Assembly (NCBI RefSeq): GCF_028736115.1
Contig: NZ_CP117877.1
Coordinates: 2,728,001 to 2,792,000 of the forward strand
Source: Mucilaginibacter sp. KACC 22063
GTDB lineage: Bacteria; Bacteroidota; Bacteroidia; Sphingobacteriales; Sphingobacteriaceae
Reading direction: 5' to 3'
Length of the DNA: 64,000 nucleotides
The notes beneath the pieces are model-generated. The model ran no database searches, was not told where the DNA came from, and was given only the letters and a program-made list of their open reading frames with translations. Positions 1 through 64,000 of the stretch are shown here, in pieces (the stretch's first letter is position 1; every line of letters starts with the position of its first letter). A program made the position numbers and the translations under genes.

Positions 1-2
1 GC

Positions 3-782
3 AATATTTGGGAAAGCTACGAGCTTGATGAAATCAAGATGATGCAGATATTAGGTAACTTGCTTAGCAATGCCATAAAATATACCGAGCAGGGTTCTAT
101 TAAGCTTGAGGTGGTAAGAACAAATTACAATGAAAATTTTGACACTCTTCGTTTCGCTATATCTGATACTGGCGTAGGTATTCCGCAAGAATATTTCGAC
201 CAATTGTTTGATAGTTTTTCGCAACCAAAATCTATAACTACACGTAAGCAGGGCGGCTCGGGCCTTGGACTTGCCATTGTGAAAAAGCTGGTTGAGCTAC
301 ATAACAGTCGGGTGCACGTTCGTAGCCAGATCAACAAAGGATCAGTATTTTACTTTGACCTGAAATTAAAGAAATGCTTATCGGTACCAAAGGAACCTTT
401 ACAAAATTTAAACCAGCTACAAGCAACCAGTGTACTACTGGCCGAAGACAATATGATTAATGCCCTTGTAGCCCGTAAGCTGTTATCCAAATGGGGCATA
501 ACGGCCGAGCATGCTAAAAACGGGTTAGAAGCGGTTGAAATGGCCATGCAAAAACCTTATGATTTTATCCTGATGGATATTCATATGCCCGAAATGAATG
601 GTTTTGACGCCACCGAGCAAATACGCAACCAGCAAAATCCCAATCATAATACGCCAATATTTGCGCTTACCGCCGACATAACAGCCGAACAGCAAGACAA
701 CTATGTAAATTATTTCAATGGCTTTTTGCGTAAACCTATTGAAATAGAAAAACTGCACCAGGCATTGCTTAATGTAAGGTAA
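3..782 (+). CDS. Hybrid sensor histidine kinase, C-terminal part (5' end outside window)
   Basis: The reading frame is open to the left edge, so this is the C-terminal part of a larger protein. What remains is a GHKL ATPase domain (N-box NLLSNAIKYT, G1 box DTGVGIP, G2 box GSGLGLAI) followed by a receiver domain (VLLAEDNMIN, phospho-acceptor Asp in FILMDIHMPEMNG, conserved Thr in ALTAD, Lys in RKPIE). The kinase would autophosphorylate on a His in the missing DHp domain and pass phosphate to its own receiver. No DNA-binding output domain follows, so the partner is unknown. A downstream ATG at 39 is an internal Met, not the start. Confidence 0.9.
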   Translation, partial: NIWESYELDEIKMMQILGNLLSNAIKYTEQGSIKLEVVRTNYNENFDTLRFAISDTGVGIPQEYFDQLFDSFSQPKSITTRKQGGSGLGLAIVKKLVELHNSRVHVRSQINKGSVFYFDLKLKKCLSVPKEPLQNLNQLQATSVLLAEDNMINALVARKLLSKWGITAEHAKNGLEAVEMAMQKPYDFILMDIHMPEMNGFDATEQIRNQQNPNHNTPIFALTADITAEQQDNYVNYFNGFLRKPIEIEKLHQALLNVR

Positions 783-806
783 ATCTTATATTGGCACTGA
801 TAATTT

Positions 807-1394
807 ATGAAAAAGGGACGTTTAGAGGCTTTTAGCGATGGTGTGCTTGCTATCATTATTACCATAATGGTGCTGGAACTAAAAGTACCGCATGGCACTG
901 ATTTTAAAGACCTGTATCCCCTGCTACCAAAGTTTTTTAGCTATATCCTTAGTTTCATATACGTAGGTATTTACTGGAATAATCATCACCACATGATCTA
1001 CATGGTTGATAAAATCAACGGTAAAATACTTTGGGCAAATCTTAACCTGTTATTCTGGCTTTCCATTATTCCGTTTGTAACTGCCTGGATGGGTGAAAAC
1101 TACTTTGCCATGTGGCCGGTATTTTTCTACGGTTGTATATTATTACTTAATGCCATAGCTTACGAAATACTTGCTAAATATCTCATCAGGCAGGCTGGTA
1201 AAAATTCTGAATTAGCTCAGGCTTTCAGCAAAAATTGGAAAGATAAATTTTCCCCGGTGATATATATCGTTGGCATCATTGCTGCCTTCTTCAATACATA
1301 CGTCAGTGTTTTTATGTATGTAGTAGTCGCGATTATCTGGTTTATTCCGGATAAACGTGTGGAGCGGAAAGTAATAAACAGCGACCTGCATTAA
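807..1394 (+). CDS. TMEM175 family (DUF1211) potassium channel-like membrane protein
   Basis: A 195-residue protein with about six hydrophobic segments. The N-terminus carries the TMEM175 family hallmark: a first helix with an FSDG motif (RLEAFSDGVLAIIITIMVLEL), followed by a second segment with the usual short His-rich loop (WNNHHHM). Bacterial TMEM175 proteins are tetrameric potassium channels of the cytoplasmic membrane; the function here is inferred from family. A weak -7-like box (TATATTGG, one mismatch) lies at 787-794. The stop codon overlaps the stop of convergent ubiX by four bases. Confidence 0.85.
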   Translation: MKKGRLEAFSDGVLAIIITIMVLELKVPHGTDFKDLYPLLPKFFSYILSFIYVGIYWNNHHHMIYMVDKINGKILWANLNLLFWLSIIPFVTAWMGENYFAMWPVFFYGCILLLNAIAYEILAKYLIRQAGKNSELAQAFSKNWKDKFSPVIYIVGIIAAFFNTYVSVFMYVVVAIIWFIPDKRVERKVINSDLH

Positions 1395-1954
1395 TTACTA
1401 TCGTTCCAACGATAGCTGTCATGCTCTAGGCCTGCCAGGTCAATTACGCGGTTTACAACCGTTAGTGCCACATCTTCAATTGTTTTTGGAAGACTGTAAA
1501 AGGATGGCACCGCCGGACATATAATTCCGCCTGCTTCTGTAATGGTTGCCATATTGCGGATCTGAATCAGATTAAGCGGTGTATCTCGAGCCACGAGGAT
1601 TAGTTTTCGACGCTCTTTTAATATCACATCAGCAGCGCGGCAAATCAAATCATCAGAAGTACCTGCCGCAATACGTCCTAATGTTCCCATAGAACAGGGA
1701 ACAACAATCATGGTATCATAGCGTGCAGAACCCGAGGCAAATGGCGCCATAAAATCTTTTTTATGATAAAAATCGAAAGGGTAATTGTTAAAGTCTTCGT
1801 TTTGCAGTTCGAACTTCCAAACATCTTTGGCATTATCAGACATGATAACCCCAATCTTGTCTATCTGATCCTTTATTTTCAATAATTGATCAAACAATAC
1901 TTTAGCATATACAGAACCACTGGCTCCCGTTACAGCAATAACAATTTTTCTCAT
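1391..1954 (-). CDS. ubiX: Flavin prenyltransferase UbiX/Pad1
   Basis: A 187-residue flavoprotein of the UbiX/Pad1 family, which joins dimethylallyl phosphate to FMN to make the prenylated flavin used by UbiD-type decarboxylases. The N-terminus IVIAVTGASGSVYA is the FMN-binding signature, and the middle holds the conserved VVPCSMGTLGRIAAG stretch. The length matches the family. No ubiD-like gene is in the window, so the client decarboxylase must lie elsewhere. The gene is convergent with the TMEM175 gene (four-base overlap). Confidence 0.9.
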   Translation of the reverse strand: MRKIVIAVTGASGSVYAKVLFDQLLKIKDQIDKIGVIMSDNAKDVWKFELQNEDFNNYPFDFYHKKDFMAPFASGSARYDTMIVVPCSMGTLGRIAAGTSDDLICRAADVILKERRKLILVARDTPLNLIQIRNMATITEAGGIICPAVPSFYSLPKTIEDVALTVVNRVIDLAGLEHDSYRWNDSN

Positions 1955-2010
1955 GCTTTTTAGCAGATAAACATAATTATGGCAACAATGTTACGGAAAT
2001 ATAGGGCATA

Positions 2011-2042
2011 AAAAAAAGGGTCGAATACACGTACTCGACCCT
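2011..2042 (-). terminator. Rho-independent terminator downstream of ppk1-ppx
   Basis: On the minus strand an 8-bp stem (AGGGTCGA / TCGACCCT) with a 10-nt loop runs directly into a tract of eight T. It ends transcription coming from ppx, or from a short RNA starting inside the ppx 3' region. Confidence 0.8.
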
Positions 2043-2078
2043 ACATCTACCTATGAAAAACATGCCCTTGAGAGGGCA
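2011..2078 (-). ncRNA. Candidate short RNA between ppx and ubiX
   Basis: About 67 nt on the minus strand between a TACTTTTG box (2082-2089) and the terminator at 2011-2042. It contains a second perfect hairpin, ATGCCCT-TGAG-AGGGCAT, at 2062-2079. The linker between the hairpins resembles sequences next to two other terminators in the window. It could equally be the ppx 3' untranslated region. Confidence 0.3.
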
Positions 2079-2081
2079 TTA

Positions 2082-2116
2082 CAAAAGTAATAATATTTTT
2101 TAATTTGTAAACAAAA
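2082..2116 (-). promoter_or_regulatory. Bacteroidota-type promoter (TTTG-N22-TACTTTTG)
   Basis: On the minus strand a perfect TAnnTTTG box lies at 2089-2082, with TTTTG 22 nt upstream at 2116-2112. It sits downstream of the ppx stop codon and points at the two hairpins, so it would drive a short noncoding transcript. Confidence 0.35.
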
Positions 2117-2144
2117 TTTTCAAATAATTTAACAGCAAATTTGT

Positions 2145-3020
2145 TTAGCTGTTCTTTTCAATCAGTGTCTGTATAATACCATCAACCATACCCACGCTTG
2201 GTACATAGATAGATTTTACATCGGCCCATTTCATTACCGTAAGATATATTTCGCACGCTGGAATAATAACATCTGCCCGATCTGGATTTAAACCTAAAAT
2301 ATTAATCCTGTCTTTAAGCGAATATGAATTAAGATGATTGTATAGCGCCTTTAACTTATTGATAGACAGTGGTGCGCCATCTTTTTCTTCAGACAATTTA
2401 TACAGTTTATTAATATTACCACCGGTACCAATACCCGAAACATTTTTGAATTTGCGCGTATTTTGCACTACAAATTGCTTCATTTCATTCCAGGTTTCTT
2501 CTTTATCCTGGTTGTCCAATATACGTATGGTACCGATATTGAATGACTGTGACACCTGCATTTTACCAGCCGAAAACAAAGAAATTTCGGTACTACCACC
2601 ACCTACATCTATATACAGATAGTTTTTAGTATTATCTATATTTTGTTCGATATGGCTGGAATAAATAATATTTGCTTCACGCTGCCCATGTACAATTTCC
2701 AAGTCAAGGCCCGAAGCTTCTTTAATGCGTTTAACTATATCCTGCCCGTTTTTAGCTTCGCGCATGGCCGAAGTAGCGCAGGCCATGTAATCGTTCACCT
2801 TGTAAACATCTATCAGGTTACTAAAGGCAATCATTGTTTTTACCAGGTCTTCAGCCTTTTTAGGTGAAATTTCCTGATGTAAAAAGGCATCATCGCCCAG
2901 GCGCAACGGTACACGTACAAGTGTATTTTTTTTAAACGAAGTTGCGTCGTTGTGCTTAACAACATCTGCAATAAGCAACCTTACTGCATTAGAACCAATG
3001 TCAATAGCGGCGTATCTCAA
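2145..3020 (-). CDS. ppx: Exopolyphosphatase, Ppx/GppA family
   Basis: A 291-residue Ppx/GppA family protein of the actin-like ATPase fold. Visible motifs are the phosphate-1 loop AAIDIGSNAVRLLI, the second phosphate-binding loop YIDVGGGSTEISL, and Glu-containing VHGQREANIIY. It lacks the C-terminal HD-like domain of the roughly 500-residue E. coli Ppx and matches the short form. The expected reaction is hydrolysis of polyphosphate or pppGpp. The start is TTG (MRYAAIDIG), four bases after the ppk1 stop; no in-frame ATG fits. With ppk1 it forms a polyphosphate synthesis/degradation operon. Confidence 0.9.
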   Translation of the reverse strand: MRYAAIDIGSNAVRLLIADVVKHNDATSFKKNTLVRVPLRLGDDAFLHQEISPKKAEDLVKTMIAFSNLIDVYKVNDYMACATSAMREAKNGQDIVKRIKEASGLDLEIVHGQREANIIYSSHIEQNIDNTKNYLYIDVGGGSTEISLFSAGKMQVSQSFNIGTIRILDNQDKEETWNEMKQFVVQNTRKFKNVSGIGTGGNINKLYKLSEEKDGAPLSINKLKALYNHLNSYSLKDRINILGLNPDRADVIIPACEIYLTVMKWADVKSIYVPSVGMVDGIIQTLIEKNS

Positions 3021-3024
3021 TTTC

Positions 3025-5073
3025 TTATATTTTAGATTTCAGGTAATTATATATTTCAATTTGGGCGCGATGCGTGCTGTCGGCTCGTGTTTTGTGATAT
3101 TTATTTGTTCCGATACCATTTAATTCACGTGCTTTGGTATTATCACTTAGCTGTATTTTGATAATGTCTTTAAGTTCTTGCCGTAATGCAGGATCAAGGA
3201 TAGGGAACCCTACCTCTACCCTGTTATCAATATTACGGGTCATCAGATCGGCCGATGTTAAATAGATCTTCTCGTCACCACCATTTGCAAAAATCATTAC
3301 ACGGGCGTGCTCCAGGTACTTGTCAACGATACTGATGACCTTGATATTTTCGCTATACCCTTTTACACCGCCTATAAGACAACACATTCCCCTAACTATC
3401 AGGTTAATTTTAACCCCCGCGTTGCTGGCCTGGTACAACTTGGCTATAATTTGCTCATCTGATAAACTGTTAACCTTCAGTATCATGTAAGCCGTTTTTT
3501 TGGCTTTTGCATTTTTAATTTCCTGGTCAATAAGCTTATAAATAGCAGGCCTGGAATCTATTGGCGATACAATGAGATGCTTTAAACCTTTTGGCAATAC
3601 AGATTTATGTAAGGCTTTAAAAACCTCTGCCAGATCAGTTGTAATACGTTTTTCGCAAGTAAACAGCGTATGATCTGCATAAATTTGTGCCGTTTTTTCA
3701 TTAAAGTTTCCGGTGGATAATGCTGCGTAATAGAATGGCTTTCCTTTTTGCATACGCGTTACCAGGCAGGTTTTAGCATGCACTTTGTAATTGGGGACGC
3801 CATATATTACAGTTACGCCTTCTTCTTCCAGGCGGTTGCTCCAGTAAATATTATTCTGCTCGTCGAAACGGGCACGCAGTTCTATAATGCAATATACTTT
3901 TTTGCCGTTCTTTGCTGCATTAATCAGTGCATGTATTACGCTTGAATTTTCGGCAAGGCGGTAGAGGCTGATACTGATCTCTTTTACCTTAGGATCAATT
4001 GCCGCTTCACGTAAAAAGTGAGTGATATACTCAAAGGGCTGGTAAGGGGTGCTCATTAAATGGTCTTTAATGGCTATTTGCCCCAGCAAACTTTTACGGT
4101 AAGATAAACTGTCTACCGGCAATTGCGGATATCGTTTATATTCCAGGTCAGGCTTTTTGGTATTTGGGAAACTGATAAAATCTTTAAAATTATGGTAACG
4201 GTTACCCGGGATCAGGTTTTCCGGGTGAAGGCTCATTTGTCCTACCAGGTAGTTAACCATATCGGCAGGCATATCCGCATCATAAAGCAGGCGCATGGGC
4301 TTACCCTTGCGGCGTTTTTGCAAGCTTTTAGCAAGTGCATCAATAAACTTCTCGCTTACCTCTTTGTCCAGATCAAGCTCGGCATCGCGGGTAAGCTGTA
4401 TGGAATAGGCCTCGATAGAATCATATTCAAAAATGAAGAAAATCTCGTCGAGGTTGTAGCGGATGATGTCATCCAGCAGGATGATGAAATTCAGATCATT
4501 TGTTTGCGGCAACACCAAAAATCTCGACAAGCTATCCGGAATTTCGATCAATGCATACCAAACTCTTTTTTTAGTAGTAAGCTTTACGAAAAAGTAAATC
4601 GCACGGTCGCGCAGTTCGGGAAAATGGTTGATCCCATCAAGCATAACCGGCACCAGGGTCGGTAATATTTTGTTGCGAAAATACTCCTTAACAAATGCAC
4701 CACGTGATACGTTGATCTGCCGCTCAGTTAAAATAAATATCTTTTCCTCAGCTAATTGCTTAACAATAATATTCTCATACAGGTTGTTAAACTTCTTCTC
4801 TTGTTTTACAACAATAGATTTGATCTGGCTTAAAACCTTTTTAGGATTGTATCCCAGTAAATCCTTTGCTTTTTCATTCAGGTTTGAAAGGCGGCTTAAA
4901 GTAGCCACACGTACCCGGTAAAATTCATCAAGGTTGGAAGAAAATATAGCAAGGAAGCGTACACGGTCTATTAACGGAACGGTTGGGTCGGCAGCTTCCT
5001 GTAATACCCTGTCATTAAAATATAACCAGCTTATTTCTCTGTTAATTAAAGGTATTCGTTTTTCAGTAGCCAT
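3025..5073 (-). CDS. ppk1: Polyphosphate kinase 1
   Basis: A 682-residue PPK1, the normal length. It makes long-chain polyphosphate from ATP reversibly at the membrane. Domain order: N domain (REISWLYFNDRVLQEA), head domain, then two PLD-like catalytic domains. The autophosphorylated His lies in NYKVHAKTCLV, followed by STGNFNEKTA. The second catalytic His lies in KYLEHARVMIF, and the C2 domain has SADLMTRNIDNRVEVGFPI. It is first in a two-gene operon with ppx, so synthesis and breakdown of polyphosphate are encoded on one mRNA. Confidence 0.97.
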   Translation of the reverse strand: MATEKRIPLINREISWLYFNDRVLQEAADPTVPLIDRVRFLAIFSSNLDEFYRVRVATLSRLSNLNEKAKDLLGYNPKKVLSQIKSIVVKQEKKFNNLYENIIVKQLAEEKIFILTERQINVSRGAFVKEYFRNKILPTLVPVMLDGINHFPELRDRAIYFFVKLTTKKRVWYALIEIPDSLSRFLVLPQTNDLNFIILLDDIIRYNLDEIFFIFEYDSIEAYSIQLTRDAELDLDKEVSEKFIDALAKSLQKRRKGKPMRLLYDADMPADMVNYLVGQMSLHPENLIPGNRYHNFKDFISFPNTKKPDLEYKRYPQLPVDSLSYRKSLLGQIAIKDHLMSTPYQPFEYITHFLREAAIDPKVKEISISLYRLAENSSVIHALINAAKNGKKVYCIIELRARFDEQNNIYWSNRLEEEGVTVIYGVPNYKVHAKTCLVTRMQKGKPFYYAALSTGNFNEKTAQIYADHTLFTCEKRITTDLAEVFKALHKSVLPKGLKHLIVSPIDSRPAIYKLIDQEIKNAKAKKTAYMILKVNSLSDEQIIAKLYQASNAGVKINLIVRGMCCLIGGVKGYSENIKVISIVDKYLEHARVMIFANGGDEKIYLTSADLMTRNIDNRVEVGFPILDPALRQELKDIIKIQLSDNTKARELNGIGTNKYHKTRADSTHRAQIEIYNYLKSKI

Positions 5074-5192
5074 TTGGAGCGTAAACCGACAAGTTAGGGT
5101 GTTAATGCAAAACTGCCGATTTATTTGTTAAGATTATATTAACTTAATTTTAAATAAGCTGGTTTTAATTTAACATGCATTTTTAACAATGG

Positions 5193-5223
5193 TTGACAGA
5201 TCAACATTATAGCCTTACTATTG
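5193..5223 (+). promoter_or_regulatory. Possible yajQ promoter (TTG-N20-TACTATTG)
   Basis: TTG at 5193-5195 is followed after 20 nt by TACTATTG at 5216-5223, one mismatch from TAnnTTTG. The yajQ ATG is 28 nt further on. Confidence 0.35.
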
Positions 5224-5251
5224 TATTATAATTTATTAAACCATTTACCAA

Positions 5252-5746
5252 ATGCCATCTTTTGATATTGTAAGCAAGATTGACGGGCAAACCCTGGACA
5301 ATGCAATTAATACTGCTAAGAAAGAAATTTTAAACCGTTATGATTTTAACGATTCAAAAAGCACTGTTGACCTTGATAAAAAAACCAACGAGATCACGAT
5401 AGTTACTGAAAATGACATGCGCCTTAAAGCCATTGAGGACTCGATCATCAGCCGCATGATGAAGCAGGGACTTGACCCAAAAGCGCTTGACACCGATAAA
5501 GATCCGGTATCAGCCTCTGGCAACATGATCCGAAAAGAAATTAAGATTAAAGAAGGTATAGATAAAGAAGCCGCTAAAAAGATCGTAAAGAAAATTAAAG
5601 ACAGTGGCTTAAAGGTACAGGCTTCTATTATGGAAGACCAGGTACGTGTACAAGCCAAAAAGATTGACGACCTGCAGGCTGTAATCAGCCTTTGCCGTGG
5701 TGAAGATTTTGGACAGCCGCTTCAATACATTAATATGCGCAACTAA
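5252..5746 (+). CDS. yajQ: YajQ family nucleotide-binding protein
   Basis: A 164-residue UPF0234/YajQ protein, the full family length. It has the typical N-terminus MPSFDIVSKID, an internal NEITIVTENDMRL stretch and the C-terminus QVRVQAKKIDDLQAVI. Members form a double ferredoxin-like fold that binds nucleotides, cyclic di-GMP in Xanthomonas. The ligand in this organism is unknown. It stands alone between ppk1 (divergent) and hsp20 (convergent). Confidence 0.93.
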   Translation: MPSFDIVSKIDGQTLDNAINTAKKEILNRYDFNDSKSTVDLDKKTNEITIVTENDMRLKAIEDSIISRMMKQGLDPKALDTDKDPVSASGNMIRKEIKIKEGIDKEAAKKIVKKIKDSGLKVQASIMEDQVRVQAKKIDDLQAVISLCRGEDFGQPLQYINMRN

Positions 5747-5779
5747 TAAAAAGTCCCTTGCAGAATTCTGCAAGGGACT
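5747..5779 (-). terminator. Rho-independent terminator of hsp20
   Basis: A perfect 28-base palindrome at 5752-5779 (14-nt arms, AGTCCCTTGCAGAA and complement), followed on the minus strand by TTTTTATTA. The T-tract is on the hsp20 side only. It lies between the convergent yajQ and hsp20 genes. Confidence 0.85.
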
Positions 5780-5818
5780 AATCAAACTAAACCAACACCT
5801 ATTTATGAAAACAATTCT

Positions 5819-6256
5819 TTATTTCACAGCAATTTCTCTGCTTTGAAATTTAGCTTCTTCTTTTTTAGCTACGTTAAGGCTTAAAATACCATCAACATAT
5901 TCAGCTTCGATCTTTGCATGATCTGCGCTTTCTGGCAAGGTGAATGAGCGTACAAATGAATTGTAAGCGTATTCTTTCTTGCTGTATTTTTTACCTTGGG
6001 TGGTATTCTCGGTTTTTTTCTCAGCCGAAATGCTTAACACATTTTTATCAAGACTGATTTTAAAATCTTCTTTTTTCAAACCAGGTACGGCAAGTTCGAT
6101 GTGGAAATTATTTTCAGTTTCTGCAATGTTTACAGCAGGCACTTTGCTTACAAAACGGTCATTGATAAATGAGTCATTAAAGAAAGTGTCAAACACATCG
6201 TTAAAAAATGGATTTACGTTAGCTTTTGGTCCGTTATTAAATTTTACAAGTGTCAT
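5819..6256 (-). CDS. Small heat-shock protein, Hsp20/alpha-crystallin family
   Basis: A 145-residue holdase chaperone. It has an N-terminal arm (residues 1-35, with NPFFNDVFDTFFND), an alpha-crystallin domain from about residue 42 (VNIAETENNFHIELAVPGLKK, signature VPGLKKEDF) and the conserved DGILSLNVAKKEE near the end. Such proteins bind unfolding clients without ATP. Expression looks specially controlled: there is a sigma-54-like promoter about 50 bases upstream and a GGAGG ribosome binding site, both unusual for this genome. Confidence 0.95.
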   Translation of the reverse strand: MTLVKFNNGPKANVNPFFNDVFDTFFNDSFINDRFVSKVPAVNIAETENNFHIELAVPGLKKEDFKISLDKNVLSISAEKKTENTTQGKKYSKKEYAYNSFVRSFTLPESADHAKIEAEYVDGILSLNVAKKEEAKFQSREIAVK

Positions 6257-6264
6257 TTTTATAT

Positions 6265-6269
6265 CCTCC
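6265..6269 (-). promoter_or_regulatory. Strong Shine-Dalgarno sequence of hsp20
   Basis: GGAGG on the minus strand, with 8 nt between it and the ATG at 6256. Most other genes in the window have no recognisable Shine-Dalgarno sequence, as usual in Bacteroidota, so this one stands out and fixes the start codon. Confidence 0.8.
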
Positions 6270-6303
6270 GTTATTTTAGTTTTATTAACTTCGTTGCTAT
6301 AAG

Positions 6304-6319
6304 TACAACTCCTGTACCA
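6304..6319 (-). promoter_or_regulatory. Sigma-54-like -24/-12 promoter of hsp20
   Basis: The minus strand reads TGGTACAGGAGTTGTA. Against the RpoN consensus TGGYACRNNNNTTGCW only the C of the -12 element differs (T here). It lies about 48 bases upstream of the hsp20 ATG. No TAnnTTTG box is present upstream of this gene. The same bases form a GTACA-N5-TGTAC inverted repeat at 6303-6317. Confidence 0.45.
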
Positions 6320-6389
6320 CCAAGTATTTTTTAACTAAACATGACTTTATGTCTTAAAAAATATTTACCACAGGACAAAATGACATTTC

Positions 6390-6836
6390 ATGGCTGAAAA
6401 TATTTCTGATTACAATTTTCGTTTCCCTATATCGATCCGGTTTTCTGATATTGATGCTTACGGCAATGTGAGCAACACGATATATCTTACCTTTTTTGAA
6501 ATTGCACGTTTAAACTACTGGAAAGATGTTACGCAATGGGATTTTAAAAAGGCAGGAGTTATTTTAGGACGCTCTGAGATCAACTATCTAAAGCCTATAA
6601 CCATTGATGATACCATATGCTGCTATGTACGTACTTCGCGTATAGGTAACAGCAGTTTTGATATGTTGTACCTCTTAACCCGTAACACGCCAGACGGGGA
6701 AGAAATTTGCACTACCGGCAAATCTGTTTGTATCAGTTATGATTATGATGCTAAAGAGTCGGTGCCTATCCCCGAGAATGAACGCCAGCGCATGATTGAG
6801 TATGATAAGCCGGGGCTGATCACCAATACACATTAA
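6390..6836 (+). CDS. Acyl-CoA thioesterase, 4HBT/FadM-like hotdog fold
   Basis: A 148-residue single-hotdog protein. The motif RFSDIDAYGNVSNTIYLTFFEIARL is that of the YbgC/FadM 4-hydroxybenzoyl-CoA thioesterase family, whose active-site Asp sits in the xDxDxxGHVNN-type stretch; Ser replaces the usual second Asn-side residue. It would hydrolyse an acyl-CoA; the chain is not predictable. It stands alone, convergent with glcD. Confidence 0.85.
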   Translation: MAENISDYNFRFPISIRFSDIDAYGNVSNTIYLTFFEIARLNYWKDVTQWDFKKAGVILGRSEINYLKPITIDDTICCYVRTSRIGNSSFDMLYLLTRNTPDGEEICTTGKSVCISYDYDAKESVPIPENERQRMIEYDKPGLITNTH

Positions 6837-6855
6837 AGAAAAACGTTTATTAACC

Positions 6856-6884
6856 GCCAGGCTGCTAATTATTTAGCACCTGGC
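6856..6884. terminator. Hairpin between convergent thioesterase and glcD genes
   Basis: Imperfect stem: GCCAG/CTGGC outside and TGCTAA/TTAGCA inside, with a 4-nt loop. It fills the 54-bp gap between two convergent stops. No good T-tract is present on either strand, so its termination strength is uncertain. Confidence 0.5.
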
Positions 6885-6890
6885 AGTTGA

Positions 6891-8291
6891 TCAATTAAAT
6901 ATCTTACCTGGGTTAAGAATGTTATTAGGGTCGAACACCTGCTTAATACCACGCCACAAGGCAAAGTGTACATCGCTATATTTGATAGGCATGTATTCTT
7001 TTTGAAGCAGGCCTATGCCGTGCTCACCAGACAAGGTACCGCCTAATGCAACGGTAAGCTCAAAAATCTCCTTAATACCTTCTTTAAGTTTATTATTCCA
7101 GTCCTCATCGCTCATGCCTGCCTTAATGATGTTCACATGCAGGTTGCCATCGCCGGCATGGCCATAGCAAACGGATTCAAATCCAAATCTTCCGCCTATT
7201 TCTTTTATACCATTTATCAGTTGAGGCAATGCAGCGCGTGGGACTACCGTATCTTCTTCTTTATAAACCGAGTTTGATTTTACGGATACGGCCATGGTGC
7301 GGCGCATTACCCAAAGCTCTTCTTTTTGCGCGGCAGTATCTGCAAATAAAACGTCCTGGCAATTAAAGCTTTCTAAAACACCATTGATACGTTCGCAGTT
7401 TTCAAAGATCAGATCCATGCTGCTGCCGTCAACTTCTATCAACAGAAAAGCCTGTATGCCCTCTTTCAAATCAAAGTTGACTCCATCATGCTCAATCACC
7501 CACTCTACTCCCCTGCGCTCCATAAACTCCAGCGCCGATGGTACCACACCCGCCCTGAAAATTGCAGACACAGCTGCACAGGCATCTTCATTTGAGGCAA
7601 ATGAGGCCAGCATCAATACATCATGTTGTGGTCTAGGAATTAATTTAACAACTATAGCAGTTACAATGCCCAGGGTACCTTCCGAGCCGATCATCAATTG
7701 AGTTAGGTTGTAACCAGATGAATATTTCAAAGTATTTGCGCCTGTCCAGATGATTTCACCAGTGGGCAATACTACCTGCAGGTTCAATATATATTCTCGA
7801 ATGGTACCATACTTTACTACCCTCGGGCCACCAGACCCATGAGATACATTTCCGCCGATAAAACAACTGCCCTTGCTGGCCGGGTCAACCGGATACAGCA
7901 AACCCTTTTCAGCTACAGCATCCATAAAAACCTCGGTAATTACACCTGGTTCAACAGTAGCTTGCAAATTATCTTCGTCAATCTGTAGAATTTTATTGAA
8001 ACGCTCCATAGAAATCAGCAAGCCTTTGTTCACCGGCAATGCACCACCGCTTAAGCCTGTACCTGCCCCGCGCGGTGTAACAGCAATGTGTTTTTCATTA
8101 CAGATCTTCAGTAATCCGGCCACCTGTTCTGCCGTTTGTGGCTTAACAACTACCTCAGGGTAATAAACCAGATCTTCTGTCTCATCACGGCTATATTTTT
8201 CAAGTTCATCATGCGCAGTAAGTACATTGGCTTCACCGGCAATCGCTTTAAAAGCGTTTAAAATATCTTCTGTTATCAGTTGGTAGCCCAT
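6891..8291 (-). CDS. glcD: FAD-linked oxidase, GlcD-type (glycolate or D-lactate dehydrogenase)
   Basis: A 466-residue FAD-binding PCMH-type oxidoreductase with a C-terminal FAD-oxidase domain, the size of GlcD. Visible motifs: FAD-binding TPRGAGTGLSGGA (about residues 75-87), GSEGTLGIVTA, and C-terminal CYGHAGDGNLHVNI and GTLSGEHGIG. It oxidises a 2-hydroxyacid, glycolate or D-lactate being most likely. No glcE/glcF partners are nearby, so it may act alone. Its ATG overlaps the folB stop by one base (TAATG), so the two genes are translationally coupled. Confidence 0.88.
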   Translation of the reverse strand: MGYQLITEDILNAFKAIAGEANVLTAHDELEKYSRDETEDLVYYPEVVVKPQTAEQVAGLLKICNEKHIAVTPRGAGTGLSGGALPVNKGLLISMERFNKILQIDEDNLQATVEPGVITEVFMDAVAEKGLLYPVDPASKGSCFIGGNVSHGSGGPRVVKYGTIREYILNLQVVLPTGEIIWTGANTLKYSSGYNLTQLMIGSEGTLGIVTAIVVKLIPRPQHDVLMLASFASNEDACAAVSAIFRAGVVPSALEFMERRGVEWVIEHDGVNFDLKEGIQAFLLIEVDGSSMDLIFENCERINGVLESFNCQDVLFADTAAQKEELWVMRRTMAVSVKSNSVYKEEDTVVPRAALPQLINGIKEIGGRFGFESVCYGHAGDGNLHVNIIKAGMSDEDWNNKLKEGIKEIFELTVALGGTLSGEHGIGLLQKEYMPIKYSDVHFALWRGIKQVFDPNNILNPGKIFN

Positions 8292-8662
8292 TAATTGCTT
8301 TGTTTATTATAAGTGATAGTTACTGCCGAAGATTTTACCTTACCTTTAAGTGGTGGGTTAAGTTTTTTCAGCCGCACCAAAATACGCACCGCAAAAGGAA
8401 ATTCTGCTTTAAGGCGGTCTATAATTGCCTGTACAACCGTTTCAAGTAACTGGCGGTTGGTACTCATCTCTTCTTCTGCAATTTCATACAAACGCTCATA
8501 GTTAAGCGTATTGGCCAGGTTATCCTCTGCAAGATTATCAGCAGGTATAAAACCAACTTCAATATCTACAACAAAGCGGTTACCTAACTGCTGCTCTTCT
8601 GCATAATAGCCATGCCGTGCAAAAAACTCGGCGCTATGCAATGCTACTTCCATCATCATCAT
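8291..8662 (-). CDS. folB: Dihydroneopterin aldolase
   Basis: A 123-residue FolB, usual length, of the tetrahydrofolate pathway; it splits 7,8-dihydroneopterin to 6-hydroxymethyl-dihydropterin and glycolaldehyde. The N-terminus VALHSAEFFARHGYYAEEQ carries the conserved Glu/His/Gly/Tyr stretch, and the end has the typical VRILVRLKKLNPP. The start is ambiguous because four ATG codons stand in a row (8662, 8659, 8656, 8653). The promoter box ends only five bases before the first. The gene is upstream of glcD in a two-gene operon. Confidence 0.92.
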   Translation of the reverse strand: MMMMEVALHSAEFFARHGYYAEEQQLGNRFVVDIEVGFIPADNLAEDNLANTLNYERLYEIAEEEMSTNRQLLETVVQAIIDRLKAEFPFAVRILVRLKKLNPPLKGKVKSSAVTITYNKQSN

Positions 8663-8666
8663 ACGC

Positions 8667-8674
8667 CAAAATTA
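8667..8674 (-). promoter_or_regulatory. folB promoter -7 box TAATTTTG
   Basis: A perfect TAnnTTTG box on the minus strand, with a TTG 22 nt upstream of it. The box ends 4 nt before the first of four folB ATG codons, so the transcript start falls at or inside the ATG run. Confidence 0.5.
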
Positions 8675-8716
8675 AATTAATGCGCAATAAAATAAACAAT
8701 CATTATCAGGTTTGAT

Positions 8717-8724
8717 TAGATTTG
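8717..8724 (+). promoter_or_regulatory. Promoter -7 box TAGATTTG of the acyl-CoA dehydrogenase gene
   Basis: A perfect TAnnTTTG box 18 bases before the ATG at 8742. It shows that the upstream in-frame TTG at 8712 lies before the likely transcript start and is not the initiation codon. No clear -33 TTG is seen. Confidence 0.5.
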
Positions 8725-8741
8725 TTAAAACACCTTTCCAG

Positions 8742-9923
8742 ATGCCAAGAACAGACCTATTTGAATCGCCTGATTATTATTTAATTGACGAACTGCTAAG
8801 CGATGAACATAAGCTGATACGCCAGTCGGTACGCGATTGGGTAAAAAAGGAGTTAAGCCCTATTATAGAGGATTACGCACAGCGTGCAGTGTTTCCGAAG
8901 CAATTACTGAAAGGCCTTGCCGAAATAGGTGCATTTGGGCCAACCATACCTGTAGAATACGGTGGCGCCGGTTTAGATTATACTGCTTATGGAATTATAA
9001 TGCAGGAATTAGAACGTGGCGATTCGGGCATCAGATCTACTGCTTCTGTACAAGGTTCATTGGTAATGTACCCGATATACGCATACGGTTCTGAAGAGCA
9101 AAAGCAAAAGTATCTTCCCAAGCTTGCTTTGGGCGAACTGATGGGATGTTTCGGGCTTACAGAACCCGATCATGGTTCTAACCCGGGCGGCATGGTAACT
9201 AACATTAAAGATGCAGGCGATCACTACCTGCTTAACGGTGCTAAGATGTGGATCTCAAATGCCCCATTTGCCGATATTGCAGTGGTCTGGGCCAAAGACG
9301 AGGAAGGTAAAATACGCGGACTTATTGTTGAGCGTAGCATGGAAGGCTTCAGCACTCCGGAAACGCACAATAAATGGTCGCTTAGGGCATCTGCAACTGG
9401 CGAACTGGTGTTTGACAATGTTAAAGTGCCCAAAGAAAATGTATTTCCGAATGTATCGGGGCTGAAAGGGCCGTTAGGCTGCCTAAACCAGGCCAGATAC
9501 GGCATAGCCTGGGGGGCTTTAGGCGCAGCAATGGATTGCTATGATACCGCCTTAAGGTATGCTAAAGAACGTGTACAGTTTGGCAAACCGATTGGTAGTT
9601 TCCAGCTTCAGCAAAAGAAATTGGCAGAAATGATTACTGAAATCACCAAAGGACAGTTACTGGTTTGGCGTCTTGGTACACTTAAGAGTGAAAACCGGGC
9701 TACTGCTGCACAAATTTCTATGGCAAAACGCAACAGCGTGGAAACAGCTTTAAACATTGCACGTGAAGCCCGGCAAATGTTGGGTGGTATGGGTATCACG
9801 GGTGAGTATCCAATTATGCGGCATATGATGAACCTCGAATCTGTAGTTACCTACGAAGGAACACATGATATTCACTTACTGATTACCGGTATGGACATAA
9901 CTGGTTTGGATGGTTTTAAATAA
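8742..9923 (+). CDS. gcdH: Acyl-CoA dehydrogenase, glutaryl-CoA dehydrogenase type
   Basis: A 393-residue FAD enzyme of the acyl-CoA dehydrogenase family: N-terminal helical domain, middle beta domain (GCFGLTEPDHGSNPGG, MWISNAPFADIAVVWA) and C-terminal helical domain. The catalytic Glu lies in YEGTHDIHLLITG, and the ending matches glutaryl-CoA dehydrogenases (YEGTHDIH...LG.AITG). GCDH converts glutaryl-CoA to crotonyl-CoA in lysine/tryptophan breakdown. I chose the ATG at 8742 (MPRTDLFESPD) over the TTG at 8712 because a promoter box lies between them. Confidence 0.87.
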   Translation: MPRTDLFESPDYYLIDELLSDEHKLIRQSVRDWVKKELSPIIEDYAQRAVFPKQLLKGLAEIGAFGPTIPVEYGGAGLDYTAYGIIMQELERGDSGIRSTASVQGSLVMYPIYAYGSEEQKQKYLPKLALGELMGCFGLTEPDHGSNPGGMVTNIKDAGDHYLLNGAKMWISNAPFADIAVVWAKDEEGKIRGLIVERSMEGFSTPETHNKWSLRASATGELVFDNVKVPKENVFPNVSGLKGPLGCLNQARYGIAWGALGAAMDCYDTALRYAKERVQFGKPIGSFQLQQKKLAEMITEITKGQLLVWRLGTLKSENRATAAQISMAKRNSVETALNIAREARQMLGGMGITGEYPIMRHMMNLESVVTYEGTHDIHLLITGMDITGLDGFK

Positions 9924-9961
9924 TTTGAAAAAAAATAATTAAATTAAGTGGAAAGTAGTAA

Positions 9962-9969
9962 TATATTTG
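9962..9969 (+). promoter_or_regulatory. Promoter -7 box TATATTTG of the TPR histidine kinase gene
   Basis: A perfect TAnnTTTG match ending 16 bases before the ATG at 9986. No -33 TTG is found at the usual spacing. Confidence 0.45.
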
Positions 9970-9985
9970 CCTTCACCTCCACTTA

Positions 9986-12067
9986 ATGTCTTTTCGTTAC
10001 ACAAAAAAATACAAAATATTCACATGGCCGATAGCATTCGCCTGTTCACTTGTATTTTTTTGGGGCTGTAAGCAAAAAGAAAAAGACCAGCTTAAACTTT
10101 CGGCACAATATCAGGCCATATTTAAGCAAACTCTTATTATCCATGATAAATATAACCCCGATTCGGCACAAAAATACATTGATGCTGCTTTCAGGGAAAT
10201 TAAATCCCCTACTTTAAACGAACGTTTAAACAGGTTGGGTTTTCATTACGCCGTAATGTTTACTACAAAAAAGGATTTTTTAAAAGCACGCATATACGCC
10301 GACAGTATTTTAAATCTAATTAACAAGAATGGAGGCCAGCAAAAATATCCCGGCTTTTATGCCAATTGCAGGTTAAGCCTAGGCGACGCCGCCTTTGAGC
10401 TAAAAGACTATAATACAGCTTATCAAAATTTTTTCATCGGCTATCAGATTGGCAAAAATCAGTTAGACAGAAGAGTAACTTCTGAGTTTTTGTACCGCAT
10501 GGGGATGGTTACTTTTAAACAGGGACATTACGCACTTGCTGTTAAGTACTTTAAAGAAAGCCTTGGATTAATAAAATCTACCAATGATACTTTTGTAACC
10601 TTTTACCGGAATCAGGAGTTAATGGATAATATTGGCATTGCTTTTTTCAGGCTGAATAAACCTGACAGCGCCATGGCTTATTATAATCATGCTCTTCACT
10701 ATATAACCTCTAACTCATACCGGTTTCCCGAAAAGGCTGACCTCACTCCTGTTGCACAGGCCGTAATTTATGGTAACCAGGCAGACGTTTATATCAAAAA
10801 GAAAGATTACAATTCTGCAATACCATTGCTTAAAAAGAGCATCGCTATTAACTCGATTAAACACCACGATAACAATGATGCACTGGTTAATATGGTAAAG
10901 TTAGCGGATGTTTATGGTAGAAATAATCGGACCGATTCGATGAAGATAGAATTGGATACCATTAAACACAAGCTATCCGCTATTAGCAACGGAGATGTAA
11001 AAGCGAACTGGTACCGTTTAATGAGCGAATATTACAGCCTGAACAACAAACATGCTGAAGCTTTTGATTATCTCAAAAAATACAATTCGCTTAAAGATTC
11101 ACTTGATGAGAATAACCGCCTGCTACGCGAAGCCAATGTAACAGAACAGCTAACCAATTTCGACAAGGAGCGCCAAATCACTCTTTTAAAAACCAATTAT
11201 CGTATACAAAGAACCTATCTGCTGTTGGCTGTGATGTTTATTATCATGTCATTGGTTATAGCTTTTTTAATTTACCGAAACTGGCAGCGCTCAAAACACG
11301 ATTTTAAGGTAGTTAAAATGCTTAACCATGAAATTAATGAGCAAAAAGCCAGCCTTCAGCATACGCTTGACAAATTAAATGATAGCAGCCGCGAGAAAGA
11401 CCGCATTTTGCATACAGTTGCTCATGATCTGAGAAACCCGCTCGGCGGCATTTCGGCTTTAAGTAACATGATGGTTAATGACACCAATTGCAACGATGAG
11501 CAAAAAGAGTTTATTGGTATTATTAAAGAAAGTGCAGATAATTCACTGGAATTAATTAACGAATTATTTGAGGCTGCCGACCTTGTTTTAGATGATACCA
11601 GGAAGCAACTTGTTGATATCAATACTTTGGTAAATAATAGTATTGAATTATTGAAATTTAAAGCAGCAGAAAAAAACCAGCACATAGTACTCAGTCATAA
11701 CAACACGCCTCTTTACCTATTGATCAACCGCGAAAAAATATGGCGGGTAATTAGTAACCTGATCATTAATGCCATAAAATTCAGTCCGGCCGGCACAAAC
11801 ATATTTGTTAGTATTGATGAAAGCCCGGTAAATGCAACCATTGCAGTAAAGGATAATGGCATTGGAATACCTGATCATATGCAAACAAAAGTGTTTAATA
11901 TGTTTACCGAAGCCAAACGACCAGGTACCATGGGCGAAAAATCTTTTGGCCTTGGGCTGTCTATCAGTAAACAAATTGTAGAAGCACACAATGGTAAAAT
12001 ATGGTTTGAGAATAATCCGCAGGGCGGCACCACATTTTTAATCTCGATAGACAAGCCTGTCGCTTAA
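9986..12067 (+). CDS. TPR-repeat sensor histidine kinase
   Basis: A 693-residue membrane kinase. The N-terminal hydrophobic segment (about 13-27) ends in a Cys (FFWGC), which may be a lipidation site, though the preceding residues are not a canonical lipobox. Residues 35-390 form tetratricopeptide repeats (for example AVKYFKESLGLIKST, AIPLLKKSIAIN), presumably periplasmic. A membrane helix follows (YLLLAVMFIIMSLVIAFLIY), then a short coiled coil, the H-box HTVAHDLRNPLGG and a GHKL ATPase (ISNLIINAIKFS, DNGIGIP, FGLGLSISKQIV). There is no receiver and no neighbouring regulator, so it is an orphan. The stop directly abuts the convergent GH1 stop. Confidence 0.92.
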   Translation: MSFRYTKKYKIFTWPIAFACSLVFFWGCKQKEKDQLKLSAQYQAIFKQTLIIHDKYNPDSAQKYIDAAFREIKSPTLNERLNRLGFHYAVMFTTKKDFLKARIYADSILNLINKNGGQQKYPGFYANCRLSLGDAAFELKDYNTAYQNFFIGYQIGKNQLDRRVTSEFLYRMGMVTFKQGHYALAVKYFKESLGLIKSTNDTFVTFYRNQELMDNIGIAFFRLNKPDSAMAYYNHALHYITSNSYRFPEKADLTPVAQAVIYGNQADVYIKKKDYNSAIPLLKKSIAINSIKHHDNNDALVNMVKLADVYGRNNRTDSMKIELDTIKHKLSAISNGDVKANWYRLMSEYYSLNNKHAEAFDYLKKYNSLKDSLDENNRLLREANVTEQLTNFDKERQITLLKTNYRIQRTYLLLAVMFIIMSLVIAFLIYRNWQRSKHDFKVVKMLNHEINEQKASLQHTLDKLNDSSREKDRILHTVAHDLRNPLGGISALSNMMVNDTNCNDEQKEFIGIIKESADNSLELINELFEAADLVLDDTRKQLVDINTLVNNSIELLKFKAAEKNQHIVLSHNNTPLYLLINREKIWRVISNLIINAIKFSPAGTNIFVSIDESPVNATIAVKDNGIGIPDHMQTKVFNMFTEAKRPGTMGEKSFGLGLSISKQIVEAHNGKIWFENNPQGGTTFLISIDKPVA

Positions 12068-13408
12068 CTACTGCTCACCAAGCAACTCCCTGTACCAGTG
12101 ACCCGAGTTTTTAATAGTACGTTTAAGCGTATCAAAATCAACATGTACTAATCCAAAACGAGGATGGTAGCCTTCTGCCCATTCGAAATTATCTGTAAGC
12201 GTCCACACAAAATACCCCTGTACGTTACAACCTTCGTTCTTAGCCTTTAAAACCTGCTCCAACATGTCATGAATATAGGCTAACCGTTTAGGATCGTCAA
12301 CTTCATTCTGTTCAATTTTGTCTGGAAAAGCAGCTCCATTCTCTGTAATCAGGATTTTTTTAATGTTTGAATAAGCACTGTATTTTTTAATGATATAATA
12401 AATTGATGGCGGGTGTACCTCCCAGCCCATATCGGTAAGCGGCACATTGCGGTCTTTAGCTTTTACCAGGCGTGCGCCTATGTAAGGTGTAAAAAATGAA
12501 TATTGTACTATTTCGCGGGTATAGTTTTGCAAGCCAATAAAATCAAAGTCAAACTTAATTGCTTCTTCATCACCTGCCTGAAAGTAATTTTTTATCTTTT
12601 TTAAAGCAGGAACATTATCCGGATACCCTAACCCCAATATAGGTTCAATAAACAAACGGTTAATTAATGCATCCGCTCTTTTAGCTGCTGCAATATCTTT
12701 GTGCCGTTGTGTATGCGGTTCAATGTGCGAACACGAAAATGTAGTGCCAATTTCGGCATCAAGCAGCTTTTGTTTCAGTATCCTTCCACCTGTTGCCATA
12801 GCCAATACGGCGTGATGTATAGCAGGTATAAAGTTTTTTAAACCTGTGCGGCCCGGGGCATGTATACCTAAAAAATAACCCGCACCCGTAAATACAGAAG
12901 GCTCGTTCATGACCATCCAGTACTTTACGCGGTCGCCAAAGCTATCTGCGCAGATATTTACAAACTCGCCAAACCAGTTTACTACTTCGCGGTTCGTCCA
13001 GCCACCTTTAAGTTCAAGCGCATACGGCAAATCCCAATGGTACAAGGTAAGCCAGGGCTCAACACCTTGTTGAAGGCAGTAGTCTATTACTTTATTATAA
13101 TAGTCTATACCGGCCTGGTTAACCTCACCGGTACCTTCAGGCAGAATGCGGGTCCATGATATTGAAAAACGAAAGTTGGGAATATTAAGCTGTTTAACAA
13201 TGTCGATATCTTCCTGGTAACGATGATAAAAATCGCATGCGGTTAAAGCGGTCTCACCATTTAATATTTTCCCCTTCCGGGTAGTAAACTCGTCCCATAT
13301 AGATTGACCTTTACCATCTTTATAACAAGCCCCCTCTGTTTGAAAAGCTGCTGCGGATACGCCCCAATGAAATTCTTCCCCGAAGTCTATTTTCTTAAAC
13401 TTATTCAT
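12068..13408 (-). CDS. Glycoside hydrolase family 1 beta-glucosidase
   Basis: A 446-residue GH1 enzyme, full family length. The N-terminal signature FHWGVSAAAFQTEGA fits. The acid/base Glu is in MNEPSVF, the nucleophile Glu in ILITENGAAFPD, and substrate-site Trp residues in FEWAEGYHPRFGLVHVD near the end. It lacks a signal peptide, so it should hydrolyse beta-linked glucosides such as cellobiose in the cytoplasm. No sugar transporter or regulator is adjacent. The stop codon touches that of the histidine kinase with no gap and no obvious terminator. Confidence 0.95.
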   Translation of the reverse strand: MNKFKKIDFGEEFHWGVSAAAFQTEGACYKDGKGQSIWDEFTTRKGKILNGETALTACDFYHRYQEDIDIVKQLNIPNFRFSISWTRILPEGTGEVNQAGIDYYNKVIDYCLQQGVEPWLTLYHWDLPYALELKGGWTNREVVNWFGEFVNICADSFGDRVKYWMVMNEPSVFTGAGYFLGIHAPGRTGLKNFIPAIHHAVLAMATGGRILKQKLLDAEIGTTFSCSHIEPHTQRHKDIAAAKRADALINRLFIEPILGLGYPDNVPALKKIKNYFQAGDEEAIKFDFDFIGLQNYTREIVQYSFFTPYIGARLVKAKDRNVPLTDMGWEVHPPSIYYIIKKYSAYSNIKKILITENGAAFPDKIEQNEVDDPKRLAYIHDMLEQVLKAKNEGCNVQGYFVWTLTDNFEWAEGYHPRFGLVHVDFDTLKRTIKNSGHWYRELLGEQ

Positions 13409-13777
13409 TCAATAATGCAGATTCAACACGCAAACAACAAACCCGTAATTGAAAGTAAAGTTTCAGAAAATTAGCGGAGGGCATACAGGCACGGATAAAT
13501 ATCCATGAAAATATAAAAGAAAATAAATAAGACAAAGTATTTATAAGCATTAATGCATAAACACTGAGCGGATGTTATTCATCATTAACCTTTCGCGCAG
13601 GTTAGTAACCATCCTGAATAACTTAGCTAACAAATTCATATGCTTGAACTTTATAGTACTAAGTTAATATACAGGCATGAAATTAATATGCAGTTAAAAT
13701 GACGTTTATGTTAAGTGATGACAATAAACAAGAAAGGCTCCGTAAACGGAGCCTTTCGGTAAAAGTATTGTGTTTGC
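13409..13777. other. Noncoding gap between rplT and the GH1 gene
   Basis: Contains the rplT terminator (13732-13757) and the upstream region of GH1, where no perfect TAnnTTTG box is seen. Near 13575-13621 there is a compound inverted repeat: TTATTC/GAATAA outside and AACCT/AGGTT inside. A 29-codon minus-strand ORF with amphipathic character spans 13550-13639, with no supporting start signal. I see nothing else. Confidence 0.5.
13732..13757 (-). terminator. Terminator of the thrS-infC-rpmI-rplT operon
   Basis: An 11-bp GC-rich perfect stem (GAAAGGCTCCG and complement) with a 4-nt loop, followed on the minus strand by TTGTTTATTGT. It lies about 20 bases after the rplT stop. Confidence 0.85.
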
Positions 13778-14125
13778 TTATTTCACAGCAGCGTCAACAA
13801 TAGCTTTAAATGCATCTGGATGATTCATTGCTAAATCAGCCAATACCTTACGGTTTAAACCGATTTCTTTAGCATTTAATTTACCCATTAATTGAGAGTA
13901 AGAAATACCATGCTGACGGGCACCAGCGTTGATACGCTGAATCCACAAAGCTCTGAATTCTCTCTTTTTGGTTTTACGGTCGCGGTAAGCATACTGTAAA
14001 CCTTTTTCAACTGTGTTTTTTGCAACGGTGTAAACCTTGCTACGTGAACCCCAATAACCTTTGGCGAGGTTCATGATTTTTTTTCTTCGTCTTCTCGACG
14101 CTACTGCGTTAACTGAACGTGGCAT
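13778..14125 (-). CDS. rplT: 50S ribosomal protein L20
   Basis: A 115-residue L20 with the basic N-terminal extension [25 protein letters not shown] and the family pattern [20 protein letters not shown]. It binds 23S rRNA early in 50S assembly. It is the last gene of thrS-infC-rpmI-rplT, and in many bacteria L20 represses its own operon. A strong terminator follows. Confidence 0.98.
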
Positions 14126-14199
14126 CTTTTGTTGTTTTTGGCAGTGAGTGTCCGTTAAGGATCTTTAATACTCTAAAGCCTGGTTAAAAAATTAATTAA

Positions 14200-14400
14200 T
14201 TACTTTCCGATACAAAGCATACGTTTAACATTACCCATGTCGGCATCAGCAACTAAGCTGGTTTGGCCAAGGGCACGCTTACGTTTGTTAGACATCTTGG
14301 TTAAGATGTGGCTTTTGTATGCGTTTTTTCTAGCAATTTTACCGGTTCCAGTAAGCTTAAAACGCTTTTTAGCACTGGAATTGGTTTTCATTTTTGGCAT
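14200..14400 (-). CDS. rpmI: 50S ribosomal protein L35
   Basis: A 66-residue L35 with the N-terminus [20 protein letters not shown], typical of the family, and a Lys/Arg-rich remainder. It lies 52 bases after infC and 74 bases before rplT in the conserved ribosomal operon. Confidence 0.98.
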
Positions 14401-14422
14401 AACTGTTTATTTATTTTAAATG

Positions 14423-14438
14423 AACGTATCGCTACGTT
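14423..14438 (-). promoter_or_regulatory. Small GNRA-loop hairpin between infC and rpmI
   Basis: On the minus strand AACGTA-GCGA-TACGTT forms a 6-bp stem with a GCGA (GNRA) tetraloop, about 22 nt before the rpmI ATG. Stable tetraloop hairpins in this position could bear on rpmI/rplT translation or mRNA processing; the role is unproven. Confidence 0.3.
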
Positions 14439-14452
14439 TTATCTTAAGTCAA

Positions 14453-15022
14453 TTACTTTTTAGCTGCCTTAGGCGCAACAGTTAAAAACATACGTTTCCC
14501 TTCCAGTTTCGGAAGCTGCTCTACCTTACCCACTTCTTCTAATGCCTGTGCAAAACGCAGCAGCAAAATCTCGCCCTGCTCTTTGTAAACAATAGCACGG
14601 CCTTTAAAGTGTACATAAGCCCTAACCTTCTCCCCTGCTTCCAGGAATTTGATGGCATGTTTCAGCTTAAACTCAAAGTCGTGATCATCAGTATTTGGCC
14701 CGAAACGTATTTCTTTAATAACCGTTTGCTTAGCGTTACTTTTGATCTCTTTCAGCTTTTTCTTCTGTTCGTAAATAAACTTATTATAGTCTATTACTCT
14801 ACAAACAGGGGGATTAGCGTTAGGAGATATTTCAACCAAATCAAGTTCCTGCTCTTCAGCAATGCGTAGTGCATCTCTTAATGAGTAAACTCCCTGCTCA
14901 ATATTATCGCCAACTAAACGCACTTCCTGTGCACGGATAAATTGGTTGATATTATGTTCCGCTTCTTTTTTCTTGAATGGAGGACGTGGCCCTCTACTAA
15001 AATTTGGTTTATTTAATGCCAA
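14453..15022 (-). CDS. infC: Translation initiation factor IF-3 (TTG start)
   Basis: A 189-residue IF-3. The N domain has [18 protein letters not shown] and the [23 protein letters not shown] stretch; the C domain has [29 protein letters not shown]-3 binds the 30S subunit and checks the start codon and initiator tRNA. The start is TTG, one base after the thrS stop, giving MALNKPNF; no in-frame ATG, GTG or ATT is nearby. A non-AUG start fits the autoregulation known for infC, which starts at AUU in E. coli. Confidence 0.96.
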
Positions 15023-15023
15023 G

Positions 15024-16949
15024 TTATACTGTTGTTTCTTTTATTAATTGTTGCTTAAATTCTTCTATACTTAAACTTCCCAAATCACCCTGACCGTGTT
15101 TACGAACTGAAATAGTGCCCTCGGCAGCTTCCTTCTCGCCTACGATCAGCATATAAGGGATCTTCTTCACTTCAGCATCCCGGATTTTACGTCCGATCTT
15201 CTCATCTCTGAAGTCAATTAGCCCGCGAATATCGGAATTTTTTAATTCATCTGAAAGTTTTTTCGCATAATCTTCAAATTTCTCCGAGATCGGCAAAATA
15301 ACATATTGTTCTGGCGATAACCATAACGGGAAGTTTCCGGCGCAATGCTCAATCAAAACAGCCACAAAACGCTCCAGTGAACCGAACGGTGCACGGTGGA
15401 TCATTACAGGGCGGTGTTTCTGGTTATCGCTGCCAGTATATTCTAACTCGAAACGCTCCGGAAGATTATAATCAACCTGGATGGTACCTAACTGCCATTT
15501 GCGTCCAAGTGCATCCTTCACCATAAAGTCAAGCTTAGGGCCGTAAAATGCAGCCTCACCAAGTTCGACTACTGTTGGCAACCCTTTTTCGGCAGCAGCT
15601 TCCTGGATAGCAGCCTCAGCCAATGTCCAGTTTTCATCGCTACCAATGTATTTTGATTTATTTTCCGGATCTCGCAATGATACCTGTGCAGTATAATCTT
15701 CAAAGCCCAGGGCTGAGAATACATATAATACAAGGTCAATCACCTTTTTAAATTCTTCTTTCACCTGGTCTGGGCGGCAAAACAAGTGTGCATCATCCTG
15801 AGTAAAGCCACGTACACGGGTTAAACCGTGTAGCTCGCCGCTTTGCTCGTAACGGTAAACAGTACCAAATTCAGCATAGCGAACTGGCAAGTCCTTGTAT
15901 GAACGTGGCTTTGTTTTATAGATCTCGCAATGATGCGGACAGTTCATCGGTTTCAGGAAAAACTCCTCACCTTCCTGCGGTGTCTTTATCGGCTGAAAAC
16001 TATCTTTACCGTATTTCTCATAGTGGCCAGAAGTCACATACAGGTTTTTATGTCCTATATGCGGAGTAATTACTTGCTCATACCCGGCTTTCACTTGTGC
16101 GCGTTGTAAAAAGTTAACCAGGCGCTCACGTAAGGCAGTACCTTTTGGCAACCATAAAGGTAAGCCCATACCTACCTTCTCTGAGAAGGCGAACAGTTCC
16201 AGTTCTTTACCTAATTTACGGTGGTCACGCTTTTTAGCTTCCTCAATAATACGCAGATAATCAGCAAGCTCGCTGGCCTTAGTAAAAGTAACACCGTAGA
16301 TCCGGGTTAACTGTTTACGTGTCTCATCGCCGCGCCAGTAAGCCCCTGCAACATTCATTAATTTAACTGCTTTAATAAAGCCAGTATTCGGAATGTGCGG
16401 ACCACGGCAAAGGTCGGTAAAATTACCCTGGCTGTAAAAAGTGATCGAGCCATCAGGCAGGTCCTTTATCAGGTCAAGCTTGTACTCATCGCCTTTTTCA
16501 GTAAAATATGCTAAAGCTTCGGCTTTGCTTACAGGCTTGCGGATGTATTCCGACTTTGCCTTGGCAAGCTCCAGCATTTTGTCTTCAATTTGTTTAAAAT
16601 CGTCTGATGAAAATTCGCGGTCGCCAAAATCAACATCGTAGTAAAAACCGGTTTCGATAGCCGGACCGATACCGAATTTGGTGCCTGGATAAAGCGCCTC
16701 TAAAGCCTCAGCCATTAAGTGGGCTGATGAATGCCAGAAAGTTGATTTACCCTGGGTATCATTCCAGGTAAGCAGCTTAACAGTCGAATTTTCCTCAATC
16801 GGGCGGCTGGCATCCCAAACCTGTCCGTTTACTTCGGCTGCTAAAACGTTACGCGCTAAACCTTCTGAAATTGATAATGCGATTTGCATGGATGTAATTC
16901 CCTTGTCATACTGACGAACGGAACCATCAGGGAGTGTGATGTTAATCAT
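15024..16949 (-). CDS. thrS: Threonyl-tRNA synthetase
   Basis: A 641-residue class II synthetase of normal length. Order: TGS domain (residues 1-60), SAD editing domain ([24 protein letters not shown], with metal-site [10 protein letters not shown]), catalytic core (zinc-site [10 protein letters not shown], motif 2 [28 protein letters not shown], motif 3 [19 protein letters not shown]) and the anticodon-binding domain at the end. It charges tRNA-Thr. It heads the thrS-infC-rpmI-rplT operon and has a leader of about 110 nt after a TACATTTG promoter box. Confidence 0.98.
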
Positions 16950-17061
16950 TTACAACATGATTGTGGCGCTTCTTAAATCTAAACAATGACTTAATAAGTC
17001 GCCGGGTTCTAAAATTTGTGTGTTATTCGAGCACCTACAACAGTGTTCTTATTTTCAATAG

Positions 17062-17069
17062 CAAATGTA
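17062..17069 (-). promoter_or_regulatory. thrS operon promoter -7 box TACATTTG
   Basis: A perfect TAnnTTTG box on the minus strand, 112 bases upstream of the thrS ATG. No -33 TTG lies at the preferred spacing; the nearest TTTG is only 13 nt away. The leader shows no T-box features. Confidence 0.45.
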
Positions 17070-17099
17070 ACAAATTTCAGGACAAATACACCAGCACGG

Positions 17100-18254
17100 C
17101 TACTCCTCTTTTATCTTGCTCACCATCCATATAATCAGGCTACCTAAAACTCCTATAATTGCAAATGAAATCCGGATACCGGCAGCCTGTGCAACATAGC
17201 CTACCAATGGTGGTACAAGCAAAAATCCGAGATAACCTATAGTTGAGATGGAAGCTAAAGCCCTTGCACTGCTCATACTTTGAGATTTACCTGCAAGACT
17301 GAACACCAGCGGTATAATACATGATACCCCAAAGCCTGTAAATACAAAACCAATACCCGCCGTGATAGGATAAGGAAACAAAACGGCAAGCAATAAACCC
17401 ACCGTTATGAATATGCCGCTATAATGCAGAATGCGCTTAATGCCGATACGGTTTACCAGTTTGTCACCTGCAAACCTACCCGTAGTCATAGCGATCATGT
17501 AAACCACAAAAGCCGCGGTAGCACCTTGTTTTGAAGCATGGACCGCATCATGAAAATAGATACCGCTCCAATCATACATGGTATTTTCACAGGCCATAGA
17601 TACAAAGCTGATGATGGAGAATTTAAGCAAGTATTTATCAGGCAGGGAAAAGATTGGCTTACGCTCGGTTGTCTTTGCAGGTGGCTCATCTAATGTATTT
17701 TGATAAAACAGCAGCGAAACGACAATCATGCTGATACCCACTGCCGGCAAATGCCAATGAGTAGCCACATTAAAGCTGACCATAATATAACCCAGTGCCG
17801 CACCTGCAAAGCCGGCTAAACTCCAGATACCATGAAAAGTTGTGATGATGGATTTTGTATACAACTTCTGCACGCCTACCGCCTGTGCATTAACACTCAG
17901 GTTCATGAGATTACGCGATGAACCAAAGCCGAACATAATGAAAGCCAGTTGCCACATAGCTGACGCGAAGCCTGAAAAGCAAAGCATTATATTGAACAAT
18001 ATCGTACCGAAAAGCATTATTTTCCGGCTGCTATACTTGCCTAATAAGTGATTAGTCAATGGCATGGTTACCATTAAACCTATAGGCAAGGCAAACAACA
18101 CCGTGCCCAATTGCGCCTCACTTAGTTGAAGTTGCGATTTAACCGTGGGTATACGCGAAGCCCAGGCAGAATAGCCAAAACCGGAGATAAAAAAGAACAC
18201 CGCATTAGCTATTCTGATATTGCGTAAAGAAGTTTGTAATTTAATATCAGACAT
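17100..18254 (-). CDS. MFS transporter, sugar-efflux/fucose-permease-like
   Basis: A 384-residue protein with about 12 hydrophobic segments of the major facilitator superfamily. The N-terminal pattern FFISGFGYSAWASRIPTVKSQLQLSEAQLG resembles the YbjJ-like MFS group. The substrate cannot be told. I place the start at ATG 18254 (MSDIKLQ), not the upstream TTG 18266, because a perfect TATCTTTG promoter box covers 18264-18271. The intergenic region shared with the divergent permease gene holds three evenly spaced GTAC sites that look like an operator. Confidence 0.85.
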   Translation of the reverse strand: MSDIKLQTSLRNIRIANAVFFFISGFGYSAWASRIPTVKSQLQLSEAQLGTVLFALPIGLMVTMPLTNHLLGKYSSRKIMLFGTILFNIMLCFSGFASAMWQLAFIMFGFGSSRNLMNLSVNAQAVGVQKLYTKSIITTFHGIWSLAGFAGAALGYIMVSFNVATHWHLPAVGISMIVVSLLFYQNTLDEPPAKTTERKPIFSLPDKYLLKFSIISFVSMACENTMYDWSGIYFHDAVHASKQGATAAFVVYMIAMTTGRFAGDKLVNRIGIKRILHYSGIFITVGLLLAVLFPYPITAGIGFVFTGFGVSCIIPLVFSLAGKSQSMSSARALASISTIGYLGFLLVPPLVGYVAQAAGIRISFAIIGVLGSLIIWMVSKIKEE

Positions 18255-18263
18255 CAGACCGCC

Positions 18264-18271
18264 CAAAGATA
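18264..18271 (-). promoter_or_regulatory. MFS gene promoter -7 box TATCTTTG
   Basis: A perfect TAnnTTTG box ending 9 nt before the ATG at 18254, so the leader would be only a few nucleotides. No -33 TTG at the preferred spacing. Confidence 0.5.
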
Positions 18272-18314
18272 ACGTTATGCATTATTATGCGGTCAGCAAA
18301 TACTGTAATACAAT

Positions 18315-18341
18315 CGTACAAATATTGTACGTTTTCGTACG
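18315..18341. promoter_or_regulatory. Operator-like cluster of GTAC sites
   Basis: GTAC occurs at 18316, 18327 and 18337, about one helical turn apart. The stretch is made of near-palindromes: GTACAA-ATA-TTGTAC and GTACG-TTTT-CGTAC. It lies between the divergent MFS and permease genes, upstream of the MFS promoter box. No regulator gene is adjacent. Confidence 0.35.
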
Positions 18342-18433
18342 TTTTATTTTTTAATAATTTAATTAAAACACTATTTATCAGTGAATTAAATAATTGGCAC
18401 TTGCTTTATTAAGCTATACATTATCATTTCGTT

Positions 18434-20791
18434 ATGCTTAAAAACTATTTTAAAATTGCTTTAAGGGGTTTGCGCAACAAAATTTCATTTACCATTATCA
18501 ATGTTTCTGGATTGACTATTGGTATGGCTAGCGCTATTCTTATTTTAATGTGGGTACAAAATGAGTATAGCTACGATGGTTTTCATAAAAATAAGGAAAA
18601 CTTATACAAAGCATGGAACCATTATAAAGGACCTGGTTATGAATCTGCTTCAGATATAACTGCTTCGCCCCTGGCAAAATCGCTAAAAGAACAATATCCT
18701 GAAATAAAAAACACAGCACGGGTTTACTGGGATATTGACAGGTTGTTCAGTTATGGCGATAAATCTATCAAAGCAACTGGAAATGATGTGGACAAGTCCT
18801 TTTTAACGATGTTCACTTTTCCGTTAATAAAAGGAAACTCAAATCATGCACTTGATCATTTAAATAGTATTGTAATCACCCGAAAACTTGCTGAAAAGTT
18901 ATTTGGCAGAGATAATCCGATAGATAAAATTGTAACCGTTAATCAAAAACAAATCTATAAAGTAAGCGGCGTTTTACAAAACTTACCGCCTAATTCGCAA
19001 TTTCAATTTGATTATTTGGTTAATCTTTCAGCAAATGAGAAGTATTACTCTGCCGACTCATGGACTTTTAATTCGTACAACACCTATGTGCAATTACAAC
19101 CGGGAGTTTCTATTGAGCAGGTAAGTAAAAAGATTAAAAACTTAATAGTGCAACATGACACAAGCAACAAAGCTGAATTATTTCTGCACCCTATTGATAA
19201 ATGGCATCTTTATTCACGTTTCGAAAATGGCAAACCAGTAGGTGGCAGAATAGATACTGTAAGGTTATTAATTATTATTGCTATGCTGGTATTATTTATA
19301 GCATGCATTAACTTCATGAATCTCTCTACCGCTCAAAGCCAAAAAAGAGCTAAAGAGATTAGTGTACGTAAAGTAATAGGTGCAACCCGAAAAAGCCTTA
19401 TCAATCAGTTTCTGAGCGAAAGTATTTTAATTACATTTATTTCAGGTTGCCTGTCTCTTGTTATAGCGCAGTTGGTAGCCCCTGCCTTTAATCAACTTAC
19501 TGGTGAACAAATGTTTATTAATTATGCTTCACCCTTATTTTGGCTAAGTTTCATTGGATTTATACTTATAACAGGTTTATTAGCAGGCAGCTATCCAGCA
19601 TTTGTCTTATCTAAATTCAACCCGGTAAAGGTGCTAAAAGGTGTTTTTAAAACAGGCAAAAGCCCGGTTAACTTACGTAAGGTATTGGTTGTAAGTCAAT
19701 TCTCAATAGCTACTGTTCTGATCATTTCAACCATTGTTATATATCGTCAAATAAGATTTGCACAAAACCGGGATACAGGTTATCACATTAATAATTTAAT
19801 TGAAATACCTGTTGAGGGTGATATTGACAAAAATTATCAGTTGATCAAAAGTGATCTGCTAAACACAGGTGCAGCTACATCAGTATGCCGTACAAGTTTG
19901 AGTGTGACTGTTGATGGCAGACAGGAAAACGGCTACAGTACTGACGGAGTGAACAAAGATCAACAAAAGCTTAACTTTTCACGGTTTGGCACATCAGGAG
20001 ATTTTGTAAAGACATTAGGCATAACGCTTATTGAAGGCCGGGATATTGACTTAAATAATTACGCATCAGACAGCAGTGCATGCTTGTTAAATGAAACTGC
20101 TGCAAAAAGCTTAGGGTTGAAAAATCCTATCGGTAAAACCATAACAAATGGTAACGGCCAACTACACATTGTCGGCGTTATTAAAGATTTTATTTTAAAC
20201 TCCCCTTATGTAAATATTAGTCCAATGCTTGTAATTGCTTCTAAAAAATGGTCATACAATACTGTGATCAGGTTAAATAGTAAAGCAGGAATTGCTAATA
20301 GCATTAAAAAAGCGGAGGATATCTTCAAAAAATACAACTCAGATTATCCATTCAACTATCAGTTTGTTGATCAGGAGTATGACAAAAAATTTAAAGATCA
20401 AAAGCAGGCAGGCATAATTGCTGCCTTATTTGCCGGCTTAACTATCTTCATTTCATGTTTAGGTTTATTTGGCCTTGCAGCCTACATGGCCGAAAATCGT
20501 TTAAAGGAAATAGGGATAAGAAAAGTACTTGGAGCCAGTGTGGCTGATATCACTAAAATGCTCACCAGCGAATTTGTAATACTGGTCATTATAGCAATAG
20601 TTATAGCCATACCTGTATCTTATGTGTATATGCAGAAATGGTTGCAGGATTTTAACTACCGCATCAGCATTGGATTGCCCACTTTCTTACTTGCTGGTAT
20701 TATTGCAATTACAATAGCCATACTAACAGTTGCTATGCAGTCGGTTAAAGCTGCGCTGGCTAATCCGGCGAAAAGTATAAGAACAGAATAG
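18434..20791 (+). CDS. MacB/FtsX-type ABC transporter permease
   Basis: A 785-residue permease with four principal transmembrane segments and two FtsX domains. Order: TM1 (residues 20-40), periplasmic MacB core (about 45-270), FtsX domain 1 (IIIAMLVLFIACINFMNLSTAQ, KEISVRKVIGATR), an internal helix after RKVLVVSQFSIATVLI, a second periplasmic core, and FtsX domain 2 (FISCLGLFGLAAYMAE, KEIGIRKVLGASV). Bacteroidota carry many such single-gene permeases that act with an ATPase elsewhere, in peptide/lipoprotein export or mechanotransmission. No ATPase gene is adjacent. Its stop lies in a hairpin shared with convergent otsAB. Confidence 0.9.
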   Translation: MLKNYFKIALRGLRNKISFTIINVSGLTIGMASAILILMWVQNEYSYDGFHKNKENLYKAWNHYKGPGYESASDITASPLAKSLKEQYPEIKNTARVYWDIDRLFSYGDKSIKATGNDVDKSFLTMFTFPLIKGNSNHALDHLNSIVITRKLAEKLFGRDNPIDKIVTVNQKQIYKVSGVLQNLPPNSQFQFDYLVNLSANEKYYSADSWTFNSYNTYVQLQPGVSIEQVSKKIKNLIVQHDTSNKAELFLHPIDKWHLYSRFENGKPVGGRIDTVRLLIIIAMLVLFIACINFMNLSTAQSQKRAKEISVRKVIGATRKSLINQFLSESILITFISGCLSLVIAQLVAPAFNQLTGEQMFINYASPLFWLSFIGFILITGLLAGSYPAFVLSKFNPVKVLKGVFKTGKSPVNLRKVLVVSQFSIATVLIISTIVIYRQIRFAQNRDTGYHINNLIEIPVEGDIDKNYQLIKSDLLNTGAATSVCRTSLSVTVDGRQENGYSTDGVNKDQQKLNFSRFGTSGDFVKTLGITLIEGRDIDLNNYASDSSACLLNETAAKSLGLKNPIGKTITNGNGQLHIVGVIKDFILNSPYVNISPMLVIASKKWSYNTVIRLNSKAGIANSIKKAEDIFKKYNSDYPFNYQFVDQEYDKKFKDQKQAGIIAALFAGLTIFISCLGLFGLAAYMAENRLKEIGIRKVLGASVADITKMLTSEFVILVIIAIVIAIPVSYVYMQKWLQDFNYRISIGLPTFLLAGIIAITIAILTVAMQSVKAALANPAKSIRTE

Positions 20792-20812
20792 CACATGGTG
20801 CGCTATTCTGTT
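20782..20812. terminator. Bidirectional hairpin built from two convergent gene ends
   Basis: A perfect 11-bp inverted repeat (AACAGAATAGC / GCTATTCTGTT) with a 9-nt loop. Both stop codons lie in the stem, and a T-rich run follows the stem on the plus strand (TTTTC). It probably terminates both genes. Confidence 0.65.
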
Positions 20813-23001
20813 TTCACATTGCTTGCTTCGGTAAGTGCCCAAAGCATATCGCGTACCTCGGCCGGGTTACGCATATAAAATTTAGCGGCAGAAACATTGC
20901 TGCCTACTTTTATAGTGATCGCGCTTTCAGGCAGGCTTCTAAATATATCTTCGTCTGTATAGTCGTCACCCAAAGCAATAATAAAGTCGTAGTCTTTACC
21001 TTCGGTTAGTGCTAACGCTGCCCTGCCCTTATTAATTTCCATATTCTTCACCTCAACCACCTTGTTACCAGGTAGCAGCTGCAAGCCTTTGTCACTCACT
21101 ATGTATTTCAGCGTATTCATTAATTCACCGGCACGCAGCTCACCAAGGCCGCTTTGTGCCTTACGGTAATGCCAAACTAATGAATAGGTTTTTTCCTCAA
21201 TGAACGTACCCGGCGTACGGTCTACGTAGGTTTCTATAAAAGGATATATTTCCTGTTTCCAGGAGTTGGACAAGCCACTAAGGCGATGCCAGTGTTTACC
21301 CTGCAATTTTGACCATGCACCATGTTCTGCAATCATGTTAACCGGCTTATCGCCAAACCATTCTTCCAGGTTTTCGTGCTTGCGGCCACTGATAATAACC
21401 ACTTCATTTGCGGGGTCGGCAGTTAAATGATCGATCAGGTCATACAGGTCGCTGTCTGGCTTTGCCTGGTCTACAACAGGCTTAAAGTCAACCAGTGTAC
21501 CATCATAATCTAAAAAGATAATACGCTTCTGCGTTTTAGCAAAACGATTAATGATAGACTGCCGGGTGCCGTTACTTACATGGCGTGTTTGCATAGAACG
21601 TTGCATCTGCTTTACCTCAGTCAGCCTGTCGATAAACAACTTTACCCAATGCGTAATATTGAATTTGGCTACCACACTGCGCATTTGTGCCATACGGCGC
21701 CTTTGTTCTGCCAATGGCATATTAATGGCTGTGATAATGGCGCGTGCAATCTCCTGTACATTATTAGGATTTACAATAATGGCATCTATCAACTCTTTAG
21801 ATGAACCGGCCATCTCGCTAAGGATCAATACACCATCATTATTTATCCGACTGGCCACATATTCTTTACTTACCAGGTTCATCCCGTCGCGGATGGGATT
21901 TACCAGACAAACATCAGCCATGCTGTAAAGCGCCGATAACGTTTCTATCGGGAACGGACGGTAAAAGTATTGTATCGGGCTCCAGTCAATGGTACGGTAA
22001 CGTCCGTTAATATTACCAACCCGCTTATCAATATGATCTCTAAGTTCGCGGTATTGCGGCACCTGGTCGCGTGATGGAACAACGATCATATACAGGGTTA
22101 CTTTCCCTATCAGTTCGGGATGATGGTCTAATAAGGTTTCAAACGCCAGGATGCGTTGTAAGATGCCCTTACTGTAATCGAGCCTGTCTACAGAAAGTAT
22201 CAATTTCTGATTATGGAAGGTATCTGTAATAAATTCCACTTCCTTTTTAACAGCTGCTTTTAACGGCATCTGCGCAAATTTATTTTCATCAATCCCCATT
22301 GGGAAAGCTTCGGCTACTATAGAGCGCTCGCCAAAAGTGATTACATTGGCAGAGGCCTGTAAAGGCAATAACCGCGTTACCGAACTAATAAAGTGACGTA
22401 CATAATCAAATGTATGGAACCCGATCAGATCAGCGCCAAGTAACCCCTCTAACAAATCCGCACGCCATGGTATAAGCCTGAACATCTCATGCGACGGAAA
22501 AGGAATATGTAAAAAGAAACCTATCGAGATATCGGGCTGCACATCACGGATCAGCTTAGGTAATAGCATCAGCTGGTAATCATGTATCCAGATGGTATCG
22601 CCTGGTTTTATAACGGCTAATACTGCATCGCAAAATTTCTGGTTAACTGTCTGGTAGCACTCCCAGTTAGACTGATGGTAATGCGCATAAGTAGAAGCAT
22701 AGTAATGAAACACCGGCCATAGTACATCATTAGAAAAACCTTCGTAGTATTTGGTGATCTCGTCTTGTGTCAGAAATACAGGCTGAAGACTAAGTTCTTT
22801 TAATTTTTCGGTAATATCAGTCTGATGATCCTCATCGGTTACCTCTAAACCTGGCCAGCCAATCCACACGTTGTCGCCCTGCTTATAAACAGAACCTAAA
22901 CCTGTTGCTAACCCTCCTTCACTTGCTGATAAATTATAGGTGTCATTTTCAAAAGAAACTTTAACCGGGAGACGATTTGATACAATAACAACTTTTGGCA
23001 T
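20803..23001 (-). CDS. Bifunctional trehalose-6-phosphate synthase/phosphatase (OtsA-OtsB fusion)
   Basis: A 732-residue fusion. Residues 1-465 are a GT20 synthase (VSNRLPVKV, IWIHDYQLMLLPKLI, MGIDENKFAQ, LDYSKGILQRILAFE, NPIRDGMNLVSKEYVA). Residues 485-725 are a HAD phosphatase with nucleophile motif IIFLDYDGTLVDF and a late GDDYTDEDIF Asp motif. It makes trehalose from UDP-glucose and glucose 6-phosphate through the phosphate intermediate, usually for osmotic and desiccation protection. Fused OtsAB proteins are common in Bacteroidota. The gene is separated from the upstream pepSY-like gene by a terminator. Confidence 0.95.
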   Translation of the reverse strand: MPKVVIVSNRLPVKVSFENDTYNLSASEGGLATGLGSVYKQGDNVWIGWPGLEVTDEDHQTDITEKLKELSLQPVFLTQDEITKYYEGFSNDVLWPVFHYYASTYAHYHQSNWECYQTVNQKFCDAVLAVIKPGDTIWIHDYQLMLLPKLIRDVQPDISIGFFLHIPFPSHEMFRLIPWRADLLEGLLGADLIGFHTFDYVRHFISSVTRLLPLQASANVITFGERSIVAEAFPMGIDENKFAQMPLKAAVKKEVEFITDTFHNQKLILSVDRLDYSKGILQRILAFETLLDHHPELIGKVTLYMIVVPSRDQVPQYRELRDHIDKRVGNINGRYRTIDWSPIQYFYRPFPIETLSALYSMADVCLVNPIRDGMNLVSKEYVASRINNDGVLILSEMAGSSKELIDAIIVNPNNVQEIARAIITAINMPLAEQRRRMAQMRSVVAKFNITHWVKLFIDRLTEVKQMQRSMQTRHVSNGTRQSIINRFAKTQKRIIFLDYDGTLVDFKPVVDQAKPDSDLYDLIDHLTADPANEVVIISGRKHENLEEWFGDKPVNMIAEHGAWSKLQGKHWHRLSGLSNSWKQEIYPFIETYVDRTPGTFIEEKTYSLVWHYRKAQSGLGELRAGELMNTLKYIVSDKGLQLLPGNKVVEVKNMEINKGRAALALTEGKDYDFIIALGDDYTDEDIFRSLPESAITIKVGSNVSAAKFYMRNPAEVRDMLWALTEASNVKTE

Positions 23002-23062
23002 AATATAAAATACAACTGTCTTTGCGGAAAGTTGTTTGATCTAATGCCATTGTTACAAAACA

Positions 23063-23097
23063 AAAAAGGCGATTTGCTGAATGCAAACCGCCTTTTT
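23063..23097 (-). terminator. Terminator of the PepSY-like gene
   Basis: A 10-bp stem (GGCGGTTTGC with GCAAATCGCC on the minus strand, one G-U wobble) flanked by an A-run and a run of six T. The wobble pairs only on the minus strand, which supports that orientation. Confidence 0.8.
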
Positions 23098-23113
23098 CAC
23101 TAATTAATTAACC

Positions 23114-23617
23114 TTATTTAATTTGTTTGTAGAAATAAATGTTAGCGTTTGGAGATACGCGCACAAGGATTTCTTCTTTATCGTTTTTCAAGTCAACAAA
23201 GTAGTTTACAGGTCCGTTGTCGCCAATTGTTAAGCGGTCAAGGCTGCTGTAAGAAGGATCATTGTTTTCATATTTAATGATCTCGCCTACTTCATAACCA
23301 GGGTATTTAGCAGCAATCTCTTTACGTGCAGATGTTGATAATTTTTTATAAGCAATAGCTTGGGTTGTACCCAGGAATTGGCCACGGTTATCATAAAAAG
23401 CAGTCATTTTAACATCGTCAATTACGAAATCTGCTTTTTGACCGTTAGCAGTTGCAGACCAGGTAACGTTTTCAGCATCGGCAAACTGTGAGTCGAACTG
23501 GTTTAAGACCTGATAAGAAACTTTGTTTGAGTTTGAAGTATTTTTAGTGCTTTCAACAGCAAAAGCACCAGTACTCATTGTTACAGCTACGGCTGCGGTT
23601 AAAATCAATTTTTTCAT
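23114..23617 (-). CDS. Secreted PepSY-like protein
   Basis: A 167-residue exported protein. The start at 23617 gives a clean signal peptide (KKLILTAAVAVTMSTGAFA); upstream codons would add a charged tail and are ignored. The mature part has the pattern of PepSY_like (beta-lactamase-inhibitor-like) proteins of Bacteroidota: a ..QFADAENVTWSAT.. strand, then AFYDNRGQFLGTT, then ..ARKEIAAKYPGYEVGEI... The function is unknown. It has its own textbook promoter (23641-23672) and a terminator, so it is a separate unit from the kinase operon upstream. Confidence 0.8.
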   Translation of the reverse strand: MKKLILTAAVAVTMSTGAFAVESTKNTSNSNKVSYQVLNQFDSQFADAENVTWSATANGQKADFVIDDVKMTAFYDNRGQFLGTTQAIAYKKLSTSARKEIAAKYPGYEVGEIIKYENNDPSYSSLDRLTIGDNGPVNYFVDLKNDKEEILVRVSPNANIYFYKQIK

Positions 23618-23640
23618 TTTCTTAATTTTTAAATCCGCAA

Positions 23641-23672
23641 CAAATTTATACTCAAAATGAATATTATTCAAA
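23641..23672 (-). promoter_or_regulatory. Textbook Bacteroidota promoter TTTG-N20-TAAATTTG
   Basis: On the minus strand TTTG (23672-23669), then 20 nt, then TAAATTTG (23648-23641). Both elements match consensus exactly. It lies 24 bases upstream of the PepSY-like ATG. Confidence 0.75.
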
Positions 23673-23745
23673 TAAATTTTATTTTTTATGATAATTTAAT
23701 AATTTATAAGTCTTTATTTGAACTTTTGTAAAAATCAAGTCAATG

Positions 23746-23810
23746 CTTAGTGTATTTTTTACAATATGATAAAGATTTTTGCAAATACTTATTGTAAAAA
23801 ATACACTAAG
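23746..23810. repeat. Perfect 21-bp inverted repeat with 23-bp spacer
   Basis: The arm at 23746-23766 (CTTAGTGTATTTTTTACAAT plus A) is repeated exactly inverted at 23790-23810. The sequence is AT-rich, noncoding, and lies between the kinase-operon terminator and the PepSY-like promoter. It could be an operator, a second terminator-like hairpin or a small palindromic mobile remnant. There are no long T-tracts outside the arms. Confidence 0.85.
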
Positions 23811-23833
23811 TAAAAATCAGCATTTTTGAAACT

Positions 23834-23861
23834 AAAAAAGCCATTGCGGTTACAATGGCTT
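23834..23861 (-). terminator. Terminator of the kinase/SEDS-PBP operon
   Basis: A 9-bp stem (AAGCCATTG / CAATGGCTT) followed on the minus strand by TTTTTTAG, 21 bases after the stop of the 58-residue membrane protein gene. It marks the operon's 3' end. Confidence 0.8.
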
Positions 23862-23881
23862 AAAAAAAATATCGTTGGCGT

Positions 23882-24058
23882 TTATTTTACACAAAGCACC
23901 TTTTGCTTTACAGGCTTAAGAGATGCAGCCCTTGAAGGTTCGTTGCATTTGCCTAACAAGGTGTAAATAATAATAAAAATGACAATAGTAGACAGGCAGC
24001 CACCGCCAAGTTTTTTAGCACCCCAGGCAGCAATTAATGCGCGGAAAAATTTATTCAT
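23882..24058 (-). CDS. Small membrane protein (58 aa), last gene of the kinase operon
   Basis: A 58-codon ORF starting at ATG 24058, twelve bases after the stop of kinase B, with a terminator right behind it. The protein starts MNKFFRALIAAWGAKKLGGG and has one membrane helix (about 21-37, LSTIVIFIIIYTLLG), then a short basic tail with Cys residues. The spacing and the terminator make it part of the operon. No function is recognised; it may assist a membrane component such as the SEDS-PBP fusion. Confidence 0.7.
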   Translation of the reverse strand: MNKFFRALIAAWGAKKLGGGCLSTIVIFIIIYTLLGKCNEPSRAASLKPVKQKVLCVK

Positions 24059-24070
24059 AAGTAGTTTCAG

Positions 24071-25438
24071 TTAAAAGATCCCTAAAAATTTCTTTCGTTT
24101 TTTAGGTTTAACATACTGCTGCCCATTTTGCTTGCGCCCATTAGTAACTTTTGTACTGTCTGACATCATTGAAGCCCTTATTGCCTCCTGCGCGCGCCTT
24201 GCCGCAGCTGCATTACGTATCATACGCTCATTAATTGCCTGCGTTTTGGCAAGCTTGGCTTTTACATTAGCAACAGAATCGCGCAGAATGGCAATTTTAT
24301 CATCTTTCTGGCTTGCTGAACGGTTAGCCGATAAAGCAAACAGCAATAATAGCAGCATAAAAAATACCATACTAAATACTGCCACTTTGCTCAACCTTAC
24401 ACCCGAAGGTTTGGCATACTCGTTATTTAAAGGCGGGTTTAATAAGGTTCCCCTTGTAGTATTATCATTTGCTACAGCATTCAGTTTCTGTTTTAACAAA
24501 TTGTTTTCGGCTTGTAACTCGGCATTAGTACCTCCGTTGAGGCTTTGCATGGCAATAACATCGTGCAGTGCAACACCATCTGGGTAACGGCCTTCAGGTT
24601 TTTTCTCCAGGCAACGCTTTATAATGTTTAGTAACCAATCGGGCACCTGCATTTCGCGCTCTTTCTTCTCTTCCGACCAATCTTGCGGTAGGTTTTGCCG
24701 TCTTAAAGTCAGCAGATCGGGCACAGGGCTTTCCATATGCTGCAGCATTACATTGTTTCTGCCTGTTTCACTGCTGCCATTTAAAGGGAACGGGACCTGG
24801 CCTGCAAGTAACTCAAACAGGACAACCCCAAAACTGTAAACATCCGTTTGATAAAGCATCTGGCCCTGATTTTGCTCAGGTGCCATAAATTCAATTGCCC
24901 CCGCATGGCGCATACTACTACGGCGCTGCTCGTCAGACATTACAGCCAATCCAAAATCTAACAGCACATAATTACCTGTCTGTATATTAAATTTTACGTT
25001 GTTGCTTTTTATATCGCCGTGCCTTACCCCTACACCGTGACAATGGCTTAAAGCACATGCCAGCTGATCGGCAACTTTGATTGTTTCCTTAATGGTGAAA
25101 ACCTTTCCGTGAGGTGGTTTTAACAACTCTTCCAGATCAGGACCGTCGATATATTCCATCTCGATAAATGGAAATGAACCACTCTCTGTAATCCCTGAAT
25201 TAAGAATTTTTACCACGTTAGGATTAGGTACTTCGTTTACTTTTTTAAGCTTTTCAACCTCGTTTAAAAAGTTACGGTAGTTGCTGTCGTCAGGGCTTTC
25301 ATTATATATGGGCGTAGGTATCAGCTTTACCGCTGTAATAATTGCCCCTGTACGCCGTGCCTTATACACCGATCCCTGGCCGCCTGTACGCAGCGCACCT
25401 AAATTTTCTAATCCTTCTGTTATGGTAAAAACTTTCAC
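24071..25438 (-). CDS. Membrane Ser/Thr protein kinase B (PknB-like, GTG start)
   Basis: A 455-residue Hanks-type kinase. The kinase domain covers about 10-295: Gly loop RTGGQGSVYKA, VAIK-type Lys38 (TAVKL), catalytic loop HGDIKSNN (Asp142), DFG at 161-163, APE at 186-188. The usual HRD Arg is Gly, so it is a non-RD kinase. A short coiled coil (305-322) and one membrane helix (about 352-371) follow, then a periplasmic Ala/Arg/Lys-rich tail of about 85 residues with no PASTA repeats. GTG is the first possible start, because an in-frame TAA stands directly before it. By eye its kinase domain is about three-quarters identical to kinase A at the operon's front. Confidence 0.93.
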   Translation of the reverse strand: MKVFTITEGLENLGALRTGGQGSVYKARRTGAIITAVKLIPTPIYNESPDDSNYRNFLNEVEKLKKVNEVPNPNVVKILNSGITESGSFPFIEMEYIDGPDLEELLKPPHGKVFTIKETIKVADQLACALSHCHGVGVRHGDIKSNNVKFNIQTGNYVLLDFGLAVMSDEQRRSSMRHAGAIEFMAPEQNQGQMLYQTDVYSFGVVLFELLAGQVPFPLNGSSETGRNNVMLQHMESPVPDLLTLRRQNLPQDWSEEKKEREMQVPDWLLNIIKRCLEKKPEGRYPDGVALHDVIAMQSLNGGTNAELQAENNLLKQKLNAVANDNTTRGTLLNPPLNNEYAKPSGVRLSKVAVFSMVFFMLLLLLFALSANRSASQKDDKIAILRDSVANVKAKLAKTQAINERMIRNAAAARRAQEAIRASMMSDSTKVTNGRKQNGQQYVKPKKRKKFLGIF

Positions 25439-25445
25439 TTATTAA

Positions 25446-26228
25446 TTACATTGATGGCTTGAAACTGAATTCTATAACAGCCGATTCACCTAAAATAACC
25501 TGATCCCCTTCCTGTAACCGGTGCCCTATTTGGGTAGAGTTAAGCTTGATCAGGTTTTCATCATTAACAGACCTGATTTTAATTTTGTTTCCGGGTGGTA
25601 CACCGCCTTCATCGGCGAAGATCATAAAGCTATCATGCTCGTCGCTCCACTCGATATGGGCATGTTGCCTGCTGATATATTTATTACTTTCGTTTGCAGC
25701 ATCACCGGGAAAAGCGATTTGGTTGATCCTGAAAAAACCGTCCTTTACTTGCACCTTACGCTCACGGCCGATGTTCACCTTTGAATCATCCGAATGAAGC
25801 TCATACTGTTCTTTTTCAGCTTCGCCGGCTAATACCCGCACATAAGCCGTATAAGACTTTTGTATCACGTGCTGCTTGGTGCGAATAAACAAAGCCGCAG
25901 GAAGATTAGCAACCTTGATTGCCTCAGACGGCAACTCCTCAACAAAGTTGGTATCCAGCGCCCAGCCAGAAGGCAATGCTAAAGCATAATCATCAGCAAT
26001 GCGTTGTATTTCCTGCTTAAACTGATCAGGTTGTTCTACCCCTATCGCAGCTTCGTATAAATGGCGGTCTTCTGGCAAACAGGCAATAAACAATTGCAAA
26101 CCTTTAATGGCATCACCTTCGCCTTCCATTTTTTGCAATTGGTCTTTTACAAATCGCAATAAAGCATCACGCAAACCTTTAACATCGGTTGGGCGTTCGT
26201 TCGAATTACTTTTAAACAGGTTGAACAT
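25446..26228 (-). CDS. FHA-domain protein
   Basis: A 260-residue cytoplasmic protein. Residues 1-145 are an unassigned helical/mixed region. Residues about 150-255 are a forkhead-associated domain with the conserved VNIGRER turn, SRQHAHIEW and the late LQEGDQVILG. FHA domains bind phosphothreonine peptides. In this operon (between the SEDS-PBP fusion and kinase B) it is a likely reader of kinase A/B phosphorylation, much as FhaB is in mycobacteria. Confidence 0.88.
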   Translation of the reverse strand: MFNLFKSNSNERPTDVKGLRDALLRFVKDQLQKMEGEGDAIKGLQLFIACLPEDRHLYEAAIGVEQPDQFKQEIQRIADDYALALPSGWALDTNFVEELPSEAIKVANLPAALFIRTKQHVIQKSYTAYVRVLAGEAEKEQYELHSDDSKVNIGRERKVQVKDGFFRINQIAFPGDAANESNKYISRQHAHIEWSDEHDSFMIFADEGGVPPGNKIKIRSVNDENLIKLNSTQIGHRLQEGDQVILGESAVIEFSFKPSM

Positions 26229-26241
26229 AACTTCTCATATC

Positions 26242-29200
26242 TTATTGTTGTGCCGATGTATCTGGTTGTTCATCAGCAGGTTCCTCAGTTTTTATAATTG
26301 TTTTAGCTGGCTTTACAGCACTTGCAACTGCTTTGTTAGCTAAAATACTTTTTATGTAGCCTTTCTTTAGCAGTATGGGCACAATGTCTTTCCCGGCAAG
26401 ATGCACCGCATTTGATGAGCCTTTGGTATTTTCAATACGGATACATGTTACAATGGTACCCTTACCATCGGCCTTTGGCGCAAAGAACACATACCACCCA
26501 TCATTGATCTGTTCGCCCTTCCAGATACGCTCGGGCGTACCGGTTTTACCAGCGACGTTTAATCCCAAGATCCACGCTTTTGGTGCGCTCTGCTCAATCA
26601 TGTATTGCGTAATAAGCTGTGCATATTGCGGGTTATTAGCCAGATCAGCGCTTTTATGTACCGCTGTAACCGAATCGCTTACTTTAAGAACGTAACGATT
26701 AGCCATTAAAGTACCGTGATTAGCCACTCCGGAAACAAGTCGTGCAACGGAAGCGGGTGTAGCAATCAGTTCGCCCTGTCCCCAAGCCATACCGGATATG
26801 CCCTTTGCCCGTGTTTTACGGATGTTATTAGGATCATAAGGCGGCTTGGTTTTAAATTCTGTTTTGCGCCATAGTTCCCGCCATTTTTCTTCTTGTTTAA
26901 TATTATCCGGCTTTTTACCATAGAAGTACCCGCCTACACCGTGCAGAAACATACCTGTCTTCATATACAACGTCGCCATATCTTCCTGCAAATGTTCCTC
27001 ATTGGCCAGTTTTATAAAGTAAACGTTATTGGATTTGGCAATAGCGCGTTCCATGGTAATTAATCCTGTTTCGTCGGGCTCAAAACCTTTTGTACGAATA
27101 CGCTCAAAGCTTTGTACTTCAAACTTGCGGTCGGCAGCGGCAATGCCCAGTTTATTAAATGCAGCCATAGAAGTAAGCACCTTAGCTGTTGAACCCGGTG
27201 GCGTAGCGTAGGTAAAGCCTAAGTCAGTAGTGGTCATCCAATACGGTAAGGTATTTTGCTCCGATTGACTCATGGTCAGTTGATCCCAGTTACGTACAGG
27301 CGGTAAAGGATAAACAGCTGATGCCAGTACATCGCCGGTTTCGGCTTCCATTACGACCACTGATACCCGGTTGTTTTTCACAGAATCGTCCGCAGCAAGT
27401 GATTGTTGTATATTGGTTTGTAACGAAGCATCCATACTAAGCTGAACATTACGGTTACGCTTTTTGAAGGCTTCAACATCGGCGCTGTTGATACCGGCTA
27501 AGAGTAACGGTGCAATGGCGCTGTAATCAGTTTTGGCAACCGTCATTTCCTTTACATTTCTTGGCAGAAAGCGGTCTTCCTGGAAACGGGATGCCGTTAC
27601 GTTAAAGCTGGTTACAGGCGTTTTAAAGCCACGCAATTCTGCGGCGTGTTCATATTCGGCAAAGTAACCGTTAGTGCTGCCATTGAATACACCCGTATTT
27701 TCATCGCCCACCCAAAAGAACATCTGCTCTTCAAAAGGGTAATAACGGTCTAAACGTTTGTGCGTGGCCGAATCCAGATTATAATTCTGTATGCCCGCAT
27801 TGCTGAGCATCTTTATCTGCTTACGGATCAGCTCGGGATTACTGGTTGCTAATACCAAGCCATTACGGTCATACAATGACCCTGCCTGTAGCTTGTTCAT
27901 TAATATAGCAATGCGCGGATTGTAACTAAACATACGCGCACCGCTTTTATCGGCAACAAGTGCAGGTTGTACCACCCATTTTTTATTGTTGAATAAATAT
28001 TTTGAAACGCTCAACGTCAGCAATACTAAACCAACGCAAGCGGCCAGTAAGGCAGGTACCAGGTTTTTGTCCTGCTTTTCGGCAATGTAAGTCATCTGTA
28101 CCGGTGTACCCTTAACCCTTGATGCTGATAGCAGGAAACCTACTGCTACAAGATTTGCCACCAATGATGAACCACCATAGCTTTCAAATGGCAGGGAAAC
28201 ACCTGATAATGGTAAAGCCCCAACGGAGCCGCCCGCAATCAGCAAAAATTGCACAAACGTACAAATACCTATGCCCGCACATAAATAGAATAAAAATGGC
28301 GTACCCGTTTGTCGCCCGATATTTATCGCGCGGTGGAGGATCATCAGGAACAGGATGAAGATGCAAACGATCCCTGTCCAGCCAAACTCTTCCCCGATTG
28401 ATGGCAGTATCATATCTGTATGCGCTTCAGGAATGGTTTTGGCAAAACTTTCGCCAGCCCCTTGCCCGGTAACACCACCTGCCGACATAGCCCATAAACC
28501 GTTAGCTACCTGATCGCCGCCATATACTTCGTTGTTCCAAGGGTCTTGCCAAATAGCTTTACGTTCTTTTAAACGCTGAACCGGTCCTGCAAAATACTGA
28601 TCAAGATGCGGGATCTGATCAATCGTCAGAAATGCCATCATGATTATCAGCGTCATGATTGCTGATTCACTTAGTTGCCTGCGTTTGTAAAGCATAAACA
28701 GCGCAATGACAGCTCCGGCTACAAGTGTAGACAACCAGATATTTTTAAGCAACCATATAGAAAGCACATACAACACCACAGATGCAGCCATAAAAGTAAA
28801 GTCGCCGCGGGAGAAGGAGAAAAGAATGATGAAGGTAAAACACACCACCATTGCAGGTCCTAAATCGCCCAATATCAGGAACAGCATCAGCGTGGCCAAA
28901 ATAGCCAGCAAGGCAAAACCGAAAAATGTAAGGCGTTTTTTAAATGTAGGGTACTCGCTGATAAAGCGCTCATTTGCGGCAAAGAACCCCGCCAGAAACA
29001 ATACTACCAGATATTTGACAAACTCACTCGGCTGAAAGCCAAAAAGATTAACCCTAACACCGCTACCTTCGGGGCCTGTACCAAATTTAACCAGCATAGC
29101 CAGCAAACCAATTGCAATAACAATCCAGGGCCAGCCATTGGCAGCACTGTTGGTGTTTTTAAATACAAACAAGCGGTATAAAGAAGCGTCCGGATTAAAC

Positions 29201-30393
29201 CTGCGTACATTAAAAGCCTGGATAACCAACAAGGCAACCATGCCCAAAGCAAAATAATTAAGTGTATCGCGTGCAAGGAAACGGTCGCGCAATGGATCCT
29301 GAATACTTAGTAGTGCTAAAAACGAAAGCCCGGTTAATATCATGATCAATGGCAGCAAAAGCTGATCTGCTTCAGCAAACCAAACGCTCATGATGATATG
29401 CACGATCAGAAATGCCGCGAAAAAACATCCGGCAATGATCCAGTACCATTTATTAAAATCCTGCGGAGTGCGGATAATCAGCGATTTCTCTTTCTTCAGA
29501 ATATTAAAATCACGGGTAGGTAAAAGTTTGACGGTATGTGGCGCTTGCTGGAAAGTGAAGGAAGCATCTTCTGTAAGCTCTGTTACACCCTGTGAACGCC
29601 CAAACTGGTAGCCCGGTTGCAATGGCAATAACTGGAATGCCTTACCATCCGGCAGGTTTTTAAATGCAAACTCACCTTGTGCGTTAGTCCTTGCGTAAGC
29701 AGTAAGTGATTGCAAATGCTTTTGCTTAGCAGAATCTAATGCGAAAATCTTTTTTACAGTGTTGCTGCTATCGGTAAATGTCTGCGGTTCTCCGTCGTCG
29801 TTATCTGTGCTGATACTATCCTGGGGTAAAACTAATCTTAGCCTTACCAACACACCCGCAACAGGTTCTTTTTTATTAAGTACCGAACCACTAATGCTGT
29901 AATGCCCTATGGCCAAATCATTTGCATCTGCGATTTGCGGCGGATGGTTACGTTCCTGTACAAAGCGAATAGAATCGTCGCCTGTGTAGCCTAATAAAAC
30001 CCTGGAAGCCTCTACCCTTTTCCTGAATGATTCACCACCTTTTTCAAAAGCTTCATCGGCGTTTACAAAAAACTGCTTTTTGTTTAGTTCGCCAATATTG
30101 TCAAATGTTTCACCCGGTCTTATGCGGTCAGCAACTACCGATTCGATCAGGTCAATATCTTTTTTATCATCAAAATAATAGCCTTTTCCTAATAAGCGCT
30201 TTACTTGTGCGGCAGGTCTTTTGGCATTAAGATTAACCATGGTACCATCCTGCAAACGGCTATTTACATCTGTAAAGTTGCGTTGCAATACCTGGTACAA
30301 TTCGAAGAACAACAAGCCAAGCACAACGGTTGCCAGCAGCAGGAAAAGCCTCTCTTTTGTTCGTGAAGGTTTTTGAGGTAGATGTTGTTCCAT
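26242..30393 (-). CDS. RodA/FtsW (SEDS) - class B penicillin-binding protein fusion
   Basis: A 1383-residue membrane protein joining both halves of a peptidoglycan synthase. Order: membrane helix (15-36); extracytoplasmic region with a carboxypeptidase-regulatory/SpaA-like beta domain (about 160-290, YSISGSVLNKKEPVAGVLVR and TNAQGEFAFKNLPDG); SEDS glycosyltransferase core (about 315-760, GFQPSEF 452, DLGPAMV 510, PEAHTD 655-660, LPFESYGGSS 734-743); an anchor helix (777-800); then a PBP with dimerisation region (GSLYDRNGLVLA) and transpeptidase. All catalytic motifs are intact: SxxK S1068/K1071, SxN S1121, KTG 1283-1285. Elsewhere these are separate interacting proteins. The ATG follows the PP2C stop directly (TAAATG). 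Confidence 0.95.
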   Translation of the reverse strand: MEQHLPQKPSRTKERLFLLLATVVLGLLFFELYQVLQRNFTDVNSRLQDGTMVNLNAKRPAAQVKRLLGKGYYFDDKKDIDLIESVVADRIRPGETFDNIGELNKKQFFVNADEAFEKGGESFRKRVEASRVLLGYTGDDSIRFVQERNHPPQIADANDLAIGHYSISGSVLNKKEPVAGVLVRLRLVLPQDSISTDNDDGEPQTFTDSSNTVKKIFALDSAKQKHLQSLTAYARTNAQGEFAFKNLPDGKAFQLLPLQPGYQFGRSQGVTELTEDASFTFQQAPHTVKLLPTRDFNILKKEKSLIIRTPQDFNKWYWIIAGCFFAAFLIVHIIMSVWFAEADQLLLPLIMILTGLSFLALLSIQDPLRDRFLARDTLNYFALGMVALLVIQAFNVRRFNPDASLYRLFVFKNTNSAANGWPWIVIAIGLLAMLVKFGTGPEGSGVRVNLFGFQPSEFVKYLVVLFLAGFFAANERFISEYPTFKKRLTFFGFALLAILATLMLFLILGDLGPAMVVCFTFIILFSFSRGDFTFMAASVVLYVLSIWLLKNIWLSTLVAGAVIALFMLYKRRQLSESAIMTLIIMMAFLTIDQIPHLDQYFAGPVQRLKERKAIWQDPWNNEVYGGDQVANGLWAMSAGGVTGQGAGESFAKTIPEAHTDMILPSIGEEFGWTGIVCIFILFLMILHRAINIGRQTGTPFLFYLCAGIGICTFVQFLLIAGGSVGALPLSGVSLPFESYGGSSLVANLVAVGFLLSASRVKGTPVQMTYIAEKQDKNLVPALLAACVGLVLLTLSVSKYLFNNKKWVVQPALVADKSGARMFSYNPRIAILMNKLQAGSLYDRNGLVLATSNPELIRKQIKMLSNAGIQNYNLDSATHKRLDRYYPFEEQMFFWVGDENTGVFNGSTNGYFAEYEHAAELRGFKTPVTSFNVTASRFQEDRFLPRNVKEMTVAKTDYSAIAPLLLAGINSADVEAFKKRNRNVQLSMDASLQTNIQQSLAADDSVKNNRVSVVVMEAETGDVLASAVYPLPPVRNWDQLTMSQSEQNTLPYWMTTTDLGFTYATPPGSTAKVLTSMAAFNKLGIAAADRKFEVQSFERIRTKGFEPDETGLITMERAIAKSNNVYFIKLANEEHLQEDMATLYMKTGMFLHGVGGYFYGKKPDNIKQEEKWRELWRKTEFKTKPPYDPNNIRKTRAKGISGMAWGQGELIATPASVARLVSGVANHGTLMANRYVLKVSDSVTAVHKSADLANNPQYAQLITQYMIEQSAPKAWILGLNVAGKTGTPERIWKGEQINDGWYVFFAPKADGKGTIVTCIRIENTKGSSNAVHLAGKDIVPILLKKGYIKSILANKAVASAVKPAKTIIKTEEPADEQPDTSAQQ

Positions 30394-31842
30394 TTATTTC
30401 TTTGAGGTGGTACTTGTTGTATCGGTTTTAAATACTGTTGATGGCAACCAACCGGTTATACTTTTCCCCTGCGGTGTACTGAATGAAACCTGCACAGGCA
30501 TTTTGCAATTGCTAAACTTTACGCCACGCAGCACAAGGTTATTATTGTAAGAACCAATCGCCGTTTCAAAGCCATCAAAACTTACATGGTAAAAAACGAC
30601 TACCTTGTTTTTGTCAGATAAATGGAACGCGGGGCCTTTGAACGCTGAATCGGCTTTAAAAACGATATTTCCTTTACCCTTAATATATAAGGTGTCCTTA
30701 GCGATACTGATAGTGCTATCTATAGCAATCGGAGTTTTATAAGCCGTGTCAGACAGATTTAAAGTATCACCTTTTAATGAAGCTATCTGGCTCATCAATT
30801 TTTGCTGACTTGCACTTAAAGTTTTTGCCGCAGTAGTGTCTTTAGGGGCTACGCTTCCTTGTTGTGAAACTGGTTTACCTTTCAGATATAACCAAACAGT
30901 AGAACCTAAAAACAACAGGCACAACAATGTTAGTATCGTAACCACTCCTTTATTATTAGTGTTTTTAATAACGTGGTTATCAATAACTGGCTCCTCCTCT
31001 TCTACTGTGCGATGATTTTCAGGCTCGGGTTCTGAAGATGGTTTACTTTTAGGCTCAATTGCTGCCGGCATTACTGCATTTTGACGGGCAGGTGACTTAT
31101 CATTTTTAACCAGTACCGCGGTAATATTATCGTGCCCGCCATTATGGTTAGCCAGGTTAACCAGGTTTTTGGCTTTTTCTTTTAATGAATTTGGCGCGGC
31201 TAAGATCTCAGTCAGATCGTGCTTATTTACCATATCGGTAAGGCCATCGCTGCAAAGCAACAGCAAATCACCCGGTAAAAATGGCGAGGTACCTGTCTCA
31301 ACATAATTCTGCTGATCGCGGACATTGGATTCAAAGCCAAGCGCTTTGTTAATTTCATTACGTTTTGGATGACCCATCGCCGCCTCTTCGGTTAGCCTGC
31401 CGCTATCTTCCAGGAAACCCACGAAAGAATGGTCGTTTGTAAGCTTTACTAATGATCCGTCGCGAAACAAATACAAACGTGTATCACCAATATGACCGTA
31501 ATACAACTGGTTGTTTTCTACATCGGCTACTACCAGCGTACAAACACACGCCATACTTTCCAGCTTTTTATCGGCTATGCGCTCCTGGAAAATATTATCA
31601 TTGGCAACAAGAAATGCCTCATCTATGGCTTTCTCAATATTGTTTAATTTGCCATCCAGTTGCTCGATCAATGTTACGCGGGCAATGCCTGCTGCAACCT
31701 CGCCGCCCGAGTAGCCTCCAACCCCATCTATGGCAGCAGCAATGATGTACTTACCGTCAGATGTAGGCTGGGCAATGTAAGCATCCTCGTTATTACTACG
31801 CTGCTTACCAGTATCTGTTATTCCAAAATAGTTTTCAGCCAT
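30394..31842 (-). CDS. Membrane PP2C-type Ser/Thr phosphatase (PstP-like)
   Basis: A 482-residue phosphatase starting at ATG 31842 (MAENYFGITDTGKQR); the longer frame upstream reads through a micro-ORF region. The PPM/PP2C domain spans about 1-245 with all metal-binding motifs: NNEDAY, AAIDGVGG (Asp39), LLCSDGLTDMV (Asp199), GGHDNITAVLV (Asp238). An acidic linker, one membrane helix (299-320) and a periplasmic domain of about 160 residues follow. That domain has short repeated beta-strand patterns resembling a parallel beta-helix (IAKDTLYIKGKGNIVFKAD, NLVLRGVKFSNCK). It should reverse phosphorylation by kinases A and B. A periplasmic sensory domain on a PP2C is unusual. Confidence 0.92.
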   Translation of the reverse strand: MAENYFGITDTGKQRSNNEDAYIAQPTSDGKYIIAAAIDGVGGYSGGEVAAGIARVTLIEQLDGKLNNIEKAIDEAFLVANDNIFQERIADKKLESMACVCTLVVADVENNQLYYGHIGDTRLYLFRDGSLVKLTNDHSFVGFLEDSGRLTEEAAMGHPKRNEINKALGFESNVRDQQNYVETGTSPFLPGDLLLLCSDGLTDMVNKHDLTEILAAPNSLKEKAKNLVNLANHNGGHDNITAVLVKNDKSPARQNAVMPAAIEPKSKPSSEPEPENHRTVEEEEPVIDNHVIKNTNNKGVVTILTLLCLLFLGSTVWLYLKGKPVSQQGSVAPKDTTAAKTLSASQQKLMSQIASLKGDTLNLSDTAYKTPIAIDSTISIAKDTLYIKGKGNIVFKADSAFKGPAFHLSDKNKVVVFYHVSFDGFETAIGSYNNNLVLRGVKFSNCKMPVQVSFSTPQGKSITGWLPSTVFKTDTTSTTSKK

Positions 31843-31933
31843 TACGTTTTCCCGAACTTTTAATATCATTAAAATGCGCTGCCAGTAACAGCACACATAC
31901 CACAAGCAGGCCTATTGATAAAATATGCGACAT
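31835..31933 (-). CDS. 32-residue single-helix membrane micro-ORF
   Basis: The ATG at 31933 overlaps the stop of the preceding FHA-like gene (TGATG), and its TGA lies just inside the PP2C start (ATGGCTGA), so it is coupled at both ends. The predicted peptide MSHILSIGLLVVCVLLLAAH plus a short basic tail is one membrane helix. The double coupling makes translation plausible. Conservation has not been checked, and the function is unknown. Confidence 0.5.
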   Translation of the reverse strand: MSHILSIGLLVVCVLLLAAHFNDIKSSGKRNG

Positions 31934-32886
31934 CAGCTTTTGAAAATATTAATGCCTACAATACCGTTTAAAATAATGCGAGAGTTATAAGGCAATCCTA
32001 TCCATTGTGGTGAATTGATATCGCTTGCCGGTACTTCATTTTCATTAATCATTGTTTTTTCTCCGAAAGAAGCTACATATAGATTACCATCGGCTGTATT
32101 AAAACGGATCTGCAAATGCGGACTGTTCACCCACTCAGATGGTATCTTAAACAGGTTGTCTTCTTCGCGGGTATCTTCGCTGCCCGAAACAATAATATCT
32201 TCATTACGCATCAGGTATTCAACCTTTTTACCGCTGAACTGTCTGTCGGGCAATATGGTCTCCAGCCTTGCATAGGTTTTAACATCCTTTTGCTGTTGTG
32301 CAGGCTCGTCTTTAAACTGCAACTTATCTTCATAAGGCAACTCGTAATAACCCTCGCTGTAATAGGTAAAGTCTTTTAGCACTTCCTGGCTCACGTCAAA
32401 GGTTTGTGCGATACCCGTTTGTCTTGGGATAAATGTTACACGCAGGTTTTCTTCTTTTTTATTGCTTTCGGGAAGCAGCTTACCAATGAAGCCTTTATCA
32501 CCTTTGCTATACTGCGGGTTTGATACCAGCCTGAACACCCATTTTGAACTTGACGGAGCTACCGTTTTACCCTGTGCCCGGTATTCATTTAGAACCTCGT
32601 AAAATTTCTTCACGCATTCGTTAACAATAAGGCCGAAGATTCCTTGTTTGTTATCCATAAATTCGCGGTAGTCCTGCGTGCTGAAGATGATAATAAACTC
32701 GTGGTAAAATACTACCCTATCGGCAAATGAAAGCTGGGCAATGGAATCAGTGAACTTTTGAATGATGTATTTATAAACATCATCGGGTGTAAGTGCATCA
32801 GGTATTTTGATCTTGCCCTGACCGGCATTAGTTAAAAACCAATCTTGTATGCCGAGGCGTTCCCAAAAGTTAGGTTTCGATTCCAT
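31933..32886 (-). CDS. FHA-like protein with FhaA-type N-terminal region
   Basis: A 317-residue protein starting at ATG 32886 (MESKPNF; the preceding TTG is ignored). Residues 1-130 form a helical/strand domain (VVFYHEFIIIFSTQDYREF, then VNECVKKFYEVLNEYRAQG) whose pattern recalls the DUF3662 N-domain of mycobacterial FhaA. This is a resemblance by eye. The C-terminal 95 residues look like a degenerate FHA domain (VNSPHLQIRFNT, INENEVP, NSRIILNG) that lacks a clear GR...SRxH pair. It is encoded directly after kinase A (42-base gap). Confidence 0.7.
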   Translation of the reverse strand: MESKPNFWERLGIQDWFLTNAGQGKIKIPDALTPDDVYKYIIQKFTDSIAQLSFADRVVFYHEFIIIFSTQDYREFMDNKQGIFGLIVNECVKKFYEVLNEYRAQGKTVAPSSSKWVFRLVSNPQYSKGDKGFIGKLLPESNKKEENLRVTFIPRQTGIAQTFDVSQEVLKDFTYYSEGYYELPYEDKLQFKDEPAQQQKDVKTYARLETILPDRQFSGKKVEYLMRNEDIIVSGSEDTREEDNLFKIPSEWVNSPHLQIRFNTADGNLYVASFGEKTMINENEVPASDINSPQWIGLPYNSRIILNGIVGINIFKS

Positions 32887-32928
32887 CAAGTAAATTATAT
32901 AATCTAAATTTAAATCATTCCTTCAACA

Positions 32929-34329
32929 TCATAATTCAGATGATGTTTGCAAAGCTTGTGTTTGATCGTTGTTTGCATCTCCCTGTTCAGGGTTAACCGG
33001 AGTTGTATTTGTTGTATCTGTCTGTGGCTTTATGCTGGTGTCAGGCACATTGTCCGGTTGTTGTTTAGCAGGCTTTATTTTTTGCGTATCATTAGTGCTA
33101 TCTGGGTTTTGATTTACAGGATTCTGTCCAAGCGGCACACCATTATCTCCGATAGAATTAGTCTTGTTTGCGGTATCGCTTCTTACTGAATCTGTAAACG
33201 TGCTATTTTTGTTGGGATCTACATGATTATTCTTATAGAATAAGGTATAATAACCCGCCATAACCATTGAGCTGACCAGCAAAATGATCATCAAAATAAA
33301 AAGAGGCTTTGATATCTGCACATTTGACGACTGATCTTCCATTGCCGCATTTTTGGCAATAGGATCATAAAGCAAGGCACGCAAACGTTCGTTTTCTGCC
33401 TGTAGTTCACCATTGGTAGCGCCAGAAATACTCGACTTATTTATGGCATCATGAAGGGCTATTCCATTAGCATAACGGCTTTCCGGATTTTTAGCCAGGC
33501 AAGTATTAATCAGCCTTACCAGCCAATCAGGCACCAGCATTTCGGTAGCCTTTTTTTCATCACTCCAAGTGGCAGGTAAGTTCCTTTGCCTCAACGATAG
33601 TAGATCCGGAGGCATTTCCTCAATGTGTTTTAACCGTACAGTGTTCCTGGCATTCTCGCTGTTATCTGTTAATGGGAAAGGCACCTGCCCTGCCAGTAAC
33701 TCAAACATCACTACACCATAGCTGTAAATGTCCGTTTGAAAAAGCATTTGCCCATCGTTTTGTTCAGGTGCCATAAACTCTATAGCACCTGCATTACGCA
33801 CACTGCTGCGGCGCTGCTCGTCAGACATGATAGCCAATCCGAAATCAAGCAATACATAATTGCCCGAATGGATATTAAATTTTACGTTATTGCTTTTGAT
33901 GTCGCCATGTTTAACACCTACTTTATGGCAGTGGCTTAGCGCACACGCTAACTGATCAGCAACTTTAATAGCCTCTTTAATGGTGAAAATTTTATCGTGA
34001 GGCGGCTGCAATAGTTCTTCCAGGTCAGGGCCCTCAATGTATTCCATTTCAATGAAAGGAAACGAACCGCTTTCGGTAAGCCCCGAGCTAAGTATCTTTA
34101 CCACATTAGGATTAGGTTCCTGATTAACCTTTTTCAGTTTTTCAACCTCATTCTGAAAACGGCGGAAGTTTTTATCATCCTCGCTTTCATGGTAGATCGG
34201 CGTGGGTATTAGCTTTACTGCCGTCATGATAGGGCCAACGCGGCGGCCTTTATATACAGACCCTTGTCCACCGGTGCGTAAAGCCCCCATGTTTTCCAAA
34301 CCCTCGGCTATTGTAAAAACTTTACTCAT
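32929..34329 (-). CDS. Membrane Ser/Thr protein kinase A (PknB-like)
   Basis: A 466-residue Hanks kinase, first gene of the operon. The kinase domain is about 10-296: RTGGQGSVYKG, Lys39 in TAVKL, HGDIKSNN (Asp143, non-RD), DFG 162-164, APE. A coiled coil (about 305-320) and a membrane helix (about 343-366) follow, then a periplasmic tail of about 100 residues rich in Asn, Thr, Gln and Pro, with no PASTA repeats. It is a paralogue of kinase B, differing mainly outside the kinase domain. It probably phosphorylates the FHA proteins and cell-wall synthesis proteins of the same operon. No clean TAnnTTTG box was found upstream (TATATTAG is the nearest match). Confidence 0.93.
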   Translation of the reverse strand: MSKVFTIAEGLENMGALRTGGQGSVYKGRRVGPIMTAVKLIPTPIYHESEDDKNFRRFQNEVEKLKKVNQEPNPNVVKILSSGLTESGSFPFIEMEYIEGPDLEELLQPPHDKIFTIKEAIKVADQLACALSHCHKVGVKHGDIKSNNVKFNIHSGNYVLLDFGLAIMSDEQRRSSVRNAGAIEFMAPEQNDGQMLFQTDIYSYGVVMFELLAGQVPFPLTDNSENARNTVRLKHIEEMPPDLLSLRQRNLPATWSDEKKATEMLVPDWLVRLINTCLAKNPESRYANGIALHDAINKSSISGATNGELQAENERLRALLYDPIAKNAAMEDQSSNVQISKPLFILMIILLVSSMVMAGYYTLFYKNNHVDPNKNSTFTDSVRSDTANKTNSIGDNGVPLGQNPVNQNPDSTNDTQKIKPAKQQPDNVPDTSIKPQTDTTNTTPVNPEQGDANNDQTQALQTSSEL

Positions 34330-34437
34330 TGTTACCCTTTTTCAGCTAATATAGTTGTATCAACTCACATTTAAGTGTTTTGTTTAATTGGATTTTAATA
34401 GCCTGATATACATTAAGATTGAATTTACATAAAAGCT

Positions 34438-34465
34438 TTTGACTTTACGCTAAACATTATCTTTG
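34438..34465 (+). promoter_or_regulatory. Acyltransferase promoter TTTG-N16-TATCTTTG
   Basis: TATCTTTG at 34458-34465 is a perfect -7 box; TTTG lies 16 nt upstream. The box ends 4 nt before the ATG at 34470, so the mRNA should begin at or beside the start codon (leaderless). Confidence 0.6.
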
Positions 34466-34469
34466 CCCG

Positions 34470-35519
34470 ATGTCATCGGCGCAAAAGCAAACTTTAGAAT
34501 GGATCAGCAATCTGCGTTTTCTTGCTTTAATAGCTGTTATTATATTGCACACTACTTCTGTTTTGCTGATGCGATATGGCAAAGTGCCAATTGGCGACTG
34601 GCTAATTGCTGATGCTTTTAATGCGATGGTACGCTTTGCAGTACCCGTGTTTGTGATGATTACCGGTGCGCTAAATCTGGGTAAGGAATATGAACTTTCT
34701 GATTTCTTGAAACGCCGGCTGCTGCGCATAGTAACTCCGTTTATATTTTGGAGCTTGGTTTATGTAGGCTATTCCTGGTATAACGAAGACATTGTTTTTG
34801 ACAAAGGCACGTGGGGTAACATTAAACTTGTACTGCACCAACTTAAATATGGCAGTTCGTATCATTTATGGTATGTGTATACGCTTATCGGTCTGTATCT
34901 ATTTATACCCGTAATAGGCAAATTTGTAAGAGCCGCAAGCAATAAAGAGCTGATATACTTTTTGATTGTATGGATAATAGTTATCACTTTTAATCAGCCT
35001 TATTTAAACAGGTATAAGCCTCAAATTGAATTACGATATTTTGAAGGGTACCTCGGCTACCTTGTACTGGGCTATTACCTTACTAAAATTAATATTAACA
35101 TCAACCGGTTTAACCTGCTGATGCTTTGTGTGTTTATATTGATGGTTGTTTTGATTACAGTGTGCACCTATTTGATTACAAAAAACTTTTATACTAACAC
35201 CACCCTATTTTATGAACCATTAGGCCCATTTGCCGTAGTGCTTTCCGGCAGCATCTTTTTAGCAATTCGTTACAGCAAACCACACTTGCCTGCCTGGATG
35301 CAAAGAATAAGAGACTTTACAGGTCAATACGCCTTCGGCATCTATTTAAGCCATGCTTTGATCCTTTATCTGCTTGATCTTTGGCTTAATATCACTTATA
35401 AATTCGCTAACCCGCTAATCAGTATTCCAGCAACGGCCTTGTTATGCCTGATCTTATCTACTGTGCTAACCTGGCTTTTAAACAAGATTCCGTTGATAGG
35501 CAAACACATTGGCGGCTGA
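34470..35519 (+). CDS. Acyltransferase family 3 membrane protein
   Basis: A 349-residue protein with about ten membrane helices of the Acyltransferase_3/WecH family. The N-terminus has the conserved NLRFLALIAVIILHTTSVLL with the active-site His on helix 1. Arg-rich loop KRRLLRIVTPFIFWS and the C-terminal TGQYAFGIYLSHALILYLL also match. Members O-acetylate or acylate surface sugars such as polysaccharide or peptidoglycan. The target is unknown. It is divergent from the kinase operon across 140 bases. Confidence 0.88.
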   Translation: MSSAQKQTLEWISNLRFLALIAVIILHTTSVLLMRYGKVPIGDWLIADAFNAMVRFAVPVFVMITGALNLGKEYELSDFLKRRLLRIVTPFIFWSLVYVGYSWYNEDIVFDKGTWGNIKLVLHQLKYGSSYHLWYVYTLIGLYLFIPVIGKFVRAASNKELIYFLIVWIIVITFNQPYLNRYKPQIELRYFEGYLGYLVLGYYLTKINININRFNLLMLCVFILMVVLITVCTYLITKNFYTNTTLFYEPLGPFAVVLSGSIFLAIRYSKPHLPAWMQRIRDFTGQYAFGIYLSHALILYLLDLWLNITYKFANPLISIPATALLCLILSTVLTWLLNKIPLIGKHIGG

Positions 35520-35586
35520 TACGTAATTGACATTTTAAGAATGCAAATCAAACAAAAAAGCTAAATTCAAACTCTCAAATTATCGC

Positions 35587-36822
35587 ATGGCTTTAAATTA
35601 TATCTGGATCGCGTTTTTTGTAATAGCATTTGTAGTAGGACTGGTAAAACTGATATTTTTAGGTGATACCGAGATTTTCAGGCTAATGGTTGAAGGCTTG
35701 TTCGATACTACCAAAGCCTCTGTTATGGATTTTGCACTTCCGCTTGCCGGTACAATGGCGTTCTGGTTAGGTATCATGAACGTTGGCGAAAAAGCCGGAG
35801 CTATCAATTTGCTATCGCGCATAGTAGGTCCTTTCTTTAGCCGCCTGTTTCCAGAAGTACCTAAAGATCACCCTGCTAATGGCGCCATGCTGATGAATTA
35901 CTCTGCCAACCTGCTTGGCCTTGACAGTGCTGCTACTCCACTCGGTATTAAAGCAATGGCAAGCCTGCAAGAGCTAAACCCCGATAAAGAACGGGCATCA
36001 AATGCACAGGTAATGTTTATGGTGCTGCATGCATCGGGCCTTACTCTGCTGCCGGTTGGTGTCATAACTCAACGGTTTATATTACATTCCAAAGATCCCA
36101 GTGATATCTTCATTCCGATTATCATAGTTACTTATGTATCAACCTTAACCGGACTGATCCTTGTTGCCATTAAACAACGCATCAACCTGTTCGATAAGGT
36201 GATACTGGCCTGGTTGGGCGGGCTTACTTTGTTTATCGGTGGTGTGGTATATTATTTTGCCGAATACTTATCCAAGTCACAGATTGGCGAAGTATCAAAG
36301 GTATTCAGCAACGTTATGATGCTGGCTATACCTACCATATTTGTAATAGGCGGCTTGTATAAGAAAGTAAACGTTTTTGAAACCTTTATTGAAGGTGCCA
36401 AAGGCGGTTTTGAAACGGCTATTCGCATCATTCCCTATTTAGTGGGCTTACTGGCTGCTATCAGTTTGATACGTACCTGCGGTGTGCTCGACTGGATCAC
36501 CGAAGGTTTCCGTTACATCTTCCATTTATTTTTGAACGATACCCGCTTTGTTGACGCACTGCCGGTTGTATTAATACGCCCAATGAGCGGACAAGCCGCC
36601 CGCGCCATGATGATTGTTTTAATGAAGCCCAATCCCGATAACTTTATCGGTCATTTAGCCAGCGTTCTTTATGGCTCATCAGATACCATATTTTATATTG
36701 TTGCGCTTTACTTTGGTTCGGTAGGGATTAAAAAAACAAGGTATGTGGTACCTATCAGCTTGTTCGGCGATCTGGTGGGTGTAATTGTCGGGATTTTTAT
36801 TTGCTACTTATTCTTTGGTTAA
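35587..36822 (+). CDS. SpmA-SpmB-like fused nucleoside-recognition domain protein
   Basis: A 411-residue membrane protein made of two nucleoside-recognition (Gate) domains. The N-terminal half resembles SpmA (GIMNVGEKAGAINLLSRIVGPFFSRLFPEVP) and the C-terminal half SpmB (GGFETAIRIIPYLVGLLAAI, RPMSGQAARAMM, GSSDTIFYIVALYFG). In spore formers these are separate spore-maturation proteins; Bacteroidota do not sporulate and keep a fused version of unknown transport role. It lies 12 bases before the S9 peptidase gene, probably in one operon. Confidence 0.88.
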   Translation: MALNYIWIAFFVIAFVVGLVKLIFLGDTEIFRLMVEGLFDTTKASVMDFALPLAGTMAFWLGIMNVGEKAGAINLLSRIVGPFFSRLFPEVPKDHPANGAMLMNYSANLLGLDSAATPLGIKAMASLQELNPDKERASNAQVMFMVLHASGLTLLPVGVITQRFILHSKDPSDIFIPIIIVTYVSTLTGLILVAIKQRINLFDKVILAWLGGLTLFIGGVVYYFAEYLSKSQIGEVSKVFSNVMMLAIPTIFVIGGLYKKVNVFETFIEGAKGGFETAIRIIPYLVGLLAAISLIRTCGVLDWITEGFRYIFHLFLNDTRFVDALPVVLIRPMSGQAARAMMIVLMKPNPDNFIGHLASVLYGSSDTIFYIVALYFGSVGIKKTRYVVPISLFGDLVGVIVGIFICYLFFG

Positions 36823-36834
36823 TCTTCATATTAC

Positions 36835-38883
36835 ATGAAAAAATATTTTTATCTGTTACTTTCAGGCATGACTATCTTAAACGCCTCTGCTCAAACTAAA
36901 CAAACAATGACCCCTGAACTGCTTTGGAAACTTGGCCGTTTAGGCGATGTAAAACTTACTGCTGATGGGAAACATTTGGTTTATGGTGTTACACATTACA
37001 ACATGACCGAAGCCAAGTCTGAGGCTAAACTATATACCATCCCGGTTAGTGGCGGGCAGGCAACTGAACTAACCAAAGAACCGGGCAGCCGCTCCCTGAT
37101 GAATACGCTACCAAACGGTAAGATCATGTATTTCTTTGATGATAACATCTGGGAAATGGATGCCGATGGCAGCAATGTGGTAAAGGTTACGGCTAAACCA
37201 TTGACTGATGCAGACAATGTTCAGATTTCTCCAGACGGCAAAAAGATCATGTTCACACGTGAAGTGTTAGTGGTAAAAACACAGGGCAAAGACCGTTATG
37301 CTGATTTGCCAAAATCAAACGCCTATGTATTTACCGATTTAAACTACCGCCACTGGGATACCTGGGAAGACGGTAAATTTTCGCACGTGTTTGTAGCCGA
37401 TTATGCAAACGGGGTAATCAGTAATGAGAAAGACATTATGCCTGACCAACCGTATGATTGTCCTCAAAAACCAAGCGGCGGTGCTGAAGATTTGATTTTT
37501 AGTCCCGATAGTAAAAGCATTATTTATGTGTGCAAGAAAAAATTTGGTAAAGAATATGCCCAAAGCACCAATACCGACTTGTACCACTATGATATAGCCA
37601 GTGGCGAAACTAAAAACGTTACGCTTGGCATGATGGGTTATGATACCCAGCCCGCCTACAATAAAACTGGTACTAAACTGGCTTGGTTAAGCATGAAAGA
37701 AGATGGTTACGAAGCTGATAAAAACGATATCATTCTTCAGGATATAAAAACAGGTAACAAGGTAAATCTTACCGAACAGTGGGACGAAACGGTATCATCT
37801 TTCAAATTCAGTAATGATGGCAACCGAGTTTATTTCATTGCTGTTAAAAATGGCACAGAGCAATTATTTATGGTTGACCTGCGCTTACGTTTAGCACCAG
37901 GATCGCCACAGGCCATCAGGCAAATCACCAAAGGCCAATGGGACGTTACAGGTATTGCTGCCGAAGCTGCAAACACTTTATATGTTACCCGTACTGATAT
38001 GAACCATGCGGCTGAGCTTTACGCTGTTAATGCCACAGGTGGAATGGAGCAAATCACTGCTGTAAACAAAGCCACTTACGATAATTTAGCTACAAGTCCT
38101 GTAGATGAGCGCCATATCAAAACTACTGATGGTAAGGATATGCTGGCTTGGGTAATCTATCCGCCTAATTTTGATCCTGCAAAGAAATACCCAACCCTTT
38201 TATATTGCCAGGGCGGGCCGCAGTCGGCATTGTCTCAATTCTATTCATTCCGATGGAATTTTCAACTAATTGCAGCTCAAGGCTATATTGTTATAGCGCC
38301 TAACCGCAGGGGTATGCCGGGGCATGGCGTTGAATGGAACCGCGCTATAAGTGGTGACTGGGGCGGCCAGCCGATGAAAGATTATCTTGCTGCAATTGAT
38401 GATATCTCAAAAGAGCCATATGTAGATAAAAATCGCTTAGGCTGTGTTGGTGCAAGCTATGGTGGCTATTCGGTGTATATGCTGGCAGGCATCCACAACA
38501 AACGCTTTAAAACCTTTATTGCACATGACGGACTTTTTGACCTTAAAAGCTGGTATGGCACAACCGAAGAACTTTGGTTTGCTAATAAAGACATTGGCGG
38601 CAATTACTGGGATAAAGACAATAAAACCGCTGAACGATCATACGATAAGTTTAATCCAAGCAATTATGTAGGTAAATGGGACACGCCTATCATGATCATT
38701 CAGGGTGGTAAAGACTACCGTGTGCCTATTGAGCAAGGACTTGAAGCTTTCCAGGCGGCGCAACTACGCAATATTAAATCGAAATTGCTGTACCTGCCCG
38801 ATGAAAACCATTGGGTAACCAAACCACAAAACGCCCTTGTTTGGCAGCGTGAATTTTTTGCATGGTTAAAGGAAACCCTTTAG
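36835..38883 (+). CDS. Secreted S9 family prolyl/acylaminoacyl peptidase
   Basis: A 682-residue exported peptidase. A signal peptide (MKKYFYLLLSGMTILNASAQ) is followed by a beta-propeller (about 30-420, repeated TADGKHLVYG, SPDGKKIMFTRE, SPDSKSIIYVCK) and an alpha/beta hydrolase domain. The nucleophile Ser is in GASYGGYS, the Asp in GGKDYRVP and the His in DENHWV. It should cut short peptides in the periplasm or outside. It follows the SpmAB-like gene by 12 bases. Confidence 0.93.
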   Translation: MKKYFYLLLSGMTILNASAQTKQTMTPELLWKLGRLGDVKLTADGKHLVYGVTHYNMTEAKSEAKLYTIPVSGGQATELTKEPGSRSLMNTLPNGKIMYFFDDNIWEMDADGSNVVKVTAKPLTDADNVQISPDGKKIMFTREVLVVKTQGKDRYADLPKSNAYVFTDLNYRHWDTWEDGKFSHVFVADYANGVISNEKDIMPDQPYDCPQKPSGGAEDLIFSPDSKSIIYVCKKKFGKEYAQSTNTDLYHYDIASGETKNVTLGMMGYDTQPAYNKTGTKLAWLSMKEDGYEADKNDIILQDIKTGNKVNLTEQWDETVSSFKFSNDGNRVYFIAVKNGTEQLFMVDLRLRLAPGSPQAIRQITKGQWDVTGIAAEAANTLYVTRTDMNHAAELYAVNATGGMEQITAVNKATYDNLATSPVDERHIKTTDGKDMLAWVIYPPNFDPAKKYPTLLYCQGGPQSALSQFYSFRWNFQLIAAQGYIVIAPNRRGMPGHGVEWNRAISGDWGGQPMKDYLAAIDDISKEPYVDKNRLGCVGASYGGYSVYMLAGIHNKRFKTFIAHDGLFDLKSWYGTTEELWFANKDIGGNYWDKDNKTAERSYDKFNPSNYVGKWDTPIMIIQGGKDYRVPIEQGLEAFQAAQLRNIKSKLLYLPDENHWVTKPQNALVWQREFFAWLKETL

Positions 38884-39036
38884 GTTTAAAGTAGCCATTG
38901 GATTTATCATTGGTAATAGTTATATGGTTTATTTTTATTGGGTACGGTTAACATCCCTGTATTTAAACAGTATAAATCATCTATAATTTTTATTAAATAT
39001 ATTTTTTAAGTCAGTTAGATAACAGATATTTAATGA

Positions 39037-39441
39037 ATGGAAAATAAGTATCTTGAGAGTAAAGCTGTAAAAAAGAAACGTGCTTTAACCGGTGTTTGGC
39101 TGGTCATATTGGGCATTTTACTTTTTGCTTTTATCATTATCAAGTTTGCCATAAACAACGGCATGAATATCGGTTCACGGGGCTTGCCATCAGAAAAAGA
39201 TGCTTATGGGGTAGCTAAAGAATTTTTAAAAGACGACTCGCGGGGTGAAAACGTAAGTTTTCCTGATGATGGGTTTTCTTTTGGCAAACACGGCGACTCT
39301 GTTTATGTAGTAAGGGCTACTTATGAGCAAAGCCTTGATGATGGCAATAAAAAATCGGAAAACTTTACAGTTACCATGAAATACAGAGGCGGCCCCGCCG
39401 ATGATAAATCTGCATGGGATTTACTTAACATTGTAAAGTAG
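39037..39441 (+). CDS. Single-pass membrane protein of unknown function
   Basis: A 134-residue protein. A basic N-terminal segment (SKAVKKKRALTG) precedes one membrane helix (about 18-40, VWLVILGILLFAFIIIKFAI); the rest is a small soluble domain with strand-like patterns (KHGDSVYVVRATYEQS, NFTVTMKYRGG). I do not recognise the family. It has no obvious promoter box and is followed three bases later by the OsmC gene, so both are likely one operon. Confidence 0.7.
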   Translation: MENKYLESKAVKKKRALTGVWLVILGILLFAFIIIKFAINNGMNIGSRGLPSEKDAYGVAKEFLKDDSRGENVSFPDDGFSFGKHGDSVYVVRATYEQSLDDGNKKSENFTVTMKYRGGPADDKSAWDLLNIVK

Positions 39442-39444
39442 TTT

Positions 39445-39852
39445 ATGGAAATCGAACAGGAATCATTAGGTACAGCCAGAGCTGTTACCGGTCGCACACA
39501 ATATCAAACCGTTATCACGAGTGACGGGCATGCAATTATAGTTGATGAACCAGAGGATGCAAATGGCTCAGATACCGCAATTGCTCCGTATGGATTGCTG
39601 ATGTCGAGCCTGGCCAGTTGCACATCCATCACTTTACGCATGTACATCGACCGTAAAATGTGGATCGTGGATGAAATAACAGTTGATGTGGAAATGATAA
39701 AGGTGGAAGGAGGAACGTTATTTAAAAGAAAGCTAAACTTTAAAGGCGACCTTAATGAAGAACAAAAACACAGGCTTATTCAAATTGCTGACGCCTGCCC
39801 TATTCACAAGATCCTGGTTGGCGGCATAATGGTGGATACCGAACTGGCATAA
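39445..39852 (+). CDS. OsmC family protein
   Basis: A 135-residue OsmC/Ohr-type protein with both conserved Cys residues, in SSLASCTSITLRMY and ADACPIHKIL, the pair used for thiol peroxidase activity on organic hydroperoxides. The position of the Cys and the DEPEDANGSDTAIAPYGLLM segment fit the YhfA-like OsmC subgroup rather than Ohr. It probably protects against peroxides. It is cotranscribed with the small membrane protein upstream. Confidence 0.88.
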   Translation: MEIEQESLGTARAVTGRTQYQTVITSDGHAIIVDEPEDANGSDTAIAPYGLLMSSLASCTSITLRMYIDRKMWIVDEITVDVEMIKVEGGTLFKRKLNFKGDLNEEQKHRLIQIADACPIHKILVGGIMVDTELA

Positions 39853-39973
39853 AAAAAGCATGGCAGAATTTTAGTTCCGCCATGCTTCAATCACTCTAAA
39901 ACAATCACCTCTAACTTTAGAAGTCTCTTTATAACGATGATAGAAATTATTTTCTATCGGTTAATTCTCTTTA
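39850..39973 (-). ncRNA. Candidate minus-strand small RNA in the osmC-mscS gap
   Basis: This 309-bp gap has no ORF. On the minus strand a perfect TATCTTTG box (39986-39979) is followed by about 120 nt containing a hairpin (GATAGAAA/TTTCTATC, 39939-39958), a conserved-looking AGGTGATTGTTTTAG stretch and a strong terminator. The order promoter-hairpin-terminator without coding potential fits a stand-alone small RNA. Its 3' stretch resembles that beside the hsp20 terminator. Confidence 0.5.
39851..39887 (-). terminator. Terminator of the minus-strand small RNA
   Basis: A 9-bp stem (AAGCATGGC / GCCATGCTT) plus three inner pairs, followed on the minus strand by a run of T. The T-run is on the osmC side, so it ends a minus-strand transcript, though no minus-strand gene lies upstream. 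No T-tract follows on the plus strand. Confidence 0.75.
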
Positions 39974-39978
39974 TGTGT

Positions 39979-39986
39979 CAAAGATA
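39979..39986 (-). promoter_or_regulatory. Promoter -7 box TATCTTTG of the small RNA
   Basis: A perfect TAnnTTTG box on the minus strand. It faces away from mscS and can only serve the small RNA. No strong -33 TTG is seen at the preferred spacing. Confidence 0.45.
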
Positions 39987-40161
39987 CACAATAATTAAAA
40001 GTGTAAATTTTAATTTATTGTATTTTACGCATTCCTGACATTGAGTGTCCAAATGTCTTTTTGTATCAGACAATTTATTAACGGCACTTTCCCATTAAAA
40101 ATTGTATAGAAGATTTACTTTTTGATAAAAACATTTTTTCTCTTTCGGGCTTTTCAGTTAA

Positions 40162-41295
40162 ATGAGATTACCACCTGATTTGCTCATGATTTCTGACCAG
40201 ATGCCGCATTGGTTATGGAATCTTATACTTGCCGCAATAGCAATTATTTTAGGCCTGCTGATTAAATGGGGCATTACCCGCTTTCTTAGTTATTATGCCA
40301 AACAAAAACAGGAGTTACTCACCTACTCTTTCTTCAGGTCATTCGTGGCGCATTTGGGCATGCCCGTAGCCTATTTCATACCGCTGTTCTTCCTCAATCT
40401 GGCTTTACCGCTTATGCAGATGAACAGGCTGTATTATGACCCATTGGATAAAGCGGTGGATATCTTCATCACACTGGCATTTGCCAATTTGCTGATCAAT
40501 GGCATAAGGGTACTGGAAGACTATGTGTTCCACATGTATGATCTTAACAAAACAGACAACCTAAAAGAGCGTAAGATCAGGACACAAATCGTATTCATAC
40601 GTAAGCTTATCATCGCTGTAATTGTCTTCATAACCATTGCCATAATATTGCTCAGTTTTGAGAATATGCGTAAAATAGGTACCGGTTTGCTTACAGGTGT
40701 TGGTGTAGGTGGTATTATCGTCGGCTTTGCAGCACAGAATTCTTTAGGCAACTTGTTGGCAGGCTTCCAGATCGCGTTTACACAACCTATACGTATTGAT
40801 GACGTACTGGTGGTTGAAGGCGAATGGGGACGTGTGGAAGACATTACTTTAACTTACGTGGTACTGCGTATTTGGGACCAGCGGCGTTTGATTTTACCCA
40901 TCAATTATTTTATAACCAAACCATTCCAAAACTGGACGCGTATCTCAGCTGACATCCTAGGCACCGTATTCCTGTACATGGATTATACCGTTCCGTTAGA
41001 TAAAGTACGCGAGGAATTTGACCGCCTGATATCAGATCATAAGCTTTGGGACGGAAAGGTAAAGGTTGTACAGGTAACGGATGCTAAAGACAAAGTGATT
41101 GAGATACGTTGCCTCATGAGTTCGCGTAATTCTTCAGATAGTTTTGATCTGCGCTGCGATATCAGGGAACATATGATCGCTTATATTCAGAAAAATTATC
41201 CTGAAAGTTTACCAAGGTTGCGCACGGCATTCAGCAAGTCCGATGCACCGGAAGTAATCACCGGACTTGAAGAAAATAATGTTAAGCCGCAGTAG
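40162..41295 (+). CDS. MscS-type mechanosensitive ion channel
   Basis: A 377-residue channel with four or five N-terminal membrane helices. The pore helix is Gly/Ala-rich (GTGLLTGVGVGGIIVGFAAQNSLGNLLAGF) and the beta domain follows (IDDVLVVEGEWGRVEDI, WDQRRLILPINYF). It opens under membrane tension to release solutes during osmotic downshock. Its last 14 bases overlap the end of the convergent DUF4126 gene. Confidence 0.93.
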   Translation: MRLPPDLLMISDQMPHWLWNLILAAIAIILGLLIKWGITRFLSYYAKQKQELLTYSFFRSFVAHLGMPVAYFIPLFFLNLALPLMQMNRLYYDPLDKAVDIFITLAFANLLINGIRVLEDYVFHMYDLNKTDNLKERKIRTQIVFIRKLIIAVIVFITIAIILLSFENMRKIGTGLLTGVGVGGIIVGFAAQNSLGNLLAGFQIAFTQPIRIDDVLVVEGEWGRVEDITLTYVVLRIWDQRRLILPINYFITKPFQNWTRISADILGTVFLYMDYTVPLDKVREEFDRLISDHKLWDGKVKVVQVTDAKDKVIEIRCLMSSRNSSDSFDLRCDIREHMIAYIQKNYPESLPRLRTAFSKSDAPEVITGLEENNVKPQ

Positions 41296-41767
41296 CTAAA
41301 CCTGCTGCGCTGCCAAATACAAGCGCATCTTCGATAATGCCTACAACAGGGTCTATCAGATGAGATCTTTTCACTGTGGTTTTACGCGCAAAGAAACTTA
41401 CAAAGGTTGATGCAATAGCCGATGCGCCGCCAAGTAAACCACCTGTAATCGCATTTTCTCCGGCTGCTTTGTAAATACTTGCGCCGGATAGCGCTCCGGC
41501 TACACAACGTGATACCAAAGCAGTAGCTTTTATACGGTTTGGAGCCGAAGGAATTTTATCGCCTAATAATTCAGACACGGCTAATACCTTTAAAACAGTA
41601 GCTACTTTTTCGGACTGGATGAAATTCAGCGGCGTACCTTCCAGGTTTTTGGAATGATGGTGGCTTAATATGTGACTTGTGATTGCAGGTGCCGACATAG
41701 AGCGCATGCCTGCCAATGTGCCCAGGCTTATTGCCTGCCAAAATGGTTTTGATATTTTGAGTGCCAT
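41282..41767 (-). CDS. DUF4126-like membrane protein
   Basis: A 161-residue protein with about four short hydrophobic segments. The N-terminus LGTLAGMRSMSAPAI and the late LIDPVVGIIEDALVFGSAAGLA match the DUF4126 pattern; the function is unknown. It overlaps the 3' end of mscS by 14 bases and is divergent from the 41929 gene. Confidence 0.75.
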   Translation of the reverse strand: MALKISKPFWQAISLGTLAGMRSMSAPAITSHILSHHHSKNLEGTPLNFIQSEKVATVLKVLAVSELLGDKIPSAPNRIKATALVSRCVAGALSGASIYKAAGENAITGGLLGGASAIASTFVSFFARKTTVKRSHLIDPVVGIIEDALVFGSAAGLATAA

Positions 41768-41928
41768 ATATATATTTTTAGTTGGTTATGTTCTGATTTA
41801 ACCCGGTGGTTAATAAGTTGTTTTATGGACAATGACATCATCCATACTTTAATGATAATTTATTCCGTCGTTGTAAAAATTAAAAATCAATACTTAATAA
41901 ATATTGTTGCACATTAAAACATTACGCT

Positions 41929-42480
41929 ATGAGAATTAAACAGGAAAACACTTTAGGCGAATTAGGGAGCGCAATTGGCAAAGGCCTTTTAGCCGGACTT
42001 GCAGGTACTGCTGCCATCACTATTTCGCAAATGATAGAAATGAAAATAACCAAGCGCGAACCAAGCGACGCTCCTGTTAAAGTGGTATCGCAGGTGGCTG
42101 ATATTCAGCCAACCGATGATGAACAGAAAGAAAAAGTTAGCCAGGAGATACACTGGGCATACGGATCAGCGCTTGGAATTTCAAGAGGTTTAATTGCCCT
42201 TACAGGTTTAAAAGGATTGCCGGCTACAGCCTTACACTTCGGTGTGGTTTGGGCAACAGCATTGGTAGTACTTCCTAAATATAAAGCAGCGCCGCCAATT
42301 ACCGAAGAAGAACCAAAGTCAATTGCTATTGATGCATTGCACCATGCAGTTTATGCAACTGCGGCAGGTTTCACTTATGATGCACTTGATGCAGGCGGCC
42401 GTCACGAACGTAAGTTTAACAGGTTAGTGAAACAACTACGTTTAAAGGGTGTATTAAACAAATTGAAACACACTATCTAA
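41929..42480 (+). CDS. Membrane protein of unknown function
   Basis: A 183-residue protein with about three hydrophobic segments (GKGLLAGLAGTAAITISQM, GISRGLIALTGLKGLPATAL, FGVVWATALVVLP) and a conserved-looking ALHHAVYATAAGFTYDAL. It recalls YagU/DUF1440-type proteins but I cannot assign it firmly. It may be paired with the divergent DUF4126-like gene. A terminator follows. Confidence 0.7.
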   Translation: MRIKQENTLGELGSAIGKGLLAGLAGTAAITISQMIEMKITKREPSDAPVKVVSQVADIQPTDDEQKEKVSQEIHWAYGSALGISRGLIALTGLKGLPATALHFGVVWATALVVLPKYKAAPPITEEEPKSIAIDALHHAVYATAAGFTYDALDAGGRHERKFNRLVKQLRLKGVLNKLKHTI

Positions 42481-42496
42481 TCTTAAAATATAAGAT

Positions 42497-42526
42497 AAAA
42501 AAATAGCCGCTTAATACGGCTATTTT
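42497..42526. terminator. Bidirectional terminator
   Basis: AAATAGCCG / CGGCTATTT stem with an A-run on one side and TTTT on the other, placed between convergent genes ending at 42480 and 42531. Confidence 0.8.
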
Positions 42527-42530
42527 CATT

Positions 42531-42836
42531 TTATAGGTTTTCCCCACTCGGCCCCTGGCCTTTATTTGATGAGGTTTCAGTTACCGGCTGTTCTGCTGAT
42601 GAGTTAGTTACCGGTTGTTCTCCGGATGGCCCTGGCTCACCGTTATCATGGTCGGGTGTAACTGTAGGCACAAGTACATCATCCGGCTTATCCTGAACGT
42701 TTGGTTCATTGCCTTGCTGTATAGAAGCATCGCCGGTGTTGTCTCCTAATGTATCATCATCCTTTTCAGTATTACTGTTGTTGGCGATATCCTTTTCATC
42801 TTTAGGGTCCTGCACATTTTCGTTCTCTGGTATCAT
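42531..42836 (-). CDS. Acidic disordered protein
   Basis: A 101-residue low-complexity, strongly acidic protein rich in Asp, Asn, Glu, Gly, Pro and Ser. It has an internal repeat (GPSGEQPVTNSS then AEQPVTETSS then GPSGEN), no hydrophobic segment and no signal peptide. The function is unknown; the composition suggests an intrinsically disordered stress or solubility protein. It is near the 3' end of the SpoIIAA-like gene and could be cotranscribed with it (28-base gap). Confidence 0.6.
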   Translation of the reverse strand: MIPENENVQDPKDEKDIANNSNTEKDDDTLGDNTGDASIQQGNEPNVQDKPDDVLVPTVTPDHDNGEPGPSGEQPVTNSSAEQPVTETSSNKGQGPSGENL

Positions 42837-42864
42837 GGTAGTATGTATTTAAAGGTTAATAATA

Positions 42865-43230
42865 TTATTGTTCTGAGATCCACTTAACAGCCTCGTCCAG
42901 CTGATTAAGCGGAAAGCCTTTTGATTTTCCCGGAATGAAAAACCTGAAGATGTCACTGAACCACTCCACACTTTTCTGGTCACTTACTACTGCTATTTTG
43001 TTCCACTTAGTGAAGTTTTTGACACCCACTTTAATATCGTCAAACAATGCTCCGGCTGTAAAATTCTGCACCTCTGTTTCTAATACAAGCAGGTAATTGA
43101 TCTCTCCCTGGCGTTTTACCAGATCATCAATTTTGGGGGCCAGTACATTTTCTATATCGTCTTTGGTTACCTCACCAATGGCATGTATGCCCACTACATG
43201 TTCAGGTAAGTCATTAATAAATTGAAGCAT
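42865..43230 (-). CDS. SpoIIAA-like (STAS-fold) protein
   Basis: A 121-residue SpoIIAA-like protein (PF11964 type). The start at ATG 43230 gives MLQFINDLPEHVVGIHAIGEVT, the standard family beginning; a TTG ten codons upstream is less likely. Later FDDIKVGVKNFTKWNKIAVVSDQ also matches. The function is unknown; related proteins occur with ion transport and stress genes. It is divergent from queG. Confidence 0.85.
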   Translation of the reverse strand: MLQFINDLPEHVVGIHAIGEVTKDDIENVLAPKIDDLVKRQGEINYLLVLETEVQNFTAGALFDDIKVGVKNFTKWNKIAVVSDQKSVEWFSDIFRFFIPGKSKGFPLNQLDEAVKWISEQ

Positions 43231-43319
43231 ATCAGTTTTAGTCTGGTTACCTTTATTCAACAGTTTAACAACCTTTGTGTTTGCCTTTAATTAATTATAT
43301 CTTCATATAACTTAACTCA

Positions 43320-43347
43320 TTGTTAAATTTTACATTGTGTATCTTTG
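43320..43347 (+). promoter_or_regulatory. queG promoter TTG-N17-TATCTTTG
   Basis: A perfect TAnnTTTG box (43340-43347) with TTG 17 nt upstream. The box ends 8 nt before the queG ATG, so the leader is a few nucleotides at most. Confidence 0.7.
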
Positions 43348-43355
43348 TATCCTGA

Positions 43356-44291
43356 ATGGATAACCGGCTGGCATATAGCAACCTGATTAAGGCAGAAGCG
43401 CAAAGGCTTGGCTTTATATTTTGCGGTATATCAAAGACTGAATTTCTGGAGGAGGAAGCACCACGACTGGAAAAATGGCTAAAAGCCGGTATGCATGGCG
43501 AAATGAAATACATGGAAAATTATTTTGACAAACGCCTTGACCCTCGGCTGCTGGTGGATGGCGCAAAATCAGTGATTTCCCTTGGATTGAATTATTATAC
43601 AGACAACATTCAGGCTGATCCTTCTGCTCCTAAAATTTCTAAATATGCTTATGGCAGCGATTATCATCATGTAATTAAAGACAAGCTTAAACAACTGCTT
43701 GCTACTATCAATGAGCAGATTGGCGAAGTTGGCGGACGGGCATTTGTCGACTCAGCTCCGGTACTTGACAGGGCCTGGGCTAAAAAATCCGGTTTGGGAT
43801 GGATTGGTAAAAACTCCAACCTGATCAGCAAGCAAAAGGGATCTTATTTCTTTTTAGCAGAATTGATGGTTGATATAGAACTGGCTTATGATGTTGCCCC
43901 TGCGGCCGACCATTGCGGCACCTGCACCAGATGTATTGATGCCTGCCCTACCGATGCCATTGTAGCACCGCAGATTGTTGATGGCAGCCGCTGTATATCT
44001 TACCTTACTATTGAATTAAAAAACGAAATACCTGCTCATTTCCAGGATAAAATGGACGGCTGGATGTTTGGCTGTGATGTTTGCCAGGATGTATGCCCCT
44101 GGAATAAATTTTCCGTATTGCATCAGGAGCCTGCCTTTCAACCACACCCCGATCTGCTGGATATGACCACCCAAGAATGGCACGAAATTACAGAAGATGT
44201 GTTTAGAAATGTATTTAAAAACTCTGCTGTAAAACGTACAAAATTTGACGGGCTTAAACGCAATATCAACTTCCTCAAAAAGGAATTATAA
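43356..44291 (+). CDS. queG: Epoxyqueuosine reductase
   Basis: A 311-residue QueG. It performs the last step of queuosine synthesis, reducing epoxyqueuosine in tRNA with cobalamin and two 4Fe-4S clusters. Both cluster motifs are intact: [16 protein letters not shown] and the second [11 protein letters not shown]. The N-terminal half has the cobalamin domain ([49 protein letters not shown] with the catalytic Asp). The length is near the family norm. Confidence 0.96.
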
Positions 44292-44307
44292 AGCGTTAAA
44301 TTTAAAT

Positions 44308-44964
44308 CTAAAAGGCCATTTCAGGCACATCATCTTCAATTACCAGTTTTCCGGCAGTAGTATTCTTAATTTCTTCTACACTTATGCCCGGCGCTCTTTC
44401 CAAAAGTTTGAAGCCACCTTCGGGCAAAACATCAAGCACTGCAAGTTCGGTTACTATTCTTTTTACGCAATTAACCCCTGTAAGCGGCAAAGTACATTTG
44501 GGTAATAATTTCGACTCGCCCGCTTTATTGATATGCTGCATGGCAACAATTATATTTTCGGCAGAGGCCACCAAGTCCATCGCACCGCCCATACCTTTCA
44601 CCATTTTGCCGGGTATTTTCCAATTGGCAATATCACCATTTTCAGAAACTTCCATCGCACCTAAAATGGTAAGGTTAACTTTTTTAGCGCGGATCATTCC
44701 AAAACTCATTGCCGAATCAAACACAGCGGATCCTGGTAACATGGTTATCGTTTGCTTGCCAGCGTTTATGGTATCAGCATCTTCTTCACCATCAAACGGA
44801 AATGGCCCCATCCCCAATAACCCATTCTCAGACTGCAAAACTACATCCATGTTTTCCGGGATATAATTTGCCACAAGCGTAGGTATACCTATTCCAAGAT
44901 TTACGTAATACCCGTCTTTTATCTCGCGCGCTATGCGTTGCGCTATTTGTTCTTTACTCAGCAT
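44308..44964 (-). CDS. scoB: 3-oxoacid CoA-transferase, subunit B
   Basis: A 218-residue CoA-transferase beta subunit. The N-terminus IAQRIAREIKDGYYVNLGIGIPTLVANYIP and the catalytic-Glu motif SENGLLGMGP are diagnostic. It moves CoA between succinyl-CoA and acetoacetate. It follows scoA after 76 bases; that gap holds short tandem AAATCATC-like units. Confidence 0.93.
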   Translation of the reverse strand: MLSKEQIAQRIAREIKDGYYVNLGIGIPTLVANYIPENMDVVLQSENGLLGMGPFPFDGEEDADTINAGKQTITMLPGSAVFDSAMSFGMIRAKKVNLTILGAMEVSENGDIANWKIPGKMVKGMGGAMDLVASAENIIVAMQHINKAGESKLLPKCTLPLTGVNCVKRIVTELAVLDVLPEGGFKLLERAPGISVEEIKNTTAGKLVIEDDVPEMAF

Positions 44965-45040
44965 AAATCAATTTTATAATTTGGTTATTTGATGATTTGA
45001 TGATTCGCCTGAGACTGATTTTGAACTTGAATATTAATTA

Positions 45041-45757
45041 TCAAATTTTCAAATCCTTTGAATTATCAAATCTGGTGGTTCTTTTTTCTATGCGTTTTTC
45101 GTAATCCTTACCCTGAAATATCTTATGAACGTAAATGCCAGGGGTATGTATATGGTCAGGGTCAAGCTGGCCCGGTTCAACCAATTCCTCTACTTCGGCA
45201 ATGGTAACCTTACCAGCCATCGCCATTACCGGATTAAAATTTCTGGCTGTTGAACGGTAAACCAAATTACCCATGGTATCGCCTTTCCAGGCTTTTACAA
45301 TAGCAAAATCGGCATCAAAAGCCATTTCCATCAGGTAGTCCTTACCGTTAAAATTTCTTATTTCTTTTCCTTCAGCTATTTCGGTGCCTATACCTGCAGG
45401 TGTGAAAATAGCCGGCATTCCATAGCCTGCGGCCATACAGCGGGTAGCCAGAGTTCCCTGTGGTATCAGTTCCACTTCAAGTTCGCCGCTTAAAAGCTGG
45501 CGCTCAAACTCGGCATTTTCACCCACGTAAGATGATATCATTTTGCGCACCTGCCGTTGTTTCAGCATCAAGCCTATACCAAAATCGTCTACACCGGCAT
45601 TGTTAGATATACAGGTCAGATCCTTTACACCGCTTTTTACTAAAGCTGCTATACAATTCTCAGGCAAACCGCATAGCCCGAAGCCGCCGAGCATTAAAGT
45701 CATGCCGTCGTTTATGCCTTTGATCGCTTCTTCAGCATCTTTTACAACCTTATTCAT
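45041..45757 (-). CDS. scoA: 3-oxoacid CoA-transferase, subunit A
   Basis: A 238-residue alpha subunit. The N-terminus has DGMTLMLGGFGLCGLPENCI with the glycine-rich CoA site, and LSGELEVELIPQGTLATRCMAAG and FTPAGIGTEIAEGKE also match. It works with scoB as a heterodimer or heterotetramer in ketone body or acetoacetate use. No perfect promoter box is upstream; TAAATTTT is the closest. Confidence 0.93.
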   Translation of the reverse strand: MNKVVKDAEEAIKGINDGMTLMLGGFGLCGLPENCIAALVKSGVKDLTCISNNAGVDDFGIGLMLKQRQVRKMISSYVGENAEFERQLLSGELEVELIPQGTLATRCMAAGYGMPAIFTPAGIGTEIAEGKEIRNFNGKDYLMEMAFDADFAIVKAWKGDTMGNLVYRSTARNFNPVMAMAGKVTIAEVEELVEPGQLDPDHIHTPGIYVHKIFQGKDYEKRIEKRTTRFDNSKDLKI

Positions 45758-45903
45758 GAAAAGAAATAAATATATAATTGGTACGGCTAAGGTATAAAAT
45801 TTAGTGCGATGTCGTTTATTGTTTTGCCCGAAGTGATATAGTTATTGCCGCAAACAAAAACAGGTTCACATAGCTTTATTATAGTAATTAACTATTTAAA
45901 ACT

Positions 45904-46413
45904 ATGGCACTTGATAATAACAACGAGCTGGATCAAGGCTCAGAAAATAATAAACCACATGGTTACCACGTGGAAGACGATAACAATCTTGAAGAAAAAG
46001 ATTTGAAGCGAAACTACCTTTTTGGTAGCAGCGAAGATGCAGATGCGAACCAACCAGGTATGGAAGGTGAGGGTTATGGCGGTCATAATTTTGGCAAAAC
46101 GGTGGTAACAACTTCGGGGGACGACCCTGCAAATCCATCACAAAATGCAGGCAGTACTAACCCTTACTTTAAGCGCACGGAACCATCTGAAGAACATCCG
46201 GAAAACAACAACTTTAAACCCGGAGAAGTAAACGAATATAGGGAAGGTACTGCTGATTATGATGGTGGTACTTCATCAGGCGGCCGCGACTATGTTAAAG
46301 GTAGTGATGAAGCTAATGAAGATCAGCACAAAGCAGGTCAGCAAGCGCAAACACAGCCTGGCAAAACTACCTACAACAATGAATACGGTCAGCGCGACAA
46401 TGAAAATGAATAA
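45904..46413 (+). CDS. Hydrophilic disordered protein
   Basis: A 169-residue protein made almost wholly of Asn, Asp, Glu, Gly, Gln and Ser, with no hydrophobic segment or signal peptide. A ..SEDADANQPGMEGEGYGG.. region and a late Gly-rich GGTSSGGRDYVKGSDE stretch are visible. No family is recognised. High Gly and strong hydrophilicity recall hydrophilins of desiccation or osmotic stress. A TAGCTTTA box (one mismatch) lies upstream, and a strong terminator follows. Confidence 0.65.
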   Translation: MALDNNNELDQGSENNKPHGYHVEDDNNLEEKDLKRNYLFGSSEDADANQPGMEGEGYGGHNFGKTVVTTSGDDPANPSQNAGSTNPYFKRTEPSEEHPENNNFKPGEVNEYREGTADYDGGTSSGGRDYVKGSDEANEDQHKAGQQAQTQPGKTTYNNEYGQRDNENE

Positions 46414-46441
46414 TATCGCTTTGCTAAATATGGAGCAAATA

Positions 46442-46471
46442 AAAAGGCATCTGCAATTGCAGATGCCTTTT
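46442..46471. terminator. Bidirectional terminator of the 45904 gene and pnp
   Basis: A perfect palindrome with 15-nt arms (AAAAGGCATCTGCAA and complement) and A/T ends on both sides. It lies between the convergent stops at 46413 and 46493 and serves both. Confidence 0.85.
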
Positions 46472-46492
46472 CTATATCAATCAGAAAGCTGA

Positions 46493-48652
46493 TTACTGAT
46501 TTTGCTCAGGAGCTTTTTGCCCCTGACCTTCTGGTTTTGGCGGTTTAGGTAATAAAACCTTGCGCGACAATTTCAGTTTACCTTGTTTGTCTACGTCAAT
46601 CAGTTTTACTTTCACCATTTCACCAACTTCAAAAACGCCATCCATTGTTTCTATACGACGGTGGTCAATTTCAGAAATGTGTAACAAGCCATCTTTACCT
46701 GGTAATATCTCAACAAATGCACCGAAAGGCATAATTGACTTAACTTTACCTTCGTAAATCTCGCCAATATCAGGTTTAGCTGCAATAGCTCGGATACGTG
46801 ACACAGCAGCATCGATAGCTGATTTGTTATCAGCAAATACCTGTACAATACCTTGATTATCTTTTTCTTCGATATTGATAGTTGCACCGGTTTCGCGTTG
46901 CATTTCCTGGATGATTTTACCACCAGGGCCTATAACAGCACCAATAAATTCTTTGTCGATTTTAAGTGTAACAATGCGCGGAGCAAATTCTTTGTAGTCC
47001 TCACGTGGAGCGCTCAAAGTCTTAGCCATTTCACCAAGGATATGTAAACGGCCTTCTTTAGCCTGATCTAAAGCATTGGTTAATACTTCGTACGATAAGC
47101 CGTTTATTTTTAAATCCATCTGGCAGGCAACGATACCATTTTTAGTACCTGTTACTTTAAAGTCCATATCTCCCAGGTGATCTTCATCACCCAAAATATC
47201 AGAAAGGATAGCATATTTAGTACCCATTTCATTGGTGATTAAGCCCATTGCGATACCAGATACCGGGTTGGTAATTTTAACACCAGCATCCATTAAAGCT
47301 AATGTACCAGCACAAACTGTAGCCATTGACGACGAACCGTTTGACTCCAGGATATCAGACACAACGCGGATAGTGTATGGATTTTCATCATCGGCAGGCA
47401 ATACGCGTTTTAACGAACGCATAGCCAGGTTACCATGACCAATTTCGCGACGACCGGCACCGCGGTTAGGGCGAACCTCACCGGTTGAAAAACCAGGGAA
47501 GTTATAGTGTAAAATAAATTTCTGGTAACCGTTAATGAATGCACCGTCAATCATTTGCTCATCATCCTTAGCACCTAAAGTAACAGTGGTTAAAGATTGA
47601 GTTTCGCCACGGGTAAACACGGCAGAACCGTGCGCTGATGGCAGGTAGCTAACCTCGCTCCATATTGGGCGGATCTCTGTAGTTTTACGGCCATCTAAAC
47701 GTTTACCTTCGTCTAATACCAGGTTACGGATAGCATCGTACTCTACATCGTGGTAGTATTTTTTAGCTAAAAATTTGGTCGCATCATCAATCTCACCTAA
47801 AGTAGCAATATAATTATCACGTACTTCTTTAAATTTAGCAGCACGCTCATCTTTTGCAGAAGCAGAAGACGCGATAGCATAAACCTGATCATAAGTAGCA
47901 GCGTAGATTGCTTTCTTCAACTCTTCGTTGCTGTTTTCGTGGCTGTAAACGCGTTTTTCGGTTTTACCAACTTCAACAGTTAATTCTTTTTGAGCTAAAC
48001 ACTGTAATTTAATAGCAGTGTGCGCGAATTTGATAGCCTCAACCAGCTCAGCTTCCTGAATTTCTTTTGATTCGCCCTCAACCATGTTAATATCATGCTC
48101 AGAACCGGCTACAATAAATTCTAAAGTAGCATGCTCTAACTGACTTAGAGTTGGGTTAATTACCAGTTGACCATCAATTTTAGCAACACGTACTTCAGAG
48201 ATAGGGCCATTGAAAGGAATATCTGATACCGCAAGCGCTGCAGATGCCGCCAAACCGGCCAAAGCATCAGGCATAATATCTTTATCAGCCGAAATCAGAG
48301 AAATCATCACCTGGGTATCTGCGTGATAATCTTCAGGGAACATTGGGCGCAAAGCACGGTCAACCAAACGAGAGATCAAAACCTCATAATCTGATAAACG
48401 CGCCTCACGACGTAAAAAACCACCCGGGATACGTCCCGTAGCAGCATATTTTTCTTGATAGTCAACAGATAGCGGAAGGAAGTCAACACCCTCTTTCGCT
48501 TCTTTTGATGAAACTACAGTAGCCAGCAACATGGTGTCACCCATTTTAACTACTACAGAGCCATCTGCTTGTTTAGCCAGTTTACCGGTTTCGATCTCAA
48601 TGGTGCGGCCGTCACCTAAATCGATGGTTTTTCTAATTACGTTGTAACTCAT
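46493..48652 (-). CDS. pnp: Polyribonucleotide nucleotidyltransferase (PNPase)
   Basis: A 719-residue PNPase of normal length. Order: RNase PH domain 1 (residues 1-230), helical linker, RNase PH domain 2 ([14 protein letters not shown]-like [19 protein letters not shown]; active-site [18 protein letters not shown]), KH domain ([23 protein letters not shown]) and S1 domain ([27 protein letters not shown]). It degrades mRNA 3' to 5' with phosphate. The leader holds a hairpin that may serve autoregulation, and rpsO is directly upstream as in many bacteria. Confidence 0.98.
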
Positions 48653-48667
48653 TTTTGTTGTATTGTA

Positions 48668-48694
48668 ATACGCTTTTCATCTTTCAGAGCGTAT
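48668..48694 (-). promoter_or_regulatory. Hairpin in the pnp leader
   Basis: A 7-bp stem (ATACGCT / AGCGTAT) with a 13-nt loop, ending 15 nt before the pnp ATG. Stem-loops in this place serve RNase III/PNPase autoregulation in E. coli; here it is only a candidate. Confidence 0.35.
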
Positions 48695-48727
48695 CGTTTT
48701 GTATGTTTAAAAATCGTTGTTTTAATG

Positions 48728-48762
48728 AAAAAAAGCCATCCGATAACACGGACGGCTTTTTT
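48728..48762 (-). terminator. Terminator or attenuator between rpsO and pnp
   Basis: AAAAAGCC-A-TCCG pairs with CGGA-C-GGCTTTTTT (one mismatch), with a T-run on the minus strand. It lies 18 bases after rpsO. Partial read-through would couple rpsO and pnp expression. Confidence 0.75.
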
Positions 48763-48779
48763 CTTAATTCATTTAAAAG

Positions 48780-49058
48780 TTATTTGATGATATCCCTTAG
48801 CTCAAGAGCTTTGATGATAGCACGATACCTGTTGATATCTTTGTGGTACAGGTAAGCCAATAATGCACGGCGTTTACCTACTAACTTTTGCAGTGATAAC
48901 TGAGTTGAAAAATCTTTTTTATTTTTCTTTAAGTGACCGGTTAAGTGTGCAATACGAGTTGTAAATAATGCAACCTGACCTTCTGCTGAACCTGTGTTGG
49001 TAGCTTCGCCACCGTGTTTTGCGAAAATCTCTGCTTTCGCTTCTTTACTTAAATACAT
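48780..49058 (-). CDS. rpsO: 30S ribosomal protein S15
   Basis: A 92-residue S15 (usually about 89). It has the conserved GSAEGQVALFTTRIAHLTGHLKKNKKDF and GKRRALLAYLYHKDINRYRAII. It binds 16S rRNA helix 22/23. It is placed upstream of pnp, as in E. coli. Confidence 0.98.
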   Translation of the reverse strand: MYLSKEAKAEIFAKHGGEATNTGSAEGQVALFTTRIAHLTGHLKKNKKDFSTQLSLQKLVGKRRALLAYLYHKDINRYRAIIKALELRDIIK

Positions 49059-49101
49059 TACCTGAATAATATTAAAGCTGTGTAAATTTTGTTAATTGGC
49101 A

Positions 49102-49109
49102 CAAAGGTA
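49102..49109 (-). promoter_or_regulatory. rpsO promoter -7 box TACCTTTG
   Basis: A perfect TAnnTTTG match 43 bases before the rpsO ATG. The -33 region has a T-run but no clean TTG. Confidence 0.55.
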
Positions 49110-49196
49110 ACATTTTAAGCGCAAATTAAAAAGTGGAATGTTAAAACGTAAAACCCGGTTAACTACCTCACAATCAATGGCCATTTGTTTGTATTG

Positions 49197-49985
49197 TTAT
49201 TTAAAATATTTCCCTATAACTTCTACCAGCTCGTTTGTTAGCTTCTTATTGGTAGCTACTATATCACACTTCTCCAGCGGATCAGCCTCTCCTTTAAAAG
49301 TAACACAATCTCCGCCCGCTTGGCGCACAATTACAATACCTGCTGCAATATCCCAGGGCTTTAAATTGTATTCGTAATAAGCATCAAAACGGCCGCATGC
49401 AGTATAAGCCAGGTCAACTGCTGCCGAACCTATGCGGCGTAAGCCATGACAATGCTGCATCAGGTCAACAAACAGGTCAATGTATTCGGGTTGCTTTTGA
49501 AAGTCATAATACGGGAAGCCTGTAGCAATAAGGCTTTTGCTAATCGTTTCGTTTTTGCTTACGCTAATCTCTTTACCATTTAGGTAAGCTGGTGCATCTT
49601 TCCAGGCATAAAAGCATTCGTCCTGGTTTACCTCATAAACAACACCCATTACCAGCTCATCATACTCTTTAAGTGCAATACTTACAGAGAACGTTGGCAA
49701 GCCGTGAATAAAATTGGTGGTACCGTCCAGCGGGTCAATAATCCAGTTATAACGTTCGCCGGTACGGTTAATAGTTTTTTCCTCTGTCAGGAAACCAGCG
49801 TCGGGCAGTATTTCTTCAAGCGCCTTTACGATCATGGCTTCCGCAGTTTTATCCACGTACGAAACCAGGTCATTGAGGCCTTTATATTCTATCTTATCGG
49901 GATCAAATTTTTTACGTTCTTCCCTAATGAAGGCCCCGGCCTGTTTAGCAACTTCAATTACTTTGAGGGTGATTGTTTCCAGCAT
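49197..49985 (-). CDS. Inositol monophosphatase family protein
   Basis: A 262-residue IMPase/SuhB family phosphatase. The metal-site motifs are complete: LTEEKT (Glu), WIIDPLDGTTNFIHGLPTFSVSIAL, and the late PWDIAAGIVIVRQAGG. The substrate could be inositol phosphate or a related sugar phosphate. Its start lies 32 bases inside the GtrA gene, suggesting coupled translation in an mtaB-lgt-gtrA-imp operon. Confidence 0.9.
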   Translation of the reverse strand: MLETITLKVIEVAKQAGAFIREERKKFDPDKIEYKGLNDLVSYVDKTAEAMIVKALEEILPDAGFLTEEKTINRTGERYNWIIDPLDGTTNFIHGLPTFSVSIALKEYDELVMGVVYEVNQDECFYAWKDAPAYLNGKEISVSKNETISKSLIATGFPYYDFQKQPEYIDLFVDLMQHCHGLRRIGSAAVDLAYTACGRFDAYYEYNLKPWDIAAGIVIVRQAGGDCVTFKGEADPLEKCDIVATNKKLTNELVEVIGKYFK

Positions 49986-50436
49986 GATCGCGTAGTTTTA
50001 AATTAAATGAAAACAGTTTATGAATAAAGAAACTGGCAAAAAATAAACTTAAAGCTGCAGCAGGGCGCGCAATAGGCGGATACATATGCAGGTAACTCAC
50101 CATAAATTTAAGCACACCCATATTGGCAAAAAAGCCAACAATAGCCACTGAAATAAACCTTAAAAATTGTTGAGTTGGCGGAAGCTTGGATTCTGAAAAT
50201 ACCAGGTACCTGTTGATCAAAAAATTAACCAATACCCCCATAAAAAATGAGATACTGAATGATAGCAGATAATTACTTACCGGCTGGTTAATCACTTTAT
50301 AACTGGGAGATGTAAATACGTAATGGTAAAGCACATAGAATGCGATTATATCTACCAAAAAGCCGCTACCCGCAGATACCATAAACCTTAAAAACTGGTT
50401 ATTGATTATTTTATGGCCTAATTTTTCAGCCGGCAT
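49954..50436 (-). CDS. GtrA family membrane protein
   Basis: A 160-residue GtrA-like protein with four membrane helices ([81 protein letters not shown]). GtrA proteins flip or support polyprenyl-linked sugars in surface polysaccharide glucosylation. It overlaps lgt by 11 bases upstream and the IMPase gene by 32 bases downstream. Confidence 0.88.
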
Positions 50437-51595
50437 GCGCTATGTTTTGACGCTTGCGCGTTGTTACTAAACATAGTGTAATACCTGCTATCACCATAAA
50501 GGTGGAGATCATTTCGGCCTGGGTGAATGAGAAGCTGCCAATGTGGTAACGTGTGTTTACACGGATCAACTCTACCAAAAAACGCTCCACCCCTGCCAAA
50601 ATCAAATATACGCCGAACATAACGCCCGGTGTTTTGATCTTATTCCTGATACTCCATAAAAAGAAGAACAACAGGATACAAACTATACACTCATAAAACG
50701 GTGTAGGATAAACCGGTAATCTTAATTCGTTACAATATTTGCCAACACAACCCGGTATAGGGTTATTAGGATCAACCATGTTTACGTTATGCGGATATTT
50801 GAACGACCACATCCAATCGGGCAGCCAGCTCAGGGAAGCAGGTTTGGTTTTCAGATTAGGGATACCCCAATCGCCATCACCCGCCATTTGGCAACCGATA
50901 CGGCCAACACCATAAGCAAGCATCATACCCGGGGCGCCGATGTCAAGCATATTCAAAGGTTTTATGCCATGCTTATTAGTTATATAAAGCACTGCTAAAC
51001 CGCCACAAATTAAACCGCCATAAAATGTCAAACCGCTAAAACCGATCAGCATGCCAACAGGGTCTAACATAAATTCGTCCCAGTTTTCAAGTGCGTTAAA
51101 TAGCTTTGCGCCTGCAAAGCCAAATACCGCGGCCCAAACAAGTATAGAACCCATTAACTCATGCGGATGCACCGTTACGCGCTTGGTCACCGGCTCGGCC
51201 AGCTGGTTCTTTTTGCTATCCTGGTATGCCCAGTAAATAAAACCTGCAGCAAACAGTAAGCCGCCAATTAAGCTACCCCTTGTAGACAGAATAAAGTCTT
51301 GCGGATTGTTTACCAGGTCGCGGTAATGAAGTATAGCATCTACTAATTTAAATCCGGCTATAAACCCGAAAACACCATTACCTACATATTCGGCAAGCGT
51401 TGCAGGCTGACCAACGGTAACTGTTTTTTCAAAAGGATGGATATATCCCAGTCTCTCTTTACGTTTAAACTCTTCGGCAAAAGCCCAGTAAGCAGCCATA
51501 AAGGCTAAGGCAACAAAAAAGCCAAAAGTTTGAAACGGAAGTGGAACGTTTGCCCCGGTAAAGTATCTGATTAAATCGGAAAGGGTTGGAAACAT
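50426..51595 (-). CDS. lgt: Prolipoprotein diacylglyceryl transferase (long form)
   Basis: A 389-residue Lgt with about seven to eight membrane helices. The Lgt signature appears as [17 protein letters not shown] (catalytic Arg), with later [15 protein letters not shown] and [21 protein letters not shown]. It adds diacylglycerol to the lipobox Cys of lipoproteins. It is about 100 residues longer than the E. coli form because of an extra N-terminal segment and loops, as seen in Bacteroidota. It lies in the mtaB-lgt-gtrA-imp operon. Confidence 0.9.
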
Positions 51596-51624
51596 CAGGT
51601 AGTGTTTTTGAAGCGAAGATAGAA

Positions 51625-52944
51625 TTAATGTACCAAAATTTCTTCGCTTTCGGTAATTTCTACATCGCCGTCAGGTGCAATTGCTGTAAGTTTTACGTTA
51701 CGTACTTCGTTAACCAGAACAGGATCATATTTAGCTTTAACCTTCACGTAATTGCGTGTAAAGCCATGCATAAAGCCGTCTTTAATATCTCCCTCAAACA
51801 AAACCTCTTCGTTTTTATCTAACTGTGTTTCATAGAAAGCACGGCGTTTTTTGTCAGACAGGATGTGCAGCATTTTACTTCTTTCGGCACGTGTCGATCC
51901 TGGTACGCTGCCTGCCATTTCTTTGGCAAGTGTATTGTCGCGTTCAGAATAAGTAAAAACGTGCAGGTAAGAGATATTAAGTTCGTTTAAGAAATTATAA
52001 GTATCAACGAAGTCTTCGCGTGTTTCACCCGGGAAGCCTACAATTACATCAACACCAATACAACAGTTGGGCATTAACTGTTTAATTTTCGCCACCCTAT
52101 CGGCATATAAAGCACGTTTATAACGGCGGCGCATTAAACTTAATATCTTATCCGAACCCGATTGTAATGGAATATGAAAATGCGGTACAAATTTCTTTGA
52201 CACAGCCACGTATTCAATAATCTCGTCTGTAAGCAGGTTAGGTTCAATAGATGAAATACGGATGCGATCGATACCATCAACCTCGTCAAGTGCTTTAACC
52301 AGTTCTACAAACTTATTAATACGTTTGCGTTCCTGTATACCAAAATCGCCGATATTAACGCCTGTTAAAACAATTTCGCGCACACCAGAGGCTGCAATTT
52401 GCTTAGCTTGTTCTACAATATTTTCGATATTGTCGCTGCGGCTGTTACCACGTGCCAGCGGAATGGTACAGAATGTACATGAGTAATCGCAACCGTCCTG
52501 TACTTTTAAAAATGTGCGTGTACGGTCGCCAAATGAATAAGATGCTACAAACTGGTTAGCCTCTGATACCGGCTGATTATAAACCAGTGTTTTGGGCTGC
52601 TTGGTAAGATCGGTAATGTGATCTACGATCTGGAACTTTTCTGCAGCTCCGAGTACCATATCCACACCGGGGATTTCTGCAATTTCTGTTGGCTTTAACT
52701 GTGCATAACACCCAACAATAACCACGTAAGCCTGCGGAGATATCTTAAGTGCTTCTTTAACTATTTTCTTACACTTTTTGTCTGCGTTTTCAGTAACTGA
52801 ACAGGTATTGATCACGAAGACATCGGGCTGCTCGGTAAAGCTGACAATGCTGTAGCCAGCCTGGCTAAACAAGCGCCCGATAGCAGACGACTCCGAATAG
52901 TTCAGCTTACAACCCAGTGTATAAAAAGCAACTTTCTTATCCAT
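51625..52944 (-). CDS. mtaB: tRNA t6A37 methylthiotransferase MtaB
   Basis: A 439-residue radical SAM methylthiotransferase. The N domain has [15 protein letters not shown], the MtaB form of the first cluster motif, with [15 protein letters not shown] and GCYAQLKP. The radical SAM triad is in [20 protein letters not shown]-like C-terminus follows. It makes 2-methylthio-t6A in tRNAs reading ANN codons. A perfect TATCTTTG box lies 11 bases upstream, giving a near-leaderless mRNA. Confidence 0.93.
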
Positions 52945-52954
52945 TTTAAGCCCG

Positions 52955-52962
52955 CAAAGATA
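52955..52962 (-). promoter_or_regulatory. mtaB promoter -7 box TATCTTTG
   Basis: A perfect TAnnTTTG box ending 10 nt before the ATG at 52944; the leader should be only a few bases. No -33 TTG was found. Confidence 0.5.
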
Positions 52963-53038
52963 AGTATTTTAGGTAAATATGTTTGAAGCTTATGTAATTG
53001 GGATGTAAACCTACTCTTAAATGATATTCTATTATGAA

Positions 53039-53118
53039 CCTGTCATGCCGGACAAAGTGAGGAATCTATGGGTATAGGCACATATAGATTCTCCACTTCG
53101 TTCAGAATGATAAACAGG
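53039..53118. repeat. Imperfect palindromic intergenic repeat (REP-like)
   Basis: CCTGTCATGCCGGACAAAGTG...GAATCTATG is followed by an inverted CATATAGATTC...CACTTCGTTCAGAATGA...ACAGG. The two arms are imperfect inverted copies about 30 nt long, with a 10-nt loop. The CACTTCGTTCAGAATGA part belongs to the type of dispersed intergenic repeat (GTCATTCTGAACGAAGTG...) recurring in many genomes. It sits in the mutS2-mtaB gap. Confidence 0.7.
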
Positions 53119-53155
53119 CTAAATGCTTTGGTTATACTAATAGAAGTCTATCTGT

Positions 53156-55525
53156 TTATTTCAAATACACATAAGTAATACCGTCACCTCCCCTGTCCGG
53201 GTGTTCATCTTCCATGCGGTTAACCTGGTCGTACTTGCGCAGGTAATCGCGTATCAGCTTACGTAAAATGCCATCACCCTTACCATGAATAATTTTAATA
53301 GTACCAAAACCCATCATTACGGCACGGTCAAACAATCGTTCAATAGCATTAAGTGCATCTTCGCCGCGCATACCGCGTACATCGATCTCCGGACTAAAGC
53401 TTGCAACATCATTAGTACTGCTGCTAAACGAACGGCGGATCTCTTTCGGTACTTCTTTTCTTGATACCTTCTGCACACGTTTACGTTTGGCAACAGTACG
53501 CAGATCGCCAATGGCTATGATCACATTATCCTTGGCAATTTCTATTACCTGGCCAGTCGTATCCGAATCTGTAAGCTTAACCCAGTCGCCTGCTTTAAGC
53601 TCGCCATCTTCTGTGTCTGTAGTTTTAGGTTTGGGAGAAGAAGCTTTAACCGTATTTTTCTCTAATTCTCGGTTCAGATTTTCACGGAGCTTCCGTGTAG
53701 TTTCTTTTTCTGCCTGGCTGCTTTTAATACCTGCAATTGTGTTTTCAACCAGCTTATTTGCATTTTGTATAATCGACTTTGCTTCCTGCTTGGCTTCGCT
53801 GATTAATGTGCGGCGGTTTTCATCTAAAAACTCTTGTAGTTTTTGATTTTCAGCCAAAAGCTCATTTACCTTGCGCTGCTGTTTGTCAAGCTTGGTCTTG
53901 GTCTCAAATATTTCTTTTTTCTCCCGCTCAAGGTCTACAAGCAAAGTGTCAACTTTTTTCTGCGTATAGCCAATCTTGTTTTTAGCAAGGTTAAGTACAT
54001 TTTGTGGCAGCCCAATTTTTTGTGCTATTTCAAAGGCGTAAGAACTGCCCGGCTTGCCTACTTCTAAAATATACAAAGGCTTCATCTGCACATTATCAAA
54101 TAGCATCGAAGCATTTTCAATGCCGTCTGTGTTGCTGGCAAATATTTTCAGGTTAGAGTAATGAGTGGTAACCATACCCCTCACCTTTTTATGGTTCAAA
54201 GCTTCCAAAACTGCTTCGGCTATTGGGCCACCAAATTGCGGGTCGGTACCTGTACCAAACTCGTCGATCATGATCAGTGTTTTGCCGTTTGCCTGCTCAA
54301 CAAAATATTTCATTTTTGAGAGGTGGGCACTATAAGTACTCAAATCGCTTTCTATCGACTGGTCGTCACCTATGTCGGCAAAGATCTGCTTAAACACACC
54401 TACTGTACTACTTTCATCAGCCGGTATCAGTAGGCCAGCCTGTACCATCATTTGCAATAAGCCGACCGTTTTCATACAAACTGACTTACCACCTGCGTTT
54501 GGGCCGGATACAACAACAATGCGTGTACCATCATCAATCTGCACGTTAAGCGGCACAACTGTTTTCTGTTCCTTTTTAAAACTGAGCAGTAATAAAGGGT
54601 GCCTTGCATTAATCAGGCGCATGCTTCCTTCGTTGGTTAAAACAGGCATTTCTGCCTCTATATCTATGGCGAAAAGCGCCTTTGCCCTTACAAAATCAAG
54701 CTTGGTGAGTAAACTATGATATGATAATAACAATGGCACATAAGGACGTAACTCGTCGGTAAGTGCGGTTAATATCTTTACAATCTCCCGGCGGCGCTCA
54801 AATTCAAGGTCGCGGATGCGGTTGTTCAGCGTAAAAACTTCCTCTGGCTCTAAATAAACGGTTTGGCCCGATGCAGATTCATCATGAATGAAACCTTTTA
54901 CCTTACGCTTATTTTCGGCAAGCATTGGGATACACAAGCGGCCATCACGTATAGTGAGGCTTCCATCTGCAGTCCATCCGTTTGATGTTGCGCTTTTGAA
55001 GATCATGTCAATCTTTTTGCGTGCTTCCTGCTCTGCCTTAGCAATGCCAGATGTTATTTCCAATAAGTCCCGCGAAGCATTTGGCCTGATCTTGCCTTTT
55101 TGATCAATGACCTGGTCGATCTTTTTTAAGATCGATTTTTCAATAGGCAAATGCTCAAACAGCGCTTCCAGGTTTGGATACAAACCTTCACGCTCGTTAA
55201 AGTAGCCTATAACCGCAAAAACTGTTGTAAGCGATAATTGTGTCTGAAAAAACTCCTCTTCCGTTAAAAAGCTGCCTTCTACCCTAACCTTATTAGCAAG
55301 GGTTTTAATATCGTAAAAATGATTGATCGGCAATACCTGGTCGTTTAACAGGATGTTTTTAAACTCGTTAGCCTGGTTTAAAAATTTGCGGATCTGATCA
55401 AAATTATTCATCACCTGTATGCGGTCAACCATTTGCTGACCCATCACACTCAGGCAATGTGCTTTTATTAATTGTTTTACCTCGGTAAATCCCAGCTTAT
55501 CAATACTATTCTCCGGGTATATCAT
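53156..55525 (-). CDS. mutS2: Endonuclease MutS2
   Basis: A 789-residue MutS2. It has a core and clamp region, an ATPase with Walker A GPNAGGKSV, Walker B LIMIDEFGTGTD and ABC signature-like STYSAHLSKM, a long coiled coil (about 515-640) and a C-terminal Smr nuclease domain (residues about 715-789, ..IDVRGMRGEDALNAIERL.., GTIKIIHGKGDGILRKLI). MutS2 acts on recombination intermediates and collided ribosomes. It overlaps the upstream DUF4296-type lipoprotein gene by four bases (ATGA). Confidence 0.97.
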   Translation of the reverse strand: MIYPENSIDKLGFTEVKQLIKAHCLSVMGQQMVDRIQVMNNFDQIRKFLNQANEFKNILLNDQVLPINHFYDIKTLANKVRVEGSFLTEEEFFQTQLSLTTVFAVIGYFNEREGLYPNLEALFEHLPIEKSILKKIDQVIDQKGKIRPNASRDLLEITSGIAKAEQEARKKIDMIFKSATSNGWTADGSLTIRDGRLCIPMLAENKRKVKGFIHDESASGQTVYLEPEEVFTLNNRIRDLEFERRREIVKILTALTDELRPYVPLLLSYHSLLTKLDFVRAKALFAIDIEAEMPVLTNEGSMRLINARHPLLLLSFKKEQKTVVPLNVQIDDGTRIVVVSGPNAGGKSVCMKTVGLLQMMVQAGLLIPADESSTVGVFKQIFADIGDDQSIESDLSTYSAHLSKMKYFVEQANGKTLIMIDEFGTGTDPQFGGPIAEAVLEALNHKKVRGMVTTHYSNLKIFASNTDGIENASMLFDNVQMKPLYILEVGKPGSSYAFEIAQKIGLPQNVLNLAKNKIGYTQKKVDTLLVDLEREKKEIFETKTKLDKQQRKVNELLAENQKLQEFLDENRRTLISEAKQEAKSIIQNANKLVENTIAGIKSSQAEKETTRKLRENLNRELEKNTVKASSPKPKTTDTEDGELKAGDWVKLTDSDTTGQVIEIAKDNVIIAIGDLRTVAKRKRVQKVSRKEVPKEIRRSFSSSTNDVASFSPEIDVRGMRGEDALNAIERLFDRAVMMGFGTIKIIHGKGDGILRKLIRDYLRKYDQVNRMEDEHPDRGGDGITYVYLK

Positions 55526-55887
55526 TTTGTCAATTTCTCTTTCGTTTTGTTAAGGCTATCCGTTTTAGCTTTAAGCTTATCTAAAATAACAGTGTACATA
55601 TCATCCAGTTGTTTCGGATGCTCAGTATAAAACTCCATGCTTTTTTTAAACTGTAAGGTATCTGTCTGGTATTTCTTAAAAACCACCAGATAACGGTGCA
55701 TGGCGTATTTATACAATGAGTCGCGCGACTGGTTTAAGGTGTAGGTACTCCCATTGGCAAGGTGAATATCTGTCAGCAGATCAATCATTCGATCCTGGGG
55801 GATCACATCACGAGGTACAGAATCACTGCCCCCGCAAGCGGTTAAAAACAGCGTTCCCAAAAAAAACAAGATAATATAATTGCGCAT
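55522..55887 (-). CDS. DUF4296-like lipoprotein
   Basis: A 121-residue lipoprotein with signal and lipobox (RNYIILFFLGTLFLTACGG, Cys18). The rest has the DUF4296 pattern DRMIDLLTDIHLANGSTY, then YKYAMHRYLVVFKKYQTD. The function is unknown. A -7 box TAATTTTG lies at 55916-55923. It overlaps mutS2 by four bases, so the two are coupled. Confidence 0.85.
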   Translation of the reverse strand: MRNYIILFFLGTLFLTACGGSDSVPRDVIPQDRMIDLLTDIHLANGSTYTLNQSRDSLYKYAMHRYLVVFKKYQTDTLQFKKSMEFYTEHPKQLDDMYTVILDKLKAKTDSLNKTKEKLTK

Positions 55888-55915
55888 TCTGTAAATTAGC
55901 GGCGGTTAGCAAAAG

Positions 55916-55923
55916 CAAAATTA
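55916..55923 (-). promoter_or_regulatory. Promoter -7 box TAATTTTG of the lipoprotein-mutS2 operon
   Basis: A perfect TAnnTTTG box 28 bases before the lipoprotein ATG at 55887, in the gap shared with divergent yggS. Confidence 0.5.
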
Positions 55924-55930
55924 CGCATTA

Positions 55931-56620
55931 ATGAGCATTGCAGAGAATATCAGAAATTTAAAAAACGAACTTGACCGCATACAGGTAAAGCTGGTGGCCG
56001 TATCAAAAACTAAACCTGTTGAAGATATACAGGAAGCTTACGATGAGGGCCAACGCGTATTCGGCGAAAATATGGTACAGGAGCTTGTAGAAAAATACGA
56101 GCAGTTACCAAAAGATATTGAGTGGCACATCATCGGCCACTTACAAACTAATAAGGTAAAATACATTGCCCCCTTCATTAGCATGATTGAATCTGTTGAC
56201 AGCCTGAAACTGCTGCAGGAAATCAATAAACATGCTTTAAAGAACAACCGGGTGATTGATTGCCTGTTGCAGGTTTACATAGCCGACGAAGACACCAAAT
56301 TTGGTTTAGGTTTTGATGAAGTGATCGAGCTTTTAAGATCGGATGAGTTTGCGCAGTTAAAAAATGTACGCATCCGCGGCTTAATGGGTATTGCCACCAA
56401 TACCGATAACGAAAAGCAGATTAAAGAAGAGTTTTACGAACTGGACACTTTCTTTGACGGCATTAAGCAAAGCTATTTCCGTAAGGACGATTACTTTGAT
56501 GAACTATCAATAGGCATGTCTTCAGACTACAAAATTGCGGTTGAGCAAGGCAGCACTATGGTACGCCTGGGCAGTACCGTATTCGGCCAGCGTGTAATTA
56601 AGCACTGGAAGAACAACTAA
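55931..56620 (+). CDS. yggS: YggS family pyridoxal 5'-phosphate homeostasis protein
   Basis: A 229-residue alanine-racemase-fold PLP protein, family length. The PLP Lys is in VKLVAVSKTKP. Also present are FGENMVQELVEKYEQLP, WHIIGHLQTNKVKYI and the C-terminal LSIGMSSDYKIAVEQGSTMVRLG. YggS controls free PLP and shows no catalysis. It is divergent from the lipoprotein-mutS2 operon across a 43-base gap. Confidence 0.95.
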   Translation: MSIAENIRNLKNELDRIQVKLVAVSKTKPVEDIQEAYDEGQRVFGENMVQELVEKYEQLPKDIEWHIIGHLQTNKVKYIAPFISMIESVDSLKLLQEINKHALKNNRVIDCLLQVYIADEDTKFGLGFDEVIELLRSDEFAQLKNVRIRGLMGIATNTDNEKQIKEEFYELDTFFDGIKQSYFRKDDYFDELSIGMSSDYKIAVEQGSTMVRLGSTVFGQRVIKHWKNN

Positions 56621-56697
56621 TTTTTTAGAAACAAGAGCCAAGAATCGAGAAACAAGACTGATCGGCGAAATCAAAATTAATCTGTGAAATCAAACAC

Positions 56698-57174
56698 ATG
56701 AACGAATTACATATTAGAATAGCTAAGAAAGACGATTGCCCGCGACTGCTTGACCTTGTACATGAACTGGCCTTGTTTGAAAAAGCACCTGAAGAGGTAA
56801 CTGTATCATTACAGGAGTTTGAAGAGGCGGGTTTTGGGACAAAGCCGGTATGGAAAGCGTTTGTTGCCGAGGTCGACTCGTTCATTGTTGGGTTTGCCTT
56901 ATATTATGTGCGCTACTCTACATGGAAAGGCTGCCGTTTATACTTGGAAGATTTAATAGTTACAGAACCTTTTAGGGGCAAAGGTGTTGGTAAAAAGTTG
57001 TTCAACCGTTTAATTCAGGAAGCACAGGAACTGGGCTTTAATGGGATGACCTGGCAAGTGCTCGACTGGAACGAACCGGCAATTAATTTTTATAAAAAAT
57101 ATGAAGCTGGTTTTGATGAAGGATGGGTAAACGTATCGTTGAGCAAAGAACAGATAACATCTTATAAACTATGA
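56698..57174 (+). CDS. GNAT family N-acetyltransferase
   Basis: A 158-residue acetyltransferase. The acetyl-CoA loop is in LIVTEPFRGKGVGKKLFNRL, and the C-terminal segment MTWQVLDWNEPAINFYKKYEA matches spermidine/spermine acetyltransferase-like (SSAT) proteins, which share the LYLEDLIV strand. The substrate may be a polyamine or similar amine. It overlaps the downstream DUF3298-type gene by four bases. Confidence 0.88.
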   Translation: MNELHIRIAKKDDCPRLLDLVHELALFEKAPEEVTVSLQEFEEAGFGTKPVWKAFVAEVDSFIVGFALYYVRYSTWKGCRLYLEDLIVTEPFRGKGVGKKLFNRLIQEAQELGFNGMTWQVLDWNEPAINFYKKYEAGFDEGWVNVSLSKEQITSYKL

Positions 57175-57974
57175 AATTACATTATCTTTCAGTTCCGGCC
57201 TTACTATTAGTTTTGACATCATGCAATTGGGGTGGCAAACGTGTTACAACCCCAGCAGTAGCAGAGGATACGCTAACATATACAAACAAAGTTTACAAAC
57301 TGCGTGCGCCCGATTGCGGCAATAAGCCCGACAGTGCATGTACATCCATCGTATATAAGTACCCGCTGTTTACAAAAGAAACGGCACTGAACGATTCTGT
57401 AAGATTTAACCTGGTTAAGCAGTTGCGCATGTCTGACGAAAAAGACACCAGCCTGGCTAAATTATCATCTGCTTTTATAAAAACATACCAGCAATATAAA
57501 AAAGCAGACACCAGCGAAATGTTTTTTACGCTGGAGGCAAACGCTTCAATAGTTCGCCAGGATTCGAGCCTTACTACCTTGCAATATGATAGCTACAAGT
57601 ATACAGGCGGTGCGCATGGAGGTTCATTTACCTCATTTGTAAACTGGAATACCAAAAGCCATAAAGACTTAACACTTGAGGATATCTTTATAGCAGGTTA
57701 TAAACCAGCACTTACCCGTGTTGCTGAAAAGATATTTCGTAAGCAGGAGAATTTAAGTGATACAGCATCATTGGCTACAGATTACTTTTTTGAAAACAAT
57801 AAATTTGCCTTAAATAATAATTTCCTGATCACACCTGTGGGCATACGTTTCCTATACAATCAATATGAAATTAAGCCCTATGCAGCCGGGCAAACGGATT
57901 TGCTGGTGCCTTATAACCAAATCAAAAAATTGCTGAAACCGAATACGGTTACAGCTCAGTATCTTAAAAAATAA
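57171..57974 (+). CDS. DUF3298/RsiV-like lipoprotein
   Basis: A 267-residue lipoprotein with lipobox Cys after LLLVLTSCNWGG (Cys18). The second half has the DUF3298 pattern YTGGAHGGSFTSFVNWNTKS...LTLEDIF and PYNQIKKLL near the end. Such proteins (RsiV, PdaC-like) bind cell-wall sugars or lysozyme; that role is not shown here. The stop overlaps the aspartate kinase start (TAATG). Confidence 0.85.
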   Translation: MKLHYLSVPALLLVLTSCNWGGKRVTTPAVAEDTLTYTNKVYKLRAPDCGNKPDSACTSIVYKYPLFTKETALNDSVRFNLVKQLRMSDEKDTSLAKLSSAFIKTYQQYKKADTSEMFFTLEANASIVRQDSSLTTLQYDSYKYTGGAHGGSFTSFVNWNTKSHKDLTLEDIFIAGYKPALTRVAEKIFRKQENLSDTASLATDYFFENNKFALNNNFLITPVGIRFLYNQYEIKPYAAGQTDLLVPYNQIKKLLKPNTVTAQYLKK

Positions 57975-59230
57975 TGCTCGTTTTTAAATTCGGTGGTGCA
58001 TCTGTTAAAGATGCCGCAGGTATCATTAACCTAAGTAAAGTAGTAGAAAAGTATAAGCATGAAAAATTACTTATAGTGGTATCAGCTATGGGTAAAACTA
58101 CTAATGCGCTTGAACGACTTACTAAAGCCTATGTTAATCAATCTGATGGTATTCAATTAATTTACAATGAAATAAAGGAATATCACTACGCTATTTTAAG
58201 TGAGCTTTTTGATCATTCTCATCCAGTATTTGATGATGTGGAGAACACCTTTGTTGAAATAGATTGGATGATAGAGGATGAACCGCATGACGATTATGAT
58301 TTCATTTATGATCAGATCGTTTCCATTGGTGAACTGGTATCTACACGTATCATAAACGCATACCTTAACCAAGTTGGATTAACCAGCAAATGGCTTGATG
58401 TACGTGGCTATATACATACAGACAACACCTACCGCGAAGGTATTGTAGAATGGCAAAAAACCTGTACACATATTGAGCAGGAATTACCTGCCCTACTGGA
58501 AAAAAACATTATTGTTACGCAGGGTTTTTTAGGTGGCACATCAGAAAATTTCACCACCACGCTTGGCCGCGAAGGTTCAGATTACACTGCTGCTATCTTC
58601 GCATCATGCCTGAAGGCTGAATCTGTAACTACATGGAAAGACGTTCCTGGAATATTAAACGCCGATCCAAAACTGTTTACAGATACCGTTAAGTTTGATC
58701 GCTTATCCTATACCGAAGCAATTGAAATGACCTACTATGGTGCAGCGGTAATACATCCCAAAACCATAAAGCCGCTTCAAAATGCACATATACCTTTATT
58801 GGTAAAGCCATTTAACGATCCCGATGCGGCTGGTACCATTATTTCCGAAACCGGATTACACCAATATGAAAAGCCGGTGATCATTGTAAAGCAAAATCAG
58901 GTTTTAGTATCGGTATCCGCTAAAGATTATTCATTCATTACTGAAGACCACCTGAGCGCGGTATTTACTTTATTTGCCAAATACCATGTAAAAATAAACG
59001 TTATGCAGGTATCGGCGCTTAGTATCTCTGTTTGCTTTGACTATCGCGAAGGCAAATTTGAAAAATTATTGCAGGCTTTAAGCCAGGATTTCAATCATAA
59101 GTACAACAGCGAACTGACTTTAATCACATTGCGTCATTATAAAGCAGACGAACTTAGAAATTTAACCGGCGACAGAAAAGTATTGCTTGAACAAACAAGC
59201 CGTAACACAGCACAGGTAGTTTTAAAGTAA
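57974..59230 (+). CDS. lysC: Aspartate kinase
   Basis: A 418-residue monofunctional aspartokinase, the length typical of Bacteroidota. N-terminus VFKFGGASVKDAAGI is the kinase P-loop, and TTLGREGSDYTAAIFASCL and the aspartate-site SAMGKTTNALERL follow. The C-terminus has ACT-like regulatory repeats (HVKINVMQVSALSISVCFDY). It phosphorylates aspartate at the head of lysine, threonine and methionine synthesis. It is the last gene of a GNAT-lipoprotein-lysC string with overlapping ends. Confidence 0.93.
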   Translation: MLVFKFGGASVKDAAGIINLSKVVEKYKHEKLLIVVSAMGKTTNALERLTKAYVNQSDGIQLIYNEIKEYHYAILSELFDHSHPVFDDVENTFVEIDWMIEDEPHDDYDFIYDQIVSIGELVSTRIINAYLNQVGLTSKWLDVRGYIHTDNTYREGIVEWQKTCTHIEQELPALLEKNIIVTQGFLGGTSENFTTTLGREGSDYTAAIFASCLKAESVTTWKDVPGILNADPKLFTDTVKFDRLSYTEAIEMTYYGAAVIHPKTIKPLQNAHIPLLVKPFNDPDAAGTIISETGLHQYEKPVIIVKQNQVLVSVSAKDYSFITEDHLSAVFTLFAKYHVKINVMQVSALSISVCFDYREGKFEKLLQALSQDFNHKYNSELTLITLRHYKADELRNLTGDRKVLLEQTSRNTAQVVLK

Positions 59231-59240
59231 TTTAATGTAT

Positions 59241-59263
59241 GCCAGGCTTGTCTGCCTGGCTTT
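59241..59263 (+). terminator. Terminator of the aspartate kinase operon
   Basis: A perfect 7-bp GC-rich stem (GCCAGGC / GCCTGGC) with a 6-nt loop, followed by TTTG, ten bases after the lysC stop and just before the convergent TPR gene. Confidence 0.6.
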
Positions 59264-59268
59264 GATTA

Positions 59269-59790
59269 TTATTCTATAATGGTGTAATGGAATGATTTTG
59301 CCTGATTCACTTTCTCAGATATACGCTTAAGCGCTTCTTCAATTTCTTCTTTCTGCGATTTATCAGTCACTTCCAAAAATGCTTTGCGGAAGTTGTTAGT
59401 GGCTTCTTTCCAGTCTTTATCCCGTTCAGCTAATAAACCTGTTAATTGAAAAACTGATGCCAGATTTACTCCAGGTACGCTCAATGCTTTTTTGCTTACG
59501 GCTTCGAATTGCTTATTCATATGCAAAAACAAGAGCAGATGCAGATAATGAAAATAAACATCAGGGAAGCCTGGCGCTAATTCATTACAGGTTTTAAAAT
59601 GATATCCTGCGGCGTTGTAATCATTCAGATCATAGTAATTTATTTTGCCCAGCTGATAATGCGCGCGTGCATGCAAAGGCTCGTTGCTGATAATCTCATT
59701 TAAAAGTTGCAAGCTTTTAGGGGTATCACCATATTTTAATTCTTCTACGGCTTGCAAATACTTTTCCTCAATAGTGTAATACGTCTCCAT
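59269..59790 (-). CDS. Tetratricopeptide repeat protein
   Basis: A 173-residue protein of three to four TPRs (for example YLQAVEELKYGDTPKSLQLLNEII, ARAHYQLGKINYYDLNDYNAAGYHF). No signal peptide or membrane segment, so it should be a cytoplasmic scaffold. The function is unknown. About 260 noncoding bases follow upstream. Confidence 0.85.
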   Translation of the reverse strand: METYYTIEEKYLQAVEELKYGDTPKSLQLLNEIISNEPLHARAHYQLGKINYYDLNDYNAAGYHFKTCNELAPGFPDVYFHYLHLLLFLHMNKQFEAVSKKALSVPGVNLASVFQLTGLLAERDKDWKEATNNFRKAFLEVTDKSQKEEIEEALKRISEKVNQAKSFHYTIIE

Positions 59791-60048
59791 ATCAATAAAA
59801 AAATGAACTGCACAGGCAGTTAAGTAACAATAAAAGTTTTCCGGGTAGATGGAGGGTGCCTTAAATGGCAGCAGCTATTAAACGTTCCGAAAGCTTAACA
59901 GATATAAGCTATGTGATAATTTATGTAATGGAACCTTTTTAAAAGCAAGCACAAGTTAGCCAAATAAACTATCGATTCAAAATATGTTGCGAAAGATGAG
60001 AATATATCTACAAAAGCAAATTGCAGATATATCCTATATATGGGAATT

Positions 60049-60321
60049 TTAAGCTGATAATGCAATTGGCTGTTGTTCGGCAACAACGGTATTTACATTC
60101 AGCTTTTCTATCAGGTAATTGTTTTTAAGTTCCTTTTCAGATACGATCACACAGAAATCTTCAAATCTGCGGCCTTCTTCAAACGGATATAAGGTGTAGC
60201 CACGTTTATTAGCATCGTATGCGCCAAGCTCAAAAATCTCATCATATTTTTTGCCTTTTATTTTGGCACCGTCTACCAATTGGTAGGCATCGTATATTTC
60301 TTTAAAATTAATGTTCTTCAT
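60049..60321 (-). CDS. Small hypothetical protein (90 aa)
   Basis: Start at ATG 60321 (KNINFKEIYDAYQLVDGAKI). It is soluble with mixed charge, no signal peptide or membrane helix; the middle FELGAYDANKRGYTLYPFEE is notable. No family is recognised. It lies 43 bases after the ABC ATPase stop, so it may be in that operon. An 8-bp inverted repeat at 60322-60345 directly precedes the start. Confidence 0.65.
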   Translation of the reverse strand: MKNINFKEIYDAYQLVDGAKIKGKKYDEIFELGAYDANKRGYTLYPFEEGRRFEDFCVIVSEKELKNNYLIEKLNVNTVVAEQQPIALSA

Positions 60322-60345
60322 AGTAATTGCCTTAATACAATTACT
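60322..60345. repeat. 8-bp inverted repeat before the 60049 gene
   Basis: AGTAATTG at 60322-60329 and CAATTACT at 60338-60345, with 8 bases between. It abuts the start codon of the 90-residue ORF and may be an operator or a leader hairpin. Confidence 0.4.
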
Positions 60346-60364
60346 TTGCCACAATTTTAAGTAC

Positions 60365-61114
60365 TCAGGTAAACCATTCAAATAAATGATTTTGCTGCAA
60401 GGTTAATTTATTTTCAGCATCATAATCTTTCAGTATAGCGCCCTCTCCCATTTGTATCAAACGGTTACCATAAGTGTAGGCATCTTTAAGATTATGGGTG
60501 ATCAATATTGCAGTCAAATTATGCTGCTTTATTAATAAATCGGCGGTATCCATTACAATCTTGGCCGAGCGTGGGTCTAATGCTGCTGTTGGCTCATCTA
60601 AGAGCAATATTTTACAATCATCCATTACGCTCATCAATAACGTAAGTGCCTGCCGCTGTCCACCAGAGAGCGTTCCAATGGGTTGGTTAAGTTTATTTTC
60701 AAGCCCCAGGCCAAGTGTGGCTACCTTATCTTTTACCTGCTTAATAAAAGCCTCGTTAACGCCTATTTTTAAACCCTTAGCTTGGGTACGTATAGCCGCC
60801 AACCTAAAGTTGTCTATAATACTTAATTCGGACGCCGTACCGCTCAACGGGTTTTGAAATACGCGGGCTATCCAGCGGCTGCGGCGATAATCCGGAATGT
60901 TGGTAACATTTTCATCAGCAATAGTAATTGTGCCGGATGATGGCAATACACTGCCCGCAATAATGTTCAGCAGTGTAGATTTACCTGAACCATTTGAACC
61001 CACAATCACAATAAACTCACCATCGTTTACAGCAAGCGAAATATCAGATAATGCCTTAACCTCGGTTACTTTACCGGCATTGTAAGTTTTATAAACGCTT
61101 TGTAAATCAATCAT
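60365..61114 (-). CDS. ABC transporter ATP-binding protein (TrpZ-like)
   Basis: A 249-residue ABC ATPase starting at ATG 61114 (MIDLQSVYKT). Walker A GSNGSGKSTLL, signature LSGGQRQALTLLM, Walker B ILLLDEPTAAL and His-switch ILITHNLKDA are intact. It is the COG1101-type ATPase of TrpXYZ-like importers. Its start overlaps the permease end by eight bases. Confidence 0.9.
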   Translation of the reverse strand: MIDLQSVYKTYNAGKVTEVKALSDISLAVNDGEFIVIVGSNGSGKSTLLNIIAGSVLPSSGTITIADENVTNIPDYRRSRWIARVFQNPLSGTASELSIIDNFRLAAIRTQAKGLKIGVNEAFIKQVKDKVATLGLGLENKLNQPIGTLSGGQRQALTLLMSVMDDCKILLLDEPTAALDPRSAKIVMDTADLLIKQHNLTAILITHNLKDAYTYGNRLIQMGEGAILKDYDAENKLTLQQNHLFEWFT

Positions 61115-61976
61115 TTTTGCGTGCAATTAAACGTGGAATACTTACAATTAATAACACAAATACCGAAGTCGCCAACTTCAACAGGTTGGCATCTACGCCA
61201 ATATTAAGGGTGAACGCCAGCACCATCTGAAATATAATAGCCCCGGCAATAACCAAAACTAAGTTGAGGCTGATAGAGGTGATTCGCAACCAGTTAATTA
61301 AAGTTTCGGCTACTATTACAGAACCCAATCCGGTTATCACAATACCAATACCCATATTAATATCTGCAAAGCCCTGGAATTGGGTCATCATAAATCCGCT
61401 TAAAGCAGTTAAAGCATTAGCCAAAGCCAAACCTAAGATCTTCATCCGGTCTGTATTTACACCCATTGCCCTCACCATTTGTTCGCTGTTACCGGTTGCA
61501 CGCATAGCTATACCAAAATCTGTTTTTAATAAGTAACCTATAGCTAGTCCTAATACTGCAACAATAATTAACAATATAACCAGGCTATTTTGGTTAGGAT
61601 TGACAAATACATTCAACCAATTAAAAATGGATGCAGTATTTAATAATGGCACATTTGAACGGCCAAGTATAGTAAGGTTTACAGAGTAAAGGCCCGTCAT
61701 CACCAATATACCGGCAAGCAAGGCGTTGATTTTTAATTTAGTATGGATCAATCCTGTTAATGCACCTGCAATCCCCCCGGCAATAATAACCGCAGGGATA
61801 GTGATATACATGGACTGGTTATGTGTTAGCATAGTTGCTGTAATGACCCCGCCAAGCGTATAACTACCATCGGTTGTAATATCCGGGATGTTAAATATCT
61901 TCATGGAGAGGTATACCCCCAGCGCAATGGCCGAAAGGCATAAACCCTGTAATAAAGCAGTAAGATAAAAGTTCAT
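61107..61976 (-). CDS. ABC transporter permease (TrpY-like)
   Basis: A 289-residue COG4120-type permease with about nine hydrophobic segments of the BPD_transp_2 (LivH/rbsC-like) class. N-terminal GLCLSAIALGVYLSMKIFNIPDITTDGSYTLGG is diagnostic, as is RATGNSEQMVRAMGVNTDRMKILGLALANALTALSGFM. It starts at the overlap TAATG with the binding-protein gene. Confidence 0.9.
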   Translation of the reverse strand: MNFYLTALLQGLCLSAIALGVYLSMKIFNIPDITTDGSYTLGGVITATMLTHNQSMYITIPAVIIAGGIAGALTGLIHTKLKINALLAGILVMTGLYSVNLTILGRSNVPLLNTASIFNWLNVFVNPNQNSLVILLIIVAVLGLAIGYLLKTDFGIAMRATGNSEQMVRAMGVNTDRMKILGLALANALTALSGFMMTQFQGFADINMGIGIVITGLGSVIVAETLINWLRITSISLNLVLVIAGAIIFQMVLAFTLNIGVDANLLKLATSVFVLLIVSIPRLIARKND

Positions 61977-62950
61977 TACTTAACAGGCTGAAAATTTGCC
62001 GGGATACTAATATGGTACTTTTGCGCCGCAGCTGGATTATATACACGCTTACGCACTTTCACCATTTCAGGCTTTAAGCCAGCCATTGAATGCGTTTTTA
62101 AGTATTGTGCTGCCTGCAAACCTGCCTGGTAACCCCACTGGTAAATATCAGCACCAAATGCAGCTACAGCACCGCGCTGTACAAGCCCGGCCTCGCTGGT
62201 AAATATTGGAACGTTACGCTGGTTACAGCTTTTTAATATAGTTTCAAATGCTGCGAATACGGTATTATCCGGATTGGCAAAAAAGGCATCAATATTTTTA
62301 TCTAACAGCGATTGGGTTACCAATTGTGCATCGGCAGATGAATTTAATGGCAACGCCACAAGGGTAACATTTAAACTATCAGCTAACTTTTTAATCCGCT
62401 GCATCGCATCCGCCGATTGTGGTTCCGACTGGTTATAGATCATTCCTATTATAAGTTTACCGGCTTTGGGCTTTAATATTTTCGGAATCAAAGAAAAAGA
62501 GGTATCAATATAAGGCAGATCTTCCATAGCTCCGAACAAATTAGCCGGAGCTTTACCATCGGTGCCAATCAAATGTGCGCGTGCTGGTGTAGGAGAAACC
62601 ATCTGGCAAATCGGAATTGTCTTTGTTTTTTGTGCTGCAGTTACGGTAGATAAGGTGGTACAGGTTGCCAGTAAATCAACCGGCTCAGATACAAACTGGT
62701 TAACTATTTGCGTTAAGGTTGGTATGCTGCCTTGTGCATTCCGATATTCTATGCTTACTGTATGTTTGTCTTCACTAAACCCATTCTGTTTAAGTGCATC
62801 TGTAAATCCGGTGCGCGCCTGTGCAATAGTTGCATCTTCAAAGGCATCAACAAAACCGATAACCGGTACACCTTTAGTATGTTTCTGGCTGCACCCCGCA
62901 AAAGTGATTGCTATTGCAAGGGCTGTTAACTTTATTAGTAGCTGCTTCAT
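61976..62950 (-). CDS. ABC transporter substrate-binding lipoprotein (TrpX-like)
   Basis: A 324-residue COG2984-type binding protein starting at ATG 62950; the signal ends in TFAGCSQ (lipobox Cys). It has GFVDAFEDATIAQARTGFTDALKQNGF and a C-terminal VAAFGADIYQWGYQAGLQAAQYL. Such proteins are annotated as tryptophan/tyrosine or other amino-acid binders; the ligand here is unproven. The gene is first in the importer operon and divergent from the aminotransferase. Confidence 0.88.
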   Translation of the reverse strand: MKQLLIKLTALAIAITFAGCSQKHTKGVPVIGFVDAFEDATIAQARTGFTDALKQNGFSEDKHTVSIEYRNAQGSIPTLTQIVNQFVSEPVDLLATCTTLSTVTAAQKTKTIPICQMVSPTPARAHLIGTDGKAPANLFGAMEDLPYIDTSFSLIPKILKPKAGKLIIGMIYNQSEPQSADAMQRIKKLADSLNVTLVALPLNSSADAQLVTQSLLDKNIDAFFANPDNTVFAAFETILKSCNQRNVPIFTSEAGLVQRGAVAAFGADIYQWGYQAGLQAAQYLKTHSMAGLKPEMVKVRKRVYNPAAAQKYHISIPANFQPVK

Positions 62951-63011
62951 TGGCACTAAATTAACAATTAAGCAAACTCACGAGTGAATAATGTTGTAAT
63001 TTAGCATTTGC

Positions 63012-64000
63012 ATGATACCTATTGTTTCTAAACTTCCCCAAACACCCACTACTATATTTTCTGTGATGTCGGCGTTGGCCGCCGAAACCGGTGCTATAAA
63101 CCTTTCACAAGGGTTTCCAGACTATGACGCGCCAATTGAACTAATAGACCTGGTGAACAATGCTATGCGTCAGGGCCATAATCAGTATGCACCTATGCCC
63201 GGTTTAATTAACCTGCGCGAACAGGTCAGTCAGAAAACTGAGAAACTGTATGGCGCTAATTACGATCCGGCTACAGAAATAACCGTTACTGCCGGAGGTA
63301 CGCAGGCCATATTTACCGCTATAACAGCAATGATCCATCAAAACGATGAAGTGATCATTTTTGAACCTGCTTATGATTGCTACGCCCCGGTAATAAAAGT
63401 GATGGGCGGTGTAGTTAAATCGATGGAACTAACGCCACCTGATTATCGCATTCAGTGGGATATGGTGCGGAAACTGGTTTCATCTAAAACAAGGCTGATC
63501 ATTTTAAATTCGCCCCATAATCCAACTGCTACTACACTGCAACAGGAAGATATTGATGAGCTGATCAGCATTGTTAAGAATAGGGATATTTTAATACTGA
63601 GCGACGAAGTTTATGAACACCTGGTGTTCGACGGTAAAGCGCATTTAAGCATGAGCCGATATCCGGAACTACGTGAGCGTAGCTTTATCGTTGCATCATT
63701 TGGGAAGCTATTTCATACTACCGGCTGGAAATTAGGTTATTGCCTTGCCCCTGCCTACCTGATGGCCGAATTTAGAAAGGTGCACCAATTTAATGTGTTT
63801 AGTGTAAACACGCCAATGCAGTATGCCGCAGCCGAATATTTAAAGAACGAAGAGCACTATTTGAGCCTTGCCGGATTTTTTCAGGAGAAACGAGATCATT
63901 TCAGAAAAGGCCTTGAGGCAACCAAGTTTGAGTTGTTGCCCTGCAGCGGTTCTTACTTTCAGTCGGTAAGTTTTAAAGGCATTACAAATGAGAAAGATAG
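63012..64000 (+). CDS. ybdL: Methionine aminotransferase, YbdL-like (3' end outside window)
   Basis: The frame is open from ATG 63012 to the right edge; 329 codons are present, and family proteins are about 380-390. It is a fold-type I PLP aminotransferase with INLSQGFPDYDAP, QYAPMPGLINLREQ, VTAGGTQAIFTAI, LNSPHNPTATT, the ISDEVYEHLVFDG-like Asp-Tyr, the PLP-Lys in SFGKLFHTTGWKLGYC and LPCSGSYF near the cut. Close to E. coli YbdL (methionine/kynurenine aminotransferase). It is divergent from the ABC importer genes. Confidence 0.9.
   Translation, partial: MIPIVSKLPQTPTTIFSVMSALAAETGAINLSQGFPDYDAPIELIDLVNNAMRQGHNQYAPMPGLINLREQVSQKTEKLYGANYDPATEITVTAGGTQAIFTAITAMIHQNDEVIIFEPAYDCYAPVIKVMGGVVKSMELTPPDYRIQWDMVRKLVSSKTRLIILNSPHNPTATTLQQEDIDELISIVKNRDILILSDEVYEHLVFDGKAHLSMSRYPELRERSFIVASFGKLFHTTGWKLGYCLAPAYLMAEFRKVHQFNVFSVNTPMQYAAAEYLKNEEHYLSLAGFFQEKRDHFRKGLEATKFELLPCSGSYFQSVSFKGITNEKD

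What the first reader, a model, noticed from the sequence alone, without database searches (positions are those of the whole stretch)
23882..34329. Operon coupling two Ser/Thr kinases, PP2C phosphatase, two FHA proteins and a SEDS-PBP fusion: a Bacteroidota counterpart of the mycobacterial pknAB-pstP-rodA-pbpA-fhaAB locus
Eight genes run on one strand with gaps or overlaps of about 45 bases or less, ending at a terminator (23834-23861). The content (two kinases, one PP2C, two FHA proteins, RodA and PbpA) matches the actinobacterial cell-wall signalling locus almost part for part. The order differs, RodA and PbpA are fused, PASTA domains are absent, and two small membrane proteins are added. 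Either an ancient module was kept in rearranged form, or the same set came together twice. The inference is that kinase A/B phosphorylation, read by the FHA proteins and reversed by PP2C, controls a built-in peptidoglycan polymerase/crosslinker.
Basis: partly seen in the sequence, partly recalled or inferred. Interest (0 to 1): 0.85.

Follow-up and report, generated by a model that had tools for sequence, protein, structure and literature searches.

The report
Mobile kinase-controlled cell-wall synthase cassette
A soil bacterium carries a compact gene set in which protein kinases, a matching phosphatase and phosphate-reading proteins sit next to a fused cell-wall-building enzyme; relatives carry the same set at different places in the genome, once on a plasmid, so it looks like an optional, movable, self-regulated wall-building kit that resembles a conserved locus of actinobacteria such as mycobacteria.

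Summary
Confirmed: eight minus-strand genes (34329-23882), gaps at most 39 bases: kinase, FHA protein, 32-aa membrane peptide, PP2C, SEDS-PBP fusion, second FHA protein, second kinase, 58-aa membrane peptide, terminator. It is a recurring module: FHA-A/PP2C/fusion/FHA-B keep order and strand in 66 of 66 loci over 20 kb; kinases number one to three and move between the ends. A homologous micro-peptide follows FHA-A in 78 of 78 readable loci. It is accessory: 36 of 52 listed genus genomes; flanks shared by 11 of 120 genome pairs against 120 of 120 for rodA-pbp2; tree conflict with core genes; a complete copy on a Spirosoma plasmid (typed non-mobilizable). The fusion's SEDS groups with actinobacterial RodA and a clostridial FHA-linked SEDS (100/99), not Bacteroidota RodA (AU 0.0097); Bacteroidota FtsW is not excluded (AU 0.167). 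PBP, PP2C and kinase trees leave deeper origin open. Best reading: an auxiliary, phosphorylation-gated peptidoglycan synthase cassette, a fused, mobile Gram-negative variant of the actinobacterial locus rather than its fixed counterpart. Function is inferred, not shown.

The parts
32929..34329 (-). Kinase A: Hanks-type Ser/Thr kinase, HGD (non-RD) catalytic loop, one TM (about 343-361), Pro/Thr-rich C-terminal part, no PASTA hit
   Evidence: PF00069 124 bits; HGDIKSNN; TM by hydropathy
31933..32889 (-). FHA-A: N-terminal domain (about 1-190) without a Pfam match above cut-off, plus cryptic FHA fold (201-318) without the canonical Gly-Arg
   Evidence: three of 13 scanned members of alignment A4, the Spirosoma copy among them (22.2 bits over 20.7), match PF00498
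31835..31933 (-). smA: 32-aa single-TM micro-peptide, overlapping FHA-A stop and PP2C start
   Evidence: Homologue in 78 of 78 loci with a readable FHA-A end; 32 equal-length copies: mean pN 0.27 against pS 0.75, pN<pS in 496 of 496 pairs
30394..31842 (-). PP2C phosphatase with one TM (about 300-318) and C-terminal, probably periplasmic, part; the only PF13672 match in the genome
   Evidence: (NF033484 207.6 bits, below its 230 cut-off)
26242..30393 (-). SEDS-PBP fusion: TM about 12-36, N-terminal extension about 37-318 (weak CarboxypepD_reg hit, E 0.014), SEDS about 319-760, TM about 778-796, class B PBP to 1383
   Evidence: HTDM 78 of 78, SxxK 78 of 78, KTG/KSG 77 of 78 frames over 1250 aa
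25446..26228 (-). FHA-B: N-terminal alpha/beta part plus FHA domain (about 124-258) with Gly-Arg and SRxHA
   Evidence: PF00498 26.0 over 20.7; Z 14.6 to 6hc0, rmsd 2.1, 101 aligned
24071..25438 (-). Kinase B: paralogue of kinase A (78% identical in the kinase domain), HGD, one TM
23882..24058 (-). smB: 58-aa membrane ORF at the operon end; conservation not shown
23838..23861 (-). Terminator-like stem-loop with T-run

Best explanation
This is an accessory, horizontally moving cassette that encodes a complete peptidoglycan synthase together with its own phospho-switch. The fused SEDS-PBP polymerises lipid II and crosslinks the strand as a third synthase beside FtsW/FtsI and RodA/PBP2. One to three transmembrane kinases sense an envelope condition through their outer parts and phosphorylate cassette proteins inside the cell. 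FHA-B (intact phosphothreonine site) docks on phosphorylated kinase or synthase; FHA-A (degenerate FHA) and the micro-peptide act as scaffold or assembly parts; the membrane PP2C resets the switch. The signal probably reports wall stress, when the housekeeping synthases do not suffice. Shown here: gene content, conserved order, intact catalytic motifs, accessory distribution, different genomic sites, a plasmid copy, SEDS kinship in trees. Inferred: every functional step.
For: FHA-A/PP2C/fusion/FHA-B in one order and strand in 66 of 66 loci over 20 kb, each with one to three kinases beside them. SEDS, PBP, PP2C and kinase motifs intact. The host has separate FtsW and RodA and other transpeptidase-domain proteins (the names PBP2 and FtsI are by neighbourhood), and the cassette holds its only two Pkinase matches over cut-off and only PF13672 match. 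Complete set on a Spirosoma plasmid. Flanks differ (11 of 120 pairs against 120 of 120). Tree conflict with core genes. SEDS kinship.
Against: No transcript, phosphorylation, growth or enzyme data. FHA-A lacks the canonical Arg and the kinases are non-RD, so the phospho-docking model may fail for parts. 32 of 66 loci have only one kinase. The Spirosoma plasmid is typed non-mobilizable, and no transfer genes or mobile element were sought. SEDS separation from Bacteroidota FtsW is not significant in the larger tree (AU 0.167) and the fusion stem is long (1.92). The PBP tree is unresolved (AU 0.32 and 0.31). The AU test also rejects one core tree against another, so only the well-supported conflicts count for transfer.
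Confidence: 0.58

Rival explanations
1. Backup or bypass synthase against wall antibiotics: the cassette is a mobile, inducible SEDS-PBP pair whose transpeptidase tolerates beta-lactams, and the kinases switch it on when the housekeeping enzymes are blocked. This is a special case of the best explanation.
For: Accessory, at varying sites and in soil lineages; in the PDB the PBP part scores best with PBP2a (1.8e-9), with PBP5 further down (2.2e-6) (that these are low-affinity enzymes is recalled).
Against: Those matches are weak, no stretch passes on its own, and two ordinary-named PBPs (4mnr, 4ovd) rank between them; no resistance gene is annotated beside the Spirosoma copy and none was seen by eye beside the window's; no MIC data.
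Confidence: 0.25
2. The same working parts came together independently in Bacteroidota and Actinobacteria (convergence), with no common locus ancestor.
For: DUF3662 and PASTA were not detected; PP2C and kinases do not group with PstP and PknA/B in the best trees; PBP unresolved; SEDS with Bacteroidota FtsW not rejected in the larger tree (AU 0.167); three of the five actinobacterial RodA in that tree (L216-L218) show no FHA, PP2C or PBP gene beside them by BLAST, so the shared clade is actinobacterial RodA, not locus-linked RodA alone.
Against: SEDS splits with actinobacterial RodA and the clostridial FHA-linked SEDS from all other rows at 100/97 and 100/99; SEDS with Bacteroidota RodA is rejected (AU 0.025; 0.0097); cassette kinases with PknA/B are not rejected (AU 0.254 for the HGD kinases; 0.047 for the Spirosoma-type); 14 of 66 loci are nearly collinear with the actinobacterial locus.
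Confidence: 0.3
3. The kinases and phosphatase regulate other cell targets, and the synthase is only a neighbour.
For: Kinases change number and position; no phosphosite is known.
Against: A kinase is beside the block in 66 of 66 loci over 20 kb; this genome has no other Pkinase match over cut-off.
Confidence: 0.12

Closest known systems
Actinobacterial fhaA-fhaB-pstP-rodA-pbpA-pknA-pknB locus (read here in Actinomyces oris, Nonomuraea, Arthrobacter; PMC6554272, passages)
   Same: Same working parts; PP2C followed by SEDS then class B PBP; kinases at the 3' end in 14 of 66 loci; SEDS domain in the same tree group
   Different: SEDS and PBP fused, with a new N-terminal extension; no PASTA hit; no detectable DUF3662 in either FHA protein; second FHA gene after the PBP; micro-peptide added; non-RD kinases in the Sphingobacteriaceae and Chitinophagaceae loci; accessory and at varying sites rather than conserved
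Clostridial FHA-SEDS-PBP gene trio (Monoglobus pectinilyticus)
   Same: FHA gene directly before SEDS and class B PBP; SEDS in the same tree group
   Different: No kinase or PP2C annotated in the 17.9-kb stretch shown; separate genes
Canonical RodA/PBP2 and FtsW/FtsI pairs
   Same: Same enzyme families and motifs
   Different: Separate genes; shared flanks for rodA-pbp2; different SEDS branch in the best trees (RodA rejected; FtsW rejected, not)
Other single-frame SEDS-PBP fusions (natural examples cited in PMC10449877 section 6 through its reference 18, a Rhodococcus RHA1 genome paper that I did not read; engineered E. coli RodA-PBP2)
   Same: One polypeptide with both activities; the engineered fusion is active (passages read)
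   Different: No extension or phospho-cassette described in the passages I read
IreK/IreP, StkP/PhpP and PrkC/PrpC kinase-phosphatase pairs (recalled)
   Same: Kinase-PP2C switch tied to the wall
   Different: PASTA kinases without a SEDS-PBP fusion or FHA partners in the operon (recalled)

Membership tests
Actinobacterial pknAB-pstP-rodA-pbpA-fhaAB locus | PASTA-domain kinase | tested here: not met
   No PASTA hit at E<=1 in either window kinase; NF033483 138.9 and 137 bits against cut-off 450. Relatives' kinases not scanned
Actinobacterial pknAB-pstP-rodA-pbpA-fhaAB locus | FhaA with DUF3662 N-terminal domain | tested here: inconclusive
   No DUF3662 hit in 13+13 members; hhalign aligns only the FHA part at about 1-1.5% probability; fold lists filled by FHA
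Actinobacterial pknAB-pstP-rodA-pbpA-fhaAB locus | PP2C followed by SEDS then class B PBP on one strand, with FHA and kinase genes adjacent | tested here: met
   66 of 66 loci over 20 kb; compared with L135, L134, L136. In the three Spirosoma-type loci read, two kinases lie between PP2C and fusion
Actinobacterial pknAB-pstP-rodA-pbpA-fhaAB locus | RodA and PbpA as separate genes | tested here: not met
   One frame over 1250 aa in 78 of 80 loci; the other two are cut by contig ends
Actinobacterial pknAB-pstP-rodA-pbpA-fhaAB locus | SEDS in the actinobacterial RodA clade | tested here: met
   100/97 and 100/99; AU against placement with Bacteroidota FtsW 0.0098, then 0.167
Actinobacterial pknAB-pstP-rodA-pbpA-fhaAB locus | PBP in the PbpA clade | tested here: inconclusive
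   AU separates neither placement (PbpA 0.324, Bacteroidota PBP2 0.309)
Actinobacterial pknAB-pstP-rodA-pbpA-fhaAB locus | Conserved throughout the lineage | tested here: not met
   36 of 52 listed genus genomes, 58 of 251 family genomes; fusion in 10 of 395 class genomes
SEDS glycosyltransferase | PF01098 match and HTD motif (role of the Asp recalled) | tested here: met
   160 bits; HTDM 78 of 78
Class B PBP transpeptidase | PF00905 and SxxK/SxN/KTG motifs | tested here: met
   91.6 bits; SxxK 78 and KTG/KSG 77 of 78; S1121 and N1123 invariant in 21 of 21 (the SxN pattern was loose)
Hanks-type kinase | PF00069 with catalytic Asp | tested here: met
Hanks-type RD kinase (PknB-like activation) | Arg before the catalytic Asp | tested here: not met
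   HGD in 112 of 112 kinases over 380 aa in the 80 loci; HRD in 6 of 6 Spirosoma-type cassette kinases
Stp1/IreP family PP2C (NF033484) | Curated equivalog cut-off | tested here: not met
   207.6 bits against 230; PF13672 is over its cut-off
FHA domain (FHA-A) | FHA fold | tested here: met
   Z 14.5 to 3unn, rmsd 2.2, 104 aligned
FHA domain (FHA-A) | Gly-Arg phosphothreonine site | tested here: not met
   Aligned position reads Ser-Gly (21) or Thr-Gly (1) in 22 of 22, Ala-Arg in the 3 Spirosoma-type copies; register taken
FHA domain (FHA-B) | PF00498 over cut-off with Gly-Arg and SRxHA | tested here: met
   26.0 bits over 20.7; GR 71 of 76, SRxHA 76 of 76
Type VI secretion PpkA/PppA/Fha control | T6SS structural genes nearby | not tested
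   No search made

The most novel reading that the evidence does not exclude
A self-contained, horizontally transferable peptidoglycan-synthesis operating unit: polymerase, crosslinker, sensor kinases, phosphatase, phospho-readers and an obligate 27-36-residue membrane peptide, descended from a Gram-positive RodA lineage that is often FHA-linked, and run by Gram-negative Bacteroidota as a third wall machine next to the elongasome and divisome.
Probability: 0.38. Interest if true: 0.8.

Novelty: new variant of a known kind. Interest (0 to 1): 0.62.

Why it matters
SEDS-bPBP pairs are usually taken as core machines. A patchy cassette, once on a plasmid, that brings such a pair together with its own phospho-switch would show that whole wall-synthesis control units move between bacteria. 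It also gives a dispensable, fused system in non-pathogens in which the question of how FHA/kinase/PP2C circuits gate a SEDS-PBP synthase can be tested without lethality. The conserved micro-peptide is a new candidate regulator.

Tried and rejected
Kinase replacement: the Spirosoma-type kinases are HRD and the others HGD, which suggested a swap. A first tree left them apart and an AU test gave 3e-5, but that test left out L191, a cassette kinase inside the HGD group, so it was invalid; rebuilt without six long rows both kinds are one side of a branch (95/92, with a long-branch warning). Swap not supported.

FhaA N-terminal domain: the helix-strand order of FHA-A and FHA-B recalled DUF3662; Pfam and hhalign gave nothing, and neither fold list showed it (the FHA part fills both lists). 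Left open.

PBP origin: stems of 2.6-3.0 changes per column; unresolved.

AU test for transfer: rejects the other tree both ways but also rejects core against core, so I rely on conflicts between branches at 95 or more: 3 pairs with rodA-pbp2, 3 with the ftsW block, 0 between those two.

Virus link: no relative of FHA-A in phages; 108 pattern matches in viral contigs, none confirmed; plasmids gave one Spirosoma record.

Literature: searches returned nothing; 39 (8 listed of 8), (15 of 44; 15 of 38; 3 of 3; 8 of 24) returned listings, in which no title or abstract start describes this cassette. PMC6554272 and PMC6213207 were seen as found passages, PMC10449877 as passages, outline and the first of two parts of its reference list. 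Unlisted papers and subscription journals were not seen.

Dropped rows: ALF_FtsW_L139 and nine Bacteroidota rows; six PBP rows (two of them duplicates); six kinase rows; 12 Bacteroidota kinase rows without an H[RG]D motif; L136 RodA (split frame) from the SEDS trees. One row labelled FtsW (L147) fell in the RodA group and was treated as RodA from then on.
Full report
OBSERVATION. Eight minus-strand genes between 34329 and 23882 were confirmed with gaps of at most 39 bases and three overlaps or abutments, followed by a 10-pair stem and T-run. Pfam and NCBIfam scans give two Hanks kinases, a PP2C, one FHA domain over cut-off (FHA-B), and SEDS plus transpeptidase in one frame. FHA-A is missed by Pfam, yet its model has an FHA fold (Z 14.5, rmsd 2.2, 104 aligned; block pLDDT 76-94 in that part, 86 or more from residue 221; whole model mean 77.5, pTM 0.49). 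The window is G000:C1:2728001-2792000 of a 4.8 Mb single-contig genome; its fusion is 81% identical (best segment) to that of Mucilaginibacter straminoryzae, so the organism is probably a Mucilaginibacter (inference).

HOW OFTEN. The search for related loci gave 117 stretches, 104 relatives, 80 kept, in Mucilaginibacter, Pedobacter, Daejeonella, Flavisolibacter, Segetibacter and others. In all 66 loci over 20 kb the block FHA-A, PP2C, fusion, FHA-B keeps order and strand; kinases are 1 (32 loci), 2 (32) or 3 (2), before FHA-A, after FHA-B or both (one locus has FHA-A split in two frames). These loci were found through the fusion, so they do not test how often the other genes occur without it. 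In part the FHA-A search does: of the 26 genus genomes common, the 16 with FHA-A show 4-5 SEDS pieces and the 10 without show 3 (a long frame is listed for 15 of the 16; the list is capped).

DISTRIBUTION. FHA-A profile: 9 of 395 phylum genomes; 58 of 251 in the family, 7 of 25 genera, 36 of the 52 genus genomes listed. Fusion profile at E<=1e-150: 10 of 395 class genomes. Three of those ten belong to a family coded f10 and hold a divergent fusion; two were read (L107, L108): FHA-A, PP2C, kinase, kinase, fusion (39-40% identical over nearly its full length), FHA-B. The same set lies complete on a 137-kb circular plasmid of Spirosoma oryzicola; I call these three loci Spirosoma-type. The genes annotated on either side there are of other kinds, and MOB-suite types this plasmid as non-mobilizable.

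MOBILITY. In 16 same-genus genomes the genes flanking the cassette are shared by 11 of 120 genome pairs; genes flanking rodA-pbp2 in the same genomes are shared by 120 of 120 (genes of 150 aa or more outside the central 11.4 kb of 19.9-kb stretches). Ten genes around the window's cassette have no match at E<=1e-30 in 61 of the 66 loci over 20 kb; the other five match only the FtsX-like one, at 28-42% identity. The FHA-A+fusion tree shares 4 of 13 splits with rodA-pbp2 and conflicts with it at three pairs of branches supported at 95 or more; it conflicts at three with ftsW and five neighbours; those two core sets share 6 splits and have no such conflict. The conflicts concern the window's genome and the group G535/G576/G987. 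Pairwise identities of cassette and rodA-pbp2 still correlate (Spearman 0.51). Together this supports at least one transfer within the genus on top of partly vertical descent; different sites alone could also come from rearrangement.

PARTS. Fusion: N-terminal TM, about 280-residue extension probably in the periplasm (topology inferred from hydropathy), SEDS with HTDM in 78 of 78, PBP with SxxK in 78 of 78 and KTG/KSG in 77 of 78 frames over 1250 aa. Kinases: HGD in 112 of 112, so activation-loop control as in PknB is doubtful; Spirosoma-type cassette kinases are HRD (6 of 6). PP2C: DG.GG and GD.R in 77 of 77. FHA-B keeps the phosphothreonine site; FHA-A reads Ser-Gly or Thr-Gly where Gly-Arg is expected (22 of 22; register), Ala-Arg in the Spirosoma-type copies. 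Micro-peptide smA: 28-36 aa, one TM, most copies ending in HF followed by (D/E/S)IK, in 78 of 78 loci with a readable FHA-A end (76 at first reading, L046 and L063 after a second look), and 27 aa after FHA-A in both Spirosoma-type loci looked at (L107, L132). In 32 equal-length copies mean pN is 0.27 against pS 0.75 (496 pairs). I regard it as a real gene.

ANCESTRY. SEDS tree of 48 rows: fusion with actinobacterial RodA (2) and the Monoglobus FHA-linked SEDS at 100/97; AU rejects fusion with Bacteroidota RodA (0.025) and FtsW (0.0098). With five actinobacterial RodA and other added rows the grouping is 100/99; RodA is again rejected (0.0097) but FtsW is not (0.167). Three of these five RodA (L216-L218) are not beside FHA, PP2C or PBP genes by BLAST, so the clade is actinobacterial RodA in general. 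The fusion stem is long and many phyla are unsampled, so I hold this kinship as likely, not proven. PP2C: cassette copies of both Bacteroidia groups form one clade, 100/99, without special kinship to PstP. Kinases: both groups together at 95/92 with a long-branch warning; AU does not reject the HGD kinases with PknA/B (0.254). PBP: unresolved. Within Bacteroidia the cassette therefore looks co-inherited; direction and donor across phyla are open.

ACTINOBACTERIAL COMPARISON. Actinomyces oris (annotated), Nonomuraea and Arthrobacter (by BLAST, some Arthrobacter frames split) show FhaA-FhaB-PP2C-RodA-PBP-kinase-kinase. Fourteen of 66 Bacteroidota loci differ in order only by fusion and the place of the second FHA gene; the window has one kinase at each end. 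PMC6554272 (passages) states that the locus is conserved throughout Actinobacteria, that pstP is cotranscribed with rodA and pbpA, and that pstP alone restored growth after knockdown of all three. PMC10449877 (passages and references) states that natural single-frame SEDS-PBP fusions exist and that an engineered E. coli fusion is active, so fusion alone is not new.

MECHANISM. The host has its own FtsW and RodA genes and further transpeptidase genes, while its only over-cut-off Pkinases and its only PF13672 PP2C lie in the cassette. The simplest reading is an auxiliary synthase with a private on/off switch. Phosphorylation targets, signal and benefit are unknown. Wall stress or antibiotic bypass is my preferred use, supported only by accessory distribution, soil lineages and weak similarity of the PBP to PBP2a.

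VERDICT. Observation confirmed; interpretation partly supported; new variant of a known kind; interest 0.62. On checking I lowered the two main odds slightly (0.60 to 0.58 and 0.40 to 0.38) because the plasmid is typed non-mobilizable and the RodA clade is not confined to FHA-linked genes.

Noticed in passing
L053 and L055 (contig NZ_LGEL01000011.1, 186141-210115 and 61858-85832 reversed): One Pedobacter panaciterrae contig carries the cassette twice in opposite orientation, one copy with FHA-A split into two frames; duplication or assembly artefact not resolved.
   Followed up: no
L133:6882-9867: Monoglobus pectinilyticus (Clostridia) has FHA, SEDS and PBP genes in a row on a record filed as a plasmid; its SEDS groups with actinobacterial RodA.
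   Followed up: partly
plasmid collection: Of 210 records in the plasmid collection with a SEDS match, 55 are Enterococcus and 34 Priestia (some records are chromosomes filed as plasmids): accessory SEDS genes may be a wider theme.
   Followed up: no
L137 and L222: Two Streptomyces plasmids carry closely related FtsW genes next to an undecaprenyl-diphosphate phosphatase gene; in L137 a BlaI/MecI-type regulator and an M48 metalloprotease gene lie close by.
   Followed up: no
G649:C6, G664:C13, G667:C24, G671:C113: Genomes of other Bacteroidia families have PP2C genes within a few kb of kinase genes; they are not among the ten fusion-bearing genomes.
   Followed up: no
L065, L077, L084: Flavisolibacter loci hold the longest cassette kinases (up to 638 aa), possible lineage-specific sensor parts.
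   Followed up: no
window 20803-23001: Single frame that reads like a fused trehalose-6-phosphate synthase/phosphatase near the cassette; identity by eye, not searched.
   Followed up: no
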